Made by a program: the position numbers and the translations under genes. Shown here one piece after another: positions 1 through 64,000 of a DNA stretch of 64,000 bases (the stretch's first letter is position 1; each line of letters opens with the position of its first letter). The notes under the pieces are model-generated. The model was not told the DNA's origin. It saw only the letters and a list, made by a program, of their open reading frames with translations, and did not search any database. Source of the stretch: Oscillatoria sp. (GTDB lineage: Bacteria; Cyanobacteriota; Cyanobacteriia; Cyanobacteriales; Laspinemataceae); NCBI GenBank assembly GCA_011390515.1, contig JAABSJ010000005.1, positions 1-64,000 on the forward strand, given 5' to 3'.

Positions 1-3
1 TTC

Positions 4-247
4 TTGTAGGGGCGTATTGCATACGCCCTCTTGGGCGCAAGCATTGCGCCCCTACGAACCGATGACTTGTAGGGGCGGATTGCATACGCCCTAGAGGGCG
101 CAAGCATTGCGCCCCTACGAACCCATTCCATTGTAGGGGCGTATTGCATACGCCCTCTTGGGCGCAAGCATTGCGCCCCTACGAACCCATTCCATTGTAG
201 GGGCGTATTGCATACGCCCTCTAGGGCGCAAGCATTGCGCCCCTACA
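4..247. repeat. Tandem array of four 63-64 bp units (TTGTAGGGGCGTATTGCATACGCCCT..GGGCGCAAGCATTGCGCCCCTACGAACC)
   Basis: Unit starts at 4, 67, 131 and 195; each unit contains inverted repeats GGGCGTATtGCATACGCCC and GGGCGCAAgCATTGCGCCC. Confidence 0.95.
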
Positions 248-521
248 GCACTTTGGGGCTTTTCCAATGGCACAGCGGGACCAACTCACTGAAACCTTAA
301 AAATTTTAACTCATTGAGTTATAGCAGACCCTTTCCAGTTAAAATGACCTACTGCAACAAGTCTGCCCGGTAGACCGACGAGAGCGAGATTGCAAAAGCG
401 ATCGCGAAGCGTCTCGGAACGAGAATCGCCCCTCCATCGGTCCGAACCCAGACCCCGTTGCCGCCCGAAACTCCCCGGTAAGAGGAGACTGCTGTTGTTT
501 GTTGCCACCTAAAAGCTGACC

Positions 522-2105
522 ATGCCCAAGGTTCTTGTCTCCGATCCCATAGACCAAGCTGGACTGGATATCCTCTCCCAAGTTGCCCAAGTTGACATCA
601 AAACAGGGCTATCCAACGAAGAATTAGTTCGGATTATCCCCGACTATGACGCCCTGATGATTCGTTCGGGGACCCGCGTCACCCCAGAAATTATCGAAGC
701 CGGTAACCAACTGAAAATTATTGGTCGTGCCGGAGTCGGTGTGGATAACGTCGATGTTCCTACTGCCACCCGTAAAGGGATCGTGGTGGTGAACTCCCCG
801 GAAGGAAACACCATTGCTGCTGCCGAACACGCCCTGGCGATGATACTCGCCCTTTCTCGCTACATTCCCGATGCCAACCACTCGGTTAAAAATGGCAAAT
901 GGGACCGCAAAAGCTATGTTGGTGCAGAGGTCTACAAAAAGACCCTCGGCATTGTCGGATTAGGCAAAATTGGCTCCCATGTTGCGGCAGCGGCGAAAGC
1001 AATGGGGATGAAGTTAATTGCTTATGATCCCTTTATTTCCATCGAACGGGCGGATCATCTCGGATGCCGGTTAGTGGATATGGATTTACTATTCCGGGAA
1101 TCCGACTACATCACTCTGCATATTCCCAAAACCCCTGAAACGGCTAATCTGATTAATGCCGAAGCCATTGCTAAGATGAAACCGACGGTGCGGATTATCA
1201 ACTGCGCTAGAGGGGGCATTATTGATGAAGCGGCTTTAGCTGAGGCATTGAAAGAGGGACGAATTGGGGGTGCAGCCCTGGATGTTTATGAAAATGAACC
1301 CTTAGAAGCGGATTCTCCCTTGCGGAGTCTGGGGAAACAAGCGATTTTGACGCCACACTTAGGGGCATCTACGGCAGAAGCACAAATCAATGTGGCGATC
1401 GATGTTGCCGAACAAATTAGAGATGTCCTGCTGGGGTTACCGGCGCGATCGGCGGTGAATATCCCCGGTTTGTACCCCGATGCTTTGGAAAAACTCCGTC
1501 CTTACTTGCAATTGGCCGAAAACCTCGGCAATTTGGTGGGTCAGTTGGCTGGGGGTCGGGTCGAGTTGCTAACGGTCCGTCTCCAAGGCGAGTTGGCGGA
1601 TAATAACAGTCAACCGATTGTGGTGGCGGCCCTGAAAGGGTTACTCTCCCAAGCACTCCGGGAACGGGTGAATTATGTGAATGCCAGCATTGAAGCGAAA
1701 GAACGCGGCATTCGGATTATTGAAACTCGGGATGGTTCCATTCGTGACTATACGGGTTCTCTGCACCTAGAGGCTAAGGGTGCGCTTGGGGACCACTCGG
1801 TGACGGGGGCGCTGTTAGGGGATGGGGAAATTCGGATTACGGATATTGATGAGTTCCCGATTAATGTCCCCCCGACTCACCATATGCTGTTTACTCGCCA
1901 CCGGGATATGCCGGGAATTATTGGCAAAATTGGCTCTTTGTTGGGCAGTTTTAATGTCAATATTGCCAGTATGCAGGTGGGTCGCAAAATCGTGCGCGGG
2001 GATGCGGTGATGGTGTTGAGCCTGGATGACCCCCTTCCTGAAGGGATTTTAGCAGAAATTATGAAGGTTCCAGGCATTCGGGATGCCTATACGGTAATGT
2101 TATAG
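522..2105 (+). CDS. serA: D-3-phosphoglycerate dehydrogenase with C-terminal ACT domain
   Basis: MPKVLVSDPIDQAGLDIL; NAD-binding GLGKIGSHVA; C-terminal ACT-like DMPGIIGKIGSLLG..NIASMQVGR. Confidence 0.97.
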   Translation: MPKVLVSDPIDQAGLDILSQVAQVDIKTGLSNEELVRIIPDYDALMIRSGTRVTPEIIEAGNQLKIIGRAGVGVDNVDVPTATRKGIVVVNSPEGNTIAAAEHALAMILALSRYIPDANHSVKNGKWDRKSYVGAEVYKKTLGIVGLGKIGSHVAAAAKAMGMKLIAYDPFISIERADHLGCRLVDMDLLFRESDYITLHIPKTPETANLINAEAIAKMKPTVRIINCARGGIIDEAALAEALKEGRIGGAALDVYENEPLEADSPLRSLGKQAILTPHLGASTAEAQINVAIDVAEQIRDVLLGLPARSAVNIPGLYPDALEKLRPYLQLAENLGNLVGQLAGGRVELLTVRLQGELADNNSQPIVVAALKGLLSQALRERVNYVNASIEAKERGIRIIETRDGSIRDYTGSLHLEAKGALGDHSVTGALLGDGEIRITDIDEFPINVPPTHHMLFTRHRDMPGIIGKIGSLLGSFNVNIASMQVGRKIVRGDAVMVLSLDDPLPEGILAEIMKVPGIRDAYTVML

Positions 2106-2358
2106 GAGGAAAAGTTTCCTGAAGGCAGAGGACGGGTTTTAGGTCCCCGGTGTCAGGGTTGGCTCGATCGCAGACCGGATCAACGATGTCGTTTGAATCC
2201 CGCTTTGCGAAATTGAAGGGGGATGCGGTGGGGGATAGAATCCGGGAACCGTTGATTTCTGCAAGGGTTTGACCCTGACACTGTGCGATCGCCAGCCAAT
2301 CTGCTCTGATTAACGTACAAGAAAGCAACCGCAAATCAGGACTCTGAACTCACAGGCT

Positions 2359-3246
2359 ATGGCTAACAACTGGTGGGAAATACAAGTGCTCTGCGATCCG
2401 GCGTTAGAAGATTTGGTCTTCTTGCGAGTGGAAACTTTTGGCTGTCGCGGTACTGCCAGTGAGATGAAGGGCCATTCCTGTTTGATTTCTGCCTATCTCC
2501 CCCAGGAACGGGCCCATTTATTGGATTTGGCGGCCCTGTCTCTGCTCTTTCGTCAAGATGCTCTCTGTGTGAATCTGCCGATTCCCGCAGTCCAGTGGAA
2601 TCTGATTGAGGAGGAGGATTGGTCGAGTAGTTGGAAGCAACACTGGCATCCCGAAGAAATTGGCGATCGCTTTGTGGTCAACCCCGCATGGCTGCCCATT
2701 CCTGAAACCGATCGCCTGGTGTTACAATTAGACCCCGGTGTTGCTTTCGGTACCGGCGCTCATCCCACCACCCAACTCTGTCTGGAAGCTCTGGAAATGC
2801 GTCTCGGATATGAAGAAACTCACGCGACGATCGCAGATATTGGCTGTGGTTCGGGGATTTTATCCATTGGGGCAATTTTACTCGGGGCCGAGCAGGTTTA
2901 TGCGGTGGATACGGACCCTCTGGCGGTCAAATCGACAAGGCGCAATCGGGAATTAAATAAGATTGATGAATCCCTGTTACAAGCTCAATTGGGTAGTATT
3001 GAAATGATTGCCCAAATGAGTGATGAACCCGTTGATGGGATTGTTTGTAATATCCTCGCGGAAGTGATTATTGATTTAATTCCCCAAATGGATCTGATTT
3101 CTAAACCCAGCACTTGGGGCATTATTAGCGGGGTTTTATTAGACCAAGCCAAACCTGTGGCGGATACTCTGGAACAATATGGTTGGGTGGTGGCGACTCT
3201 CTGGCGACGCAAAGATTGGTGCTGTTTCACCATTCGCCGCAACTAA
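2359..3246 (+). CDS. prmA: Ribosomal protein L11 methyltransferase
   Basis: [22 protein letters not shown] and SAM-binding [29 protein letters not shown]. Confidence 0.95.
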
Positions 3247-3289
3247 TCTCCTGCTGTAATTCTGAACTCGTCTTAGTCTTGCAGGAGAT

Positions 3290-3880
3290 TTAGGGAGCGG
3301 GTTTAAACCACCGAGGACGAGAGTAAATATAGAAATAGGCGATCGCAGATAATCCGGCGATCGTCACCATCAGTCCTTTCCCCAGGGAAGAAGCGACCCC
3401 GGGAAAACTCACTGCCGTTGCCACCCATACCGCCAGCACTTCTACCCCGGCAACAATTCCCCCATAATGCTGCGGGTCCCAATAGGAAATCGGACTAATC
3501 AGGCGATAATCGCTGAAGGGAAAAAAGTGCCGATGGGCGTCATCATGATGAACCGGCAAGTCTCCCAATGAATGAATCACCATACTCATGAAGATAAATT
3601 TTCCCGTTTCCCAACCGCAATACTCAGCCAAAATTGCTGCAAAAATTGCTACAGGAATCGAATGAAATAATGCCACCCAATTTTGCAATCCGGGTTGCCA
3701 ATAACTCTCACTCCAAATTTGACGTTCGGGCAGTTTTCTGATGAATTTAGCCCAACCATAAAACAAAAAGATAGGCAGGTCCGGAAGAATTGCACCCACG
3801 GCGATCGCCAGATTCGCTTCGGGTTGGGAAAACTGACTGAACACAGCAAGATTGACGATCGCGTGACTGGGTGTATTCAT
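3290..3880 (-). CDS. Conserved membrane protein, hypothetical
   Basis: 196 aa hydrophobic ORF with MNTPSHAIVNLAV..PDLPIF and His-rich HSLGDLPVHHDDAHRHFFP. Confidence 0.75.
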   Translation of the reverse strand: MNTPSHAIVNLAVFSQFSQPEANLAIAVGAILPDLPIFLFYGWAKFIRKLPERQIWSESYWQPGLQNWVALFHSIPVAIFAAILAEYCGWETGKFIFMSMVIHSLGDLPVHHDDAHRHFFPFSDYRLISPISYWDPQHYGGIVAGVEVLAVWVATAVSFPGVASSLGKGLMVTIAGLSAIAYFYIYSRPRWFKPAP

Positions 3881-4024
3881 CAGCTACGGCTTCTTGGATA
3901 TCGGTACTCCCAGTTAAGATATCCCATTCCGGCCTCAAGTTGCTACCCCCTGGCTAAATCAGGGTTACAAATCGCCAGTAGAACTGATTGAGAGTCGCTC
4001 CCACTTCAGGTGATCCGGATTCCC

Positions 4025-4342
4025 TTACAGCAGGGATTCAAGTTTAGGAATGAGGTGTTCGGCACTGAGAAATCCCTCAAATCGCTGGAGAGGTTTGCCA
4101 TTTTTAAATAGCACTAAAGTCGGCAAGGCATAGATGCGATGCTTGGTTGCCAGATCCTGGTATTTCTCTGTATCAATTTTAACGACCTGAATCCGATTTT
4201 TTAAGCGAGCATTGACTTCATCCAATACAGGACCCATCATTTGACAGGGCCCGCACCACGCGGCGTAAAAATCCACGAGCACAGGTACTTCGGAATCGGT
4301 GAGCATTTCTTCAAAACTGGCAAACTGTTTTTTAACGGTCAT
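4025..4342 (-). CDS. trxA: Thioredoxin
   Basis: Active site AAWCGPCQMMGPVLDE, YALPTLVLFKNG. Confidence 0.95.
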   Translation of the reverse strand: MTVKKQFASFEEMLTDSEVPVLVDFYAAWCGPCQMMGPVLDEVNARLKNRIQVVKIDTEKYQDLATKHRIYALPTLVLFKNGKPLQRFEGFLSAEHLIPKLESLL

Positions 4343-4568
4343 AGACTGAAACGGCTCTTTTGAACCGAGAATTACAATATCTCTATGATAGCTAGAGCAT
4401 GAATATCCGGTCGGGGGGGATCAGAAAGGATGGATTCCTAGGTAGGAATGCTCCCACCGGGGAGGGGGTATTTATACCGGAAATTCCGTTGGAAATGATG
4501 GGGTTGAAAGGGTTAAAAGGATAGGAAAATTAGGGAGAATAGTTAGGCAAGATTGAGGATGGGTCACG

Positions 4569-5396
4569 ATGGGATTAAATATTGGAATTATTGGCTGTGG
4601 TTATGTGGGTACGGCGGTGGCACGTCGATGGCGGGAGGATGGACATAGTATAACCGCTACGACAACCCGGAGCGATCGCCGAGAAGAACTGGAACAGGTG
4701 GCGCAACAGGTGGTGGTGCTCCAGGGGAATGATTCGGAGGCCCTGGCATCGATGGTCCAAAACCAAGATGTGATCCTGTTAAGCATCGCGCCTCACAGGG
4801 GGGGGAATTATCAAGAAACCTATCTGGAGACGGCAAAGACCCTGGTGCCGGTGTTGCAACAATCCTTGAGAGTTCAGCAGGTCATTTATACCAGTAGCTC
4901 GTCGGTATATGGGGACCACCAGGGGGCCTATGTGGATGAAACCACCCCGGTGAAACCGGGGAATCAGAATGGGATCATTTTAGCTCAGACGGAGGAGGTT
5001 TTGTTAGGCGCACAAAGCGATCGCCTGAAAGTCTGTATTCTTCGGTTGGCGGGAATTTATGGACCTGAGCGCGAACTGTTGAAAATTTTTAGTCGGGTTG
5101 CGGGAACGACTCGTCCCGGTACTGGGGAATATTGGAGTAATTGGGTTCATTTAGAGGACATTGTAGAGGCGATCGCCTGGGTCTGTCGTCAGCGTTGCCA
5201 GGGGATTTACAATGTGGTGAATGATGTCCCCCTGCCGATGCGCGAACTGCTCGCTCGTCTCTGCGAGATCCACAATCTGGCTCCCATTTCCTGGGACCCC
5301 TCGGCCCCTTTGGAGCGTCCCTATCATGCCCGGATCTCGAATCAGACACTGAAAAATGCGGGGTTTCAATTCCGGTATCCCGAAACCCTGCTGTAA
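4569..5396 (+). CDS. NAD-dependent epimerase/dehydratase (SDR family)
   Basis: MGLNIGIIGCGYVGTAVARRW; VIYTSSSSVYGDHQG; RLAGIYGPERELL. Confidence 0.85.
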   Translation: MGLNIGIIGCGYVGTAVARRWREDGHSITATTTRSDRREELEQVAQQVVVLQGNDSEALASMVQNQDVILLSIAPHRGGNYQETYLETAKTLVPVLQQSLRVQQVIYTSSSSVYGDHQGAYVDETTPVKPGNQNGIILAQTEEVLLGAQSDRLKVCILRLAGIYGPERELLKIFSRVAGTTRPGTGEYWSNWVHLEDIVEAIAWVCRQRCQGIYNVVNDVPLPMRELLARLCEIHNLAPISWDPSAPLERPYHARISNQTLKNAGFQFRYPETLL

Positions 5397-5666
5397 GGCG
5401 ACGGCAACCCCTTCAGGTGTGGATACAGAAATGAAATAAATCGGAGACCAAACCAGGTTTCTGTTCCGAAGGGGTTGCTAATTCTCAGCATTGTTGTTCA
5501 GGAACCCGGTTTTTCACCTCTACTGTATCCCTGGGTTTGGCGATCGCCCCTTGCTCAGTATATATACATAATGCATGAGACACGCTCGCAATATCTGAAA
5601 CGGCGTGTCTGTGAACGAGATAAATTTTTTCTAACCCAGGTAAATCATTATAGTCTATCCATTGCC

Positions 5667-5888
5667 TTAAGCAATGCTACGGACTTCGAGTGGGGAGGGT
5701 CGGGAGGGCCGAGAGGAAATCGTGGAAAGATCGATTAAACGTTCTAGCTGCTGTACGCGCTGACGAGGTTGTACCACCATTGCAGCCAGATCAGGCATTT
5801 CTTGCCAGCAATGAGGACAGAACCAATACACACCGCTATGACGAGCGTGGCGGAGTAAGGCACTAGAGCAGCAAGGGCAATTGTTCAT
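5667..5888 (-). CDS. Small zinc-ribbon-like protein
   Basis: Two Cys pairs CPCC and CPHC in MNNCPCCSSALLRHARHSGVYWFCPHCWQEMPDL. Confidence 0.6.
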   Translation of the reverse strand: MNNCPCCSSALLRHARHSGVYWFCPHCWQEMPDLAAMVVQPRQRVQQLERLIDLSTISSRPSRPSPLEVRSIA

Positions 5889-6002
5889 GATTTTTAAACC
5901 TGTTTGAGAGTAGAAGAAAAGTCAGTAGAAACTTGTAATCAGAAATGTGCTGTTCTTAAATCCTCCGTGATTCTACGGGGGAAATTCGGAGGCTGACTGG
6001 GG

Positions 6003-6230
6003 TTAATTTCCACCCAGACGGCCTGCTTTAGAAAGGTAAAATTTATCCAAACTGAGGACGAGTCCGAGAATTAATAACTGAACTAGCCAAGGTGCCAAGG
6101 CAAACCCCCAAATAAAGCAAACCACCGATGTTAAAGCTGCTAGTACAAACGGAACATCATTAGAAGCTCGTAAGTAAATCCAGACGGATCCAAAAGAGAT
6201 GGTTAAGAGGGCGAGGTAGGCGGATGGCAT
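6003..6230 (-). CDS. Small hydrophobic membrane protein; start re-assigned to internal ATG (MPSAYLALL)
   Basis: The track ORF 6003..6443 has a low-complexity N-terminal extension; the hydrophobic segment begins at MPSAYLALLTISFGSVWIYLRA. Confidence 0.5.
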   Translation of the reverse strand: MPSAYLALLTISFGSVWIYLRASNDVPFVLAALTSVVCFIWGFALAPWLVQLLILGLVLSLDKFYLSKAGRLGGN

Positions 6231-7375
6231 GGCTAGGGACTCCTGGCACTTATCGTAATAGACAGTCCGAGCTGAATTCAGCTCTATGATTGAAGGTAAA
6301 GCAAGAATGTGAAGATAGCGTGAAGAGCCGGTTAAAATTTGAGATTTTTTTATTTTTTTTGAGCGGACCATTTTCCGGGAGAGTTCTGGTCTGTTTTCCC
6401 TTTTTGGGCCGGTCAAGGTCAGAAAAACTCTGGAGCTATCCAAGAGGGATCGCAGAGTATCGGCTAAGAATGAAGGCTAACCCTTGCATTGGGGATCCCC
6501 AACCGGGTCTTTGATACTCATCGACTGTCCGTTGAATCGATTCCTAAATATTGATAAATAAACCGATTCTTAAATCTACCTAAAGGATGATTTAATGTCT
6601 CCATAATCAAGAGTTAAAAATTGAGGGAGGGGGTTAAGTGGGGGTCAAGCCGAGCTTCGAGTAGCAATTGACCCTGATGGATCCGGCTGTTCAAGGTTGG
6701 CTTGCTTTTGGGGTCGGGTTGGACTGGAGATTTCCTGTTCTCATCCTGATAGAGCAAACCTCAATTATTCTAATCATGGCTTTGACGCCTGAAGTGTCTG
6801 GTTGTGAAGGATTGCGATCGATCTTTCTCCTGTGGGTGGTGCAGTGATATCCGGTGCAAGCTATTTTATGACAACCAGCAGACGAGAGGCGCTATGCTAT
6901 AGAAATAGAAAAAGGGCGAGAGGCTGTTTTATAGGGAGAAATAAAGGGAATGGGAAAAAAGGGAAAAAGGGGAGGATGCCGATGGGATTCTCGTGGCAAT
7001 GACGCAACTCCGGTTGCAGAAACAATGCGATCGCCGGACCGATAGAGAGAAGATTAAAAGAAGGACTTTCCCGATCCTGGACTATAGAGGGATCCGGGCG
7101 ATCGCTACCGTACTCCCGAGGGTCTCTAAGTATGAATACCTCCTGATCTCTGCATTTTTGAGGACGATTTGGCGGGGGGATCAACCAGGCGCTTTCTGAG
7201 ATGATAAAAACCTGACAACAGTGGCGATGATAGAGGGGTTAAGAGAAACTGGATTACAGAAACCAATACCTTACCATTGGACAAAATGAATCGGCAAAAA
7301 AATCCCCCTTCCCTGATGATTCGCCTGGGGTTGGGGGTAAAAACTGTCAGAACCGAAGGTGATTAAAACTACAAA

Positions 7376-7636
7376 TTAATCAAATTCCAGGTCATTGGCG
7401 ATCGTGAGTTCAGTCGGCTGACAGCGGTGAATATAAACAGCAAACCCTTGAGCACCTTCACTTTCGAGATCCTCCAGGTAGCCCCCTTTATAGGACTCCG
7501 CTTCTTTGGCACTCATAAAGGGACCAAAGTAGTAAGTACAAGTTGGTTCTGCGGTAACGATTTCAATCCACCAAGCAATTCCCAGCTTTTCCAAATAAGA
7601 AGTAAAAGCTTGTTCAATCGTTTCTGCTATTTTCAT
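7376..7636 (-). CDS. DUF1816-like small cyanobacterial protein
   Basis: MKIAETIEQAFTSYLEKLGIAWWIEIVTAEPTCTYYFGPFMSAKEAE; start re-assigned from 7723. Confidence 0.65.
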   Translation of the reverse strand: MKIAETIEQAFTSYLEKLGIAWWIEIVTAEPTCTYYFGPFMSAKEAESYKGGYLEDLESEGAQGFAVYIHRCQPTELTIANDLEFD

Positions 7637-7776
7637 CAAGGCGCTCCGCGATATATGTATGGATCTATACTTATGAAGGTGATTGTACGCAAAAAAGAAT
7701 TTGCGAACCGCTAATCGGGACACATTTTAAAAAAATAATCATAAAGAAGTTGTGAATCCATCAGGGACAGGGGAGA

Positions 7777-8184
7777 TTAGGACTCCCAACCGAGAGCAGA
7801 GGCCACTTGAGCGGCTAGATTCATGGGTTCAAATGGCTTGGCAATCACCGAGTTGACCCCTAGTTCTGAAAAGCGGCGCTGATCGGCATACAGCACTTTT
7901 GCGGTGAGCAAAATTACCGGAATTTGTTGGGTTGAGGGATTAGCTTGGAGCTTTTTAAACGTAGCAGGGCCATCCATATCTGGCATCATCACATCTAGGA
8001 GAATCGCATCCGGCTGTTTGGCTTCAGCCACCTGGAGTCCCTCATGACCCGAACTAGCGGTGAGCACTTCCCAACCGCCAACCATTTCCAGGCTGAGTTG
8101 AGCCACTTCCCGGATATCATCTTCATCATCAATGACTAAAATTCGTTTTAAACTCACGCAGACCTCCTCAAAAAATGGACGCAC
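7777..8184 (-). CDS. Single-domain response regulator (CheY-like)
   Basis: RILVIDDEDDIREVA..AILLDVMMPDMDGPATF..ILLTAK..VIAKPFEP. The start may be the GTG near 8157. Confidence 0.9.
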   Translation of the reverse strand: MRPFFEEVCVSLKRILVIDDEDDIREVAQLSLEMVGGWEVLTASSGHEGLQVAEAKQPDAILLDVMMPDMDGPATFKKLQANPSTQQIPVILLTAKVLYADQRRFSELGVNSVIAKPFEPMNLAAQVASALGWES

Positions 8185-8620
8185 TGACTCGGACGAACCG
8201 GGGCGAAAAATTAAAATTTACACTGGAGAGGAAGATCCCCGACTAGGGATTTCCCTCAAAACTGGAGAAAACCGTGACCCTGCATGGACACCATGACAGG
8301 ATTGCTTCCTTTCGCCAGAAGATTTAAGGGAAAATGGACAAGGGTGGCGGCAGGACGAGAGCAAAATAGGATCCGTCATTCGCACAGAATTCCATTGGGA
8401 ATCCCGGACCTGGGGATCGCTCGTTTGCCTCAAGGCTGCCAACAGCTTCTCCATTTTAACTTCTGGGGAGTTTGATGGGCGCTAAGTCCCGCACTGTACC
8501 AGAATGGTCAGGGTCGGGATACATGGACCCCTCAAGTCAATTAAAGGGGTCGATGCCCTGAAAATTGACAATCAGTAGGATTATCATGCTATAGTATTAT
8601 CGCAAATTATTTTTACGGTA

Positions 8621-9794
8621 ATGCTGAGAGCGACCAAGTACAGAATTTACCCAACCTCCGAGCAAAGGCAACACCTTGCTCAAAGTTTTGGTTGCTTACG
8701 ATTCGCATGGAACTACGCTCTCAACCTTACCAACGAAACCTACAAAACTACAGGGAAGGGCCTGGGTCGCTTTGCCATTCAGAAGGAAATAACTCATCTC
8801 AAGAAAGAGTATGAATGGATGAAAGAACCCTATTCCCAATGCTTACAGGTTGTTGCCCTCAATTTGTCTAGGGCTTTTATCAATTTCTTTGAAGGGAGGG
8901 CTTCTTATCCTCAATTCAAATCAAAGCACCGCAAGCAATCTATTAGTTATCCTCAGAATGTCTCCCTCGTAGAAGATGGCATCAAATTCCCCAAAATGGG
9001 AATTGTTCATGCCAGACTACATAGACCTATTGATGGGGCAATCAGAACAGTCACGGTGTCGATGAATGCTAATGGTCAATACTTTGCCTCTGTTCTAGTC
9101 GATGATGGGAGAGATATCCCAGAAAAAACGACTGAAGGTAAAGCAGTAGGTATTGATTTAGGGTTGACTCATTTTGCTATCACCTCCGATGGGTCTAAGT
9201 TTGACAACCCCCGTTGGTTAGCTAAACACGAGAAAAATCTGAGGGCCAAGCAGAAGCGGTTGTCCAGAAGACAAAAGGGCTCTAACAACCGTAACAAAAC
9301 CCGTAAACAGGTAGCGGGGGTACATAACAAAATATCTCGATGCAGGTCAGATTTCCACCACAAACTGTCACGCAGGATGGTAGACGAAAACCAAGTCATA
9401 GTGGTGGAAAATCTAGCAGTTAGGAACATGGTCAAAAATCATTGTCTCGAATCACGCAATCAGTCAGGTGGGGTGGGGCCAGTTCTGTACCATGCTGAAG
9501 TACAAAGCAGAGCAAGAAGGGAAAGTTTACCTTGAGGTAGACCGATTTTTTCCTAGCTCCAAAACCTGTAATGTTTGCCTCAATCAAGTCAGAAGCCTGA
9601 CCCTTGATGTCAGGACTTGGCAGTGTGAAAAATGTCAAACGAAGCACGATAGAGACATAAACGCTGCTAAGAACATCAGAGATGAAGGACTGCGGATTTT
9701 ATCCTCGGGGACCGGGGAGATCGCCTACCGCCCAGGTGTAAGACGAGACAGTAGAGGACGTAAGAAATCTACTGTCTCGCAGTCTGTTGGGTAG
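8621..9794 (+). pseudogene. tnpB: IS200/IS605-family TnpB (OrfB) transposase/nuclease split by a frameshift near 9446-9468
   Basis: First part MLRATKYRIYPTSEQRQHL..VGIDLGLTHFA..VIVVENLAVRNMVKNHC; frame change; second part SNHAISQVGWGQFCTMLKYKAEQEG..CNVC..WQCEKCQTKHDRDINAAKNI. Confidence 0.92.
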
Positions 9795-9802
9795 GAAGCC
9801 GA

Positions 9803-9826
9803 CGGTGTAATCGAGCGATTCACCGT
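9803..9826 (+). ncRNA. Candidate right-end/omega-RNA hairpin 3' of tnpB
   Basis: ACGGTGtAATCG-AG-CGATTCACCGT stem with one bulged T, about 10 nt after the tnpB stop. Confidence 0.4.
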
Positions 9827-9949
9827 TCGGTAGTTCACCGATCAAGAGGTCACCAACCGGGCAACTTCCCGATTTTCACCGGGTCCCTCAACTCCTCAAA
9901 TCTGTCCCGAATTAGGCCGGGATGGAGGGAGTTGGGGAGGGGGGAAGAA

Positions 9950-12900
9950 TCACGATCGCAGTTGAAACGGCGCGATTTCCTCCACAAGGGGCAACGGGGT
10001 AGCCGAATGAGCCCGAGGGTTGTGATCAGAGGGTCCCGGATGATCCTGAGTCAACCCTTCTTCCTGGCGATCGCCTGATTCTAGCGCAATCCCTGGGCCT
10101 GGGGTTGCGGACCGGGCAAAATCAGAATTTTCCTCCCCTGAGTCAGGATTTTGCCGGTCCACCGGCAGGGTGAAATAGAACGAACTGCCTTCACCCACGA
10201 CACTTTCCACCCAAATCTGCCCACCGTGATGTTCGACAATACTGCGACAAATCGCTAACCCCAAGCCAGTTCCGCCCTTCTTGCGAGAATCCGAGGCATC
10301 AACTTGTTGGAAGCGTTCAAAAATTGTCTCTAGCTTATCCCGAGGAATACCCCGTCCCTGATCTTTAATCTGAAACAGCACTTCAGGAATGGAGGAATCC
10401 AGGAAATCTGGAGACCGGGCGGAAGTGAGAGAGGCAGATAACCAGACCTGACCCCCTTCCGGCGAGAACTTGAGCGCATTACTCAGCAAATTGGTCAAAA
10501 CCTGAAAAATGCGATCGGGATCTGCCCAAAGTTGCACCGGAATCGGGTTCACGCAGATGGTCACCCCGGCCTTATCTGCCATTGTCCGCATCGCATCCGC
10601 TGCGGAGATCGTCAAATCAGCCGCATTGCAATACTGCTCAACCATCGTCACTTTACCCGACTGGATGCGCTCTAAATCCAGAATGTCATTAATCAACCGG
10701 ACCAGGCGATCGGTATTCGACACCGCAATCTGTAACATCCGCCCTGCCTTTTCCGGATAGGACTCCAGCAGTCCATTCGCCAACAGACCCAAAGACCCGC
10801 GAATCGAAGTTAAGGGAGTTCGCAGTTCGTGACTCACCACCGAAATGAATTCATCCTTCATCCGTTCCACCCCCTGACGTTCCGTAATATCCTTGAAGGT
10901 CAGGACCGCCCCCTTGATTTCATTTTGTTCTTGAATCGGGGTCGTGATGTATTCCACGGGAAAACTCGTGCCATCCTTGCGCCAAAACACCGCAGTGCCG
11001 TGATGGACTGACCCATCAGCGATCGCCGCATAAAGCGGGGGTCCTAAATAGTCTTCCCCCCCATCCCGAGGATCACCCACCTCCTCCGGCAGAAAATTGG
11101 CTCCCAAAATCATCGTCAACGGAGCCCCCAACAATTCCCCCATCGAATATCCCAACATCTTCGTCGCCGCAGGATTGATAAACGTTGTATTGCCGAGAAT
11201 ATCCATGCCGCAGATGCCTTCCCCTGCGGAATTTAAAATCAACTCATTTTGATGGCGCAGACGTTCCAGGGAATCCTCGACCCGCTTGAGGTCCGTCACA
11301 TCCCGGGCGATGGTGGAAACCCCGGTAATCCGACCTGCCGCATCTTTAATCGGAGAAATGGTCAACGACACATAGATCGGCGAACCCTCTTTCTTCAAAT
11401 GCACCGTTTCATAATGGTCAATGCTCGACCCTTGGAGAATCCCTTCCAACAGGCGTAACTCGCTCTCTTGACGGTTGGGTAAAATCAAAATCGAAATCGA
11501 TCGCCCCTTCACTTCCTCGGCAGTATAGCCATAAATTCTCTGAGCCCCGGCATTCCAACTTAAAATCATCCCATCTAAGGTCTTGCCAATAATCGCATCA
11601 TCGGAAGACTCCACAATGGAAGCCAGACGCAGACGTTCCTCCTCCACCTGCTTGCGTTCCGTGACATCGCGCCCAATCACCACCAATCCTTTGCGAGAGC
11701 CATCACTGTGAAACAGTGGCACTTTTAGGGTATCTAAAATCACCTCAGAGCCATCAGGAACGGGAATCACTTCTTCCTTATGGGAGAGAATCATATCTTT
11801 CCATGCCTCCTCATCGGACCGTTCACATTCCAAAAACGCATCCCGATAAAACGAGTTCAACTCTGCAATCTCGGCATCGGTTTTCCCCTGATAATCCAAA
11901 TCTCCCATGTCAAAGACTTTGAGCATGGCTTGGTTAGCTTCTAACCAAGCGCCGCGACCGTCTTTAAAACAGATAGCATCGGGCATGGCATTAATTAAGG
12001 TGCGCAATTGTTCTTCACTTTCTCGCAAGGCGGCCTCAGTCTGTTTACGGTCGGTAATATCGGTTAAAACACAGATCGAACCGACTCGTTGATTGTTTTC
12101 ATCAGTCACTGCATCCGCCCGCAACCAGATGGAAATGGTATTGACGGGATTGTGATCGATCCCTAGGGGTAAGACAAAAGACCGAGGAGTTCGTCCGCGC
12201 ATCAGCACTTCTGAACTCCAACTATTTCCTTGGTGAATCAGATTAAAAACTTCTTGACCTAAGGAGGAATCTGCAAATAAAGAAGGCAGTCCACCGGCCT
12301 GATTCAGTTCCTCCACGGTGCATTCAAATAAATCTAAAAAGGCGCGGTTATGATAGATAGCCTGCCCGGTGATATCGATGGTGAGGACCGCATCACTGGT
12401 ACTTTCCACCGCTTGGGTGACGCGGATTAAGGCTTGTTGGGCTTGTTCTCGTCGGGAGATTTCGGTTCTTAAGCGGGCGTTGATCCGCTGGAGTTCGGCA
12501 GTCCGTTCGGCGACCAGTTCTTCGAGGTGGTTGCGGTAGAGTCGGAGTTCTTCTTCGGCTTGTTTGCGCTCGGTGATATCCTCGACTAAGCCGATCGCAA
12601 ATTGCCAGCAGTTTTGGGTATCTCGCATTGAAGAGACACTCAGGCGGACCCAGACGCAATGACCTTGAGCATGGATGTAGCGTTTTTCCAGTTGGTAGCG
12701 ATCGCGCTCCCCGGCGAGGAGTTCCTGAAACAGTTGTCGGCTGGTGGGTAGGTCCTCGGGATAAGTAATCGAATCAAAGCAGAAGTCGCACAACTGAGCC
12801 TGACTATACCCCAACATCCCCTGAAGTGCCGGATTGGTTTGCAGAAATCGTCCCTCTAAATCGGTGATTTTCATCCCGATCGCCGCCCCCTCGAAGGTGG

Positions 12901-15118
12901 TGCGAAATCGATTTTCACTCTCGCGCAGGGCCTCTTCGGCTTGTTTGCGTTCGGTGATATCCCGGCAGGTATAAAGCAGGGTTCCCCCTTCGATCGCCAC
13001 TTGTTTGACGCTCACCAGTAAGGTCCTGGGGTTTCCCTTTTTATCCAGGATGGTCCGTTCCAGGTTGTGAATTTCCCCGAAAAGCTCCAGTTCTTCCCCC
13101 TCAAATAGGTGATCCCCGAGTAGGTGGCTAATGTGGCCCCATTGTTGGGCTTCTTCTACGGAATAGTCACAGATGAAGCGGACTGCGGGACTGATATAGG
13201 TCAGCGCCCCATTGCGATCGGTGATAAACACAGCTTCGGAGATATTGCTCAGGGTGATCCGGTGGAGTTCCTCACTGGCGCGTAAGGCGGCCTCCATCCG
13301 CTTGCGATCGCTCAAATCCCGGGCCACAGTGAGCAGGGTTAAGATGCCATTTTTTTCGCATAAGGGGGTAGCGGCTAATTCCACGGGCACGATGGTCCCA
13401 TCAACGCGCAAAAACTGTTGTTCGATAAAGGGAACGGCTTGATGTTCGGTTAAAATCTGCTCAATTCGTTCCTCCACCAGGGCGCGTTTGTCGGGATGCA
13501 CAAAATTCAGGACGGGTAACCCCACCAAGGCTTCTGGGCTGGTGGCCCCGAGGAGTTTGGCTCCGGCTGTGTTAATAAAGTCGATTTTGCCCCCACTGTG
13601 GACAATAATGGCTTCTGGGGAGAGTTCAACTAACCGACGGTAACGCTCTTCGCTTTTGGCGAGGGCGGATTCGGCCCTTTGGCGTTCGGCGCGATCGCGC
13701 AGGGCGACGATGCCGTAGGCGAGGTCATTGGCGAGTTCTCCTAAGAGTTCCACTTCGGCAATATCAAAGGCATTGGCGGTTCCTGAATAAATCCGCAGGG
13801 AACCAAAGGTTTTGTTTTTGCCAATCAGGGGGAGGGCAATGGTGGAGTGCAACCCTTGGTTGAGGGCTAATTCTCGCCAGGGGGCAAAACTGGGTTCGGT
13901 TTGGATATTTTGCACCAAGCAACATTTACCCGTCTGAATGCAGGTGCGGGTCATGCCTTTAAATTCTGGGTTCGGTTTCCAGGATGCCTGGAGTTGTTGT
14001 AAATAGTCCCCGGCATCTCCGGCGAAGGCGGCAGGTTGCAGGGGGCGTTGGTGCCCCGATTGCGCCGCTTCTTCCGCTTCAGATAGGGCGACCCAAGCCA
14101 GTCGATAGCCCCCGGTTTCGACGATGATCCGGCAGATCTCGTGGAGGAGTTCGGATTCTTCCTGAGCACGGACCATGACTTGATTGCATTCCCATATCGT
14201 GGTGAGGGCGCGGTTGAGGGAACAGAGTTCCATTTCTACGGCTTTGCGATCGCTCAGATCATGGGCAATTACGGAAAATCCCACTAATTGTCCTTGAGTG
14301 TCTTGCAATGCCGAGAGGGTGATATTGGCCCAAAACCGGGTTCCATTCCGTCGCCTGCGCCATCCTTCATCTTCACATTGTCCAGCGGTGGCTACGAGTT
14401 GGAGTTCTTGCTGGGGTTTGCCCGTGGCAATATCTTCTTGGGGATAAAAACAGGAGAAGTGATTGCCGATAATCTCAGCAGAGGAATAACCGAGCAGTCT
14501 CTGTGCGCCGCGATTCCAACTGGCAATCCTTCCCCTGGAATCCAGCAGAAAAATGGCGTAGTCACGGATTTCTTCGACAAAGGCGCGGAAGAGTTGATCG
14601 TTTTGTTGCAGGTGTCGTTGTAAATGGGGGCTGTGGGCAGTGGAGGGTTCCCCTGGGTTGGGGGGATGGGCCGCCCAGAGGGACGGGGACTCGCGATGGT
14701 TAACTCGGACTCTGGTGCTTAAGAGTTTTTCGACTCTCCAGAAGAGTTCCTCGGGCTGGATCGGGGCGGCGATCGCATCGTCATATCTCCTGACTCCCAG
14801 GGTTGGCTCCCGGGTTGCGCTTTCTTCCGCTTCTCGGTGGGATTGCAAAATATCCCACTCTCCAGGATGAATGACCAACAATAGGGGAAAATCCCGAGGT
14901 GGGGAGGGGTTTCCCCATTCCCAAGACCCCCGGTAAGCCTCCAACCCGAGGCGATCGCCAATGCATAAATCTAGGCCATTCCAGGGGGGATGCGCTTCCC
15001 CCGTCACCCCCTCCACCAGGGTTGACTCTCCCGTTATAACTTGGTAATGTTGCCCTAACTGCTGGATGAGCAGGTGACGGGTTTGTTGTTCCTCGATTAG
15101 GAGCAAAATACAGTTCAT
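9950..15118 (-). CDS. Very large multi-PAS/GAF sensor histidine kinase with degenerate N-terminal receiver-like domain
   Basis: Repeated PAS/PAC boundaries (xxDITERKQAEEALRES), a GAF-like segment, HisKA SVVSHELRTPLTSIRGSL, HATPase NLLSNALKFSPEGGQV, GGTGLGLAICRSIVEHHGG. Confidence 0.93.
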   Translation of the reverse strand: MNCILLLIEEQQTRHLLIQQLGQHYQVITGESTLVEGVTGEAHPPWNGLDLCIGDRLGLEAYRGSWEWGNPSPPRDFPLLLVIHPGEWDILQSHREAEESATREPTLGVRRYDDAIAAPIQPEELFWRVEKLLSTRVRVNHRESPSLWAAHPPNPGEPSTAHSPHLQRHLQQNDQLFRAFVEEIRDYAIFLLDSRGRIASWNRGAQRLLGYSSAEIIGNHFSCFYPQEDIATGKPQQELQLVATAGQCEDEGWRRRRNGTRFWANITLSALQDTQGQLVGFSVIAHDLSDRKAVEMELCSLNRALTTIWECNQVMVRAQEESELLHEICRIIVETGGYRLAWVALSEAEEAAQSGHQRPLQPAAFAGDAGDYLQQLQASWKPNPEFKGMTRTCIQTGKCCLVQNIQTEPSFAPWRELALNQGLHSTIALPLIGKNKTFGSLRIYSGTANAFDIAEVELLGELANDLAYGIVALRDRAERQRAESALAKSEERYRRLVELSPEAIIVHSGGKIDFINTAGAKLLGATSPEALVGLPVLNFVHPDKRALVEERIEQILTEHQAVPFIEQQFLRVDGTIVPVELAATPLCEKNGILTLLTVARDLSDRKRMEAALRASEELHRITLSNISEAVFITDRNGALTYISPAVRFICDYSVEEAQQWGHISHLLGDHLFEGEELELFGEIHNLERTILDKKGNPRTLLVSVKQVAIEGGTLLYTCRDITERKQAEEALRESENRFRTTFEGAAIGMKITDLEGRFLQTNPALQGMLGYSQAQLCDFCFDSITYPEDLPTSRQLFQELLAGERDRYQLEKRYIHAQGHCVWVRLSVSSMRDTQNCWQFAIGLVEDITERKQAEEELRLYRNHLEELVAERTAELQRINARLRTEISRREQAQQALIRVTQAVESTSDAVLTIDITGQAIYHNRAFLDLFECTVEELNQAGGLPSLFADSSLGQEVFNLIHQGNSWSSEVLMRGRTPRSFVLPLGIDHNPVNTISIWLRADAVTDENNQRVGSICVLTDITDRKQTEAALRESEEQLRTLINAMPDAICFKDGRGAWLEANQAMLKVFDMGDLDYQGKTDAEIAELNSFYRDAFLECERSDEEAWKDMILSHKEEVIPVPDGSEVILDTLKVPLFHSDGSRKGLVVIGRDVTERKQVEEERLRLASIVESSDDAIIGKTLDGMILSWNAGAQRIYGYTAEEVKGRSISILILPNRQESELRLLEGILQGSSIDHYETVHLKKEGSPIYVSLTISPIKDAAGRITGVSTIARDVTDLKRVEDSLERLRHQNELILNSAGEGICGMDILGNTTFINPAATKMLGYSMGELLGAPLTMILGANFLPEEVGDPRDGGEDYLGPPLYAAIADGSVHHGTAVFWRKDGTSFPVEYITTPIQEQNEIKGAVLTFKDITERQGVERMKDEFISVVSHELRTPLTSIRGSLGLLANGLLESYPEKAGRMLQIAVSNTDRLVRLINDILDLERIQSGKVTMVEQYCNAADLTISAADAMRTMADKAGVTICVNPIPVQLWADPDRIFQVLTNLLSNALKFSPEGGQVWLSASLTSARSPDFLDSSIPEVLFQIKDQGRGIPRDKLETIFERFQQVDASDSRKKGGTGLGLAICRSIVEHHGGQIWVESVVGEGSSFYFTLPVDRQNPDSGEENSDFARSATPGPGIALESGDRQEEGLTQDHPGPSDHNPRAHSATPLPLVEEIAPFQLRS

Positions 15119-15924
15119 AATTCACCCTAGTGCTTGCAGCTCCGTCTATCATGATGGTTCATCACAGTGTCGGAGTATGGAGCGTTCTTCGGCAGATGGC
15201 TTCCCCTCGCTTCCTCTCTACCCCTGTTGGTTTTTGGTCTATAGAAGTTCTTTCACCCTTGGATCCGGTGCGATTTCCTTGGTGCTGTTTCCTGGCCCAA
15301 ATTGCTCGGTGTTCACCCCTGGGCGATCGGGCTTTTGAGTGCTGGGGTTTGGGTTAACCCCTGATCTATATCTTCCGAATCTTTCCTTAATTAAATAGAT
15401 GTCTCTATATATTTAGCTTAAATCATTCCTGTGGGGTGAATCGCAAATCACCCCTACATTTTTTCTTCAAAGAGAGGGGCGCAGAATTTTCCAATGGATT
15501 TACAGGGGCGATCGCTCTATCTTAAGGATGAAATTCGCCACTTTCAGCCCGAAGTCGGGGCTATGTATTTTTACCGATGGGTGCTATTTAGTGGGTTAAG
15601 TTTTGATAAGTTTTGATAAGTTCAAAAGGGAGTATGTAAATTGTTGGTTCTTTAGCTGTTTATTAATTTAGAGTAATTTCTAATCCCTGCTTTGTCAAGT
15701 CATCCCTCCTCTGCGGATTAGCCCCGTTGATGTTTTTCCACAACCGCTGATCGGAGGCGCTATCCCTGTCACCTCACCGTTAAGGGGTTCGCATGTTCTG
15801 CAGATTGTTAATTTTTATAAAAATATGTAGATTTTTTTTCGGTTTCCCTGGCCTAATTGCAAGGTTAGACCCCCTACTATGGGGGCAGGGGGCCAGTCCC
15901 AAAGAGTAGAAAAACCTCCTAAAA

Positions 15925-17589
15925 TTAGCAGCGTTCCAATCGCGTCAACAACACCACAATTTCATCGATCGCCGCTCTTAACATGGCCGAGGATTGGTCC
16001 GATTGATTGACCAGAATGCTAAACAACACCGTATCATATTCCGAATTGGGAACATACCCAGATAACCCCGATACCCCCGTTAACGTCCCCGTTTTCGCCC
16101 GGACCGTTTGCGCTGCTGGAGTATTCCGAAACCGAGTCCGCAATGTACCACTCACCCCCGCTAAAGGTAACGCCTCCCGGTAAATCTCAAAATAAGGAGA
16201 ACCCGCCATCCCTCGCAGGGTTTGCACCAAGGATTCAGGACTGACGAGGTTCCGGCGAGAGAGTCCAGAAGCATCCACTAAATCGTAACTGGTCGGATCG
16301 ACTCCTAACTCGGTTAAAGTGGCTTTTAAGACTTGTAAACCCGCCTCCCGAGTCTCTTCCGGCAGGGGATTGTTGCCTTTACCTTGGGGATTCGCCCCGA
16401 GCGATCGCAACAAAACCTCTGTATAAAGATTATTGCTTCTCTGCAAGACTTGAACCGTCAGTTCCGATAAAGGCGGTGAGACGATCGCCGCTAATTCTTG
16501 CTGATTCGGCATATTCCGAAAGTGGTCACTCACCATTTCCCGTCCCGTGGTAATCCCCACCCCATTCAACGCTTGGCGGAAATACCCTAAAAAGTTTTGG
16601 GCGGGTTCTGCAACAGAAATTGAAACATCTTCTGCCGGTGAACCGACGTGCAACTGACCCGAGACTCGCACAATCGGTCGCGTAAACTCTCTCCCCACCT
16701 CCAAAAATTCTCGCGAATCCGTGGAAACCGTCCTGGACCGATTCTCAATTTGCCATCGGGTTTGTTCCATTGGATTTGCCCAAGTTACCGATAACGGTTG
16801 TCCTAATCCCTGGGGAGTTAAGGTAAAATCAACGCTATTTTGATTAAAAATCAGACTGTTGACGGGAGCACCATATCCCGCCTGGACATCTTCCCATTCC
16901 CAGTTAGGATGCACAGGAGACCCGATGAAATAACTATCTTCCCCGATCAGTTCCCCCACTTGCCGGATACCTTGTTGCTGCAATTGTTCGGCGATCGCCT
17001 CTAACTGAGTTTTCCCAATCGTCGGGTCACCCCGTCCCACAATCCGCAGAGAATCAATCCGGTCCCCAGTGGGATTAGAACCATAAACCGACGTGCGAAT
17101 CCGAAAGTCGGGACCGAGATGCTGTAACGCTGCCGCACTTGTGAGCAATTTAGCAGTCGATGCCGGAATAAAAAACTGCTCAGAATCCCGACTGTAAAGC
17201 GTGCGATCGCCTCGGATATCCAACGTTTCCACCAGAATACCCCACCGGGCGCGCCGCAACTGAGGACGATTAACAATCCCGGCGATCGTCGATTCCAACT
17301 GCGATTGACAAAACCGCTGGGGTGGCGGGGGTGAGGTTTGTCCCTTCACCGGAGACGGCACACTAACCAACATCAGCATCAACCCCAGCAGATTCAAGGA
17401 TTTCAGAGATTTGTAAAAGCGAGCGATCGGCAATCTCAACATAAGCAGAAACCACAGTCCAAATAAACAACAGTAAATCATCAGCAAAGCGCGCACCCCC
17501 AGGAAAAAGCGCCCCTTCCCAAGAATCCAAACGCCGGGGTATTCACCCGATTTAACCCCCAATCCGGGAGACCCCTTCTCTACCCCCAA
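15925..17589 (-). CDS. dacB: D-alanyl-D-alanine carboxypeptidase/endopeptidase (PBP4, peptidase S13)
   Basis: FIPASTAKLLTSAAALQHLGPDFRIRT (SxxK), VQVLQRSNNLYTEVLLRSLG (SxN), VRAKTGTLTGVSGLSGYV (KTG). Confidence 0.92.
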   Translation of the reverse strand: MGVEKGSPGLGVKSGEYPGVWILGKGRFFLGVRALLMIYCCLFGLWFLLMLRLPIARFYKSLKSLNLLGLMLMLVSVPSPVKGQTSPPPPQRFCQSQLESTIAGIVNRPQLRRARWGILVETLDIRGDRTLYSRDSEQFFIPASTAKLLTSAAALQHLGPDFRIRTSVYGSNPTGDRIDSLRIVGRGDPTIGKTQLEAIAEQLQQQGIRQVGELIGEDSYFIGSPVHPNWEWEDVQAGYGAPVNSLIFNQNSVDFTLTPQGLGQPLSVTWANPMEQTRWQIENRSRTVSTDSREFLEVGREFTRPIVRVSGQLHVGSPAEDVSISVAEPAQNFLGYFRQALNGVGITTGREMVSDHFRNMPNQQELAAIVSPPLSELTVQVLQRSNNLYTEVLLRSLGANPQGKGNNPLPEETREAGLQVLKATLTELGVDPTSYDLVDASGLSRRNLVSPESLVQTLRGMAGSPYFEIYREALPLAGVSGTLRTRFRNTPAAQTVRAKTGTLTGVSGLSGYVPNSEYDTVLFSILVNQSDQSSAMLRAAIDEIVVLLTRLERC

Positions 17590-17756
17590 GGATTCTACCA
17601 GTTCCCCAATGTTCGTAGTAACAACTTCAGTCGTTCTCTTTTCTTAGTTCGTAGTAACGCCTTCAGGCGTTCTCTTAGTTCGTAGTAACGACTTCAGTCG
17701 TTCCGGATTGTTCGTAGTAACGACTTCAGTCGTTTCGGATTGTTCGTAGTAACGAC

Positions 17757-17926
17757 ATCTTGCATCATTATCAACACCGGCGGGGGATAAATCCCCCGCC
17801 TCATAGCTAAAGTCGGTTAAAACCGACTGAAAACACCACGGGATAAGACTTATAGTCGGTTTCAACCGACTTGAGCTGTTAGGCGGGGGATTTATCCCCC
17901 GCCGGTTGTTGCAACTCGTGCAAGAT
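17757..17926. repeat. Palindromic module P, copy 1 (ATCTTGCA ... TGCAAGAT, nested hairpins)
   Basis: Contains CCGGCGGGGGATaaATCCCCCGCC, AGTCGGTTaaAACCGACT, AGTCGGTTtcAACCGACT and GGCGGGGGATttATCCCCCGCC; a second copy lies at 56758..56928. Confidence 0.9.
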
Positions 17927-17945
17927 TTCGGTAGTAACGACTTCA

Positions 17946-18065
17946 TACCAAATCCGATTGGTAAAAGTCGGTTTTCGCTTTTAGCCCGCGCAGGCGGGCT
18001 TCGTCCGTATAGCCCCAGGCTTGAGCCTGCGGGTTTTAACAGACCTTTGACAACCGGATTCCGTA
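17946..18065. mobile_element. Family C inverted-repeat mini-element, copy 1 (120 bp, TSD TCA)
   Basis: Ends TACCAAATCCGATTG / CAACCGGATTCCGTA; flanked by TCA at 17943..17945 and 18066..18068. Excision restores AACGACTTCAGTCGTT. Confidence 0.85.
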
Positions 18066-18315
18066 TCAGTCGTTCCAGATTGTTTGTAGTCACCACATCA
18101 GTCGTTCTCCAAGTTCGTAGTAACAACTTCAGTCGTTCCGGATTGTTCGTAGTAACAACTTCAGTCGTTCCCTTCTCTACAGGTGCGGTAATTAACACTC
18201 ACCCCATACCCAAAACCGAACTCAACCCTCCGCCCAACTTAGATATATTAATTCCAGAAAGAGGTAAGCAATTCAAACCTCAACCCAACACTAATTCTTA
18301 AAGAGGTAACCCACT

Positions 18316-18756
18316 ATGGCACTCATTCGTTACTCCCCCTTCCGGGAAATTGACAGCTTACAACGAGAAATGAACCGCTTATTTGACACAATTTCTTCCG
18401 CCCCCGAAACTGAAAATGGCGGATTGACCTTCGTTCCTCCTGCGGAAATCTCCGAAACCAGCGATGCCATTCACTTAAACCTAGAAATTCCCGGCATGGA
18501 ACCCGAGAACTTCGATGTCCAAGTCACCGCCGAATCCGTCGCTATTAGTGGAGAACGCCACTCCCAAACTCGCACCGAACAACAAGGCATGACCCGCAGC
18601 GAATTTCGCTATGGTCAATTCCGCCGCGTCATTCCCCTCCCCGCCCGTGTGAAAAATACCGAAGTGCAGGCGGAATACAAAAATGGCATTCTCCAACTCA
18701 ATTTACCCAAAGCAGAAGAGGAGAAAAACAAAGTCGTTAAAGTCAACATTGGCTAG
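18316..18756 (+). CDS. Hsp20/alpha-crystallin family small heat-shock protein
   Basis: MALIRYSPFREIDSLQREMNRLFD..LNLEIPGMEPENFDVQVTAESVAISGERH..YKNGILQLNLPKAE. Confidence 0.95.
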   Translation: MALIRYSPFREIDSLQREMNRLFDTISSAPETENGGLTFVPPAEISETSDAIHLNLEIPGMEPENFDVQVTAESVAISGERHSQTRTEQQGMTRSEFRYGQFRRVIPLPARVKNTEVQAEYKNGILQLNLPKAEEEKNKVVKVNIG

Positions 18757-19067
18757 AATCGGTTCTGACCTTTATTCCAGAAGAAAACCGGGCTATCAAG
18801 AAATAACCCCTGAAGAGGTTACTACAAACCTTCGGAGTGACTCCTTGATTGAGTCAAAAAAATGCTAACCCCTGAAGGGGTTACTACAAACCTTCGTAGT
18901 GACTCCTTCACCGAGTCATCTTGAGCCAAAATAATGCGACTTTTCTATCTCCAGAGGATGGTGAGTGCAGCCGAGTTCGATTACAGTGGAAGCAGGGGAG
19001 AGTGATGGGGTAACCCGTCGCCTCCTCAATTTTCCCTAAACTCTACGGACGGATATAAATAATAACG

Positions 19068-20282
19068 ATGTCGTTTTCTAAATTTTGTGCGAATGGGCGA
19101 ACCCTTATCACTTATTTATTAATGGGGATTTGGAGTGCGATCGCCTGGTTAAACCCCCTCGGGTCACTCTCGGCGGCAGCAACTCCCTTATCTGCGGTGA
19201 ATTCCCTCCCTGCCAACCCAGTAACGGTGGCCCTCCAACCCAAGCAAAACCAGGGAACTGGAGGCAACTTTGTCACCGCAGCAGTGGATCTCGTCGGACC
19301 CTCCGTGGTCCGCCTGAATACCGAAAGGACGATCGCCCGTCGGGATGACCCATTTTTTAATGATTCCTTATTCCGAGAGTTTTTCGGACCGGATGTGCCA
19401 GTCCCCCAGCAAGAAGAACTCCTGCGGGGTCAGGGTTCGGGTTTCATTATCGACGGTGACGGGTTAATTCTCACTAATGCTCATGTGGTCAGTGATGCCG
19501 ATCGCGTCACCGTCACCTTAAAAGATGGTCGCACATTCGAGGGGGAAGTGCGCGGAACTGATGCCGTCACCGATTTAGCTGTAGTCAAAATTGATGACCC
19601 CGGCGAACAATTACCCGTTGCACCGTTGGGAGATTCCTCACAAGTGCGCGTGGGAGATTGGGCGATCGCCGTCGGCAATCCCTTTGGGTTAGATAATACC
19701 GTCACATTAGGGATTATTAGCACCTTAGAGCGATCGTCCTCCCAAGTCGGCATCCCCGATAAACGAGTAGACTTTTTACAAACCGACGCCGCCATCAATC
19801 CTGGCAACTCCGGCGGTCCCCTGTTGAACGATCGCGGTCAAGTCATCGGCATAAACACCGCCATTCGTCCCAATGCCAGAGGGATTGGATTTGCCATTCC
19901 CATCAACAAAGCCAAAGCCCTCACTGATACATTAGCCCGAGGTGAGACCGTCACCCATCCCTTTATCGGGATTCAGATGGTCACCTTAACCCCGGACTTA
20001 GCGCGCCAAAACAATCAGGACCGTAATTCCACCTTAATCGTCCCGGAAATCAATGGCGTGTTAGTGATGCGAGTCTTGCGAGATTCCCCCGCAGAAGCGG
20101 CCAGATTGCGCCTTGGAGATGCGATCGTGGCCGTAGATGGCACCCCCATCACCAGCGCCGACCAATTGCAGCGTATCGTCGAAAATAGCGGCATCAATCG
20201 CGACCTCCGTCTCACGGTTCAACGTGGCCCTCAAACCCTAGAACTCACCGTGAGAACCGCTCAACTGAGCAATACTCGGTGA
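19068..20282 (+). CDS. HtrA/Deg-type trypsin-like serine protease with PDZ domain
   Basis: GSGFIIDGDGLILTNAHVV (His), TDAAINPGNSGGPLLN (Ser), C-terminal PDZ GVLVMRVLRDSPAEAARLRLGDAIVAVDG. Confidence 0.95.
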   Translation: MSFSKFCANGRTLITYLLMGIWSAIAWLNPLGSLSAAATPLSAVNSLPANPVTVALQPKQNQGTGGNFVTAAVDLVGPSVVRLNTERTIARRDDPFFNDSLFREFFGPDVPVPQQEELLRGQGSGFIIDGDGLILTNAHVVSDADRVTVTLKDGRTFEGEVRGTDAVTDLAVVKIDDPGEQLPVAPLGDSSQVRVGDWAIAVGNPFGLDNTVTLGIISTLERSSSQVGIPDKRVDFLQTDAAINPGNSGGPLLNDRGQVIGINTAIRPNARGIGFAIPINKAKALTDTLARGETVTHPFIGIQMVTLTPDLARQNNQDRNSTLIVPEINGVLVMRVLRDSPAEAARLRLGDAIVAVDGTPITSADQLQRIVENSGINRDLRLTVQRGPQTLELTVRTAQLSNTR

Positions 20283-20299
20283 GAAATGACTGGCAACAC

Positions 20300-20324
20300 C
20301 CGGCGGGGAGCAATTCCCCGCCGG
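20300..20324. repeat. GC-rich hairpin after the HtrA-type gene; possible terminator or repeat relative of module P
   Basis: CCGGCGGGG-AGCAATT-CCCCGCCGG; no strong T-tract. Confidence 0.5.
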
Positions 20325-20346
20325 AGTAGAGAAGGGTGCTGTCTAG

Positions 20347-20440
20347 TTATCTATCTCAACAAGTCATTAATATGGCAATATTCACAGAGTCCCTGAACAC
20401 GCTGTCTTACTTCAGATTGGATTTGTTCAGAAAGCCAAGG
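20347..20440 (-). pseudogene. HNH-endonuclease N-terminal remnant
   Basis: Reverse-strand translation SRPWLSEQIQSEVRQRVQGLCEYCHINDLLR-stop resembles the CEYC-containing N-terminus of small cyanobacterial HNH proteins; AGG occurs where ATG would be expected. Confidence 0.55.
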
Positions 20441-20457
20441 ACGAGACCTTTTAAGTG

Positions 20458-20636
20458 TAGCCCTGTCAAGGTGTATTTGTAGGGGCGTATTGCATACGCC
20501 CTAGGGCGCTTCTCGTTTCGCCCCTACAATTCACAACGATGAGGGATTCAATTGACTGTTAAAGAGGGCGTATGCAATACGCCCCTACAATAAACAACGA
20601 TTTTTCGTCATGCAATTTACCACCTTGACAGGGCTA
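20458..20636. mobile_element. Family A mini-element, copy 1 (179 bp, TIR TAGCCCTGTCAAGGTG, 12-bp TSD)
   Basis: Exact terminal inverted repeats; direct repeat ACCTTTTAAGTG at 20446..20457 and 20637..20648. Confidence 0.93.
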
Positions 20637-20641
20637 ACCTT

Positions 20642-20935
20642 TTAAGTGTTGATGGAAGGCTGATGAGAATTGGGGAGGGCAAGATTCCGAATCGTGCGAT
20701 TTACAAAACTTAAATAATCATCAATTTCCTCATAAGCATCTAACTCCTGTTCCTCCAATTCTGTTAACCCCTCACTCTGTTGTTTCTCCAGTAAAGTAGC
20801 AATCCGAGAGGTCACCTGATTTGAGGCTCTAAAAATGGGAATTCCCCCTTCTAGCTCAATTCGCACCGCTCCTTCTAGGGGTAAGGAAGCGGGTAAACCA
20901 TTTAAAGGGGGTAGGGGAGAAGGGGATACAGTCAT
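20642..20935 (-). CDS. Hypothetical acidic protein (97 aa)
   Basis: Intact ORF MTVSPSPLPPLNGLPASLPLEGAVRIELEGGIPIFRASNQV..; upstream of the HNH remnant on the same strand. Confidence 0.7.
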   Translation of the reverse strand: MTVSPSPLPPLNGLPASLPLEGAVRIELEGGIPIFRASNQVTSRIATLLEKQQSEGLTELEEQELDAYEEIDDYLSFVNRTIRNLALPNSHQPSINT

Positions 20936-21286
20936 AACTTGTCAGAGTGGGCCCTGGGTTTAGTTCGGTTCAGCTATTCACTCAAGGGTTGATGCCATTA
21001 TAGTCAAGTTCCGAAAAACCGGGTTGCTCTGAATATCTGGGTGAGGATGCAAAATTCCTGACAGAAACCCGGTTTCTTGGCTTCCTGCCTATCTAGGAAT
21101 TAGTCAGGATTGCCTAGGGGAGGGGTTCAGAGAGTTCAATGGGCATAAAATAGGCGATCGCATAGAGATAATCTTCCCCTGAGTCATCAATGACCCGAAT
21201 CATTGGATGGCGATCGGCTTTTGAGTCGGGTAAGACTTGATAAATCTTGCGAACTTCTAGAGAGGCTGCATAACTTTACGAGGTTT

Positions 21287-22147
21287 TTAAATTTTTTCAA
21301 ACCAAGCGGTATCAATTTCCACCGACTCAATCATCGTAATCTTAACCCCCAACCTCAATTCTTTCAACCGTTCAACTAATTGTTCACCATCAATTAAATC
21401 AATAGGTGGCGCACCATCTCGGGTTGCTTCCTTGACAGCATCTCGTGTAAATGTACCCGTAGTCACAAACAGTCCTTTATCGGTACGCCCTTGCATCGCT
21501 CCCCGAAAATCCCGAATCTGACCTGCCGTTACTGAACCTTGGTAACGCTTACATTGAAAGAGCACATGAAAGCTCAAGAAACCATTAATCCGCGCAATCC
21601 CTACCCCATCAATACCGCCATCACCAGATTTGCCGGTGACTTGCACTTGGATAAAACCGGATTCCCGGAGTAGACGTTGCACCAAACGCTCAAATGCGGC
21701 AGGTTCAAGGGCTAACAACATTTTGTGTAACTGCTGATGCCATTCGAGTTCTTCTGAGCTTTCCTCAATCGTTGCTAATATTGGATCTGAATCATCGACT
21801 TTGCTTTTTTCAATATCTCGAATGGCTTTGACAATTTCTTTGGGATCGAGGTGTTCAAAATCAGCATCGGTTGATAATAAGGACCACACCCCCCGTGCTG
21901 AATTTTCCAACAGTCCATATTTTTTCAAGTAGGTACGACTCCACGCGAGACGGTATTCAACTTCACTGGTGGAGGTTTTGCCATGAAGAATTTCTAGCAC
22001 TGGATCCGGCAGATTGAGAATTTGCACCACCTGCTCATAAATTTCTTGGACTGTGCCGGAACCCCCCAGATTTTTTAATGCATCCAGTGTGGGGATTAGC
22101 ATTGCATCAAATGTAGGTACGGAGGAGGGCAATCGTTTAACATTCAT
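21287..22147 (-). CDS. mrr: Mrr-type restriction endonuclease (N-terminal winged helix plus Mrr catalytic domain)
   Basis: FERLVQRLLRESGFIQVQVTGKSGDGGIDGVG..VLFQCKRYQGSVTAGQIRDFRGAMQGRTDKGLFVTTGTFT (PD-(D/E)XK with QxK). Confidence 0.92.
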   Translation of the reverse strand: MNVKRLPSSVPTFDAMLIPTLDALKNLGGSGTVQEIYEQVVQILNLPDPVLEILHGKTSTSEVEYRLAWSRTYLKKYGLLENSARGVWSLLSTDADFEHLDPKEIVKAIRDIEKSKVDDSDPILATIEESSEELEWHQQLHKMLLALEPAAFERLVQRLLRESGFIQVQVTGKSGDGGIDGVGIARINGFLSFHVLFQCKRYQGSVTAGQIRDFRGAMQGRTDKGLFVTTGTFTRDAVKEATRDGAPPIDLIDGEQLVERLKELRLGVKITMIESVEIDTAWFEKI

Positions 22148-22279
22148 AATTATCAGAGATTAGATTTTGAGTAAAGTGCAAAATCCGGCTTATGAAAAAT
22201 GAGGACCAGCAGTTAGTTCGTCAGAGATACTTCGATTTTGTATCCCAATAAATGATACATAATTTACTAAAAGACACAA

Positions 22280-22603
22280 TCAGTAAACAGTTTTCTGTTC
22301 ATTTCCCCATCCCTCTTGAGGGGTGACCGTTCCCTCAAGCTCCGGAACTCGTTTGACTCGAAAAACAATCCTCTCTTTCATCCTCCCAACTCCTTCTGTA
22401 TCAAAACAGTAAAAGCCGATAATAATCCCCCCGAAAAATGCCGGTTCTTTCTGACCCCGGTGCAGATAAAGCTCACAGTCTATTAGCTCAAATGCTTTTT
22501 GACGTTTAACCGACCAGTATCCGGTTTCCCACTCATCTCGCTCTGGGTAAACTTGGGTTAATTTTCCGACGTGCTCTCGCTCAATCAAGTGAATTGCTTT
22601 CAT
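22280..22603 (-). CDS. Hypothetical 107 aa protein, possibly PUA/EVE/ASCH-like, upstream of mrr
   Basis: GYWSVKRQKAFELIDCELYLHRGQKEPAFFGGIIIGFYCFD resembles small PUA-like domains; co-oriented with mrr. Confidence 0.6.
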   Translation of the reverse strand: MKAIHLIEREHVGKLTQVYPERDEWETGYWSVKRQKAFELIDCELYLHRGQKEPAFFGGIIIGFYCFDTEGVGRMKERIVFRVKRVPELEGTVTPQEGWGNEQKTVY

Positions 22604-22717
22604 GATTTTTTATCCTCAGTTCCCCTAAGTCATTAGGGAATATGGTATGGAACTATTATAGCATATTGTAGATTATTTCATGTCAAAAAATGAAATGTGG
22701 TAGCGGGTTAACCGGCA

Positions 22718-23626
22718 CTACAGCACTCCGATATCTTGCAAACACCTTCGAGTTAACTCTATCCTAGCGGCCCCATCTTCTGGCTTGTTTACATCAATAT
22801 TAGTTGCAAAAAAATAAGCGTTATCTCCGGTTTCTACAAACCCGACAAACCATCCAATATTTTGGAGCGATTCATTTCCATATCCAAACCAACCCGTTTT
22901 TGCTCGAATGGTGTAGTCGGGTGTTTGTTCATAAATCATAATCTCTTTGACTAGGGAAAGGGTCTGCTCAGAAAAGGGTAAATCGTTGTTGTAGAGACGG
23001 CGCAAAAATTGCACTTGCTGTTGGGGGGTGATTTGGAGGTTTCCCTGTAGCCAAAATTGGTCTATTTCTTCGGCTGTACCAATGTTTTGATTGCCATAAC
23101 CGACTTGGGTTATCCATTGCTGCATTCGCTCATATCCGATTCGGCGCGCTAACACTTGATAAAACCAGACGGCAGAGAGTTTAAAGGCTTCTTTCAGATT
23201 TAAGTCTCGATTCCAGGTGGAAATTGCTCGGGGAATTCCATCCCAGGTTAATACTGCTAATTCATTCGGAATGACGCCGGTTTCTAGGGCAATGAGAGAG
23301 TTGAGGATTTTAAAGGTTGAGGCGGTTGGGAAGGCGGTTTGATTGCGTTGGGGGTTATGTTGCCAGATGCGATCGCCATTTAATTCAGCAATGATTATTG
23401 AACCTTCAACTCCTAATTCTTGGAAATGTTGCCCAAAGTTAAGGTTCTGGGCAATCTCTTCAGAAACAAGAACCTCCTCCCTGGATTGTCCAAGGCTTGA
23501 TGCAGGTTTGATGTTGACTAAAACGGTAAAAAATAGACAGCTTAATGAAACAATAATGATTGGATTAGATGATTTTTTTACTCCTGTTATCTGTTTCTGA
23601 CTGGGGCTAAGATAGGACTTGCTCAT
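22718..23626 (-). CDS. Class D-like (OXA-type) serine beta-lactamase
   Basis: FPTASTFKILNSLIALE (SxxK), LSAVWFYQVLARRIG (SxV), YTIRAKTGWFGYGN (KTG). The signal-peptide-like start MSKSYLSPSQKQITGVKKSSNPIIIVSLSCLFFTVLV corresponds to 23626; the track ORF extends to 23761 through a mini-element. Confidence 0.85.
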   Translation of the reverse strand: MSKSYLSPSQKQITGVKKSSNPIIIVSLSCLFFTVLVNIKPASSLGQSREEVLVSEEIAQNLNFGQHFQELGVEGSIIIAELNGDRIWQHNPQRNQTAFPTASTFKILNSLIALETGVIPNELAVLTWDGIPRAISTWNRDLNLKEAFKLSAVWFYQVLARRIGYERMQQWITQVGYGNQNIGTAEEIDQFWLQGNLQITPQQQVQFLRRLYNNDLPFSEQTLSLVKEIMIYEQTPDYTIRAKTGWFGYGNESLQNIGWFVGFVETGDNAYFFATNIDVNKPEDGAARIELTRRCLQDIGVL

Positions 23627-23712
23627 ATTTTGAGAATTCACCCTAAATGTAGAGGCGATTCGCGAATCGCCTCTACATTTAGTATTTAATATTAAAGATT
23701 GCGCAAGTTCTG
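23613..23712. mobile_element. Family E mini-element, copy 1 (100 bp) overlapping the beta-lactamase start
   Basis: Central perfect 38-bp palindrome TAAATGTAGAGGCGATTCGCGAATCGCCTCTACATTTA (23644..23681); aligns without gaps to the 100-bp copy at 60050..60149 on the opposite strand. Confidence 0.85.
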
Positions 23713-23780
23713 TAATATGGGATTTCATTAGGGCAAATTTCGATGAACTAAATTGATTCAAAATGATAGGGTTGGATAAT

Positions 23781-23896
23781 TAGCCTGAAGAGGGTTTGGA
23801 GACCAAACCCCTACATGATGCTGGAGGGTTTGGAGACCAAACCCCTACATGAAATAACGATTTTTCGTCGTTAAATTGGCCACTTTGACAGGGCTA
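23781..23896. mobile_element. Family A mini-element, decayed copy with different cargo
   Basis: Right end CACTTTGACAGGGCTA and subterminal AACGATTTTTCGTCgtt match copy 1; cargo is two GAGGGTTTGGAGACCAAACCCCTACATGA units; degenerate left end TAGCCTGAAGAGG. Confidence 0.7.
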
Positions 23897-23945
23897 GGAT
23901 TAGATGATCTGACGCATATTAGAGGGCAATCAACTGGATAATGAA

Positions 23946-26783
23946 TTACTCATCATCAAAGACCCATCCTTCTTCTTCCGGCAATGTTTTGTCAGGGTCT
24001 AGGGACAGGGTTTCGGAAAAATTGGGGGTAAATTTGGGCTGGATTGCCTCAGTATTGGAGGAATTTGTTGGGAGACTTGCTGGTAAATAAACGGTGAAGG
24101 TTGAACCCTCTCCGAGGTTACTTTCTACGAACAAATCTCCGCCCATGAGTTGACAGAAACTGCGGGCTACGGCTAATCCTAATCCAGTACCCGCAGTATG
24201 ATGGATATCAGAGGTATGGATTTCACTAAATGGCTCAAATAGCTCTTGAATTTGTTCGGGGGTGATGCCGATGCCGTTGTCTCGGACTCGAAATGCGATC
24301 CATTCTTCGGTGGTTTCTAGTCCAGGTTTACTGAATTTGGAGTCGGTATTTAATACCCGGAAATCTGGGGTATCTTCTCGGGTAATTTCTAAGGCGATCG
24401 CCCCGTTTTCGGTAAACTTGGTGGCATTATCTAATAAGTGCCACAATACCTGCTGGAGTTTATGCCGATCGCTGGATATGGTCCCCCATTCTGCATCCCC
24501 TCCCATCGTCAAGGTATTATTATTCGTAATCAGCTTATGTTCAATTTCCGCCATAATCATGGCGATCGCCTCACCCACCTCGAAGCACTCCACATCCAGT
24601 TGCATCCGACCCAACTCAATCTTAGAATAATCCAAAATATCATCGATCGCCACCAACAAATCTTTCCCCGCTTTATTAATCTGCTGCAAATCCCCAAAGA
24701 AAGCCCGATTGCTGACCCCTAACTCTTTCGCATCTTCCTGCAACAAATCGCTATAGCTAATAATCGTCGTTAACGGCGTCCGCAATTCATGGCTCATATT
24801 GGCAAAAAATGCACTTTTACCCAAATTCGCGGCTTCTGCAGTCGCTTTAGCTCTTTGCAATTCCGTTTCAACTCGTTTGGTTTCCGTAATATCCCGGGCA
24901 AAAATGCAATTGTATTCTTTCCCCTTAATTTGGAAATAATTAATGGTAATTTCTACTGGAAAACTGTGATTATCCTTGGTCCGATGATGACATTCCAAAC
25001 GGACGGACCCAAATTCTTTAATTTCCTCCCAGTATTCCGGCCAGACTTCTGCGGGTAAATCGGGGTTGATATCATGAACACTCAGGGACAGCAGTTCTTT
25101 GCGGGAGTAGTTCAACGTGATGCAAGCGGCATCATTGACGTAGAAAAAGCGGCCATTAGGAGTCAGCCAAAATACCGAATCCGCTGCATTATTGATGGAA
25201 AATTCCAACACATCGCGGGTTTCTTCCAGGAGGCTGCGAGTGCGAATTTCCCCTTGCAATTGGCCGATCGCCTCGGTTAAATCCTTAGTGCGTTCGGCAA
25301 CGCGGGTTTCCAGTTCCTCATTGGCTTTTTGGAGTGCAGCTTCAGCCGCTTTGCGATCGGTAATATCAAATCCGATAAAGACTGCCGCCTGTCCCTGCTG
25401 ATATTTGTGAGACACTACCAAAAAGTGCCGATTCACCCCGCGAACAGTCATTTCAATTTCGTGCTGTGCTTCTTTTGCCGGATTATCAAAAAATTCCGGG
25501 ACCAGGTGGTTAAATTTGGGCGACCCCTTTAAAAAGCCGATTTTTTTGCCGAGGAAAGTCTCGGGATTGGCGCTAAAAGTTTTCGCTAAGTAGCCATTGA
25601 CCCCCAGATAAACTAAATCAGAACTAAACCAAGAAATGCTCCCGGGAACGGCATCTAAAACCGCTTGGAGTTGGTCGTTGGCGGATTCGAGTTCGGTTTG
25701 AGTTTTGATGCGATCGTGGGTTTCTAAGGCTAGGGCAGTATAATCAGCAATGGAAGCCGCAAAGTTCCGTTCTCCTAATTTCCACCTCCGGGGGATGCCG
25801 CGATGTTCACAGCAAACAATCCCGACGATTTTGCCACTAATGCGAATGGGTGCATCTAATTTGGAGGTAATGCCGAGGGGAATGAGGTAGGTATCGGCTA
25901 AATCTCGGGTTCTGGAATCGGTGATGGCATGATCGACGGAAATGGCACGTTCGGTTTCTAACGCTTGGAAGTATTGAGGATAGGGATCAGTCAGCAGCAT
26001 ACTGCCGGAGGTATGGAGGCGATCGGTGCGTTCGTAGAGATTGATACAGGTAATCTCAGTCTGGTGATTATCGTACAACCAGACTCCCACTCGTTCTACG
26101 GCGAGGGTATTGGCGGCAGCTTCGGTAATTTCAGCGATCGCCGCTTCTAAATTCCCCTCATTTTGGGTTTTGCTGCGTGCGAGTTCGACGAGAATCTGAC
26201 TTTGGCGACGCAAATCGCTTTCATCCGATCGCGATCGTCGGTGGGAATTCCTGGATACTTGGGGAGTGAACTGATGTAAGGGTTCTCCATTCCCTGGGGT
26301 CCTCCCTGTGGTTTCTCTCAACAGCAGCAACCCACCGATTTCACCCGTCTCGGTTTTCCAGGGATGCACCTCCCACTTGACTCGGAATGGGCGATCGCCA
26401 TCTGAACCCAACTCTTCTTCCCAGGATTGTACTCCCCCTGCCAAACAAACCGCTTGTACCTCTTTCCAGGATTCGAGGGAGAGGACTAAGTTTCTACTTC
26501 CTGCTTCCTCTGGGTTGTCGGTTGTCCGTTGGGTTGCGGTAAACCGAGGCAGGATTTCATAATGAGAACGACCTAGAATCGACTCAACGGGGAGAGTCGG
26601 AGTCTGGGTTGCTGCTGAGTCTGGGGAGTATCCCTGGCGATCGCGATCGTCGAAACCGCAATCTCGCAACCATTGGCGACTGGCAAACAAGTATCGCATC
26701 TGGCGATCGACCATCGCTATTGCCTGGGGAGTCTGTTCCAAAAATATCTTGAGCAGGTCGAAATTCTCTGGGGAGTACAACAT
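23946..26783 (-). CDS. PAS/GAF sensor histidine kinase
   Basis: GAF VGIVCCEHRGIPRRWKLGERNF; HisKA FFANMSHELRTPLTTIISYSDLL; HATPase VLWHLLDNATKFTENG, GTGLGLAVARSFCQLMGG. Confidence 0.93.
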   Translation of the reverse strand: MLYSPENFDLLKIFLEQTPQAIAMVDRQMRYLFASRQWLRDCGFDDRDRQGYSPDSAATQTPTLPVESILGRSHYEILPRFTATQRTTDNPEEAGSRNLVLSLESWKEVQAVCLAGGVQSWEEELGSDGDRPFRVKWEVHPWKTETGEIGGLLLLRETTGRTPGNGEPLHQFTPQVSRNSHRRSRSDESDLRRQSQILVELARSKTQNEGNLEAAIAEITEAAANTLAVERVGVWLYDNHQTEITCINLYERTDRLHTSGSMLLTDPYPQYFQALETERAISVDHAITDSRTRDLADTYLIPLGITSKLDAPIRISGKIVGIVCCEHRGIPRRWKLGERNFAASIADYTALALETHDRIKTQTELESANDQLQAVLDAVPGSISWFSSDLVYLGVNGYLAKTFSANPETFLGKKIGFLKGSPKFNHLVPEFFDNPAKEAQHEIEMTVRGVNRHFLVVSHKYQQGQAAVFIGFDITDRKAAEAALQKANEELETRVAERTKDLTEAIGQLQGEIRTRSLLEETRDVLEFSINNAADSVFWLTPNGRFFYVNDAACITLNYSRKELLSLSVHDINPDLPAEVWPEYWEEIKEFGSVRLECHHRTKDNHSFPVEITINYFQIKGKEYNCIFARDITETKRVETELQRAKATAEAANLGKSAFFANMSHELRTPLTTIISYSDLLQEDAKELGVSNRAFFGDLQQINKAGKDLLVAIDDILDYSKIELGRMQLDVECFEVGEAIAMIMAEIEHKLITNNNTLTMGGDAEWGTISSDRHKLQQVLWHLLDNATKFTENGAIALEITREDTPDFRVLNTDSKFSKPGLETTEEWIAFRVRDNGIGITPEQIQELFEPFSEIHTSDIHHTAGTGLGLAVARSFCQLMGGDLFVESNLGEGSTFTVYLPASLPTNSSNTEAIQPKFTPNFSETLSLDPDKTLPEEEGWVFDDE

Positions 26784-27499
26784 GAGGAAAGCTCCAACAA
26801 GTCGGCTATAAGGTTAAAGGAGCGATGAGGTACAGGCAATAGCTTGATTGTTAGGGTATGCCAACAAATAAATCCTCCAAATTTGATGCAATCGCACCTA
26901 ACAAGACTCTATTTAGCCCGCGCAGGCGGGCTTCGTCTGTGTAGCCCCACCCTTGAGGGTGCGGGTTGTTTGGATATTTTATTTTTTGGAGTTCCCTTAG
27001 CTACAGTGTTCAGCACCTGGAAATTAGGGCAGTTTTTCTGAGCTTCTGAGTCTGAGGAAAGCTGCACCTATTTTTGTTTTAGCAAGTTCTGGGGATTTTT
27101 ACATCTTTCGCCTCTTTACGGGTCCCTGGGTCAATGGGTGGGAGGGACCCACTTGCACCCTGGGGTTCATGGGAGCATCTGAAGTAAAAGGTCGCCCTCA
27201 CCCTAAATCCCTCTCCCTTTCAGGGGAGAGGGACTTTGAATCCGGCTCCCCTTCTCCCATTTTGGGAGAAGGGGTTGGGGGATGAGGGCCAACTGTCCAA
27301 ATTGAGATGCTCCCGGGTTCATGGCAGTTTGGATGCTAAACGGACCGGATTTGCGATCGGGGTTACAATAAAAACGTTACAGAACGCTACAGAATGGGTC
27401 CCTAACGTTAAGCTTTGTTGCAAAGCTAGACGTTTTGTAGAAGTAATGGTAACTTTTATTGGTATTGGACTTGACGCGAGTTGAGGTAAGGAGAACACT

Positions 27500-27706
27500 T
27501 TGGCTAACAATCTGAATCAACACCACTCTGCTATCGTTCGTGAAGATATCAGTGAGTATGTGGCACAGCTACAGCTTCACATGACGTTACAAGCGCGGAA
27601 TTTAGTCCCGACGCTGACTCATCAAACCGCTGGCGATAGTCGAGAACAGTTGTTACAGCAAACTCAAGCTTACTTTGAAAAGCAGGTTTCGCGACAACCT
27701 CTCTAG
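27500..27706 (+). CDS. Small hypothetical protein (68 aa), TTG start
   Basis: AAGGAG-like RBS just upstream; MANNLNQHHSAIVREDISEYVAQLQLHMTLQARNLVPTL. Confidence 0.5.
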   Translation: MANNLNQHHSAIVREDISEYVAQLQLHMTLQARNLVPTLTHQTAGDSREQLLQQTQAYFEKQVSRQPL

Positions 27707-28050
27707 CTTCAATCCTAGGCTCGTCACGGATTTGTGGTTAAATTTTTTCTAATTTTTTAACAATTGGGGCTTAAATGCTCTGATTGGTGTTGGGGAGGGT
27801 GCGCTGGCAAGGCGATCGCCCTTTCTCTATCCACTTCTATCAACTGGCCGATTCCCGCCTGGAACTGAACGGATTTATTAAATCATTAAAAAGATTTCCG
27901 TTTCTAGCTCAGAATCGGAAATCTTAAATTTTTCTATTTAATTTAGACCCGAATGCGATCGCCCAATTCCTGTTTCCCGTTAAAACTTTAATGCTCACGA
28001 GTGACTGCATCCTCAGTTCTATCAAGTCTCATTCTGGTTGGTCCTCCAAT

Positions 28051-28266
28051 TTAGAGATTTCCGTCGATCACCGTTCGGTTGTCCAGCCAATCAAAGATGC
28101 GCTCAAGCTGTTCTAGGGAAACTAACCCATACTGCCAGAGAATCATCGGTAAAGGACCGAGGTTCTGTTCTCCATGCCGGAGGGCCATATCGATGGAGGA
28201 AGGCGACAGCGCCAAGTCCTCTTGTAAAAATTTCACCAAATGTCCGTAATTGTTAGAGAGTTTCAC
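28051..28266 (-). CDS. DUF2949-like small protein
   Basis: LVKFLQEDLALSPSSIDMALRHGEQNLGPLPMILWQYGLVSLEQLERIFDWLD. Confidence 0.75.
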   Translation of the reverse strand: MKLSNNYGHLVKFLQEDLALSPSSIDMALRHGEQNLGPLPMILWQYGLVSLEQLERIFDWLDNRTVIDGNL

Positions 28267-29199
28267 AACTTTTTTTTCACCCTTTTGTTTTGTTATTGAT
28301 TCAAATTATTCGGTGTCAATCCCTAGACTACCTCTACCCCCAGGCAGGGAAAATAGCAGGTTCTAAGGTAGATTTCTTAATCCGAATTTTGATTAGCCCA
28401 GGACTCACGTTTCTAGGGTCGTGCCTGTGGCGATTGTTCGGGCATCTGGGTAGATGGATCGAGCTTCGGGTGCAAAATACAGGATTCCCCCAAGCTGCGA
28501 TACAGCTCAGTACGAATGGACGGAAACCGGATTGGTAAATACTCGTTGATGCGGTTAACGGCGAGTTTCAATTCAACGGGTTACGCTGAGGATGACTCGG
28601 GGTTTTCTTTCTCTGAGTTCAATCAATCGATACTATCCATTCCCACCGACCAGAACGGCGCTGGATTTTGACCAGAGATAGCAGCCAATGGTTTGTTTCA
28701 AGACTCAACCGCTCTGCTTCCTGCAACAGCGATCGCCGCTGTCACTAGGGTGCAGGCGAATTTTTATCACGCCCCACTCCGACTTGAAGACGAGCTATCG
28801 ATTGACTTGACGCGAACCCCACTGGGGACGGGTTGAAGTTTGGCCAACAGCGATCGCCTCTCCACCGCTTTTGGCTTAGTTGTAAAAGCGGTTTAATAAA
28901 GATAGCACGCTCCTTTGGTTTTGACTAGGCTCTGAGGATAGAAAAAACTAAATACATTGTAAAGTTTTTTATCACCCAGAGCAAAACAAAACCCTGGGGG
29001 GGTTCCCGACTTTTTTGGCCGATGCCAGGGGAGGACCCCACCCTAACCCTCCCCTTGCCAAGGGGAGGGGACCATCAGGTGCAGTTAGAGGGGTTCGGGG
29101 CCTCATGAGGTACAGATATTTAGAGATGGATCAGGCCCGGGTTTCCGTTAGTTTACCCCCCAGGGGGCGACAACTGTTACGGGTTATCGCCCCAGAAGC

Positions 29200-31809
29200 C
29201 TAGGCGGAAATCCGCACCCGCAGCAGTACCGTGGTGGAGAGGGAATGGACCCCTCGCCAGGTAAACAGCCATCGCCGAATGACCTCAATCAGCCCTGGAG
29301 CAACCACAGAAGACTGCTCATCATCTAGAATCACCTGTTTCACTTGTCCGTTAGTAATCCGCAACTCCCAAACCAGTTCCCCACTCACCCGACGACGAGG
29401 AAGCCGCAGCCCTTGTAGATGTTGGGTCAGTTGGGCGATCGCCTCCGCCTCTAATCCCGTCACACTCACAATCTCTAACCGCTGTGGCGGCATTGCAGGT
29501 TTTGGCGCTTGAAAGCTGACTTTACGAGATGCTAAAGGGGACTCCAATTGAGGACGGACCTCAAATTTGGGGGCCGATGAAGATTCATTTTCGGCCTCAT
29601 CCGCACTCTCAAGGGAGAAGAATTCCAGATCGTCATCATCCTCAAAATCCGCATAAAAATCAGCATCCCCACTATCCGAGGATTCTTCCGGCATCTGGGA
29701 TGGCATCTTTTCTACAGACCGTTGTAGCATCCAGGGGGGAAGCTGCGGTGCGTACATCCGGCGTGGCTCCTCTTGATCTTCAGCAGATTGGTCATCTGCT
29801 CGCTCATTGGCTAAATTGACATCTAAGGACGGACGGGATGCCTTCCGGCGTCCAGGAGACATCGCACGGGCGAACTGCGGGGGGGATGGCGCATAACGGG
29901 CACCCATCGCCCCAAAAACGCCCTCAGCGTTAACGTCTTCTGGCATTTCCACGGGTACTTGCACCGAAACCAACCCCTCGGGATGCTCCACGCGCACCTC
30001 CTCGCTCACGGCAACAAAGGCTGTATATTGACAGAGCAATTGATAGGCGATCGCCGTCTTAGTGACTGCTTCAACGCCAGACTTCCTTTCCCCACTCACC
30101 ATCTGATTCATCAACGCCTTAATCCGGGCTCGTCCCCACAATTGAGCCACTGCCGGATTTCCCCCGGGCTGAAAATCTACCTCAAAGCGTTGCTGATAGG
30201 GGACTCCTCCTGCTGCGATTCCCGAAACCTGCAAGGTGCCCGAAACCGCATCGACTTTGCGTCCAAATAACACCAGGGGTTGTTCGGCAAATAAATCTGG
30301 TGCGATCGCCGGATAAATCACCGGAGACTCGCCTTCACCTTCCCAAGTCACCTGAATATTTGCCAACACCGGATTATTAATTTGTCGGAAGAAGCGTTCC
30401 ACCGTTTCATCCGGCGCTTCATCATGACGAATCACCCGACAAATTCCTCGTCCGAGTTCAGCAATCCGATTGAGTAAAAACCGATTCACCGAACTCCCGG
30501 CACCAAAACTATAGAGACGGTTTCCCGGTTTGAGATGGCGCTGCACCTCGGCTAGAATTTGATTTTCATTGCCAATATATCCATCAGTTAACAGCACAAT
30601 ACTCCGCAACCGTCCCGGATCCGTCACCGGGAAATTTAACACCGTTTGAATGCCCGATAACATTTCGGTGCCCCCGCCTGCCGTTAACTGATTAATATAG
30701 GAAATTGCCCGGGCTTGATTTTGGGGGGTATTTGGAAGCGGAACCGGAGAGAGTTGCTGGGTTGTATTGGCAAAATTGATAATACTAAAGGTATCATTCG
30801 GGTTCAAACCCAGAATAAACCGATGCATTAGGGCTTGACATTGGCGCAAGGGATGACCCATTTGAGACCCAGACGTATCTATCAAAAAGACAACATCTTT
30901 CGGGACAATTTTTTCTGGGGTATATTCTATTGCCGGGATGAGATACAGGGCAAAATGTCCCCCTTGGTCATGCTGTTGAGATAATACGGTCGATTGAGTG
31001 GTTTCTGACGCCACTTGATAGCGGAGGATAAAGTCTTTATTGGGAATCGTATCACTGCCGACTAAACCCACGCGCACTCGTTGTCCATACTGGGCAATAT
31101 GCAGTTGATGAGAGGGCGATCGCACCCATTGAATGTTCACTCCCGCATCAATTTCCACCGTCATATTGATATCATGACCGGACCGAGTTCCCGTCGGTAA
31201 AATAGGCGCATTTAACCGAGAGGCATCGGGAACTAAATTTGTATCTTGATTCTGAGACATCGGTCCGGGTGCAGACCCTGAACCCACCGCATTTTCCCCA
31301 ATGGGAGTACCGGGGATATAGCGCGGACCGACCACCATTGGAAAGACAAACTCATAATTTCCCCCCTCAAATTGCAGACTCGCCGAATAGCGAATAATCA
31401 CATCAATTTGCTCACCGGGTTGGATGTTAGCCAGGGATTGAGTGAAGATATTATCTCGTTCTTGTTCTAGGAGTCCAGCAGTGCGGCCCTGTTGTTTTGC
31501 TTGCTGGTAAATTCGTTGCGCTTCTTCTCGTTGTTTGATGTGACCTTTTATCGTGCGATCGCCAATTTTAATTAACATCTCATCCACCGCCGCTTCGTCC
31601 GGCAATGGGAAAATATAGACCGCTTCTAAGGTGGTAGTAAAGGGATTTTCAAAGGTTTGGGTCACTTCCACCCGGGACAGATTTCCGGCAACTTGAGCGC
31701 TGACTTCCGTATGTTTGAGGGGAAAGGCAATTTGCTGGGAGTCAGGGGTTTGAACATATAAACCAGCCGGTTGGCGATCGAGCATCTGAGACATAAGATT
31801 GGCCTCCAT
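29200..31809 (-). CDS. VIT and von Willebrand factor A domain protein
   Basis: VIT-like VEVTQTFENPFTTTLEAVYIFPLPDEAAVDEM; MIDAS DVVFLIDTSGSQMGHP; start probably ATG at 31794. Confidence 0.92.
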   Translation of the reverse strand: MEANLMSQMLDRQPAGLYVQTPDSQQIAFPLKHTEVSAQVAGNLSRVEVTQTFENPFTTTLEAVYIFPLPDEAAVDEMLIKIGDRTIKGHIKQREEAQRIYQQAKQQGRTAGLLEQERDNIFTQSLANIQPGEQIDVIIRYSASLQFEGGNYEFVFPMVVGPRYIPGTPIGENAVGSGSAPGPMSQNQDTNLVPDASRLNAPILPTGTRSGHDINMTVEIDAGVNIQWVRSPSHQLHIAQYGQRVRVGLVGSDTIPNKDFILRYQVASETTQSTVLSQQHDQGGHFALYLIPAIEYTPEKIVPKDVVFLIDTSGSQMGHPLRQCQALMHRFILGLNPNDTFSIINFANTTQQLSPVPLPNTPQNQARAISYINQLTAGGGTEMLSGIQTVLNFPVTDPGRLRSIVLLTDGYIGNENQILAEVQRHLKPGNRLYSFGAGSSVNRFLLNRIAELGRGICRVIRHDEAPDETVERFFRQINNPVLANIQVTWEGEGESPVIYPAIAPDLFAEQPLVLFGRKVDAVSGTLQVSGIAAGGVPYQQRFEVDFQPGGNPAVAQLWGRARIKALMNQMVSGERKSGVEAVTKTAIAYQLLCQYTAFVAVSEEVRVEHPEGLVSVQVPVEMPEDVNAEGVFGAMGARYAPSPPQFARAMSPGRRKASRPSLDVNLANERADDQSAEDQEEPRRMYAPQLPPWMLQRSVEKMPSQMPEESSDSGDADFYADFEDDDDLEFFSLESADEAENESSSAPKFEVRPQLESPLASRKVSFQAPKPAMPPQRLEIVSVTGLEAEAIAQLTQHLQGLRLPRRRVSGELVWELRITNGQVKQVILDDEQSSVVAPGLIEVIRRWLFTWRGVHSLSTTVLLRVRISA

Positions 31810-32146
31810 TTCTGTGCTGTCTTCACTGTAAGCGGGTTCACCCGAGGAAAGTGCTCAGTTTTGTGCTCAGTTTTGTGCTCAGTTCAGTGTTCAGTCCCAG
31901 GTTCAGGGGTGGAGGGTAGGGGCTAGAGTAGTTGTCGGCTCACCGGGATGGTAAACTCAAAGGTATTAAATTTTACCAGGTTTTAGCTTGAAGGACAAAA
32001 CTTGTCAGCCAGGGTGATGCAGGAATGAGCGAAAATGTTATAATGACCCTTAAAATCAAAACAAGATTACAGAATTAAAATGCTGATTGCCTTGAAATAA
32101 CAAACATTTCAATAAAAAATTAACCAATTAATTGGAGGTTGATTCA

Positions 32147-33211
32147 ATGGTTCAAAAAATTGCCTTGTTTAATCACAAAGGCGGAGTCAGCACAACAACT
32201 ACGACCTTTAACCTCGGTTGGATGCTGGCATCAAAAGGTAAAAGAGTGATCATGGTTGATGCTGATCCACAATGTAATCTTACCGAAATGGCATTAGGGG
32301 AAAACCCCGAAGATGATGAAGCGAGAATCGAAAGAATTTATCAGACCTACTCTAATATAAAAACAGGTTTAGCACCGGCCTTTGAATCCCAGCCTAAAGC
32401 CATTGAAGCGGTAGACTGTATTCCCATCAAGGGCCAAGAGAGATTATTTTTACTACCGGGTCATGTTGGGCTTGCTGAATATGAAGCAACTCTAGGGATT
32501 GCTCAGGAACTCAGGGGGTCAATTTATTCCCTCAGAAATTTACCCGGTGCTATTACCGATTTCCTAGAGAAAACAGCGGAAAAGTTTGAGGCTGATTATA
32601 TTTTAATTGATATGGGTCCTAGCTTGGGTGCAATCAATCAAAATATCCTGATGACTAGCGATTTTTTCATTGTGCCAACTAGGGCTGATTTTTTTTCAAT
32701 CATGGCACTTGACTCTCTGGCGAAAGTCTTACCGAAATGGTACGCTTGGGCTACTAGAGCAAATTCGCTGCAACTCTTGAAAGATGCGATTTATCCATTC
32801 CCCGAGGTCAAGCTTAAGTTTTTAGGGATTATTGTTCAGAATGTGGTGAGAATTAATGGGAGAGAAACAGCAGCATTTAAAGCTTTGATACAAAAAATAG
32901 AGCAAGTTGTTAGCTCTCAATTAATTCCTATGTTAAAAGCTCATAATATGCTGTTGCCAGAGCAGGAGTATTTTAATCAAAAAATCAAGGATAACTTTTG
33001 CTTAACTAAAATATCGGATTTTCATAACTTGATTGACAAATCTCAACAGTATCAAGTGCCAGTTTATGAGTTAACCCCTCAGCAATTAGGTTCCACCAAA
33101 GTAGGGCTAGAAAATAATCAGAAAAAGCAGGAGGATTTTAGAGATACATTTTCGGATTTAGCCGATAAAATTATAGGACTAACTTCTACGGCTTATGCAG
33201 TCAGCGCTTGA
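32147..33211 (+). CDS. ParA/MinD-like ATPase with altered Walker A (KGGVSTTTT)
   Basis: MVQKIALFNHKGGVSTTTTTFNLGWMLASKGKRVIMVDADPQCNLTEM; YILIDMGPSLGAINQNIL. GGAGG RBS upstream of the ATG at 32147. Confidence 0.92.
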   Translation: MVQKIALFNHKGGVSTTTTTFNLGWMLASKGKRVIMVDADPQCNLTEMALGENPEDDEARIERIYQTYSNIKTGLAPAFESQPKAIEAVDCIPIKGQERLFLLPGHVGLAEYEATLGIAQELRGSIYSLRNLPGAITDFLEKTAEKFEADYILIDMGPSLGAINQNILMTSDFFIVPTRADFFSIMALDSLAKVLPKWYAWATRANSLQLLKDAIYPFPEVKLKFLGIIVQNVVRINGRETAAFKALIQKIEQVVSSQLIPMLKAHNMLLPEQEYFNQKIKDNFCLTKISDFHNLIDKSQQYQVPVYELTPQQLGSTKVGLENNQKKQEDFRDTFSDLADKIIGLTSTAYAVSA

Positions 33212-33944
33212 CCAATTTCGGATTAGCATCAGTCGGGTGAGAGACTTGATTGCTCTTCATAACTCGCTCAATGCTCAATCGACGACTGCTTTAGATTTAT
33301 CGGATATGTTGAGATCGGCACTGGTGCTAGGGGTGAGTGCCTTGGATTACTATATTCATGAAGTTGTAACTTTAGGAATGCTGGAGATTCAACGAGGTCA
33401 ACGTTTGGAACCTGCCCCTTCCCGAAACAGTGCTCAATCCTCATTTTCTCGCTTTCAAGTTTCATTAGGAGGGGCCAGACAGGACCGATTGAAAGCATTA
33501 GAGATTGCCTCATGGCTAGAAAATGAGATTGCCCAAACACAAGGACCCGCATTTTTACAACAGTCCTATACTGTGTCAGCGTTGTTGCCTGCGATCGCCA
33601 CAAGTATTCAAAACCAATTGAATAATACAGATTGGCTAGAAGATGAAATTCGCGAACGCCTAGGATATCAGAGTTTTCAACACCCGGACAAAATAGCCGA
33701 TGCCATTCGATTAATTTCTGATAAAAAGCTGTGGGAGGAAGTGGCGAATCAAATGGGTAAACAGCAGCAGGATATTAAACAACAACTCAAGGCAATAGTC
33801 GATCGCCGGAACCAAATCGCCCATGAAGCTGACATTGATCCAACTTATGGGATTGGCAGTCGCCGAAATATTGATCCAGTCTTAGTCGCCGAAGCAGTTG
33901 ATTTTATTGAGGAGATTATCGAAACGATTCATCAAATCCTGTAA
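33195..33944 (+). CDS. HEPN-domain protein (predicted ribonuclease), RiboL-PSP/MAE_28990-MAE_18760-like
   Basis: All-alpha protein; ALVLGVSALDYYIHEVV and C-terminal RRNQIAHEADID (R-X4-H HEPN motif at about 33807..33824); overlaps the ParA-like gene by 17 nt. Confidence 0.82.
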   Translation: MQSALDQFRISISRVRDLIALHNSLNAQSTTALDLSDMLRSALVLGVSALDYYIHEVVTLGMLEIQRGQRLEPAPSRNSAQSSFSRFQVSLGGARQDRLKALEIASWLENEIAQTQGPAFLQQSYTVSALLPAIATSIQNQLNNTDWLEDEIRERLGYQSFQHPDKIADAIRLISDKKLWEEVANQMGKQQQDIKQQLKAIVDRRNQIAHEADIDPTYGIGSRRNIDPVLVAEAVDFIEEIIETIHQIL

Positions 33945-34014
33945 AAAAATAATATATCTCAAGCCACTCCCAATCCATTACAATCAAATCAAAGCGGGAT
34001 GAGGATGAGCCACC

Positions 34015-34623
34015 ATGATCGCAACCCCCATAAAATTGGAAAACGTCACCTTGCAATTACCCTGGGACCTGCACCTTCAGGTTACTCCAGAGCAATTTGC
34101 TGCGATCGCCGCTGTCAACCCTGATTTAACCTTAGAACGCACTGCCACAGGAGAATTAGTTGTGAATCTCCCCACCGGAGGCGAAACAGGTAAGCGTAAT
34201 CTCCGCATTAGCACTCAACTTGGCAATTGGTATGAAGCTCATCCAGAACTCGGGGAAGCCTTTGATTCCTCCACCGGATTTACCCTTCCCAATGGTGCCA
34301 ACCGTTCTCCCGATGCGGCTTGGGTGAGTCGAGCACCTTGGCAAGCATTAACCCCAGCGCAACAGAAAGGGTTTGTTCCTTTATCTCCTGATTTTGTGAT
34401 TGAATTGCGGTCCGAGTCGGACAGTTTGGCAAAACTGCAAAGCAAGTTACAGGAGTATATGGACAATGGGACACAATTGGGATGGTTAATTGACCCGCAA
34501 CAGCAACAGGTGGAGATTTATCGCGCCGGACAAGGGGTGGAAATTGTGGTGAATCCGAGTCAATTATCTGGGGAGACGGTGTTACCGGGTTTTGTGTTGA
34601 ATTTGCGCCGAGTTTGGAGTTGA
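34015..34623 (+). CDS. Uma2-family (DUF820) endonuclease-like protein, paralog 1
   Basis: NGANRSPDAAWVS..PLSPDFVIELRSESDSLAKLQSKLQEYMDNGTQLGWLIDPQQQQVEIY. Confidence 0.93.
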   Translation: MIATPIKLENVTLQLPWDLHLQVTPEQFAAIAAVNPDLTLERTATGELVVNLPTGGETGKRNLRISTQLGNWYEAHPELGEAFDSSTGFTLPNGANRSPDAAWVSRAPWQALTPAQQKGFVPLSPDFVIELRSESDSLAKLQSKLQEYMDNGTQLGWLIDPQQQQVEIYRAGQGVEIVVNPSQLSGETVLPGFVLNLRRVWS

Positions 34624-34765
34624 GGGGGTTGATTTTTGGGTGGCGATCGCATTGTCAATCCAGCCCGATCTTGACCCTTTTGACTCATCCAGGGCCTGTT
34701 GAAGTTTCTGAATTAATGGCTCATGATGGGTACAATCAAATCATAGCGGTAGAGGATGATAACCC

Positions 34766-35374
34766 ATGATCGCCACCCCCATAAAATCGGAAACTGTCAC
34801 CTTGCAATTACCTCGGGACCTGAACCTTCAGGTTACTCCATCGCAATTTGCTGCGATCGCCGCTGTTAACCCTGAGTTAAAACTAGAACGGACTGCCACA
34901 GGAGAATTAATCGTGACTCCCCCCACTGGCGGCGAAACGGGATCTCGCAATATCAGAATCGCCTATTTTTTGGTCAAATGGATTGAGGAAGAAGGGGGAA
35001 ATGGCATTGCCTTTGACTCCTCCACCGGATTTACCCTCCCCAATGGTGCCAACCGTTCTCCCGATGCCGCTTGGGTGAGTCGAGAACGTTGGCAAGCATT
35101 AACCCCAGCGCAACGGAAAGGATTTGTGCCTTTATCTCCTGATTTTGTGATTGAATTGCGGTCCGAGTCGGACCGTTTGGCAAAACTGCAAAGCAAGTTA
35201 CAGGAGTATCTCGACAATGGCACAGAATTGGGGTGGTTAATTGACCCGCAACAGCAACAGGTAGAAATTTATCGGGTGGGACAAGGGGTGGAAATTGTGG
35301 TGAATCCGAGACAATTATCTGGGGAGGGGGTGTTACCGGGGTTTGTGTTGAATTTGCAACGGGTGTGGAGTTGA
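34766..35374 (+). CDS. Uma2-family (DUF820) endonuclease-like protein, paralog 2
   Basis: NGANRSPDAAWVSRERWQALTPAQRKGFVPLSPDFVIELRSESDRLAKLQSKLQEYLDNG; same length and near-identical C-terminal half to paralog 1. Confidence 0.93.
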   Translation: MIATPIKSETVTLQLPRDLNLQVTPSQFAAIAAVNPELKLERTATGELIVTPPTGGETGSRNIRIAYFLVKWIEEEGGNGIAFDSSTGFTLPNGANRSPDAAWVSRERWQALTPAQRKGFVPLSPDFVIELRSESDRLAKLQSKLQEYLDNGTELGWLIDPQQQQVEIYRVGQGVEIVVNPRQLSGEGVLPGFVLNLQRVWS

Positions 35375-35501
35375 GGGAGGGGATTTTGGGGTGGCGATCG
35401 CCGGGTTGAAGTCAGCATCTCCCGAACCTCAGCGCCAACCCGCCAACTCGTCATGACCCCTTGGGGAATTTTCAATAGGGACCCCGACTCCGGGACCCTA
35501 G

Positions 35502-36551
<1,050 letters not shown>

Positions 36552-36674
36552 GTGATTGGCTCATACAATCTCGTTTAATACGAATTCTACGGGGGTGTTT
36601 ACCTCCGTAGATTTTTATCATTAATTGTCCCTTAAAATTAACGGATTAATGTTATCCTTCGATAGGTCGGAAGT

Positions 36675-38177
36675 ATGTCAAAGTCGCTGAAGGCATCGAC
36701 GGAAGGATTGGCAGTCGCCGATCGCGCTAGAAAGCGGTTGGGTTGGACAAAAACCAGTACAGCGCGATGGTGGCAGGATGCTCATACCTCCCGCGCCACC
36801 TTACGCCGATTTTGGCATGGCGATCGCATTCAACGGGATATTTTCATCGCCCTTTGTGCTGCCGTGGGGATTAGCAACTGGGAGGCGATCGCCGAACCCT
36901 GTGAAGCAGATTTTGACCCCGCGATCCCCGAGTCTCCGCCAATCCGAGACTGGCAGGAAGCGCCAGATTTAGACTCATTTTTCGGACGCGATCGCGAATT
37001 GGCACAACTGGAACAATGGATTCCCACGGCTAAACTCATCCTGATTTCCGGCATTGGTGGCATCGGAAAAACCGCCCTCGCTCTGGCATTTGCTGACTCC
37101 ATTCAACTACAATTCCAGGGGGTAATCTGGCGATCGCTACACCATTCGCCCTCGGTTGAAGCACTCCTGGATAGTCTCCTCTCCACCTTAGAAGGAACCT
37201 CTGTCACCAATCTTGCCAAAGGCACAACCCAATTACTCCACCATCTCAAACACCGGCGCTATCTGCTGATTTTAGATGGATTAGAAGCGGTCTTACAATC
37301 GCGGGAATTAGAGACAGAATACAGTGATTTTCTCGAAATCTTAAGTCGCGATCGGCATCAAAGCTGCATTCTGATTACCACTCGCGAACAAGCTCAAATC
37401 GTCTCCCTAGAAGGCAAAAATTGCCAGGGTTTAACCCTTTCCGGATTGCGAAATACCGCTGCTTTAGACTTGTTAAAATCCCGAGGATTGACCGGGAAAG
37501 AATTAGGAATTTCGGCCTTAATTCAACTGTATCGCGGCAATCCGTTCGCCCTCAAAATCGTGACTCCGGTGATTCAAACGGTATTTGGGGGAAATGTCGC
37601 CGCCTTTTTGAATCAAAATACCCTAATTGTTGGCGATAGATTGCGAACCCTGTTGCACCAACAATTAGAACGCCTCTCGGATTTAGAACGAGAGATTCTC
37701 TACTGGTTAACCATCTGGCAAGAACCCGTGTCATTTTGCCGACTGCACACCCATTTTTTAGTGTTAGTCGATCCGGCAGCATTATTAGAAGGAATTGCCA
37801 ATTTAGAGCGGCGTTCCTTATTAGAATCCTGGTTTGGGGAGGAGTCTTCTGCCTTCACCTTGCAACCTCTGGTGATGAAAACAGTCCAAGATGAATTAGT
37901 CGAACGTGCCACAGCGGAAATGCAACGGGTGGTGCAGAGTCATGATATTAGATATTTTAAAGTCTGGCGATCGCTGATGTTCTTTAGACCCGGAACCGAT
38001 GATATTGCAGGCGATAAAATTATCAATCAACTCCGTGAGAACCTCTGGCAAATCTATGGCGCGACCCTACCACAAACCTTGCACAACGTTCTGGCGTTGT
38101 TATCGGACAAATCCCCCTTGGCAGTGGGTTATATCGGCTGTAATGCGATCGGGCTGCTGCAACCGTTAGATTTGTAA
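36675..38177 (+). CDS. NB-ARC/STAND NTPase with N-terminal HTH-like domain; appears to lack a C-terminal repeat domain
   Basis: LILISGIGGIGKTALALAFADSI (Walker A), YLLILDGLEAVL (Walker B), ILITTREQAQ; ends abruptly at ..GYIGCNAIGLLQPLDL. Confidence 0.85.
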   Translation: MSKSLKASTEGLAVADRARKRLGWTKTSTARWWQDAHTSRATLRRFWHGDRIQRDIFIALCAAVGISNWEAIAEPCEADFDPAIPESPPIRDWQEAPDLDSFFGRDRELAQLEQWIPTAKLILISGIGGIGKTALALAFADSIQLQFQGVIWRSLHHSPSVEALLDSLLSTLEGTSVTNLAKGTTQLLHHLKHRRYLLILDGLEAVLQSRELETEYSDFLEILSRDRHQSCILITTREQAQIVSLEGKNCQGLTLSGLRNTAALDLLKSRGLTGKELGISALIQLYRGNPFALKIVTPVIQTVFGGNVAAFLNQNTLIVGDRLRTLLHQQLERLSDLEREILYWLTIWQEPVSFCRLHTHFLVLVDPAALLEGIANLERRSLLESWFGEESSAFTLQPLVMKTVQDELVERATAEMQRVVQSHDIRYFKVWRSLMFFRPGTDDIAGDKIINQLRENLWQIYGATLPQTLHNVLALLSDKSPLAVGYIGCNAIGLLQPLDL

Positions 38178-38238
38178 AGGCGATTCGGATAGTATCACAT
38201 TTTTACCCTATTTTTATACTAAACTGGTTTTTAAAAGC

Positions 38239-38440
38239 TAGCCCTGTAAAGGTGTATTTGTAGGGGCGTATTGCATACGCCCTCTCATTTATGCAATACG
38301 CCCTCTCATTTATGCAATACGCCCCTACAAGAAACCCGGATGAGGCGGGATTCCATTGGCGGATAAAGAGGGCGTATGCAATACGCCCCTACAAGAAACC
38401 CGGATGAGGCGGGATTCGATTTACCACCTTGACAGGGCTA
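38239..38440. mobile_element. Family A mini-element, copy 2 (202 bp, 12-bp TSD)
   Basis: TIRs TAGCCCTGTaAAGGTG / CACCTTGACAGGGCTA; direct repeat GTTTTTAAAAGC at 38227..38238 and 38441..38452. Confidence 0.93.
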
Positions 38441-38510
38441 GTTTTTAAAAGCCCGTTTTCCCTTAGTCCGCGCCGAGAGTGTAGGGTTCTTCTAAAAACC
38501 CGATTCCATA

Positions 38511-41198
38511 TCACCCCTGCCATACCATCCGGCAAATCTCCTGATCCACCAGTTGATAGCGGGGGATTGGGGTATCGTATAGGCGGAAGAGTAAGCCCGA
38601 CTGCACTAATATTTCTAGGATTATTTGTAATCTCTCGGGACTGCTTCCGAGTTCGGTTGTGAGTTCTTCTAGGGTTTTGCGGCAGGGATAGGGCATGGTG
38701 GGGCACTGTTCACAGTCGGGAGTCGGTTTGGCGAGGGTTTGGAGGGCGGATCGGGCGATTTGGATGTTTTCTACGCCACAGTCAGAAATCGCCTCTCGGA
38801 TGCCTCGTCGAAGTAAGGCTGCTTTGCCGCCATAGTCTTGATATTCGGCTAGGGTAGTAATCTGTTCGGCTTCGAGTTGTGTGCCTGCTAATTGTAACAT
38901 CAGCCCTCGCACTTCGGCCACTGTACCAGGGGCTAAGTCTTTGACTAATTGCTCGCTCAGTTCCGATTCTAGGGCATATTCCGCCTGTTCTGTTAACCCC
39001 ATCATGGCCCGGTGAGCGGTGTCCAGGGATAAGTCTTGCAAATGATAGCACAAGTTTTCCCGGGTCTCTCGGTTGATAAATTCTAGCGATCGCAGGGATT
39101 CGTTTTCGAGTAAATCAGCCAAATGTTCCGTCCGTAAACAGACGATCGCCTTGACAAAGGGAACATTCAAGCAGTCGTGCAAAAACTCATAAAACAGGTG
39201 GCGGTGTGACTCATGGGCACTATCAAATAAGTCCGCATCCACATCAAACAGTAGGGCGGTTAAAATGTTGCGATCGCCATTTCCTCCCAGGCGATCGCAG
39301 AGGGTGTGCAGCATGGGAATCCGATTTTGCTCCTCGGTTGTGTCCACAATGGGTAATCCCATCTGAGCAAAAGTACGATTAAAAACTTCAACTGCGCCGG
39401 GAAACCAATCCCCTTGAATAGAAATAACCAGGGGTAATGCCAAATGGAGTCCGATTTGTTTTTGATGTAAGGCAGGGGCTAATTGAGCGGATAAGAGGGA
39501 GGATTTGCCGACGCCTGCGGGACCATGAATTAGGGTAAGTTTGTAGTCCGGACGGCCAATTCGGGTAATCGCACATTCGACTTCAGATTCTCGTCCCGTG
39601 AGACTTTCCCCGGCATAGCGTTTCCGGGGAAAGGGCCGATCGCCAATGCCGAGATGCAGCAGTTGGGTGGGATTCAGGGGGTGGAGTTGGGGTTGCAGGG
39701 GTTGGGCACCAATGAAAGCGCGTAATCCATACTGATGTTCCAGGGCGTAGAGTTCCTGTTTCAGGGCAAAGGCGGTGAGGCGATCGCCTCGATTGAAGTA
39801 CAGCGATCGCAATTCCCAGAGGATTTCACTGTATAATCGAGGATTACATTCCGGTTGGGCTTCGGATTTGGCTTCTTCTAGGGTGGCAATGGCTTGGGAA
39901 CTCTCACTGAGTGCCGACAGGGCTCTCCCTAATAATAATAAATACCAGCCGCGATGATACTGGGCGGACCATTCTAGGAAACTGCGTTTTTCCGGGGTGA
40001 GAGTCTTGGTGCGGTAGGATTCCAGAATCTGGAGGGCATTTAAGGCGGACTGCTTGGCGATCGCCCATTGGGAGTTCCAGAGGGCCACTTCCCCCCAATA
40101 GCCGCAATCCTGTGCCTCCGCGATCGGGTCGGGATATTGTTGATGCAGTTGAGTGGCGATCGATGCCACCTCTTCCAATCCATCGCGGTCCCGGAGTTTT
40201 TGCAGCACTTCCCCCAGGGCATTGATAAATTTTGCCATCAAATCCCGGCGATCGGCTTGTTGGTAGATGGCGACACATTGCTGAAAATAGTCTCGCGCTT
40301 GCCGGTAGGCTGCTGTAGCTACGCCTCGATGTAAGAGGGCTTCCCGATGCCAGCAAGCACCCAGATAAAACAGCAAACAGCCATAGCGTTCTAAATTGGG
40401 AGTAGAGTTTTCCTCTGGTGGATTCCCTGAAGCGGGGATTGTGGGGACGGCTTTTTCCCAAAAGGCGAGACTGCGTTGGTAAAATTCGCGGGCGGTTGTG
40501 AGTTCATCATGACTGTAGGCATTCCAACCCCGCACGAAATCTAAACAGGCTTGTAAATAGGGGTCCAAACTCTCCCCCGCCCGCTCAATATCCTTAATTG
40601 CACAGGCGATTTCCTGGCGATGGGTGTGGGTTAATAGTTCAATAGCAGCGCCAACTTGCAGTTGGTCCGCCCCGGCTTCTAGGATGCAGTTAAATAAACT
40701 TTCGGCGGTTTGGCGCAAGCGTTGGATGAGTTTAGGGGTGGGAATTTCAAATTTAATGGAGGGTCCCGCCCAACTTTTAAAATTTGGGGCAAATTGCGTG
40801 ATGCGATGCAGCAAATCGTCCGTAACCCAGAGGATTAATGGGAAGGGAAACTGTTTGCGAAATTCGTCCCGAACTAAATCAATGGAAATTAATAATTCAT
40901 CGATCGCCACGGCGGATTCTAATCCTAGAACCATCACCCCAGGGAGTGAGGGCAATTCCCCAAATTCCTCAATCATTTTACCAAATAAGGTGGTACTTAA
41001 GGGGGGTAAATGGATTTCGGCCACCGAAACCGGACATCGTTCCCGCAGTCGTTGCAGCATTTCTGTTTGCAAATGCCGATAATTGCACCGCACCAAAATG
41101 ATGGCAAATTGTTCGGCAGACAAAGCGATCGCCCTCGATAGGGTATTTAGGGAGCGTTCGTTGTAAGCCGCTACATCAATGGGCTGTTGTTGTTCCAT
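38511..41198 (-). CDS. Large STAND-type P-loop NTPase with TPR-like middle region
   Basis: Second half LTLIHGPAGVGKSSLLSAQLAPALHQ (Walker A) and ILTALLFDVDADLFDSAH; alpha-helical repeat region LYFNRGDRLTAFALKQELYALE. Confidence 0.8.
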   Translation of the reverse strand: MEQQQPIDVAAYNERSLNTLSRAIALSAEQFAIILVRCNYRHLQTEMLQRLRERCPVSVAEIHLPPLSTTLFGKMIEEFGELPSLPGVMVLGLESAVAIDELLISIDLVRDEFRKQFPFPLILWVTDDLLHRITQFAPNFKSWAGPSIKFEIPTPKLIQRLRQTAESLFNCILEAGADQLQVGAAIELLTHTHRQEIACAIKDIERAGESLDPYLQACLDFVRGWNAYSHDELTTAREFYQRSLAFWEKAVPTIPASGNPPEENSTPNLERYGCLLFYLGACWHREALLHRGVATAAYRQARDYFQQCVAIYQQADRRDLMAKFINALGEVLQKLRDRDGLEEVASIATQLHQQYPDPIAEAQDCGYWGEVALWNSQWAIAKQSALNALQILESYRTKTLTPEKRSFLEWSAQYHRGWYLLLLGRALSALSESSQAIATLEEAKSEAQPECNPRLYSEILWELRSLYFNRGDRLTAFALKQELYALEHQYGLRAFIGAQPLQPQLHPLNPTQLLHLGIGDRPFPRKRYAGESLTGRESEVECAITRIGRPDYKLTLIHGPAGVGKSSLLSAQLAPALHQKQIGLHLALPLVISIQGDWFPGAVEVFNRTFAQMGLPIVDTTEEQNRIPMLHTLCDRLGGNGDRNILTALLFDVDADLFDSAHESHRHLFYEFLHDCLNVPFVKAIVCLRTEHLADLLENESLRSLEFINRETRENLCYHLQDLSLDTAHRAMMGLTEQAEYALESELSEQLVKDLAPGTVAEVRGLMLQLAGTQLEAEQITTLAEYQDYGGKAALLRRGIREAISDCGVENIQIARSALQTLAKPTPDCEQCPTMPYPCRKTLEELTTELGSSPERLQIILEILVQSGLLFRLYDTPIPRYQLVDQEICRMVWQG

Positions 41199-41586
41199 AA
41201 TAACTGCAATCTAGTCGAAAGCGGCGATTGATTCTTAAGGGTCCGGTGCTTTTTTTTAGCAGAAGGATGACTCCAGGGGGAATTTTGACTGAAGTCCACT
41301 CACCAGGGGAATGGGTTTAGTTTAGCCTAAATTGAACCTAATTTTGACCTTGATCCAGGAAAAGTCCCTAGACTCATCCGTAGCATTTTGCCTCACATCT
41401 TTCTATCATAATTTAACGGGTCCGTGAAAATTGGGGTTGATTGTTTTAGTAACTCTAGGTATGGGCAACCCATCCGGGATTTTTCAGTCCATTCACCGAA
41501 AAACCCAGTTTCTGGGTTGCCCTGGGTCAGTCGTGAACCTGTTAAAATCCAGCGTATCCTAACTCGGTCGTTTGGAAAGAACACAG

Positions 41587-42162
41587 ATGTTATCAAACCG
41601 CTTTAATCAGGCTTTAACCTTTGCGGCACAACTCCACGCGCACCAACAGCGCAAGGGTTCGGGGGTGCCTTATGTGGCTCATTTACTGGGGGTAACCAGT
41701 ATTGCCCTAGAATATGGGGCCAATGAAGATCAGGCGATCGCCGCGTTACTCCATGATGCGATCGAGGACCAAGGGGGGGCCGCTACCGGGGCAGAAATTC
41801 GCCGTCGCTTTGGAGATGCCGTAGCGACAATCGTAGAGGCTTGCACCGACGCCGACGCTACCCCAAAACCCCCTTGGAGAGAGCGCAAAGAACTCTATCT
41901 GTCCCATCTTCCCACGGCTTCCCCCTCGGTCCTGTTGGTGAGTGCCTCGGATAAATTGCACAATTCCCGGTCAATTCTTCAGGATTATCGGGCAATGGGA
42001 GAGACAGTCTGGGACCGTTTTAAGGGGGGTAAAACCGGCACACTCTGGTATTATCGCGCCTTGGTGGAAGCCTTTCGTCCCACAGGGGTTAATCCTTGGT
42101 TATTTGCGGAATTAGAGCGGACTGTAACGGCGATCGAACAGTTAGCATTGGACCCGTCATAA
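41587..42162 (+). CDS. HD-domain (SpoT/MESH1-like) phosphohydrolase
   Basis: FAAQLHAHQQRKGSGVPYVAHLLGVTSIALEYGANEDQAIAALLHDAIED; SASDKLHNSRSIL. Start re-assigned to ATG 41587. Confidence 0.88.
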   Translation: MLSNRFNQALTFAAQLHAHQQRKGSGVPYVAHLLGVTSIALEYGANEDQAIAALLHDAIEDQGGAATGAEIRRRFGDAVATIVEACTDADATPKPPWRERKELYLSHLPTASPSVLLVSASDKLHNSRSILQDYRAMGETVWDRFKGGKTGTLWYYRALVEAFRPTGVNPWLFAELERTVTAIEQLALDPS

Positions 42163-42306
42163 ATAACCGGATAAACCCGCCCCAGCAGTCTGGGAATTCT
42201 CGCCCTTAATCGGGTCAAAGATTGTAGTCTAAATCACGATTTCCTCGGGCTTTTTCCCGGGATGAAAGTACCGGACCTATTTATAGCAGTCCTAAATGAT
42301 TTGTGC

Positions 42307-42353
42307 CTCACCCCCAACCCCTCTCCCGCTTTGGGAGAGGGGTTGGGGGTGAG
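42307..42353. repeat. Perfect 21-bp-stem hairpin CTCACCCCCAACCCCTCTCCC-GCTTT-GGGAGAGGGGTTGGGGGTGAG in a family D-like element
   Basis: Direct reading; flanked by TATAGCAGTCCTAAATGAT (42282) and GTCTTCCACAACTG. Confidence 0.95.
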
Positions 42354-42453
42354 GGTCTTCCACAACTGCTGCAAGGACTTCTCTAGGCGATCGCCCAGAT
42401 GTAAAATCCGCGAACCCTGAGATAGAATAAAAAAAATTCAGTCTCCTACCTGC

Positions 42454-44520
42454 ATGGAACTCGCCCTCGGCTTTTTGAAGAACGAACCCATCTTTGCCTT
42501 TGCCGTTCTGTTGGCCGTTATTTTAGTCGTGCCAATTTTCTTTGAACGCCTACAACTGCCCGGATTAATTGGCCTCTTGGCGGCTGGGGTAGCCTTTGGA
42601 CCCAATGGATTGCAGCTTTTACAGCCGGAATCGGAAACCATGAAACTCCTGTCCGACATCGGGGTAGTTTACCTGATGTTTGTCGCCGGTCTGGAAATGG
42701 ATATGACCGAGTTTCAAAAGGTAAAAAATCGCTCCATTGGATTTGGAAGTATTACCTTTTTCCTTCCCCTGATTACCGGAACAATTATTGCTCGATTCTT
42801 TGGATTTAGTTGGAATGCTTCCCTATTAATTGGGTCGTTGCTGTCCTCTCATACTCCCCTCGGTTACCCGATTTTGAGTCGATTGGGATTGATGGGAAAT
42901 GAGGCGGTGATGGTGACCATTGGCGGAACCATTTTTACCAATATTCCGGCTTTGTTGGTCTTGGCGGTCTGCGTGAGCGTTCATGCTGGGAGTTTTAGTC
43001 TCCTAAATTTGGCAATCATGCTCGTCCTGTTAACCCTTTATACCGGCATTGTGCTGTTTGGGTTTGACTGGGCGGGACGGGAATTTTTTCGGCGGTCTGG
43101 AGATGAAGAAGGCAACCAATTTTTGTTTGTCTTGCTGGCAGTTTTCTTGGCCGCAGTTGGCGCTCAAATCATTGGTGTTGAAAAAATTGTTGGGGCATTT
43201 TTAGCCGGAATGGCCGTGAATGGCGCAATGGGTTCCGGTCCGGTGAAAGAAAAGGTCGTGTTTGTCGGAAGTGTCCTATTTATTCCCATTTTTATGGTGA
43301 ATTTAGGGCTATTAATTGACATCCCCGCTTTTATCGTAACCCTGACTTCATTTTGGTTGACCCTGGCGATTATTTCAGGACTCTTAATCAGCAAATTAGT
43401 CGCAGCATTATTAACTCAACTGCTGTATCGCTACACTCGTGCCGAGACTCTGGCAATTTGGTCCCTGTCTATTCCTCAAGTGGCGGCCACCCTGGCGGCA
43501 ACGATTGTGGGATATAACGCCTTAAACCCTTTAGGAGAGCGCTTGTTGAGTGAGGAAGTCCTGAATACGGTGATTGTGATGATGTTAGTCACCGCGACTT
43601 TAGGGCCATTTTTAACAGCACGGGCGGCAGCCAGTTTGACCCCACCGACGACTAATTTTGAGGCGGTGAAAACGCCTTTTGGTGAAGGGAATCAGCCGAC
43701 TGGTCCATTTACGGTGATTGTGCCGGTTTATAACCCAGAAACCGAAAGGAATTTAGTGGAAATGGCGGCGTTGCTGGTGCGCCAGGAAGAGGGCCGAATC
43801 GTTCCTTTGTCGATCGCCCGGGTGATGGCACAGATGGACGCCTCAGCAGTGGATGCCGCCCTGGTTCGCAGCGAGAAGTTAGTCGCCGCAGCGGTGCAAC
43901 TCTCTCAAGAATTTGGGGTCAAAGCCGAACCAGCAGTGCGGATTGATGATGATATTGCCCAAGGAATTGCTCATGCCAGTCGAGAGCAAAAAGCCAGTTT
44001 AATTGTGATGGGATGGGGGGAAACCACCACCCTGAGGGCGAGATTATTTGGCAACGTGATCGATCGCCTCTTATGGACGGCGCATTGTCCCGTAGCGGTG
44101 ACGCGCCTGCGCGGTTCACCCCTGCAAATGAAACGAATTTTAGTGTTGGTGGATAATCTTGTAGCGCGGGCGGTGTTTTCCGTGCGGTTTGCCTATAGTT
44201 TAGCCCAGATTAATGGGGGACAGGTGACCTTATTCCATGTTTGCGATCGGCGCACCCCGGAAGAGGTGAATGCTCGCATCCAAGCTCAACTTTCGGCCTT
44301 AATTACGGAATTAGCGCCGAGCAATCCGACACAAATTCAGATTGTGATTGCGCCGAATGATGATATCCCGGGGGCAATTCTCAACGAGGCGATCGGCTAT
44401 GATTTAGTGATTCTCCAAGGGATAAGACGGCGCACCATGTCCGGATTAGAGGTTGATGATGTCACCACAACTGTTATCCAGGAGCTTTCCTGTTCCCTGG
44501 TGATGTTGGGATCCAGCTAA
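42454..44520 (+). CDS. CPA2-type cation/proton antiporter with C-terminal universal-stress-like domains
   Basis: Multi-TM N-terminus GLIGLLAAGVAFGPNGL..GVVYLMFVAGLEMDM; C-term SLIVMGWGETTTLRARLFGNVIDRLLWTAHCPVAVTR. Confidence 0.92.
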   Translation: MELALGFLKNEPIFAFAVLLAVILVVPIFFERLQLPGLIGLLAAGVAFGPNGLQLLQPESETMKLLSDIGVVYLMFVAGLEMDMTEFQKVKNRSIGFGSITFFLPLITGTIIARFFGFSWNASLLIGSLLSSHTPLGYPILSRLGLMGNEAVMVTIGGTIFTNIPALLVLAVCVSVHAGSFSLLNLAIMLVLLTLYTGIVLFGFDWAGREFFRRSGDEEGNQFLFVLLAVFLAAVGAQIIGVEKIVGAFLAGMAVNGAMGSGPVKEKVVFVGSVLFIPIFMVNLGLLIDIPAFIVTLTSFWLTLAIISGLLISKLVAALLTQLLYRYTRAETLAIWSLSIPQVAATLAATIVGYNALNPLGERLLSEEVLNTVIVMMLVTATLGPFLTARAAASLTPPTTNFEAVKTPFGEGNQPTGPFTVIVPVYNPETERNLVEMAALLVRQEEGRIVPLSIARVMAQMDASAVDAALVRSEKLVAAAVQLSQEFGVKAEPAVRIDDDIAQGIAHASREQKASLIVMGWGETTTLRARLFGNVIDRLLWTAHCPVAVTRLRGSPLQMKRILVLVDNLVARAVFSVRFAYSLAQINGGQVTLFHVCDRRTPEEVNARIQAQLSALITELAPSNPTQIQIVIAPNDDIPGAILNEAIGYDLVILQGIRRRTMSGLEVDDVTTTVIQELSCSLVMLGSS

Positions 44521-44973
44521 CCGGACTCACTCATCCCACCGGAAGCACTGGGTTTCAATAGCACAATTTTGGCAATTCAATCCCGCTCTTTCCGGGATTC
44601 CGACTAGACCCTCTTGCTTCCATTCGGGATCGATCCCCCCAACCCCCCTTAAAAAGGGGGGCTTTTAAAAAAGGGAGGCTTTTTGGAATTCTGGAAGAAG
44701 TCTACGGACGCGAGTCAAGCTAGAGCCTAAATATAGAGTAGGGTAGGGATTGCCTACCCTACATCTGTACTCCCTCTTGCCAAGCAACTGGTTCACCCCT
44801 TCCTCCATCCCTCCCAAACCTAGACTCAACTCACGCCTGGAGTTCAGCTAACTGTTACACTGTAAAAACAAGCTTGCCACAGTCAACCGTGGGTCTTGCC
44901 GGTTCAATCCCCGGAGAGCCAAACAGTCTTGAAGTAAAGAGAAAGATACTTGTAGGGCAGGAGAAAGCAAGCG

Positions 44974-46155
44974 ATGCAGAGAATAAGGAGGGAGGCAATG
45001 CTAGAAGACGGTCTTGGCACTCAAGTTGAAGATAGCCAGGAACTACTTGAGGATCAATTTGAAGAGGAAGATGAAGAAGAGTTAGAGGAGGAACTGACTA
45101 TCCCGGTGAAGGATAGAAAGCTCGTCACGCATCCTTATGACTTTGTGATCCGATCGCTCAAAGCTCAGATTGATGACCAGACTCTGGTTTTGGCGGATAA
45201 ATTTCAGCGTCGGCAAGTTTGGGACCAAACCAAATGCAGTCGGTTGATCGAATCTCTCCTGCTGAATGTTCCCATTCCCGTCTGTTATTTTGCAGAATTA
45301 GATGATGGATCCTATAGCGTCATTGACGGTCAACAACGGTTGACCGCGATTTATCGGTTTCTCAATAATGAATTTCCCCTCCGGGCGTTAAAAATACTCC
45401 CCGACATTAACCGCAAACAATTTGAAGACCTTGAGGTATCTTACCAACGCTTGCTCCTATCCCGGACCATTCGTTGTATTGTCATCCTCAAAGAATCCCA
45501 CCCGGATATTAAATTTGATGTCTTTGAGCGCTTAAATACGGGATTTGTCCCCCTGAATGCTCAGGAAATCCGCAACAGCGTCTATCGTGGCAAGTTGAAT
45601 GATTTAATTTTAGAACTGTCCGAGGATGAGGTTTTCCAAAAAACTCGCCGGGTTCTGAATATCGATAAACGAATGCAAGATTGCGAAATGATTTTGCGCT
45701 TTTTTGCCTTCTTTTTCGACCCGATCGCCTATCGCGGCACCTTATCGAAATTCCTGGATCAATACCTAGAACAGGGAATTCATTTTGACGATGAAACCAT
45801 CGAGCATCATCGCGAAATCTTTAGAAAAACCATTGATGATGTGTTCGCGATTTTTGATTACGGAGCTTTCCGGCGCTATAATCCTGATACGGGATGGGAA
45901 AAATCTATCAACCGCGCTATTTATGATGTAATCATGCTCTCGTTTGCTTATGTCAGTTCCGAGGACATTCGCAGCAGCAAAACCGAGATTATTGAAGCAC
46001 TCAAAAAAGTGTGTCAAGACCCCGATTTTAGCGAAGCGATTACCTCCTCTACCAAAAATAGAGACCGGATTCAAACCCGGATCGACAAATGGCGAGATGC
46101 GATGACAGAGATCGGGTTGGATGTTCCGAAAATTAAAATCGGCAAAGACTCGTGA
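44974..46155 (+). CDS. DUF262 domain protein
   Basis: YSVIDGQQRLTAIYRFLNNEF; FDVFERLNTGFVPLNAQEIRNSVYRG. Confidence 0.92.
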   Translation: MQRIRREAMLEDGLGTQVEDSQELLEDQFEEEDEEELEEELTIPVKDRKLVTHPYDFVIRSLKAQIDDQTLVLADKFQRRQVWDQTKCSRLIESLLLNVPIPVCYFAELDDGSYSVIDGQQRLTAIYRFLNNEFPLRALKILPDINRKQFEDLEVSYQRLLLSRTIRCIVILKESHPDIKFDVFERLNTGFVPLNAQEIRNSVYRGKLNDLILELSEDEVFQKTRRVLNIDKRMQDCEMILRFFAFFFDPIAYRGTLSKFLDQYLEQGIHFDDETIEHHREIFRKTIDDVFAIFDYGAFRRYNPDTGWEKSINRAIYDVIMLSFAYVSSEDIRSSKTEIIEALKKVCQDPDFSEAITSSTKNRDRIQTRIDKWRDAMTEIGLDVPKIKIGKDS

Positions 46156-46212
46156 ATCTGGGGGAAAAGAGGGAAGATACCATCACCCTCTTTAACCAAA
46201 GGCCAAGAAGTT

Positions 46213-47154
46213 CTAGGATAATTCCAGACAGCGCGCAATGGTGGCAATCACGGACTGACTGAGGGCATCTAGGTGATATCCTCCCTCCAATCCGAAGACG
46301 ATCCGGCGGGTCAGTTGCAAACAATAATCGGTGAGGATGCCGTAATCGTCCGGTTGCAGGTCGATTCGGGCTAAGGGGTCTGCCGCATTGGCATCATATC
46401 CAGCGCTCACCAGCAACAAATCCGGTTGAAACCGCCTCAAAAATGGCATCACCTTTTTCTCAAACAACACCTGATATTCGGCGAGGGTACTGCCTGCGGG
46501 GACAGGAAGATTGAGGATGTTATCATAAGGGCCGGTTTCATCCGCTGCGCCGGTCCCGGGATAGCAGGGGTATTGATGGAGAGAACAGTAGGCAATTTGG
46601 GGATTTTTTTCGACAATTTCCTGGGTGCCATTGCCATGATGCACGTCCCAGTCCAGGATGGCAACCCGTTGCAGTCCATGCTTTTCTAAGGCATGGGTGG
46701 CGGCGATCGCCGCATTGGAAAATAGGCAAAATCCCATGCCGCGATCGCTCTGTGCATGATGTCCCGGGGGTCGCGCCAACACGAACGCCGGTTCCCCCGT
46801 CTCCAAAACGCGATCGACTCCATCCAACCAGGCACTCACCGCCAGCAGCGCCACCTCGTAACTGTAACGAGAAACCGGGGTGTCCAGGTCTAACCGGCCC
46901 CCCCCACATTCAGCCAACATTTCGATTTCGTGAATATGGCGCGGCGTATGAACCTTCTGGATCGCCGATAGAACCGAGGCATGATGTCCCGGTGTCGGCA
47001 GGTGCCAGGACAGGCGACTGGCCCAGGGTAAGGCTTTTAACGCTTCGACAATGGCCGTTAACCGAGCAGGACGTTCCGGATGCGATCGCCCCGTATCATG
47101 GTCTAAAAATTCTTCCGAGTAAATTACAGAAAACAGTCCTTGGTCATTTGTCAT
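46213..47154 (-). CDS. Histone-deacetylase-family hydrolase (acetoin utilization/AphA-like)
   Basis: RPPGHHAQSDRGMGFCLFSNAAIAA; VAILDWDVHHGNGTQEI; VSAGYDANAADPLA; FGLEGGYHLDALS. Confidence 0.93.
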   Translation of the reverse strand: MTNDQGLFSVIYSEEFLDHDTGRSHPERPARLTAIVEALKALPWASRLSWHLPTPGHHASVLSAIQKVHTPRHIHEIEMLAECGGGRLDLDTPVSRYSYEVALLAVSAWLDGVDRVLETGEPAFVLARPPGHHAQSDRGMGFCLFSNAAIAATHALEKHGLQRVAILDWDVHHGNGTQEIVEKNPQIAYCSLHQYPCYPGTGAADETGPYDNILNLPVPAGSTLAEYQVLFEKKVMPFLRRFQPDLLLVSAGYDANAADPLARIDLQPDDYGILTDYCLQLTRRIVFGLEGGYHLDALSQSVIATIARCLELS

Positions 47155-47304
47155 GGGTCATTTGTCCTTGGTTGTTGGTCATTTGTCCTTGGTTGTTGGT
47201 CATTGGTCATTGGTCATTGGTCATTGGTCATTGGTCCTTGGTCTTCCCCCATCCAAAGGACAAATGACAAAGGACAAATGACCCATGACAAATGACTAAT
47301 CCAC
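47135..47304. repeat. GGTCATT(T)GTCC-type short tandem repeats, inverted at the distal end
   Basis: Multiple GGTCATTTGTCCTTGGTTGTT and GGTCATT units followed by AAAGGACAAATGAC units in the opposite orientation; overlaps the 5' end of the deacetylase ORF. Confidence 0.9.
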
Positions 47305-47493
47305 TGATAATTATCCCCCCTCAAATAACACTCCACAAATCAGGGTATTTTAAGCCGTCAGCTTTGGCCCGAATCAGGTCAATCCATGTTAAAATATTAA
47401 TCACAATTTAGCAATATTTCGATGCGAGGTAGCATCAAATCGGTTCTGTAGCTCATTGTTATTTAGTCTCACTTTTTTGGAGTTTTTCATCTT

Positions 47494-50241
47494 ATGACCA
47501 CCTCCCAGGAGCGGATAATCCCGACGGATCTGCGGAATGAAATGCAACAGTCCTACCTCGAATACGCCATGAGCGTGATCGTGGGTCGGGCGCTCCCAGA
47601 TGCTAGGGATGGTCTCAAGCCTGTACACAGGCGGATTCTCTATGCCATGCACGAGTTGGGCTTGACCCCAGACCGCCCCTTTCGCAAATGCGCTCGTGTG
47701 GTCGGGGAAGTCCTCGGTAAGTACCATCCACACGGGGATACAGCGGTTTACGATGCCTTGGTGCGGATGGCCCAAGATTTTTCCATGCGATCGCCCCTGA
47801 TCAATGGTCACGGCAACTTTGGCTCCATTGACAACGACCCTCCGGCAGCCATGCGTTATACGGAATGTCGTCTCCAGTCCCTGAGCATGGATGCCATGTT
47901 GCGGGATATCGACCAAGAAACCGTCGATTTCATTGATAACTTCGATGGATCGCAGCAAGAACCGATTGTCCTACCCACCCGCGTCCCCCAACTCTTACTC
48001 AACGGGTCCTCTGGCATCGCCGTGGGGATGGCAACCAACATTCCTCCCCACAACTTGGGAGAACTCATGGATGGATTAGTGGCGCTGATCCACAATCCGG
48101 AGATTACCGATGTTGAGTTGATGCAATATATCCCGGGCCCCGATTTTCCCACGGGGGGCCAAATTCTAGGCGTCACCAGCATCCGGGAAGCCTATACCAC
48201 CGGACGGGGTTCGATTACCATGCGCGGCGTGGCTGCCATTGAAACCATCGAACATCGCGGACGTCCCGACAAAGACGCGATCGTGATTACCGAGTTGCCT
48301 TACCAAACCAATAAGGCATCGATGATTGAACGCATCGCCGAAATGGTGAATGAGAAGCGTCTCGAAGGTATCTCTGATATCCGGGATGAGAGCGATCGCG
48401 ACGGGATGCGAATCGTCATCGAACTCAAGCGCGATGCCTACCCCCGCGTCGTCCTCAATAACCTGTACAAACAAACCCCCTTACAGGCCAATTTCGGAGC
48501 CAATATGCTGGCGCTGGTCAACAGCGAACCGCAGTTACTCACCCTCAGACAGTTCCTCACCGTCTTCCTAGAATTCCGCATCGAAACCATCGAACGCCGG
48601 ACGCGCTATGAACTGCGAAAAGCCGAAGAACGGGACCACCTGTTACAGGGATTATTAATTGCCCTAGAGAATTTAGATAGCATTATTGCGCTAATTCGAC
48701 GGGCAGCGGATACCCCCAGTGCCAAACAAGAATTAATCGCCAATTATGAATTTTCTGAAGTCCAAGCCGATGCGATTCTGCAAATGCAATTGCGCCGCTT
48801 AACCGCCTTAGAAGCCGACAAAATTCACCAAGAACACGACGACCTGCAACTGACGATTACCGATTTGCGGGATATTTTGGCAAGGCGGGAACGGGTTTTA
48901 GAAATCATTGAAAACGAAGCGGCAGAACTCAAAACTCGGTTTTCCACCCCCCGTCGCACCGTCATCGAACACGCCGAAGGTGAAATCGATGTCACCGACT
49001 TAATCGCCAATGAAAAAGCCCTGGTGATGATTACGGAACAAGGGTATATCAAGCGGATGCCGGTGAATACCTTCGAGGCGCAAAGTCGAGCCACCCGAGG
49101 CAAATCTGGGGCGAAGATTAAAGAGGATGATGGGATTGCCCATTTCTTAACCTGTCGCGACCATGATGCCATTTTGTTCTTCAGCGATCGCGGGGTAGTC
49201 TATTGCCTGAATGCCTATCAAATTCCCACCGGGTCTCGCACCGCCCGAGGCATGGCAATTACTCAAATGTTGCCGATTCCCTTTAATGAAAAAATCACGT
49301 CTCTTGTCTCGGTGGAAGAATTCTCCGATGATGAATATTTAGTGATGCTCACGAAAGGCGGTTACATTAAAAAAACTGCCCTCTCTGCCTTTTCCAATAT
49401 CCGCGCCAATGGATTAATTGCTATCTCTTTATCCGAAGGCGACGAATTGCGTTGGGTCCGGAAATCGCGACCAGAAGATACAATTATCATCGGTTCTGCG
49501 AAGGGAATGGCGATTCATTTCAAAGCGGATCATAAACAACTGCGTCCTCTCGGTCGGGCCACCCGAGGGGTGAAATCCATGAACCTCCGTAAAGGGGACA
49601 ATATTATTAGCATGGATGTGCTTCCCTCCCAAGTGACTGCTGCAATGCAGGAGGCGATCGAGGATGAAAACCTCGAACTCGATGTAGAACTCGATGTAGA
49701 ACTCGATGTAGAACTCGATATCGAACTCGAACAGGAAGAAACGGATCTGCACACCGAGGGGACAGAAGGGGAAGAAGAGAACATTGCCGAAACCTCTTCC
49801 TATCCGGGTCCTTGGGCCTTGGTGATTACCACCTGCGGGTTTGGCAAACGGGTTCCGGTGACGCAATTCCGCCTCCAACGACGGGCCGGAAAAGGCGTTT
49901 GTGCGATTAAATTCCGCAATGAAAAAGACCGTCTCGCGGCCTTGCGAATCGTCAATGAAGATGATGAATTGATGATTGTGACCAATCGCGGGATTATCAT
50001 TCGGCAGGCGAGTAAGGCGATTTCTTCTCAATCGCGATCGGCCCGAGGGGTGCGAGTTCAGCGTCTCGATTCCTCCGATGCGATCGCTGGAGTTGCCTTA
50101 GTTCCCGCATCCGGTGAAGAAGATGACCTCACCACCGACAGCGCGATCGAGATAGAAATGGAAGCTGGAGTTGATGTAATCACCTCATCTGATGCGGACA
50201 ATGACCTCATCCCCGACGACGGTACCGAAGAGGAAAATTAA
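47494..50241 (+). CDS. gyrA: DNA gyrase subunit A
   Basis: [41 protein letters not shown] active Tyr; C-terminal beta-pinwheel repeats. Confidence 0.97.
49674..49736 (+). repeat. 12-bp in-frame tandem repeat (CTCGATGTAGAA) coding [18 protein letters not shown] in gyrA
   Basis: Direct reading of gaactcgatgta units. Confidence 0.95.
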
Positions 50242-50259
50242 ATCCCTCTGAACCGTTAA

Positions 50260-50285
50260 AACTTGCCACAACTGGCAAGTTTTTT
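50260..50285 (+). terminator. Intrinsic terminator downstream of gyrA
   Basis: AACTTGCCA-CAAC-TGGCAAGTT followed by TTTT. Confidence 0.85.
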
Positions 50286-50327
50286 ACCCTGCCAGTTGTA
50301 GCAAATTACCATGATTTTGTAATAGAA

Positions 50328-50352
50328 AAAGCGAGCATCCGGCTCGCTTTCT
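50328..50352. terminator. Second hairpin downstream of gyrA, possible bidirectional terminator
   Basis: AAAGCGAGC-ATCCG-GCTCGCTTT perfect 9-bp stem. Confidence 0.7.
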
Positions 50353-50362
50353 TTATAACTAA

Positions 50363-50533
50363 GGGAACTCCAAAAAATAAAATCTCCAAAACGTTCGTTC
50401 GTAGTGACGGCTCAACGGAGTAGCCCCGTCAATGTAGGGGCGCAATGCTTGCGCCCCTGGGGCGCAAGCATTGCGCCCCTACAAATACCTTCCTTTCAGT
50501 TGAACCGTTGGATGATTTATATTTTGCAATCCC
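50363..50533. mobile_element. Family B mini-element, copy 1 (171 bp, TSD CTAA)
   Basis: Ends GGGAACTCCAAAAAATAAAA / TTTATATTTTGCAATCCC; CTAA at 50359..50362 and 50534..50537; cargo GTAGGGGCGCAATGCTTGCGCCCC..GGGCGCAAGCATTGCGCCCCTAC. Confidence 0.85.
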
Positions 50534-50575
50534 CTAATTCGTATTATCAAAAAACATAATTCAAAACAAATAACC

Positions 50576-52216
50576 GTGTTAAACACTCTCAAACTGGCTT
50601 TAAAATCAAACAATTTCTGGAGATTAGCTGCCGCTTTATTCGGGGGTATTTTGATGGGATTAACTCCGGCCCCCTTTAATGCTTGGCCCTTGGCTTGGAT
50701 TGCCTTAGTTCCCCTGTGGATTCTTCTGGTCAAAACGGGAGAAAAGCCCTTACAAACTCAGCGCATCTGGCAATGGAAATTTTTAGGATTGCCCTTGTTA
50801 TGGGGAATCGGATATCACGGCATCGCCTTATTTTGGATTACCGGAATTCATCCGATGACTTGGTTGGGGGTTCCTTGGCTGGCAAGTTTGGCGATCGCCT
50901 CATTTTGTTGGACCTTTATCACCCTCTGGGGTGCGGCATTAGTCACCCTTTGGGCCATCATCCTAACCGCAATAACTCGCCTATTTACAGAGGTTTCTGG
51001 ACATCCTCTCTCTCCCTGGGTCCGGGTGGCGATCGCAACTGCCGTTTGGTGTAGTTTAGAAGCCTTATGGAGTGCCGGAAATCTCTGGTGGACCGCCCTC
51101 GCCTATACCCAAAGTCACCAAAACTTAGTTATTTTGCACCTGGGACAACTATCCGGTCCGACTACCATTACCGGGGCGATCGTTATCGTCAACGGGTTGA
51201 TTGCCGAAGCCATCCTGTCCTTAACTTCTGCCCCGAAATATGCCAACAAAACCCGAGGGTTATTATTCGCTTCTCCGATTATTTTATTGCTGATTTTACA
51301 TGGAATTGGATTGGCTCTCTACAATCGTCCTCTGACCCAATCTCCAGAAACTGCCTTAACCGTTGGCATCATTCAAGGGAATATTCCCAATGAGATTAAG
51401 TTTGATTCCCAAGGATGGCGTCGCGCCTTGGAGGGATATACGACAGGGTATCAACAGTTAGCCGAGGCGGGAGTGGATGGCATCTTGATTCCGGAAACTG
51501 CATTTCCCTATTTATGGACGCCAGAAAATATCCGTTACAGTTCCTTTTATCAAACTATTCTTGATTATAATGCCGTTGCTTGGGTGGGAACCTTTGGGAG
51601 TGGAGAGGGCAATTTTACCAATAGTTTAATCACCGTAACTCCCAATGGAGAAACCTTTAGCCGGTACGATAAAACCAAGCTGGTTCCCTTGGGAGAATAT
51701 ATTCCATTTGAGGAAATTTTTGGTAAAATCGTCTCCAGGTTATCGCCGTTAGAGGCGCGGTTAGTGGCGGGTAGACAGGACCAAGTTTTTGATACACCCT
51801 TCGGACGAGCGATCGCCGGGATTTGTTATGATTCTGCCTTTTCTGAACTGTTTCGACGACAAGCCGCAGGCGGAGGGGAGTTTATCCTGAGTGCGTCGAA
51901 TGATGCTCATTATACCGCAACCATGATGGAGCAACATCATGCTCAAGACGTAATGCGGGCGATCGAAACCGATCGCTGGGCAGTTCGTGCAACCAATACA
52001 GGTTATTCGGCGATCGTCAATCCCCAAGGCAAAACCCTCTGGATTTCTGAACAGAATATCTATCAAATTCATACCGATACCATTTACCGACGCCAAACTC
52101 AAACCTTATATGTGCGATGGGGCGATTGGTTATTATTTGGGTTCTGGGGAATAGCAGCGATCGGGTTTGGGCTGGATTACTGGACTGTAAAAAGTACAAT
52201 GAAAAGTTCTGTCTAA
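50576..52216 (+). CDS. lnt: Apolipoprotein N-acyltransferase
   Basis: GIIQGNIPNEIKFD; YDKTKLVPLGEYIPFEEIFGK; GICYDSAFSELFRR. Confidence 0.95.
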   Translation: MLNTLKLALKSNNFWRLAAALFGGILMGLTPAPFNAWPLAWIALVPLWILLVKTGEKPLQTQRIWQWKFLGLPLLWGIGYHGIALFWITGIHPMTWLGVPWLASLAIASFCWTFITLWGAALVTLWAIILTAITRLFTEVSGHPLSPWVRVAIATAVWCSLEALWSAGNLWWTALAYTQSHQNLVILHLGQLSGPTTITGAIVIVNGLIAEAILSLTSAPKYANKTRGLLFASPIILLLILHGIGLALYNRPLTQSPETALTVGIIQGNIPNEIKFDSQGWRRALEGYTTGYQQLAEAGVDGILIPETAFPYLWTPENIRYSSFYQTILDYNAVAWVGTFGSGEGNFTNSLITVTPNGETFSRYDKTKLVPLGEYIPFEEIFGKIVSRLSPLEARLVAGRQDQVFDTPFGRAIAGICYDSAFSELFRRQAAGGGEFILSASNDAHYTATMMEQHHAQDVMRAIETDRWAVRATNTGYSAIVNPQGKTLWISEQNIYQIHTDTIYRRQTQTLYVRWGDWLLFGFWGIAAIGFGLDYWTVKSTMKSSV

Positions 52217-52309
52217 GTCCTCGCTGGTCACTCATGAGGCCAAAAAAATCAATCGGCATCAAACCAGTCCATAAGTCATACAGGGCTAGGATTCTCCCCT
52301 TGACAGGGC

Positions 52310-52508
52310 TATAGCATTCCTAAATGATTTGTACCTCACCCGATGTCCCCTCTCCCCCTGAGCTAAGCCTGTCCTGAGCGAAGCATGTCCTGAGCTACGT
52401 CGAAGGGCCGAAGCCTGTCCTGAGCTACGTCGAAGGGGGTCGAAGGGCTGGGCCGCCGACGGTTGGGGGCCGCCGACGTCTTCCACAACTGATTTAGGAT
52501 TGCTATAT
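52310..52508. mobile_element. Family D mini-element with an inserted TCCTGAGC..CGAAGG repeat array
   Basis: Ends TATAGCATTCCTAAATGA / TGATTTAGGATTGCTATA; interior has repeated CCTGTCCTGAGCTACGTCGAAGG units. Confidence 0.8.
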
Positions 52509-52536
52509 TAGATTTAACGCTTAGGTCACGTTAATT

Positions 52537-54402
52537 ATGGACTCCAATCATTCCGGTGATTATGTTGCTAAAATTTTAGTGGTTGATGATATGCCAGATA
52601 ACTTGCACGTTTTGTCAGCAATTTTATCCGACCAAGGATACCAGGTGGGCAAAGCTTTGAATGGAGAAGTCGCGCTCAGGGCCTCCAAACAACTAGAACC
52701 AGACTTGATTTTGCTTGATATTAATATGCCTCAAATGAATGGGTATGAAGTCTGCAAGCATTTAAAATCTAATCCTGAAACCTGCGATATTCCCGTTATT
52801 TTTATCAGTGCTTTAGATGATGTTCTCGATAAAGTAAAGGCATTTGAAATAGGGGGATTAGATTATATTACGAAGCCTTTTCAGTCCGCTGAGGTTCTCT
52901 TGCGGGTTAAAAATCAGTTAAATTTGAGGTTTATCCAGCTTAAAATTCAAGAGCAAAATATAACTTTAGCTACGGAAATTCAGGAACATAAAAAAGCCAA
53001 AACTGCTTTAGAATTTAGTGAAGCCCAAAATCTCGCCCTCCTCAATGCCATTCCCGATCTAATGCTGCGGTTAAGTGCGGATGGAACTTTGTTGGATTAT
53101 CGGATTTCTCCCCCCATTATTCATGAGACCCCGGGGGGAGAAACCGCCGAACCCGAAGGGTCATATTTAGCGGTTAAGGGAAGATGGAACCGGCATTTTC
53201 ATCAATGTGCAATTCGGGATTCCGTGAGCCTAGAACGAGATTGGATGGGAAAAAATTTGGCGGAGATTTGGACCGACGATTTGGCCTTTTGGATGATGCA
53301 TTATGTCAATGAAGTCCTGTTGACTTCCGATATTAAAATTGGGGAGTTCGTGCAGCAGGTCGAGGGCAAGTGGCAGGGGTATGAAGCACGGTTTGTCAAA
53401 AGTGGCTCGAATGAAGTGCTGGCGATCGTCCGGGATATTTCGGAACGGAAGCAAGCGGAAGCCCTGCGCCTGCAAAATGAAGCGTTGTTGCGATCGCAAA
53501 AGCAGCAAATCGAACAGGCTCTCCAGAACCTCAAACAAGCCCAAGCGCAACTGGTGCAAAATGAAAAAATGGTCTCCCTGGGTCATCTCGTGGCTGGGAT
53601 TGCTCATGAAATTAATAACCCGGTCAACTTTATTTATGGCAACATTCCTTGTATCAGCCAATATGTATCAGAAATCCTGGAACTGATGCATCTTTATGAG
53701 AAAAATTATGAGAAACTCCCGGCGATTCAAGACTGGATGGATAAAATTGATGTAGAGTTTGTTCAAAATGACTTGAATCATATCCTCAAGTCCATGCGAC
53801 ATGGAACCGAGCGAATTCGCGAACTGGTGATTTCTTTGCGTAACTTCTCCCGATTAGATGAGGCACAGATGAAGCCGGTGGATATTCATGAGGGAATTGA
53901 CAGTACCTTGTTGCTGTTAAAACACCGCCTGGAACCGGAAGAACATCTTCCCGGAATTGAGGTGCTTAAAACTTATGGGAATCTGCCGAAAGTGACCTGT
54001 TATGCCAGTCAAATGAACCAAGTGTTGATGCACCTGCTGAATAATGCGATCGATGCTTTAAAAGAGGTCGGGATGCAGTGTTCTGAAACCCCTGCCTCCC
54101 TTCAAACCTCAACCCTGCCGATGCTGCGGATTCAGATTACCACGGAGCAAATGGAGGATGAGGCGATCGCCATTCGGATTGCGGACAATGGTCCAGGAAT
54201 TCCGGAGTCCTTACAACCTCAGTTATTTGACCCATTTTTCACCACAAAACCCGTCGGCAGTGGCACGGGATTGGGTCTATCCATTAGCTATCAAGTGGTG
54301 GTAAATCAACATAAAGGACTGTTACTTTGCTATTCCTCACCGGGAAAAGGCGCAGAATTTGTGATGCAGATTCCGATTCATCAACTCCCTAGAGAGTCCT
54401 GA
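52537..54402 (+). CDS. Response regulator-histidine kinase hybrid
   Basis: KILVVDDMPDNLHVLSAIL..LILLDINMPQMNGYEV..YITKPFQ; LGHLVAGIAHEINNPVNFIYGN; GSGTGLGLSISYQVV. Confidence 0.94.
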   Translation: MDSNHSGDYVAKILVVDDMPDNLHVLSAILSDQGYQVGKALNGEVALRASKQLEPDLILLDINMPQMNGYEVCKHLKSNPETCDIPVIFISALDDVLDKVKAFEIGGLDYITKPFQSAEVLLRVKNQLNLRFIQLKIQEQNITLATEIQEHKKAKTALEFSEAQNLALLNAIPDLMLRLSADGTLLDYRISPPIIHETPGGETAEPEGSYLAVKGRWNRHFHQCAIRDSVSLERDWMGKNLAEIWTDDLAFWMMHYVNEVLLTSDIKIGEFVQQVEGKWQGYEARFVKSGSNEVLAIVRDISERKQAEALRLQNEALLRSQKQQIEQALQNLKQAQAQLVQNEKMVSLGHLVAGIAHEINNPVNFIYGNIPCISQYVSEILELMHLYEKNYEKLPAIQDWMDKIDVEFVQNDLNHILKSMRHGTERIRELVISLRNFSRLDEAQMKPVDIHEGIDSTLLLLKHRLEPEEHLPGIEVLKTYGNLPKVTCYASQMNQVLMHLLNNAIDALKEVGMQCSETPASLQTSTLPMLRIQITTEQMEDEAIAIRIADNGPGIPESLQPQLFDPFFTTKPVGSGTGLGLSISYQVVVNQHKGLLLCYSSPGKGAEFVMQIPIHQLPRES

Positions 54403-54517
54403 CGGGATGTCATCCTCAGATTGGGGAGAAAATCCGGTGGGTTAGCGCTTTGCAGAAACCCGAGGGTTTTGACAACCGGATTCTGGATGAGACCCCTGGG
54501 TGAGGGGAGGGGAATAA

Positions 54518-54637
54518 TACGGAATCCGGTTGCTCAAGGTCTGTAAAAACCCGCACCCTAAAGGGTGGGGTTACACGGACGAAGCCCGCCTGCGCGGGCT
54601 CAAAGCGAAAACCGACTTTTAACAACCGGATTTGGTA
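54518..54637. mobile_element. Family C mini-element, copy 2 (120 bp, TSD TAA), inverted relative to copy 1
   Basis: Ends TACGGAATCCGGTTG / CAACCGGATTTGGTA; TAA at 54515..54517 and 54638..54640. Confidence 0.85.
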
Positions 54638-54795
54638 TAAACCGTGAAAACGAAAGACGCCCCTAAACGGAGCGTCTTGATTGCCAGATTAAAACAGTTC
54701 CCCTCCCGGGGTAAATTTTGGCAACCCCAACCCAAGAAAAACAGTCTAACCGAATCCGAACAGAGCGCATGGAGTGCGGTGGGATTCGGTTCCTG

Positions 54796-55344
54796 TTAAG
54801 TAGGGGTATTGGGTTGAGATTCAAAGATAGTCGCGTAGGACTGAAGGATGCTGTTAACTTGAGTGAGCATTTCTTTGCCCGAACTTTTACCCAAGGCGAC
54901 TCTCCCGGGGAATTCTGGGCGGTCCAGATACCGGGCGATCGCCTCCTCGACTTGTTTGGAGATGAGCTCTTGCAGTTCATCCTTGGCTCGAACCCGTTGA
55001 TAGTTTGCGCCTTCCTCCGTGGTGGCATAAAGGGGAGGAAGTCGGTTGAGTGCATAAGCGGCAATATCGCCCACATCCAGAGTCCGATCGCTTGTTGCCT
55101 CAATTTCGGCAACCCGGGCGATCGCCTCCGAGAGCACCAACTCTTCCATGACATTAATAAACTGCTTCCGTGGTAAAACCACCACTTCTCCAGTTAACAG
55201 CGACCCCATCAGGCGATCCAAAGCCATGTACTCTTCAATAGACAGTTCTGAGGCGGTGTTACAAATTCTGCCCACCTCAGCTTCCATTGCTGGCGTTAGA
55301 TAACCATCTTGTAGTGCCTGTTCTACGATTTTTTCTATACTCAT
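54796..55344 (-). CDS. ComFB-family protein
   Basis: VMEELVLSEAIARVAEIEATSDRTLDVGDIAAYALNRLPPLYATTEEGANYQR matches the cyanobacterial ComFB pattern. Confidence 0.82.
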   Translation of the reverse strand: MSIEKIVEQALQDGYLTPAMEAEVGRICNTASELSIEEYMALDRLMGSLLTGEVVVLPRKQFINVMEELVLSEAIARVAEIEATSDRTLDVGDIAAYALNRLPPLYATTEEGANYQRVRAKDELQELISKQVEEAIARYLDRPEFPGRVALGKSSGKEMLTQVNSILQSYATIFESQPNTPT

Positions 55345-55547
55345 ACTGCCTCGTTCTGCTCCACGGCACTTTTTTCAGTTGATCCAAGAGTTTCAAGGGG
55401 CGATCGCCTCATAGACAACTCTGCGATCGCCAGGACAACCCTGCACAGATCTTGCCCTACAATCCGCCCCAACCTAGCTCTACCTCCAGACAACTCCAGG
55501 ATATCCCTAGTCAGGGCGGCTTGACTGTACTCAATGCCTAATCAGAG

Positions 55548-56495
55548 TTATTCTACTCCCTCATATCGCCAGGGCACCGGATCGATGGATTGTCCATGAA
55601 CGTATAATCCCCAGTGTAGGTGAGGTCCGGTCGAAGCGCCGGTTGTCCCAACTGCACCAATGACTTGACCCGCCTGCACCATATCGCCTTCCTGGACATC
55701 AATCCGACTCAGATGCAAATAAAGGGAAGTCACACCCTGACCATGATCGATCCCCACCGTGTCTCCATGAATTTCAAACCCTTGCGATTCCCGTCCCACC
55801 AAAGCGATTCGACCGGCAGCAGGAGCCACCACCGGAGAACCCTGGGGTCCGGCATAGTCTACACCGCGATGGTAATAGTTATTGGCAAAGACCCCATTGT
55901 AATACCGACGGACCCCGTAAATTGTGGTAATCGGTCCGTGATTGGGGCGTAAAAACGCCCCATTCCAGAATTTCTCGGGAGTCACCAGTTTTTTAAATTC
56001 ATCTACGCGATCAAATTCCAAATCGGTCCCTTCGAGATCATCTTTACCCGGGGGTAGCCAAATCGATTGAGTCAGAAACTGGCGATCGCGCACCCACACG
56101 GCAATATTGCGGGTTTGAGCATCCCCTTCCACCCGAATCTCCCATCGTCCCGCTTCACTTAAAGGCGTCGTGGGGATCATCGCCCGATACCGATTGCCCC
56201 CAATGGGAAAAGCGGGAACGGGACCATCGGGAGACATCACCGTGGGCGTCGCTGAATCTGAGGCGTCAGTGGAAATCACCACGGAGAGGGTATCCCCCAG
56301 TTGCGGATTCTCAGGTTTCACCTGGACTTGTAACGCTTGCACCGAGTTGGCAAAAGCTAAGAGTACCGAAACCGTCAATCCGATCACCGGGGCCGTTTTG
56401 GTTTTGACCTGTTGTTTCAGCCAGGGATTAGCCCCTTTTAACAGCCAACCCAGCATCCCTGGGGCGATCGGATTTGAGCTATGCAGGTGAGTCAT
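55548..56495 (-). CDS. M23-family peptidoglycan metallopeptidase
   Basis: NNYYHRGVDYAGPQGSPVVAPAAGRIALVG; VGTTGASTGPHLHWGLYVHG. Confidence 0.94.
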   Translation of the reverse strand: MTHLHSSNPIAPGMLGWLLKGANPWLKQQVKTKTAPVIGLTVSVLLAFANSVQALQVQVKPENPQLGDTLSVVISTDASDSATPTVMSPDGPVPAFPIGGNRYRAMIPTTPLSEAGRWEIRVEGDAQTRNIAVWVRDRQFLTQSIWLPPGKDDLEGTDLEFDRVDEFKKLVTPEKFWNGAFLRPNHGPITTIYGVRRYYNGVFANNYYHRGVDYAGPQGSPVVAPAAGRIALVGRESQGFEIHGDTVGIDHGQGVTSLYLHLSRIDVQEGDMVQAGQVIGAVGTTGASTGPHLHWGLYVHGQSIDPVPWRYEGVE

Positions 56496-56596
56496 GATTC
56501 TTCTATTCGTCTGTTTTAATCGGGCTAGATAGACTTACGGGCGATCGCGTTAAGTTCCACATTTTATCACGCCGTTTTTGGGGAGATGGGGGAGAA

Positions 56597-57025
56597 GTTC
56601 GTAGTAACGCCTTCAGGCGTTCTCTTAGTTCGTAGTAACGACTTCAGTCGTTCTCTTAGTTCGTAGTAACGACTTCAGTCGTTCTCTTAGGGAACTCCCA
56701 AAAATAAAACCCGCAAAACGTTCGTAGTAACCCCTTCAGGGGTTTCTTTAAACTGAGATCTTGCACCATTCTCAACACCGGCGGGGGATAAATCCCCCGC
56801 CTCATAGCTAAAGTCGGTTAAAAACCGACTGCAAGTCTGATACAGTGGTGTTTTCAGTCGGTTTCAACCGACTTTAGCTGTTAGGCGGGGGTTTGAACCC
56901 CCGCCGGGTGTTGCAACAGGTGCAAGATCTCAGTTTAAAGATGACTCCTGAAGGAGTCACTACGAACGTTGGGATGATTTATATTTTGCAATCCCCTTAG
57001 TTCGTAGTAACGACTTCAGTCGTTT
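56597..57025. repeat. 31-bp tandem units GTTCGTAGTAACGACTTCAGTCGTTCTCTTA interrupted by a family B element
   Basis: Units at about 56597, 56628 and 56659, resuming at about 57000 after the element. Confidence 0.9.
56690..56995. mobile_element. Family B mini-element, copy 2 (306 bp, TSD CTTA), carrying palindromic module P
   Basis: Ends GGGAACTCCCAAAAATAAAA / TTTATATTTTGCAATCCC; CTTA at 56686..56689 and 56996..56999; interior 56719..56968 is one large nested palindrome. Confidence 0.88.
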
Positions 57026-57168
57026 CCCCCATCATCCCTCATGCTTCCCCATCCTCCCCATCTCCCCCATCTCTCCCATCTCCCCCATCTCCCTCATGCT
57101 TCCCCACAAAAATCGTTATGCTGAATTGTTATAACCTGTAACATTTCTCTCATTTTTGACAAACACCC

Positions 57169-59508
57169 GTGCAAGAAGACTTTAGACTCATCCTTGACTT
57201 AGTAACGATGCTGGCCGCTGCTGCTAGTGGTGGTTTATTCGCGTCCCTCCTCGGTCAACCGGCTATTCTGGGCTATTTACTCGGGGGAATTATCGTCGGT
57301 CCTGCCGGTTTGGGATGGATCAAAGAACTGATTCAAGTCGAAACCCTGGCTCAATTTGGCGTCGCCTTACTGTTATTTGCCCTAGGAGTTGAGTTTTCCT
57401 TTGCAGAACTTAAAAAAGTCAAAGGGATTAGTCTCGGCGGTGGCACCCTCCAGATTGTCCTCACCATCGCCGTGACGACCTTCGTTTCTCTGGTGATGGG
57501 GTGGTGTACCTCTTGGTCTCAGGGCGTCTTCTTAGGGGCCATTCTCTCCCTCTCCTCCACCGCAGTGGTCCTGAAATGTTTGATGGAACGCAATGAACTC
57601 CCCACCTTACATGGTCAGGTGATGCTGGGGATTTTGGTGGTGCAAGATTTAGCCTTGGGATTCATGTTAGCGGTGTTACCGGCCCTAAACGAACCCCCGG
57701 AGGCGATCGGGATTGCGGTGATTTCTGCGGTGGTGCGAATTGGCCTGTTTGCCGTGGCAGCAGTAGCGGTGGGGTTATTCCTCGTTCCCCAGTTGCTGAG
57801 GTTTCTGGCTAAAACGGAGAGTCAAGAACTGTTTTTACTCGGGGTGATTGCCTTATGTTTGGGAATTGCCTTAGTCACCTACTACCTGGGTTTTTCCATT
57901 GAAATGGGGGCCTTCGTCGCCGGGTTGATGATTTCTGAGGTGGAATATGCGGACCAAACCCTGACTTATGTCGAACCCCTGCGAGATATTTTGGCGGCCC
58001 TGTTTTTTGTGTCTGTGGGAATGCTGATTGACCCGGTGTTTCTCTGGCAGAATCTGGAACTGATTCTGGGGTTAGTCTGTTTGGTGTTTGTGGGCAAATT
58101 TTTAATTATCACCCCGATTGTGACCAGCTTTGGCTATCCCTTGAGAACGGCCTTGATTGTGGGGTTGGGACTGGCGCAAATTGGGGAATTTTCCTTTGTG
58201 TTGACGGCCCAGGGACTGGCGACGGGGTTGGTGTCTCGTCCGGTGTATCTGTTGATTTTAGGCACGACGGCGGTGACTCTGGTGGTGACGCCATTTGTGT
58301 TGCGACTGGTGCCGAAATTGCTGGATTGGGCTGAGAATCAGGGGGGGTTGGCTCGATTTTTTGAGGATACCAGTGGACCGAGGGCCGCTTCAGAGGAGAG
58401 TCCTTTGCCCGATCGCGTGGTGGTTTGTGGGTATGGACGGGTGGGTAAAAAAGTGGTCCAACTGCTGCAAGCGCATAACTATCCGTTGGTGGTGATTGAT
58501 AGTTCTGAACGGGCGATCGGGCAACTGCGGGCGGCAGGGATTCCCTATATTTATGGGAATGCGGCATCGTTGCACGTTTTGGAAGCTGCGGGAGTGGATC
58601 AGGCGAAGGCCGTGGCGGTGGCCCTGCCGGACCCGATGAGTACAAGGTTGTGTTTGAAGCGATCGCTGGAGTTATCCCCAGAATTAGATGTGGTGGTCCA
58701 GGCGAACCAAGAAAAGGAGATTGAACTCCTCTATCAATTGGGGGCCTCGGAGGTGGTGCAATCGGAATTTGAGGTGAGTTTAGAACTGGCGACTCATTTG
58801 TTACTGGGGGTGGGGTTGCCGTTGCCGGGGATTCGCCGAGAAATTGAACAAATTCGCAGTCATCACTATTTAGAATTGCGTCCAGCGCGATCGCCCGAGG
58901 AAGTCTCCCGGGAGTTACAGGTGGCGGCATTGGATATGAACAGCAAATGGTATCCCCTCCCGGAGGGGTCTCCGTTGGCGGGGATGACGTTAGAACAAAC
59001 GGATCTGCGCCGACTCAGTGGGGTGAGTTTGATGGCGATTCGGCGCGCCAATGGGGAAGAAATCGACTATCCCACAGCGGATACAGCCTTGGTGACGGGG
59101 GATAAACTCTTGGTGGTGGGACAAGGGGAAGAACTGACTACGTTTGACCAGTTAGCCCGAGGAGAGGTGGCGATTCCCCAAGAAAATCGCTCCTGTCAAT
59201 GGCTGATGGTCCCAGAACAGAGTCCGATCAGCGATAAAACCTTGGCGCAACTGGATTTGCGGGCGGAGTATGAGGTCCAGGTGCAAGCGATTCGCCGGGA
59301 AGGGCAGTTTATTCGCTTTCCTCATGGGGGGACTCAGGTGCAAGGGGGCGATCGCCTGCTGCTGTGCGGCAGTCTCCTCTCCCTAAAACGGATTCAAATG
59401 TGGTTGGCCCCTAATCCGGGCCAATCTTCTGTACCGATCACGGTTGCCCTGAGCAAAGCTCACCAAAGTGAACCCCTGAAGGAGGGGTTACCCAGCGATC
59501 GGGGCTAA
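57169..59508 (+). CDS. KefB/CPA2-type cation:proton antiporter with TrkA-N and TrkA-C domains
   Basis: GTG start; SLLGQPAILGYLLGGIIVGPAGLG; RVVVCGYGRVGKKVVQLLQAHNYPLVVID; TrkA-C LPEGSPLAGMTLEQTDLRR. Confidence 0.94.
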   Translation: MQEDFRLILDLVTMLAAAASGGLFASLLGQPAILGYLLGGIIVGPAGLGWIKELIQVETLAQFGVALLLFALGVEFSFAELKKVKGISLGGGTLQIVLTIAVTTFVSLVMGWCTSWSQGVFLGAILSLSSTAVVLKCLMERNELPTLHGQVMLGILVVQDLALGFMLAVLPALNEPPEAIGIAVISAVVRIGLFAVAAVAVGLFLVPQLLRFLAKTESQELFLLGVIALCLGIALVTYYLGFSIEMGAFVAGLMISEVEYADQTLTYVEPLRDILAALFFVSVGMLIDPVFLWQNLELILGLVCLVFVGKFLIITPIVTSFGYPLRTALIVGLGLAQIGEFSFVLTAQGLATGLVSRPVYLLILGTTAVTLVVTPFVLRLVPKLLDWAENQGGLARFFEDTSGPRAASEESPLPDRVVVCGYGRVGKKVVQLLQAHNYPLVVIDSSERAIGQLRAAGIPYIYGNAASLHVLEAAGVDQAKAVAVALPDPMSTRLCLKRSLELSPELDVVVQANQEKEIELLYQLGASEVVQSEFEVSLELATHLLLGVGLPLPGIRREIEQIRSHHYLELRPARSPEEVSRELQVAALDMNSKWYPLPEGSPLAGMTLEQTDLRRLSGVSLMAIRRANGEEIDYPTADTALVTGDKLLVVGQGEELTTFDQLARGEVAIPQENRSCQWLMVPEQSPISDKTLAQLDLRAEYEVQVQAIRREGQFIRFPHGGTQVQGGDRLLLCGSLLSLKRIQMWLAPNPGQSSVPITVALSKAHQSEPLKEGLPSDRG

Positions 59509-59672
59509 GGGGGTCCGGTTGTGATCGGTCTATTTTCTGGATTAGCCCGCGCCCGCTGGCTTTGTTCCTGTAGCCCCACCCTTTAGTGCGCGGGTTTTAA
59601 CAGGTCTTTGACAATCGAATTTGGTATAAAGGGGGTCCGGTTTGGGCCAAATCAGGCCAGACCGGACAAGGG

Positions 59673-59885
59673 TCAAGATTTGGGTTTCAGATAAACAATG
59701 GAATGACGCCAGACGATGGTTTGTTTATCGTAGTGATCCAGGATAGAAATGCAGTGTTTATCTTGCCAGAAAATTTTACCGGCTAACAAATCTCCGGTAA
59801 CCAGTTTAAGTTCTACCTCGTGTTTGTCTTTAATAAAATTTTGAACTTGGCGAATGCTAGGTAAGTTAGTATCGAAGTCAGACAT
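59673..59885 (-). CDS. hfq: Cyanobacterial Hfq-like protein
   Basis: MSDFDTNLPSIRQVQNFIKDKHEVELKLVTGDLLAGKIFWQDKHCISILDHYDKQTIVWRHSIVYLKP; divergent from dapF. Confidence 0.9.
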   Translation of the reverse strand: MSDFDTNLPSIRQVQNFIKDKHEVELKLVTGDLLAGKIFWQDKHCISILDHYDKQTIVWRHSIVYLKPKS

Positions 59886-60049
59886 GATTGGGTCTCAACG
59901 AGAGAAAATTGGGCATGAAAATCAAAGCACATCGGACAAAATTCAGGCAGGCTGGTTATTTTGCCTCGATGTTCACAGGAGCAACCGGCTTTATAACTCA
60001 TGTTAACCCGTGATGGAATCAACTCAGGTCCGGTCAGGATTCACAGCCG

Positions 60050-60149
60050 CAGGACTTACGCAATCTTTAACACTCAACCCTAAATGTAGAGGCGATTCTC
60101 GAATCGCCTCTACATTTAGAGGGAATTCTCAAAATCTGCGTCAGTCCTG
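60050..60149. mobile_element. Family E mini-element, copy 2 (100 bp)
   Basis: Ends CAGGACTTACGCA / TGCGTCAGTCCTG; central TAAATGTAGAGGCGATTC..GAATCGCCTCTACATTTA. Confidence 0.88.
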
Positions 60150-60301
60150 ACCCGGAATAGCCTGCTTCATGTGAGGCAGCAAGACGGCGATCGGGCTTTT
60201 ACCGTGGGATCAAGATTTCGGTCCCAAAAGTGGGAACTATAACATCGGGTATTATCAAATAAAACCAGGACAAGAACCCGAACTTTTCGCGAGTACAAGC
60301 T

Positions 60302-61156
60302 ATGACGTTAGAGTTTACTAAATATCAAGGTTTGGGAAATGATTTCATTCTGATTGACAACCGTCAGAACCCAGAACCGATGATAACGCCTTCCCAGGCC
60401 GAACAGTTATGCGATCGCAACTTTGGTATCGGTGCCGATGGGGTGATTTTTGCCCTGCCGCCTACGGAACCGGACACCGACTACACCATGCGGATTTATA
60501 ACTCCGATGCCTCAGAACCGGAAATGTGCGGCAATGGCATCCGCTGTTTAGCGCGGTTTCTCGTGGACTTGGGAGTTCCCCCCCGGAGTTCAGCAACGGG
60601 AACCGGAGAATATCGGATTCAGACCCTAGCAGGGGTGATGACCCTAACCCTCAAATCCGACGGTCAAGTTACGGTAGATATGGGCCTGCCTCGGTTGCTG
60701 AGTTCAGAAATTCCCACAACCCTTTGCTCTCCCGAGGAAAAGGCGGTTAATGTCCCCTTATCCGTGGCCGGAAAGACCTGGGATGTGACCTGCGTCAGCA
60801 TGGGAAATCCCCACTGCATTACCTTTGTAGAGGATGTGGATGCGGTGGATCTGGCTGGGGTTGGTCCTCAGTTTGAGAATCACCCGGTTTTTCCGAAGCG
60901 GACCAATACGGAATTTATTCAAGTCATGGGGCGATCGCATCTTAAAATGCGCGTTTGGGAACGGGGTGCCGGTGCCACCCTCGCCTGTGGGACCGGGGCC
61001 TGTGCCACCTTAGTCGCCGGGGTCCTAACGGGTCGATGCGATCGCCAAGCGACCATCGAGCTCCCCGGTGGCCCTCTGAACATTGAATGGTCTGAATCCG
61101 ATGGCCGACTGTACATGACAGGTCCTGCCGAACGGGTATTTTCAGGCCGGATCTAG
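60302..61156 (+). CDS. dapF: Diaminopimelate epimerase
   Basis: [51 protein letters not shown]. Confidence 0.97.
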
Positions 61157-61208
61157 ATCCGCGCCTACATCCAGATCGCAACACTAAATCACAATACGGA
61201 GAACTGAG

Positions 61209-62357
61209 ATGGGTGGAGGCATTTACCTCATACAAGATGAAGACCGGCTTGTAGAAATGATAGAACAAGCCTACGACAACGAAGATCGACTGCAAGAATT
61301 ACTGGAAAAATATCCTAACCTGATCGCCGGAGACCAAATTGACCGGGCGACCCCCAGGCAATGGTTATTGATTTCCCGGGAAATGCCGCTTCCGGCAGAG
61401 GATGAAGTCAATGGTCAATGGTCCTTTGAACATTTATTTATCGACCAAAATGCTATTCCCACCTTAGTGGCCGTCAAACATACTCAAGATACCCGAATTC
61501 GCCGGGAAATTGTGGGTCAAATGTTAGAATATGCGGCTAATGTTTTAAGCTATTGGCCCATTGAGTCCATCATTACCCAATTTGAATCCAATTGCCGGGA
61601 TGTGGGTCGCGACCCTGAACAAGTCTTTGAAGAATTTCTCGGAGTCGATGCTCATGAGGACCGCTTCTGGGATAAAGTTAAAACCAACCTCCAAGCGGGC
61701 AAACTTCGATTAGTCTTTGTCTCTGATGAAATTTCTCCTGAACTTAGACGAGTGGTGGAATTTCTCAATGAACAATTAGACCCGACGGAAGTTTTGGCCC
61801 TGGAAATTAAACAATATGTCAGCCAGGATGGACTCAAAACATTGGTTCCCCGAGTCATTGGTCAAACCGCTGAAGCGCAACAGAAAAAAGCCAGTGCAAC
61901 TCGGGAGAGACGGCGTTGGGATGAAGCGTCTTTCTTTCATGAATTTGAAACCCGCCAAGGGTATGAAGAAGCGCAAATGGCCCGCAAGATTCAACAATGG
62001 GTCCGACGTCACGAACCAGCAGTGGAAGTAGTCTGGGGAACGGGAGATCTCTATGGTGGGTTTCTCGCCAAATTAAAGCAAAAAGGTCGGAAATCTATTG
62101 CGCTGTTTACCGTGGATATTTCCGGTGATTTTGTGATTTCCAGTAGCAGTTATGCCACTCAACCCCCGTTTGATTCCCCCGAAAACTGGCAAGAATTGCG
62201 CTCTCGTTTCAGTTCGATTGGCTTGTCCCTTCCGGCTGATTCCACTGAAACCCGATTACCGACCTTTCCCTTGTCTACCTTACAAGATGAAAGCGCCCTG
62301 CAACAGGTGCTTCAAACCTTTGAATGGATTGTGGAAAAAATCCATTCCGGGAGTTAA
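61209..62357 (+). CDS. PD-(D/E)XK nuclease-like protein with degenerate motif
   Basis: WSFEHLFIDQNAIPTLVAVKHTQDTRIRREIVGQMLEYAANVLSYWP resembles LxxDxxxxPTLVEVKRSxDTRIRREVVGQMLDYA families. Confidence 0.7.
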   Translation: MGGGIYLIQDEDRLVEMIEQAYDNEDRLQELLEKYPNLIAGDQIDRATPRQWLLISREMPLPAEDEVNGQWSFEHLFIDQNAIPTLVAVKHTQDTRIRREIVGQMLEYAANVLSYWPIESIITQFESNCRDVGRDPEQVFEEFLGVDAHEDRFWDKVKTNLQAGKLRLVFVSDEISPELRRVVEFLNEQLDPTEVLALEIKQYVSQDGLKTLVPRVIGQTAEAQQKKASATRERRRWDEASFFHEFETRQGYEEAQMARKIQQWVRRHEPAVEVVWGTGDLYGGFLAKLKQKGRKSIALFTVDISGDFVISSSSYATQPPFDSPENWQELRSRFSSIGLSLPADSTETRLPTFPLSTLQDESALQQVLQTFEWIVEKIHSGS

Positions 62358-62394
62358 TAAAATTCCCTCGCCCCCAAGAGTGTGGTAACCGCTA

Positions 62395-62499
62395 TATAGC
62401 GACCCTAAATGAATTTGACATAAAGTTCATCTCCCCTCTCCCGTTCTGGGAGAGGGGAGATGGGTGAGGGTCTTCCACAACTGATTTAGGATTGCTATA
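62395..62499. mobile_element. Family D mini-element (105 bp) followed by a second inverted end
   Basis: TATAGCGACCCTAAATGAA .. TGATTTAGGATTGCTATA with CATCTCCCCTCTCCCgttctGGGAGAGGGGAGATG hairpin; then GCAGTCCTAAATCAG. Confidence 0.75.
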
Positions 62500-62671
62500 G
62501 CAGTCCTAAATCAGTTTGCTATAAAGATAGCGAGCAAGATGCTCGCACTCCTTAATCGTTAATAGCAAAATTTCCAAAAAAATCAGGAGTCTAATTGTTG
62601 ACAATTCGTTAACCTGAATTGCGGTGAATCGTGACTCCTGAAACGGAATTGTTTTCTAGGTTAATTCGGGG

Positions 62672-64000
62672 TTATTCAATATCCAAAACCACCCCAGTTA
62701 ACCCGTTCCGCTGAAGCAGTTGCATCATTTCATCGACTTTATCTTGGGTGGCAAAAGCTCCAACCTGCATCACCATCCGACCATTAATTCGAGTTCGGAA
62801 GGCATCGGAAACGACGCGACGGACCCGGGCTTGGTCGCTGCTACTGGTGGCATTGACAATCACCCGATAGCGCAGTCCGAGGGCTGCGGCATGACTGGGC
62901 GGAGTCGGGGGTCCATTACCCGCACCGCCACTGGGAGTCCCCACCACGGGGACACCAGCGCCGCCATTTCCGATCGGGGGATTGCCATCGGGGACGGGTA
63001 AGAGGTTAGGCAGAGTATCCCCCGGTCGATTGCCGATCGCCGGTGCCGGTGCAGGGGGTCGCGGTGCTGGTGTCGGTGACGGTGCGGTCCCGGTTTGGGG
63101 GGGCGGGACCGGAATGGGAATACCTTGACCGGGTGCGGGAACTGGCAAGCTCACTGTCGCCGATAAGGGCGGGGGAGGCTGAGGTGTTGTGGCGGTTGGG
63201 CTGGGAAAAGAGGCCGGGGTTGCCGGTGGTGTGGGGGCCGGAGTCGCTGCGGGCCGGGGTAAAGGTAAAGGGCGTGGCGGTGCAGTGGCAACCGGGGCGC
63301 TGAGATTGGGGTTGAGGGTCCCATTCAGGTCTAAGCGTCCACTGGTGCGATCGCTGGCGACTTGATTCCCAAATGCCGGAATAATCTCTTTCGTGGCACT
63401 CCCATTAATATCCATCTGGCCATTATTCCGGACTACATTCCCCCCGGGATCCCCAGAAGTCCCCATATCCGGACGAGAATTGCCAACGGCAACCACCCCA
63501 TTATCCTGATTGCTTTCAATCTGATTATTCCGCAACACGGGACGGGCAGATCCATGAATCACCACCCCATCTCGATTCTGCCGCACCTGATTCCCTGTCA
63601 AGATCGGTTCCGCTTTCTGGCCGATATTGATTCCAAATCCAGTGCGCTCAAATACATTTTCCACAAGCTGGGGTCGGGAGGTTCCATAAATAGTGATACC
63701 GTTGGCCCCATTTTCCACAAAATGATTGCTTCGGATTGTCGGTGCACTATTGCCCACGACGGAAATCCCATCATGTCCGCTGCCGGTGAAGGTATTATTG
63801 GTGACCTCCATTGAGGCGGATTCAACCCACAAGGCATAACCGCTAGTATTGTTATTAGTCAGGGTGATTCCGGAGACCCTGGCTCCATTAGCGGCGACGA
63901 GACCCACATTTTGGCGGGCCGAAGTCCGACTGAGGTAGAGACCCCCGCCTTGGATAATGATTCCCCGTCCTCGGTTGCTGGTATCCCCTTCCAGGGCCAC
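62672..64000 (-). CDS. Right-handed beta-helix (DUF1565-like) protein with Pro-rich linker and SPOR-like C-terminus, truncated by the window edge
   Basis: NTFTGSGHDGISVVGNSAPTIRSNHFVENGANGITIYGTSRPQLVENVFERTG repeats; PTPAPRPPAPAP linker; YRVIVNATSSSDQARVRRVV..MVMQVGAFATQDKVDEMMQLLQRNGLTGVVLDIE. Confidence 0.85.
   Translation of the reverse strand: MALEGDTSNRGRGIIIQGGGLYLSRTSARQNVGLVAANGARVSGITLTNNNTSGYALWVESASMEVTNNTFTGSGHDGISVVGNSAPTIRSNHFVENGANGITIYGTSRPQLVENVFERTGFGINIGQKAEPILTGNQVRQNRDGVVIHGSARPVLRNNQIESNQDNGVVAVGNSRPDMGTSGDPGGNVVRNNGQMDINGSATKEIIPAFGNQVASDRTSGRLDLNGTLNPNLSAPVATAPPRPLPLPRPAATPAPTPPATPASFPSPTATTPQPPPPLSATVSLPVPAPGQGIPIPVPPPQTGTAPSPTPAPRPPAPAPAIGNRPGDTLPNLLPVPDGNPPIGNGGAGVPVVGTPSGGAGNGPPTPPSHAAALGLRYRVIVNATSSSDQARVRRVVSDAFRTRINGRMVMQVGAFATQDKVDEMMQLLQRNGLTGVVLDIE

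Follow-up and report, generated by a model that had tools for sequence, protein, structure and literature searches.

The window, i.e. the whole 64,000-nucleotide stretch of the Oscillatoria sp. contig that was analysed, carries on its forward strand a ParA-like gene (positions 32147-33211; 354 aa), proposed to encode an antitoxin or regulator, followed by a HEPN gene (33195-33944; 249 aa), predicted to encode an RNase toxin. The two frames overlap by 17 nt (33195-33211), and both ORFs, together with their overlap, were confirmed at the coordinates given by the first-pass annotation. The ParA-like gene starts at ATG 32147, just after a GGAGG ribosome-binding site (32134-32138, forward strand) that was read directly and is conserved in Laspinema relatives; the same start is found in relatives, and the mechanical ORF list carries the frame further, to TTG 32132. 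A Shine-Dalgarno check returned a strong ribosome-binding site for ParA and none at the usual distance for the HEPN start, which makes translational coupling of HEPN to ParA probable.

A promoter and terminator scan of the locus showed no signal above chance. Two possible control sites, both weak candidates lying outside what the scan selected, were noted on the forward strand upstream of the module. The hexamer TATAAT (32039-32044), which might be the -10 box of the operon, is the same at loci L002 and L003 and reads TATAAA at L001, while the palindrome CCAATTAATTGG (32124-32135, read directly), a possible operator beside the ribosome-binding site, is identical at L001 and L002 and degenerate at L003. 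Short GTGCTCAGTT/GTGTTCAGT repeats at 31850-31895, also upstream of the module, are retained in the Laspinema relatives.

The HEPN protein was assigned by profile search to PF18735 (HEPN_RiboL-PSP) with 52.5 bits against a curated cut-off of 28.4, and the same profile matched 25 of the 25 members of set A1 (E<=0.1). Membership of PF18737 (MAE_28990/MAE_18760) was rejected, as the score of 19 bits fell below the cut-off of 26.8. The protein also matches phrog_13503 (E=1.4e-33), which is listed as of unknown function and is the family of this HEPN. AlphaFold2 gave a confident model (pLDDT 89.5) made up of helices only, in which helix 191-210 ends with the R-X4-H motif. A Foldseek search with this model returned no significant HEPN match (best E 0.44, MntA-HepT toxins around E=1), and it is therefore the sequence profile, together with the motif, that supports the assignment.

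The predicted catalytic motif, R205-NQIA-H210, is encoded at 33807-33824 on the forward strand. The first-pass annotation had correctly recognised RNQIAH and had described the protein as ending with it, which is inexact, as the motif occupies residues 205-210 of 249, 39 before the C-terminus. Among 43 homologues from cyanobacteria and phages, residues R40, D51, H55, W180, R204, R205, I208, H210 and D213 do not vary. R-N-[KQ]-I-A-H is kept phylum-wide in the cyanobacterial HEPNs, with R-H in one of them, and the broader form R-[NH]-x-I-[AV]-H was present in every intact homologue examined, whether cyanobacterial, phage or plasmid. The HEPNs of Microcoleaceae (L054, L055, L057, L058 and L059) are devoid of an insert of about 50 aa found in other cyanobacterial copies and have a phage-like length of 201-204 aa.

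The ParA-like protein matched Pfam AAA_31 with 107.7 bits (E=8e-31) and the ParA/Soj fold with E=1e-13. Its best full-length sequence match, which is also a good fold match, was PDB 3pg5 (E=1.6e-34), i.e. DIP2308 of Corynebacterium diphtheriae, an uncharacterised structural-genomics target. The deviant Walker A motif KGGxxK[ST], intact in the Laspinema relatives and in the phage homologues, is broken in the window: the codon of Lys16 is AAG in the Laspinema relatives (KGGVSKTT) and ACA (32192-32194, forward strand) in the window, resulting in a K16T replacement (KGGVSTTT). The first-pass annotation had called this product a switch protein, a description that is weakened here in its ATPase sense by the loss of the P-loop lysine.

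The window ParA departs from conserved columns at nine positions, against a median of three, and Tajima tests against L003 assigned 26-33 changes to the window branch, compared with 4-6 for the opposite branch (p 4e-4 to 5e-6). For the HEPN protein, four of the five tests showed no difference and one gave p=0.03. The window ParA is thus evolving fast, and the HEPN is conserved with no consistent acceleration. These data could indicate a module decaying in this strain, in which ParA would be an inactive remnant and HEPN would follow; the lost lysine, the nine departures and the acceleration of ParA all fit this reading, but both frames are open, the HEPN motif is kept and its rate is not consistently raised. 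Moreover, a ParA devoid of its P-loop can persist. In two Crocosphaera genomes (L016 and L024) the whole P-loop is gone, and yet the ParA frame is open with a dN/dS of 0.34, next to a HEPN with a dN/dS of 0.136. We consider decay of the window copy rather unlikely, and it would in any case concern this copy and be compatible with a toxin-antitoxin role of the family.

The window and Crocosphaera thus show that HEPN can stay intact beside a ParA unable to bind ATP normally, which suggests that any restraint of HEPN by ParA is probably independent of ATP binding. The same observation argues against ATP hydrolysis as the means of restraint, and in favour either of binding alone or of a role of ATP in release or activation.

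The association of the two genes was then evaluated across cyanobacteria. A scan that covered each species by a single genome and used patterns taken from the window's own HEPN, hence reaching close relatives only, returned 75 loci, all cyanobacterial, in which ParA lies directly upstream of HEPN wherever the contig extends that far. The 17-nt overlap was found in nearly all of them, its length being conserved phylum-wide. A search keyed on ParA (E<=1e-40) gave 27 of 339 cyanobacterial genomes, and HEPN was present in 27/27, mostly directly downstream; in one of these, G195, it occurs as a fragment only. The few HEPN matches lacking ParA among the 339 genomes were fragments, remnants or a weak hit. 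The first-pass annotation had named a lack of co-occurrence in other genomes as the finding that would speak against the cassette, and co-occurrence proved to be strong in both searches. As gene order, overlap and motif are conserved across the phylum, the pair is not due to chance: the ParA-like and HEPN genes are a genuine unit with obligate pairing.

The distances of the two proteins correlate, with a Mantel r of 0.88 in phages and 0.50 in cyanobacteria (0/1000 permutations as high). The pair is patchy, occurring in about 8% of the sampled cyanobacterial genomes. Recent transfer among cyanobacteria was rejected as the main cause, since the joint tree of both proteins is close to taxonomy (12 changes against a minimum of 9); loss therefore explains much of the patchiness. 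The cyanobacterial copies are thus largely inherited vertically and often lost, and are less mobile than typical toxin-antitoxin loci.

The pair also occurs on mobile elements. In the prophage form of Pf1, Orf317 (annotated as 'similar to Soj (ParA)') is followed by a HEPN ORF with the motif RNSIVH and an 8-nt overlap. This R-X4-H ORF, directly 3' of Orf317 at L097:3001-3525 (AY324828), is unannotated. The Pf1 genes are homologous to the window pair and differ from it in being phage-borne, in their intact Walker A and in the absence of the insert of about 50 aa of most cyanobacterial HEPNs. Homologous pairs were also found in phage WX-TY and in Burkholderia glumae plasmids, and about 20 further pairs in viral contigs of filamentous and tailed phages. 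Relatives of this ParA devoid of HEPN reside mainly in tailed prophages, so that the ParA family has another ancestral role. A quickly built ParA tree, some branches of which are long, places the HEPN-paired members in a single group and requires one subsequent loss (2 changes, whereas shuffles gave 24.5); the HEPN partner was therefore probably gained once. Solo sister groups of the ParA-like gene occur in prophages and plasmids (L100-L102 and the HEPN-less loci of L131-L191). Two of these solo genes (L190:864-1844 and L131:5004-6029) overlap by a few bases different downstream ORFs (268 and 310 aa) that may encode other effectors.

The first-pass annotation had also pointed to the neighbours of the pair, and family searches confirmed tandem, similar Uma2 genes directly 3' of the module (34015-34623 and 34766-35374) and two STAND NTPases nearby, i.e. 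an NB-ARC gene (36675-38177, forward strand) and an nSTAND1 gene (38511-41198, reverse strand). Among the loci fetched, the two STAND genes reappear in the closest relatives only and hence do not belong to the unit; Uma2 genes lie near the module in many cyanobacteria and are multi-copy. Membership in a STAND/Uma2 defence island was rejected on these grounds, the neighbours varying by genome, and a three-gene system was also rejected, as no third gene is conserved beside the pair. Many Nostocales copies are located upstream of a U32 peptidase gene, named from reading its sequence and not by family search. Overall, the flanks of the loci are mostly housekeeping, along with a few restriction or Abi-type genes (the flanks were read in these loci alone, which may conceal a mild enrichment), and consistent defence-island placement was not found; the suggested defence neighbourhood was thus not borne out. 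No PADLOC system model matched either, the search returning just weak HEPN matches and a match to PDC-M28B that is confined to the P-loop stretch, on account of which this identity was discarded. The same window also contains an Mrr-type restriction endonuclease gene (21287-22147, reverse strand) and a GmrSD N-terminal-domain gene (44974-46155, forward strand).

The ParA fold and the carriage by plasmids and by the Pf1 prophage form might suggest a hybrid of partition and addiction, in which ParA would segregate the carrier phage or plasmid or control its copy number and HEPN would kill segregants. However, the absence of a conserved third gene around the pair in the compared loci speaks against a ParB-like partner, the cyanobacterial loci sit among housekeeping genes, and P-loop loss is tolerated. 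We regard this hybrid as very improbable.

Purifying selection acts on both proteins among the closest relatives, more tightly on HEPN (dN/dS 0.11-0.20). Among the 75 loci, 13 were disrupted in HEPN only and one in ParA only. Removal of a case at a contig end (L074) left 12 against 1, with p=2e-4 against gene length, a count to be read with the notion that a HEPN-keyed search is biased against finding broken HEPNs and that sequencing errors would strike the longer ParA more. This asymmetry is as predicted if HEPN is costly or toxic and its partner harmless; it marks HEPN as costly or dispensable and does not by itself prove neutralisation by ParA.

The decay pattern also bears on the alternative of an abortive-infection system, with the ParA-like ATPase as sensor and activator of a HEPN that would be off by default and switched on when ParA detects phage. 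The presence among phage cargo fits inter-phage exclusion, occasional restriction or Abi neighbours occur, and the harmlessness of P-loop loss beside an intact HEPN would follow from a need for ATP in activation. However, this model predicts that breakage of ParA alone is as harmless as breakage of HEPN, whereas 1 case was found against 12, and the inconsistent defence-island placement and the lack of a defence model match also speak against it; we therefore judge it unlikely. Still less probable, and on a par with the partition hybrid, is a domesticated pair acting in RNA processing or stress regulation in cyanobacteria with no conflict role. Largely vertical inheritance, the shared Nostocales locus and the strong constraint on HEPN agree with domestication, but not the restriction to only about 8% of the sampled genomes, the frequent decay of HEPN and the phage and plasmid homologues.

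A ParA/Soj-HEPN dyad was described by Anantharaman et al. 2013 (PMC3710099), who regarded its HEPN as a member of the MAE_18760 family and postulated an antitoxin role for ParA and an RNase toxin role for HEPN. The window pair shows the same two-gene combination, with the same roles proposed for ATPase and HEPN, and belongs to the kind predicted in 2013, being a new member of a kind already described. In the literature searched, which mostly did not extend to subscription papers, the dyad was described only in PMC3710099 among papers joining HEPN with Soj or ParA, and no experimental paper on it was found. The window HEPN differs from that of the 2013 dyad in scoring in PF18735 and below the cut-off in PF18737. 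Reading of 28 PF18737 loci outside this subfamily with about 1.5 kb of flank (146 cyanobacterial genomes) revealed no ParA, so the 2013 dyad may be identical to the present one or a sister of it. The HEPN/MNT system (HepT/MntA) likewise combines a HEPN RNase bearing R-X4-H with an upstream nucleotide-binding partner. That partner is a nucleotidyltransferase, whereas the partner in the window is of the AAA_31/ParA type with no MNT match, and, unlike HEPN/MNT, the window HEPN has no Tyr two residues past the His (RNQIAHEAD).

Taken together, the reading that we favour, and consider somewhat better supported than not, is that the pair is a toxin-antitoxin or abortive-infection module in which a HEPN RNase toxin is restrained by its ParA-like partner. 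The ParA-like protein would be translated first, coupled to HEPN through the overlapping frames, and would bind HEPN and hold it inactive, mainly by protein binding and less by ATP hydrolysis. HEPN would act as a metal-independent RNase toxin through R205 and H210, probably as a dimer, and the ATP cycle of the intact relatives would more likely serve release or sensing. A more specific version is put forward tentatively: ParA might neutralise the HEPN RNase with no nucleotide binding, making it a pseudo-ATPase antitoxin in the window strain and in Crocosphaera, and the ATP cycle of the intact relatives might be a release switch freeing the toxin on phage infection. The candidate toxin-antitoxin or defence cassette proposed in the first-pass annotation thus gains from the obligate pairing, the toxin-like decay and the carriage by phages and plasmids, and loses its defence neighbourhood and any PADLOC counterpart.

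We conclude that the locus is a real, conserved toxin-antitoxin-like module, for which pairing and decay pattern are direct observations and for which toxicity, binding and trigger are predicted. The ParA-HEPN dyad, which in the literature searched stands as a prediction of 2013, now emerges as a unit whose two genes are obligately paired across cyanobacteria and probably coupled in translation. Well-known phages carry the dyad too, among them Pf1, in which the HEPN partner is unannotated. The K16T ParA of the window and the P-loop-less ParA of Crocosphaera are natural mutants that bear directly on whether restraint of HEPN needs ATP binding.
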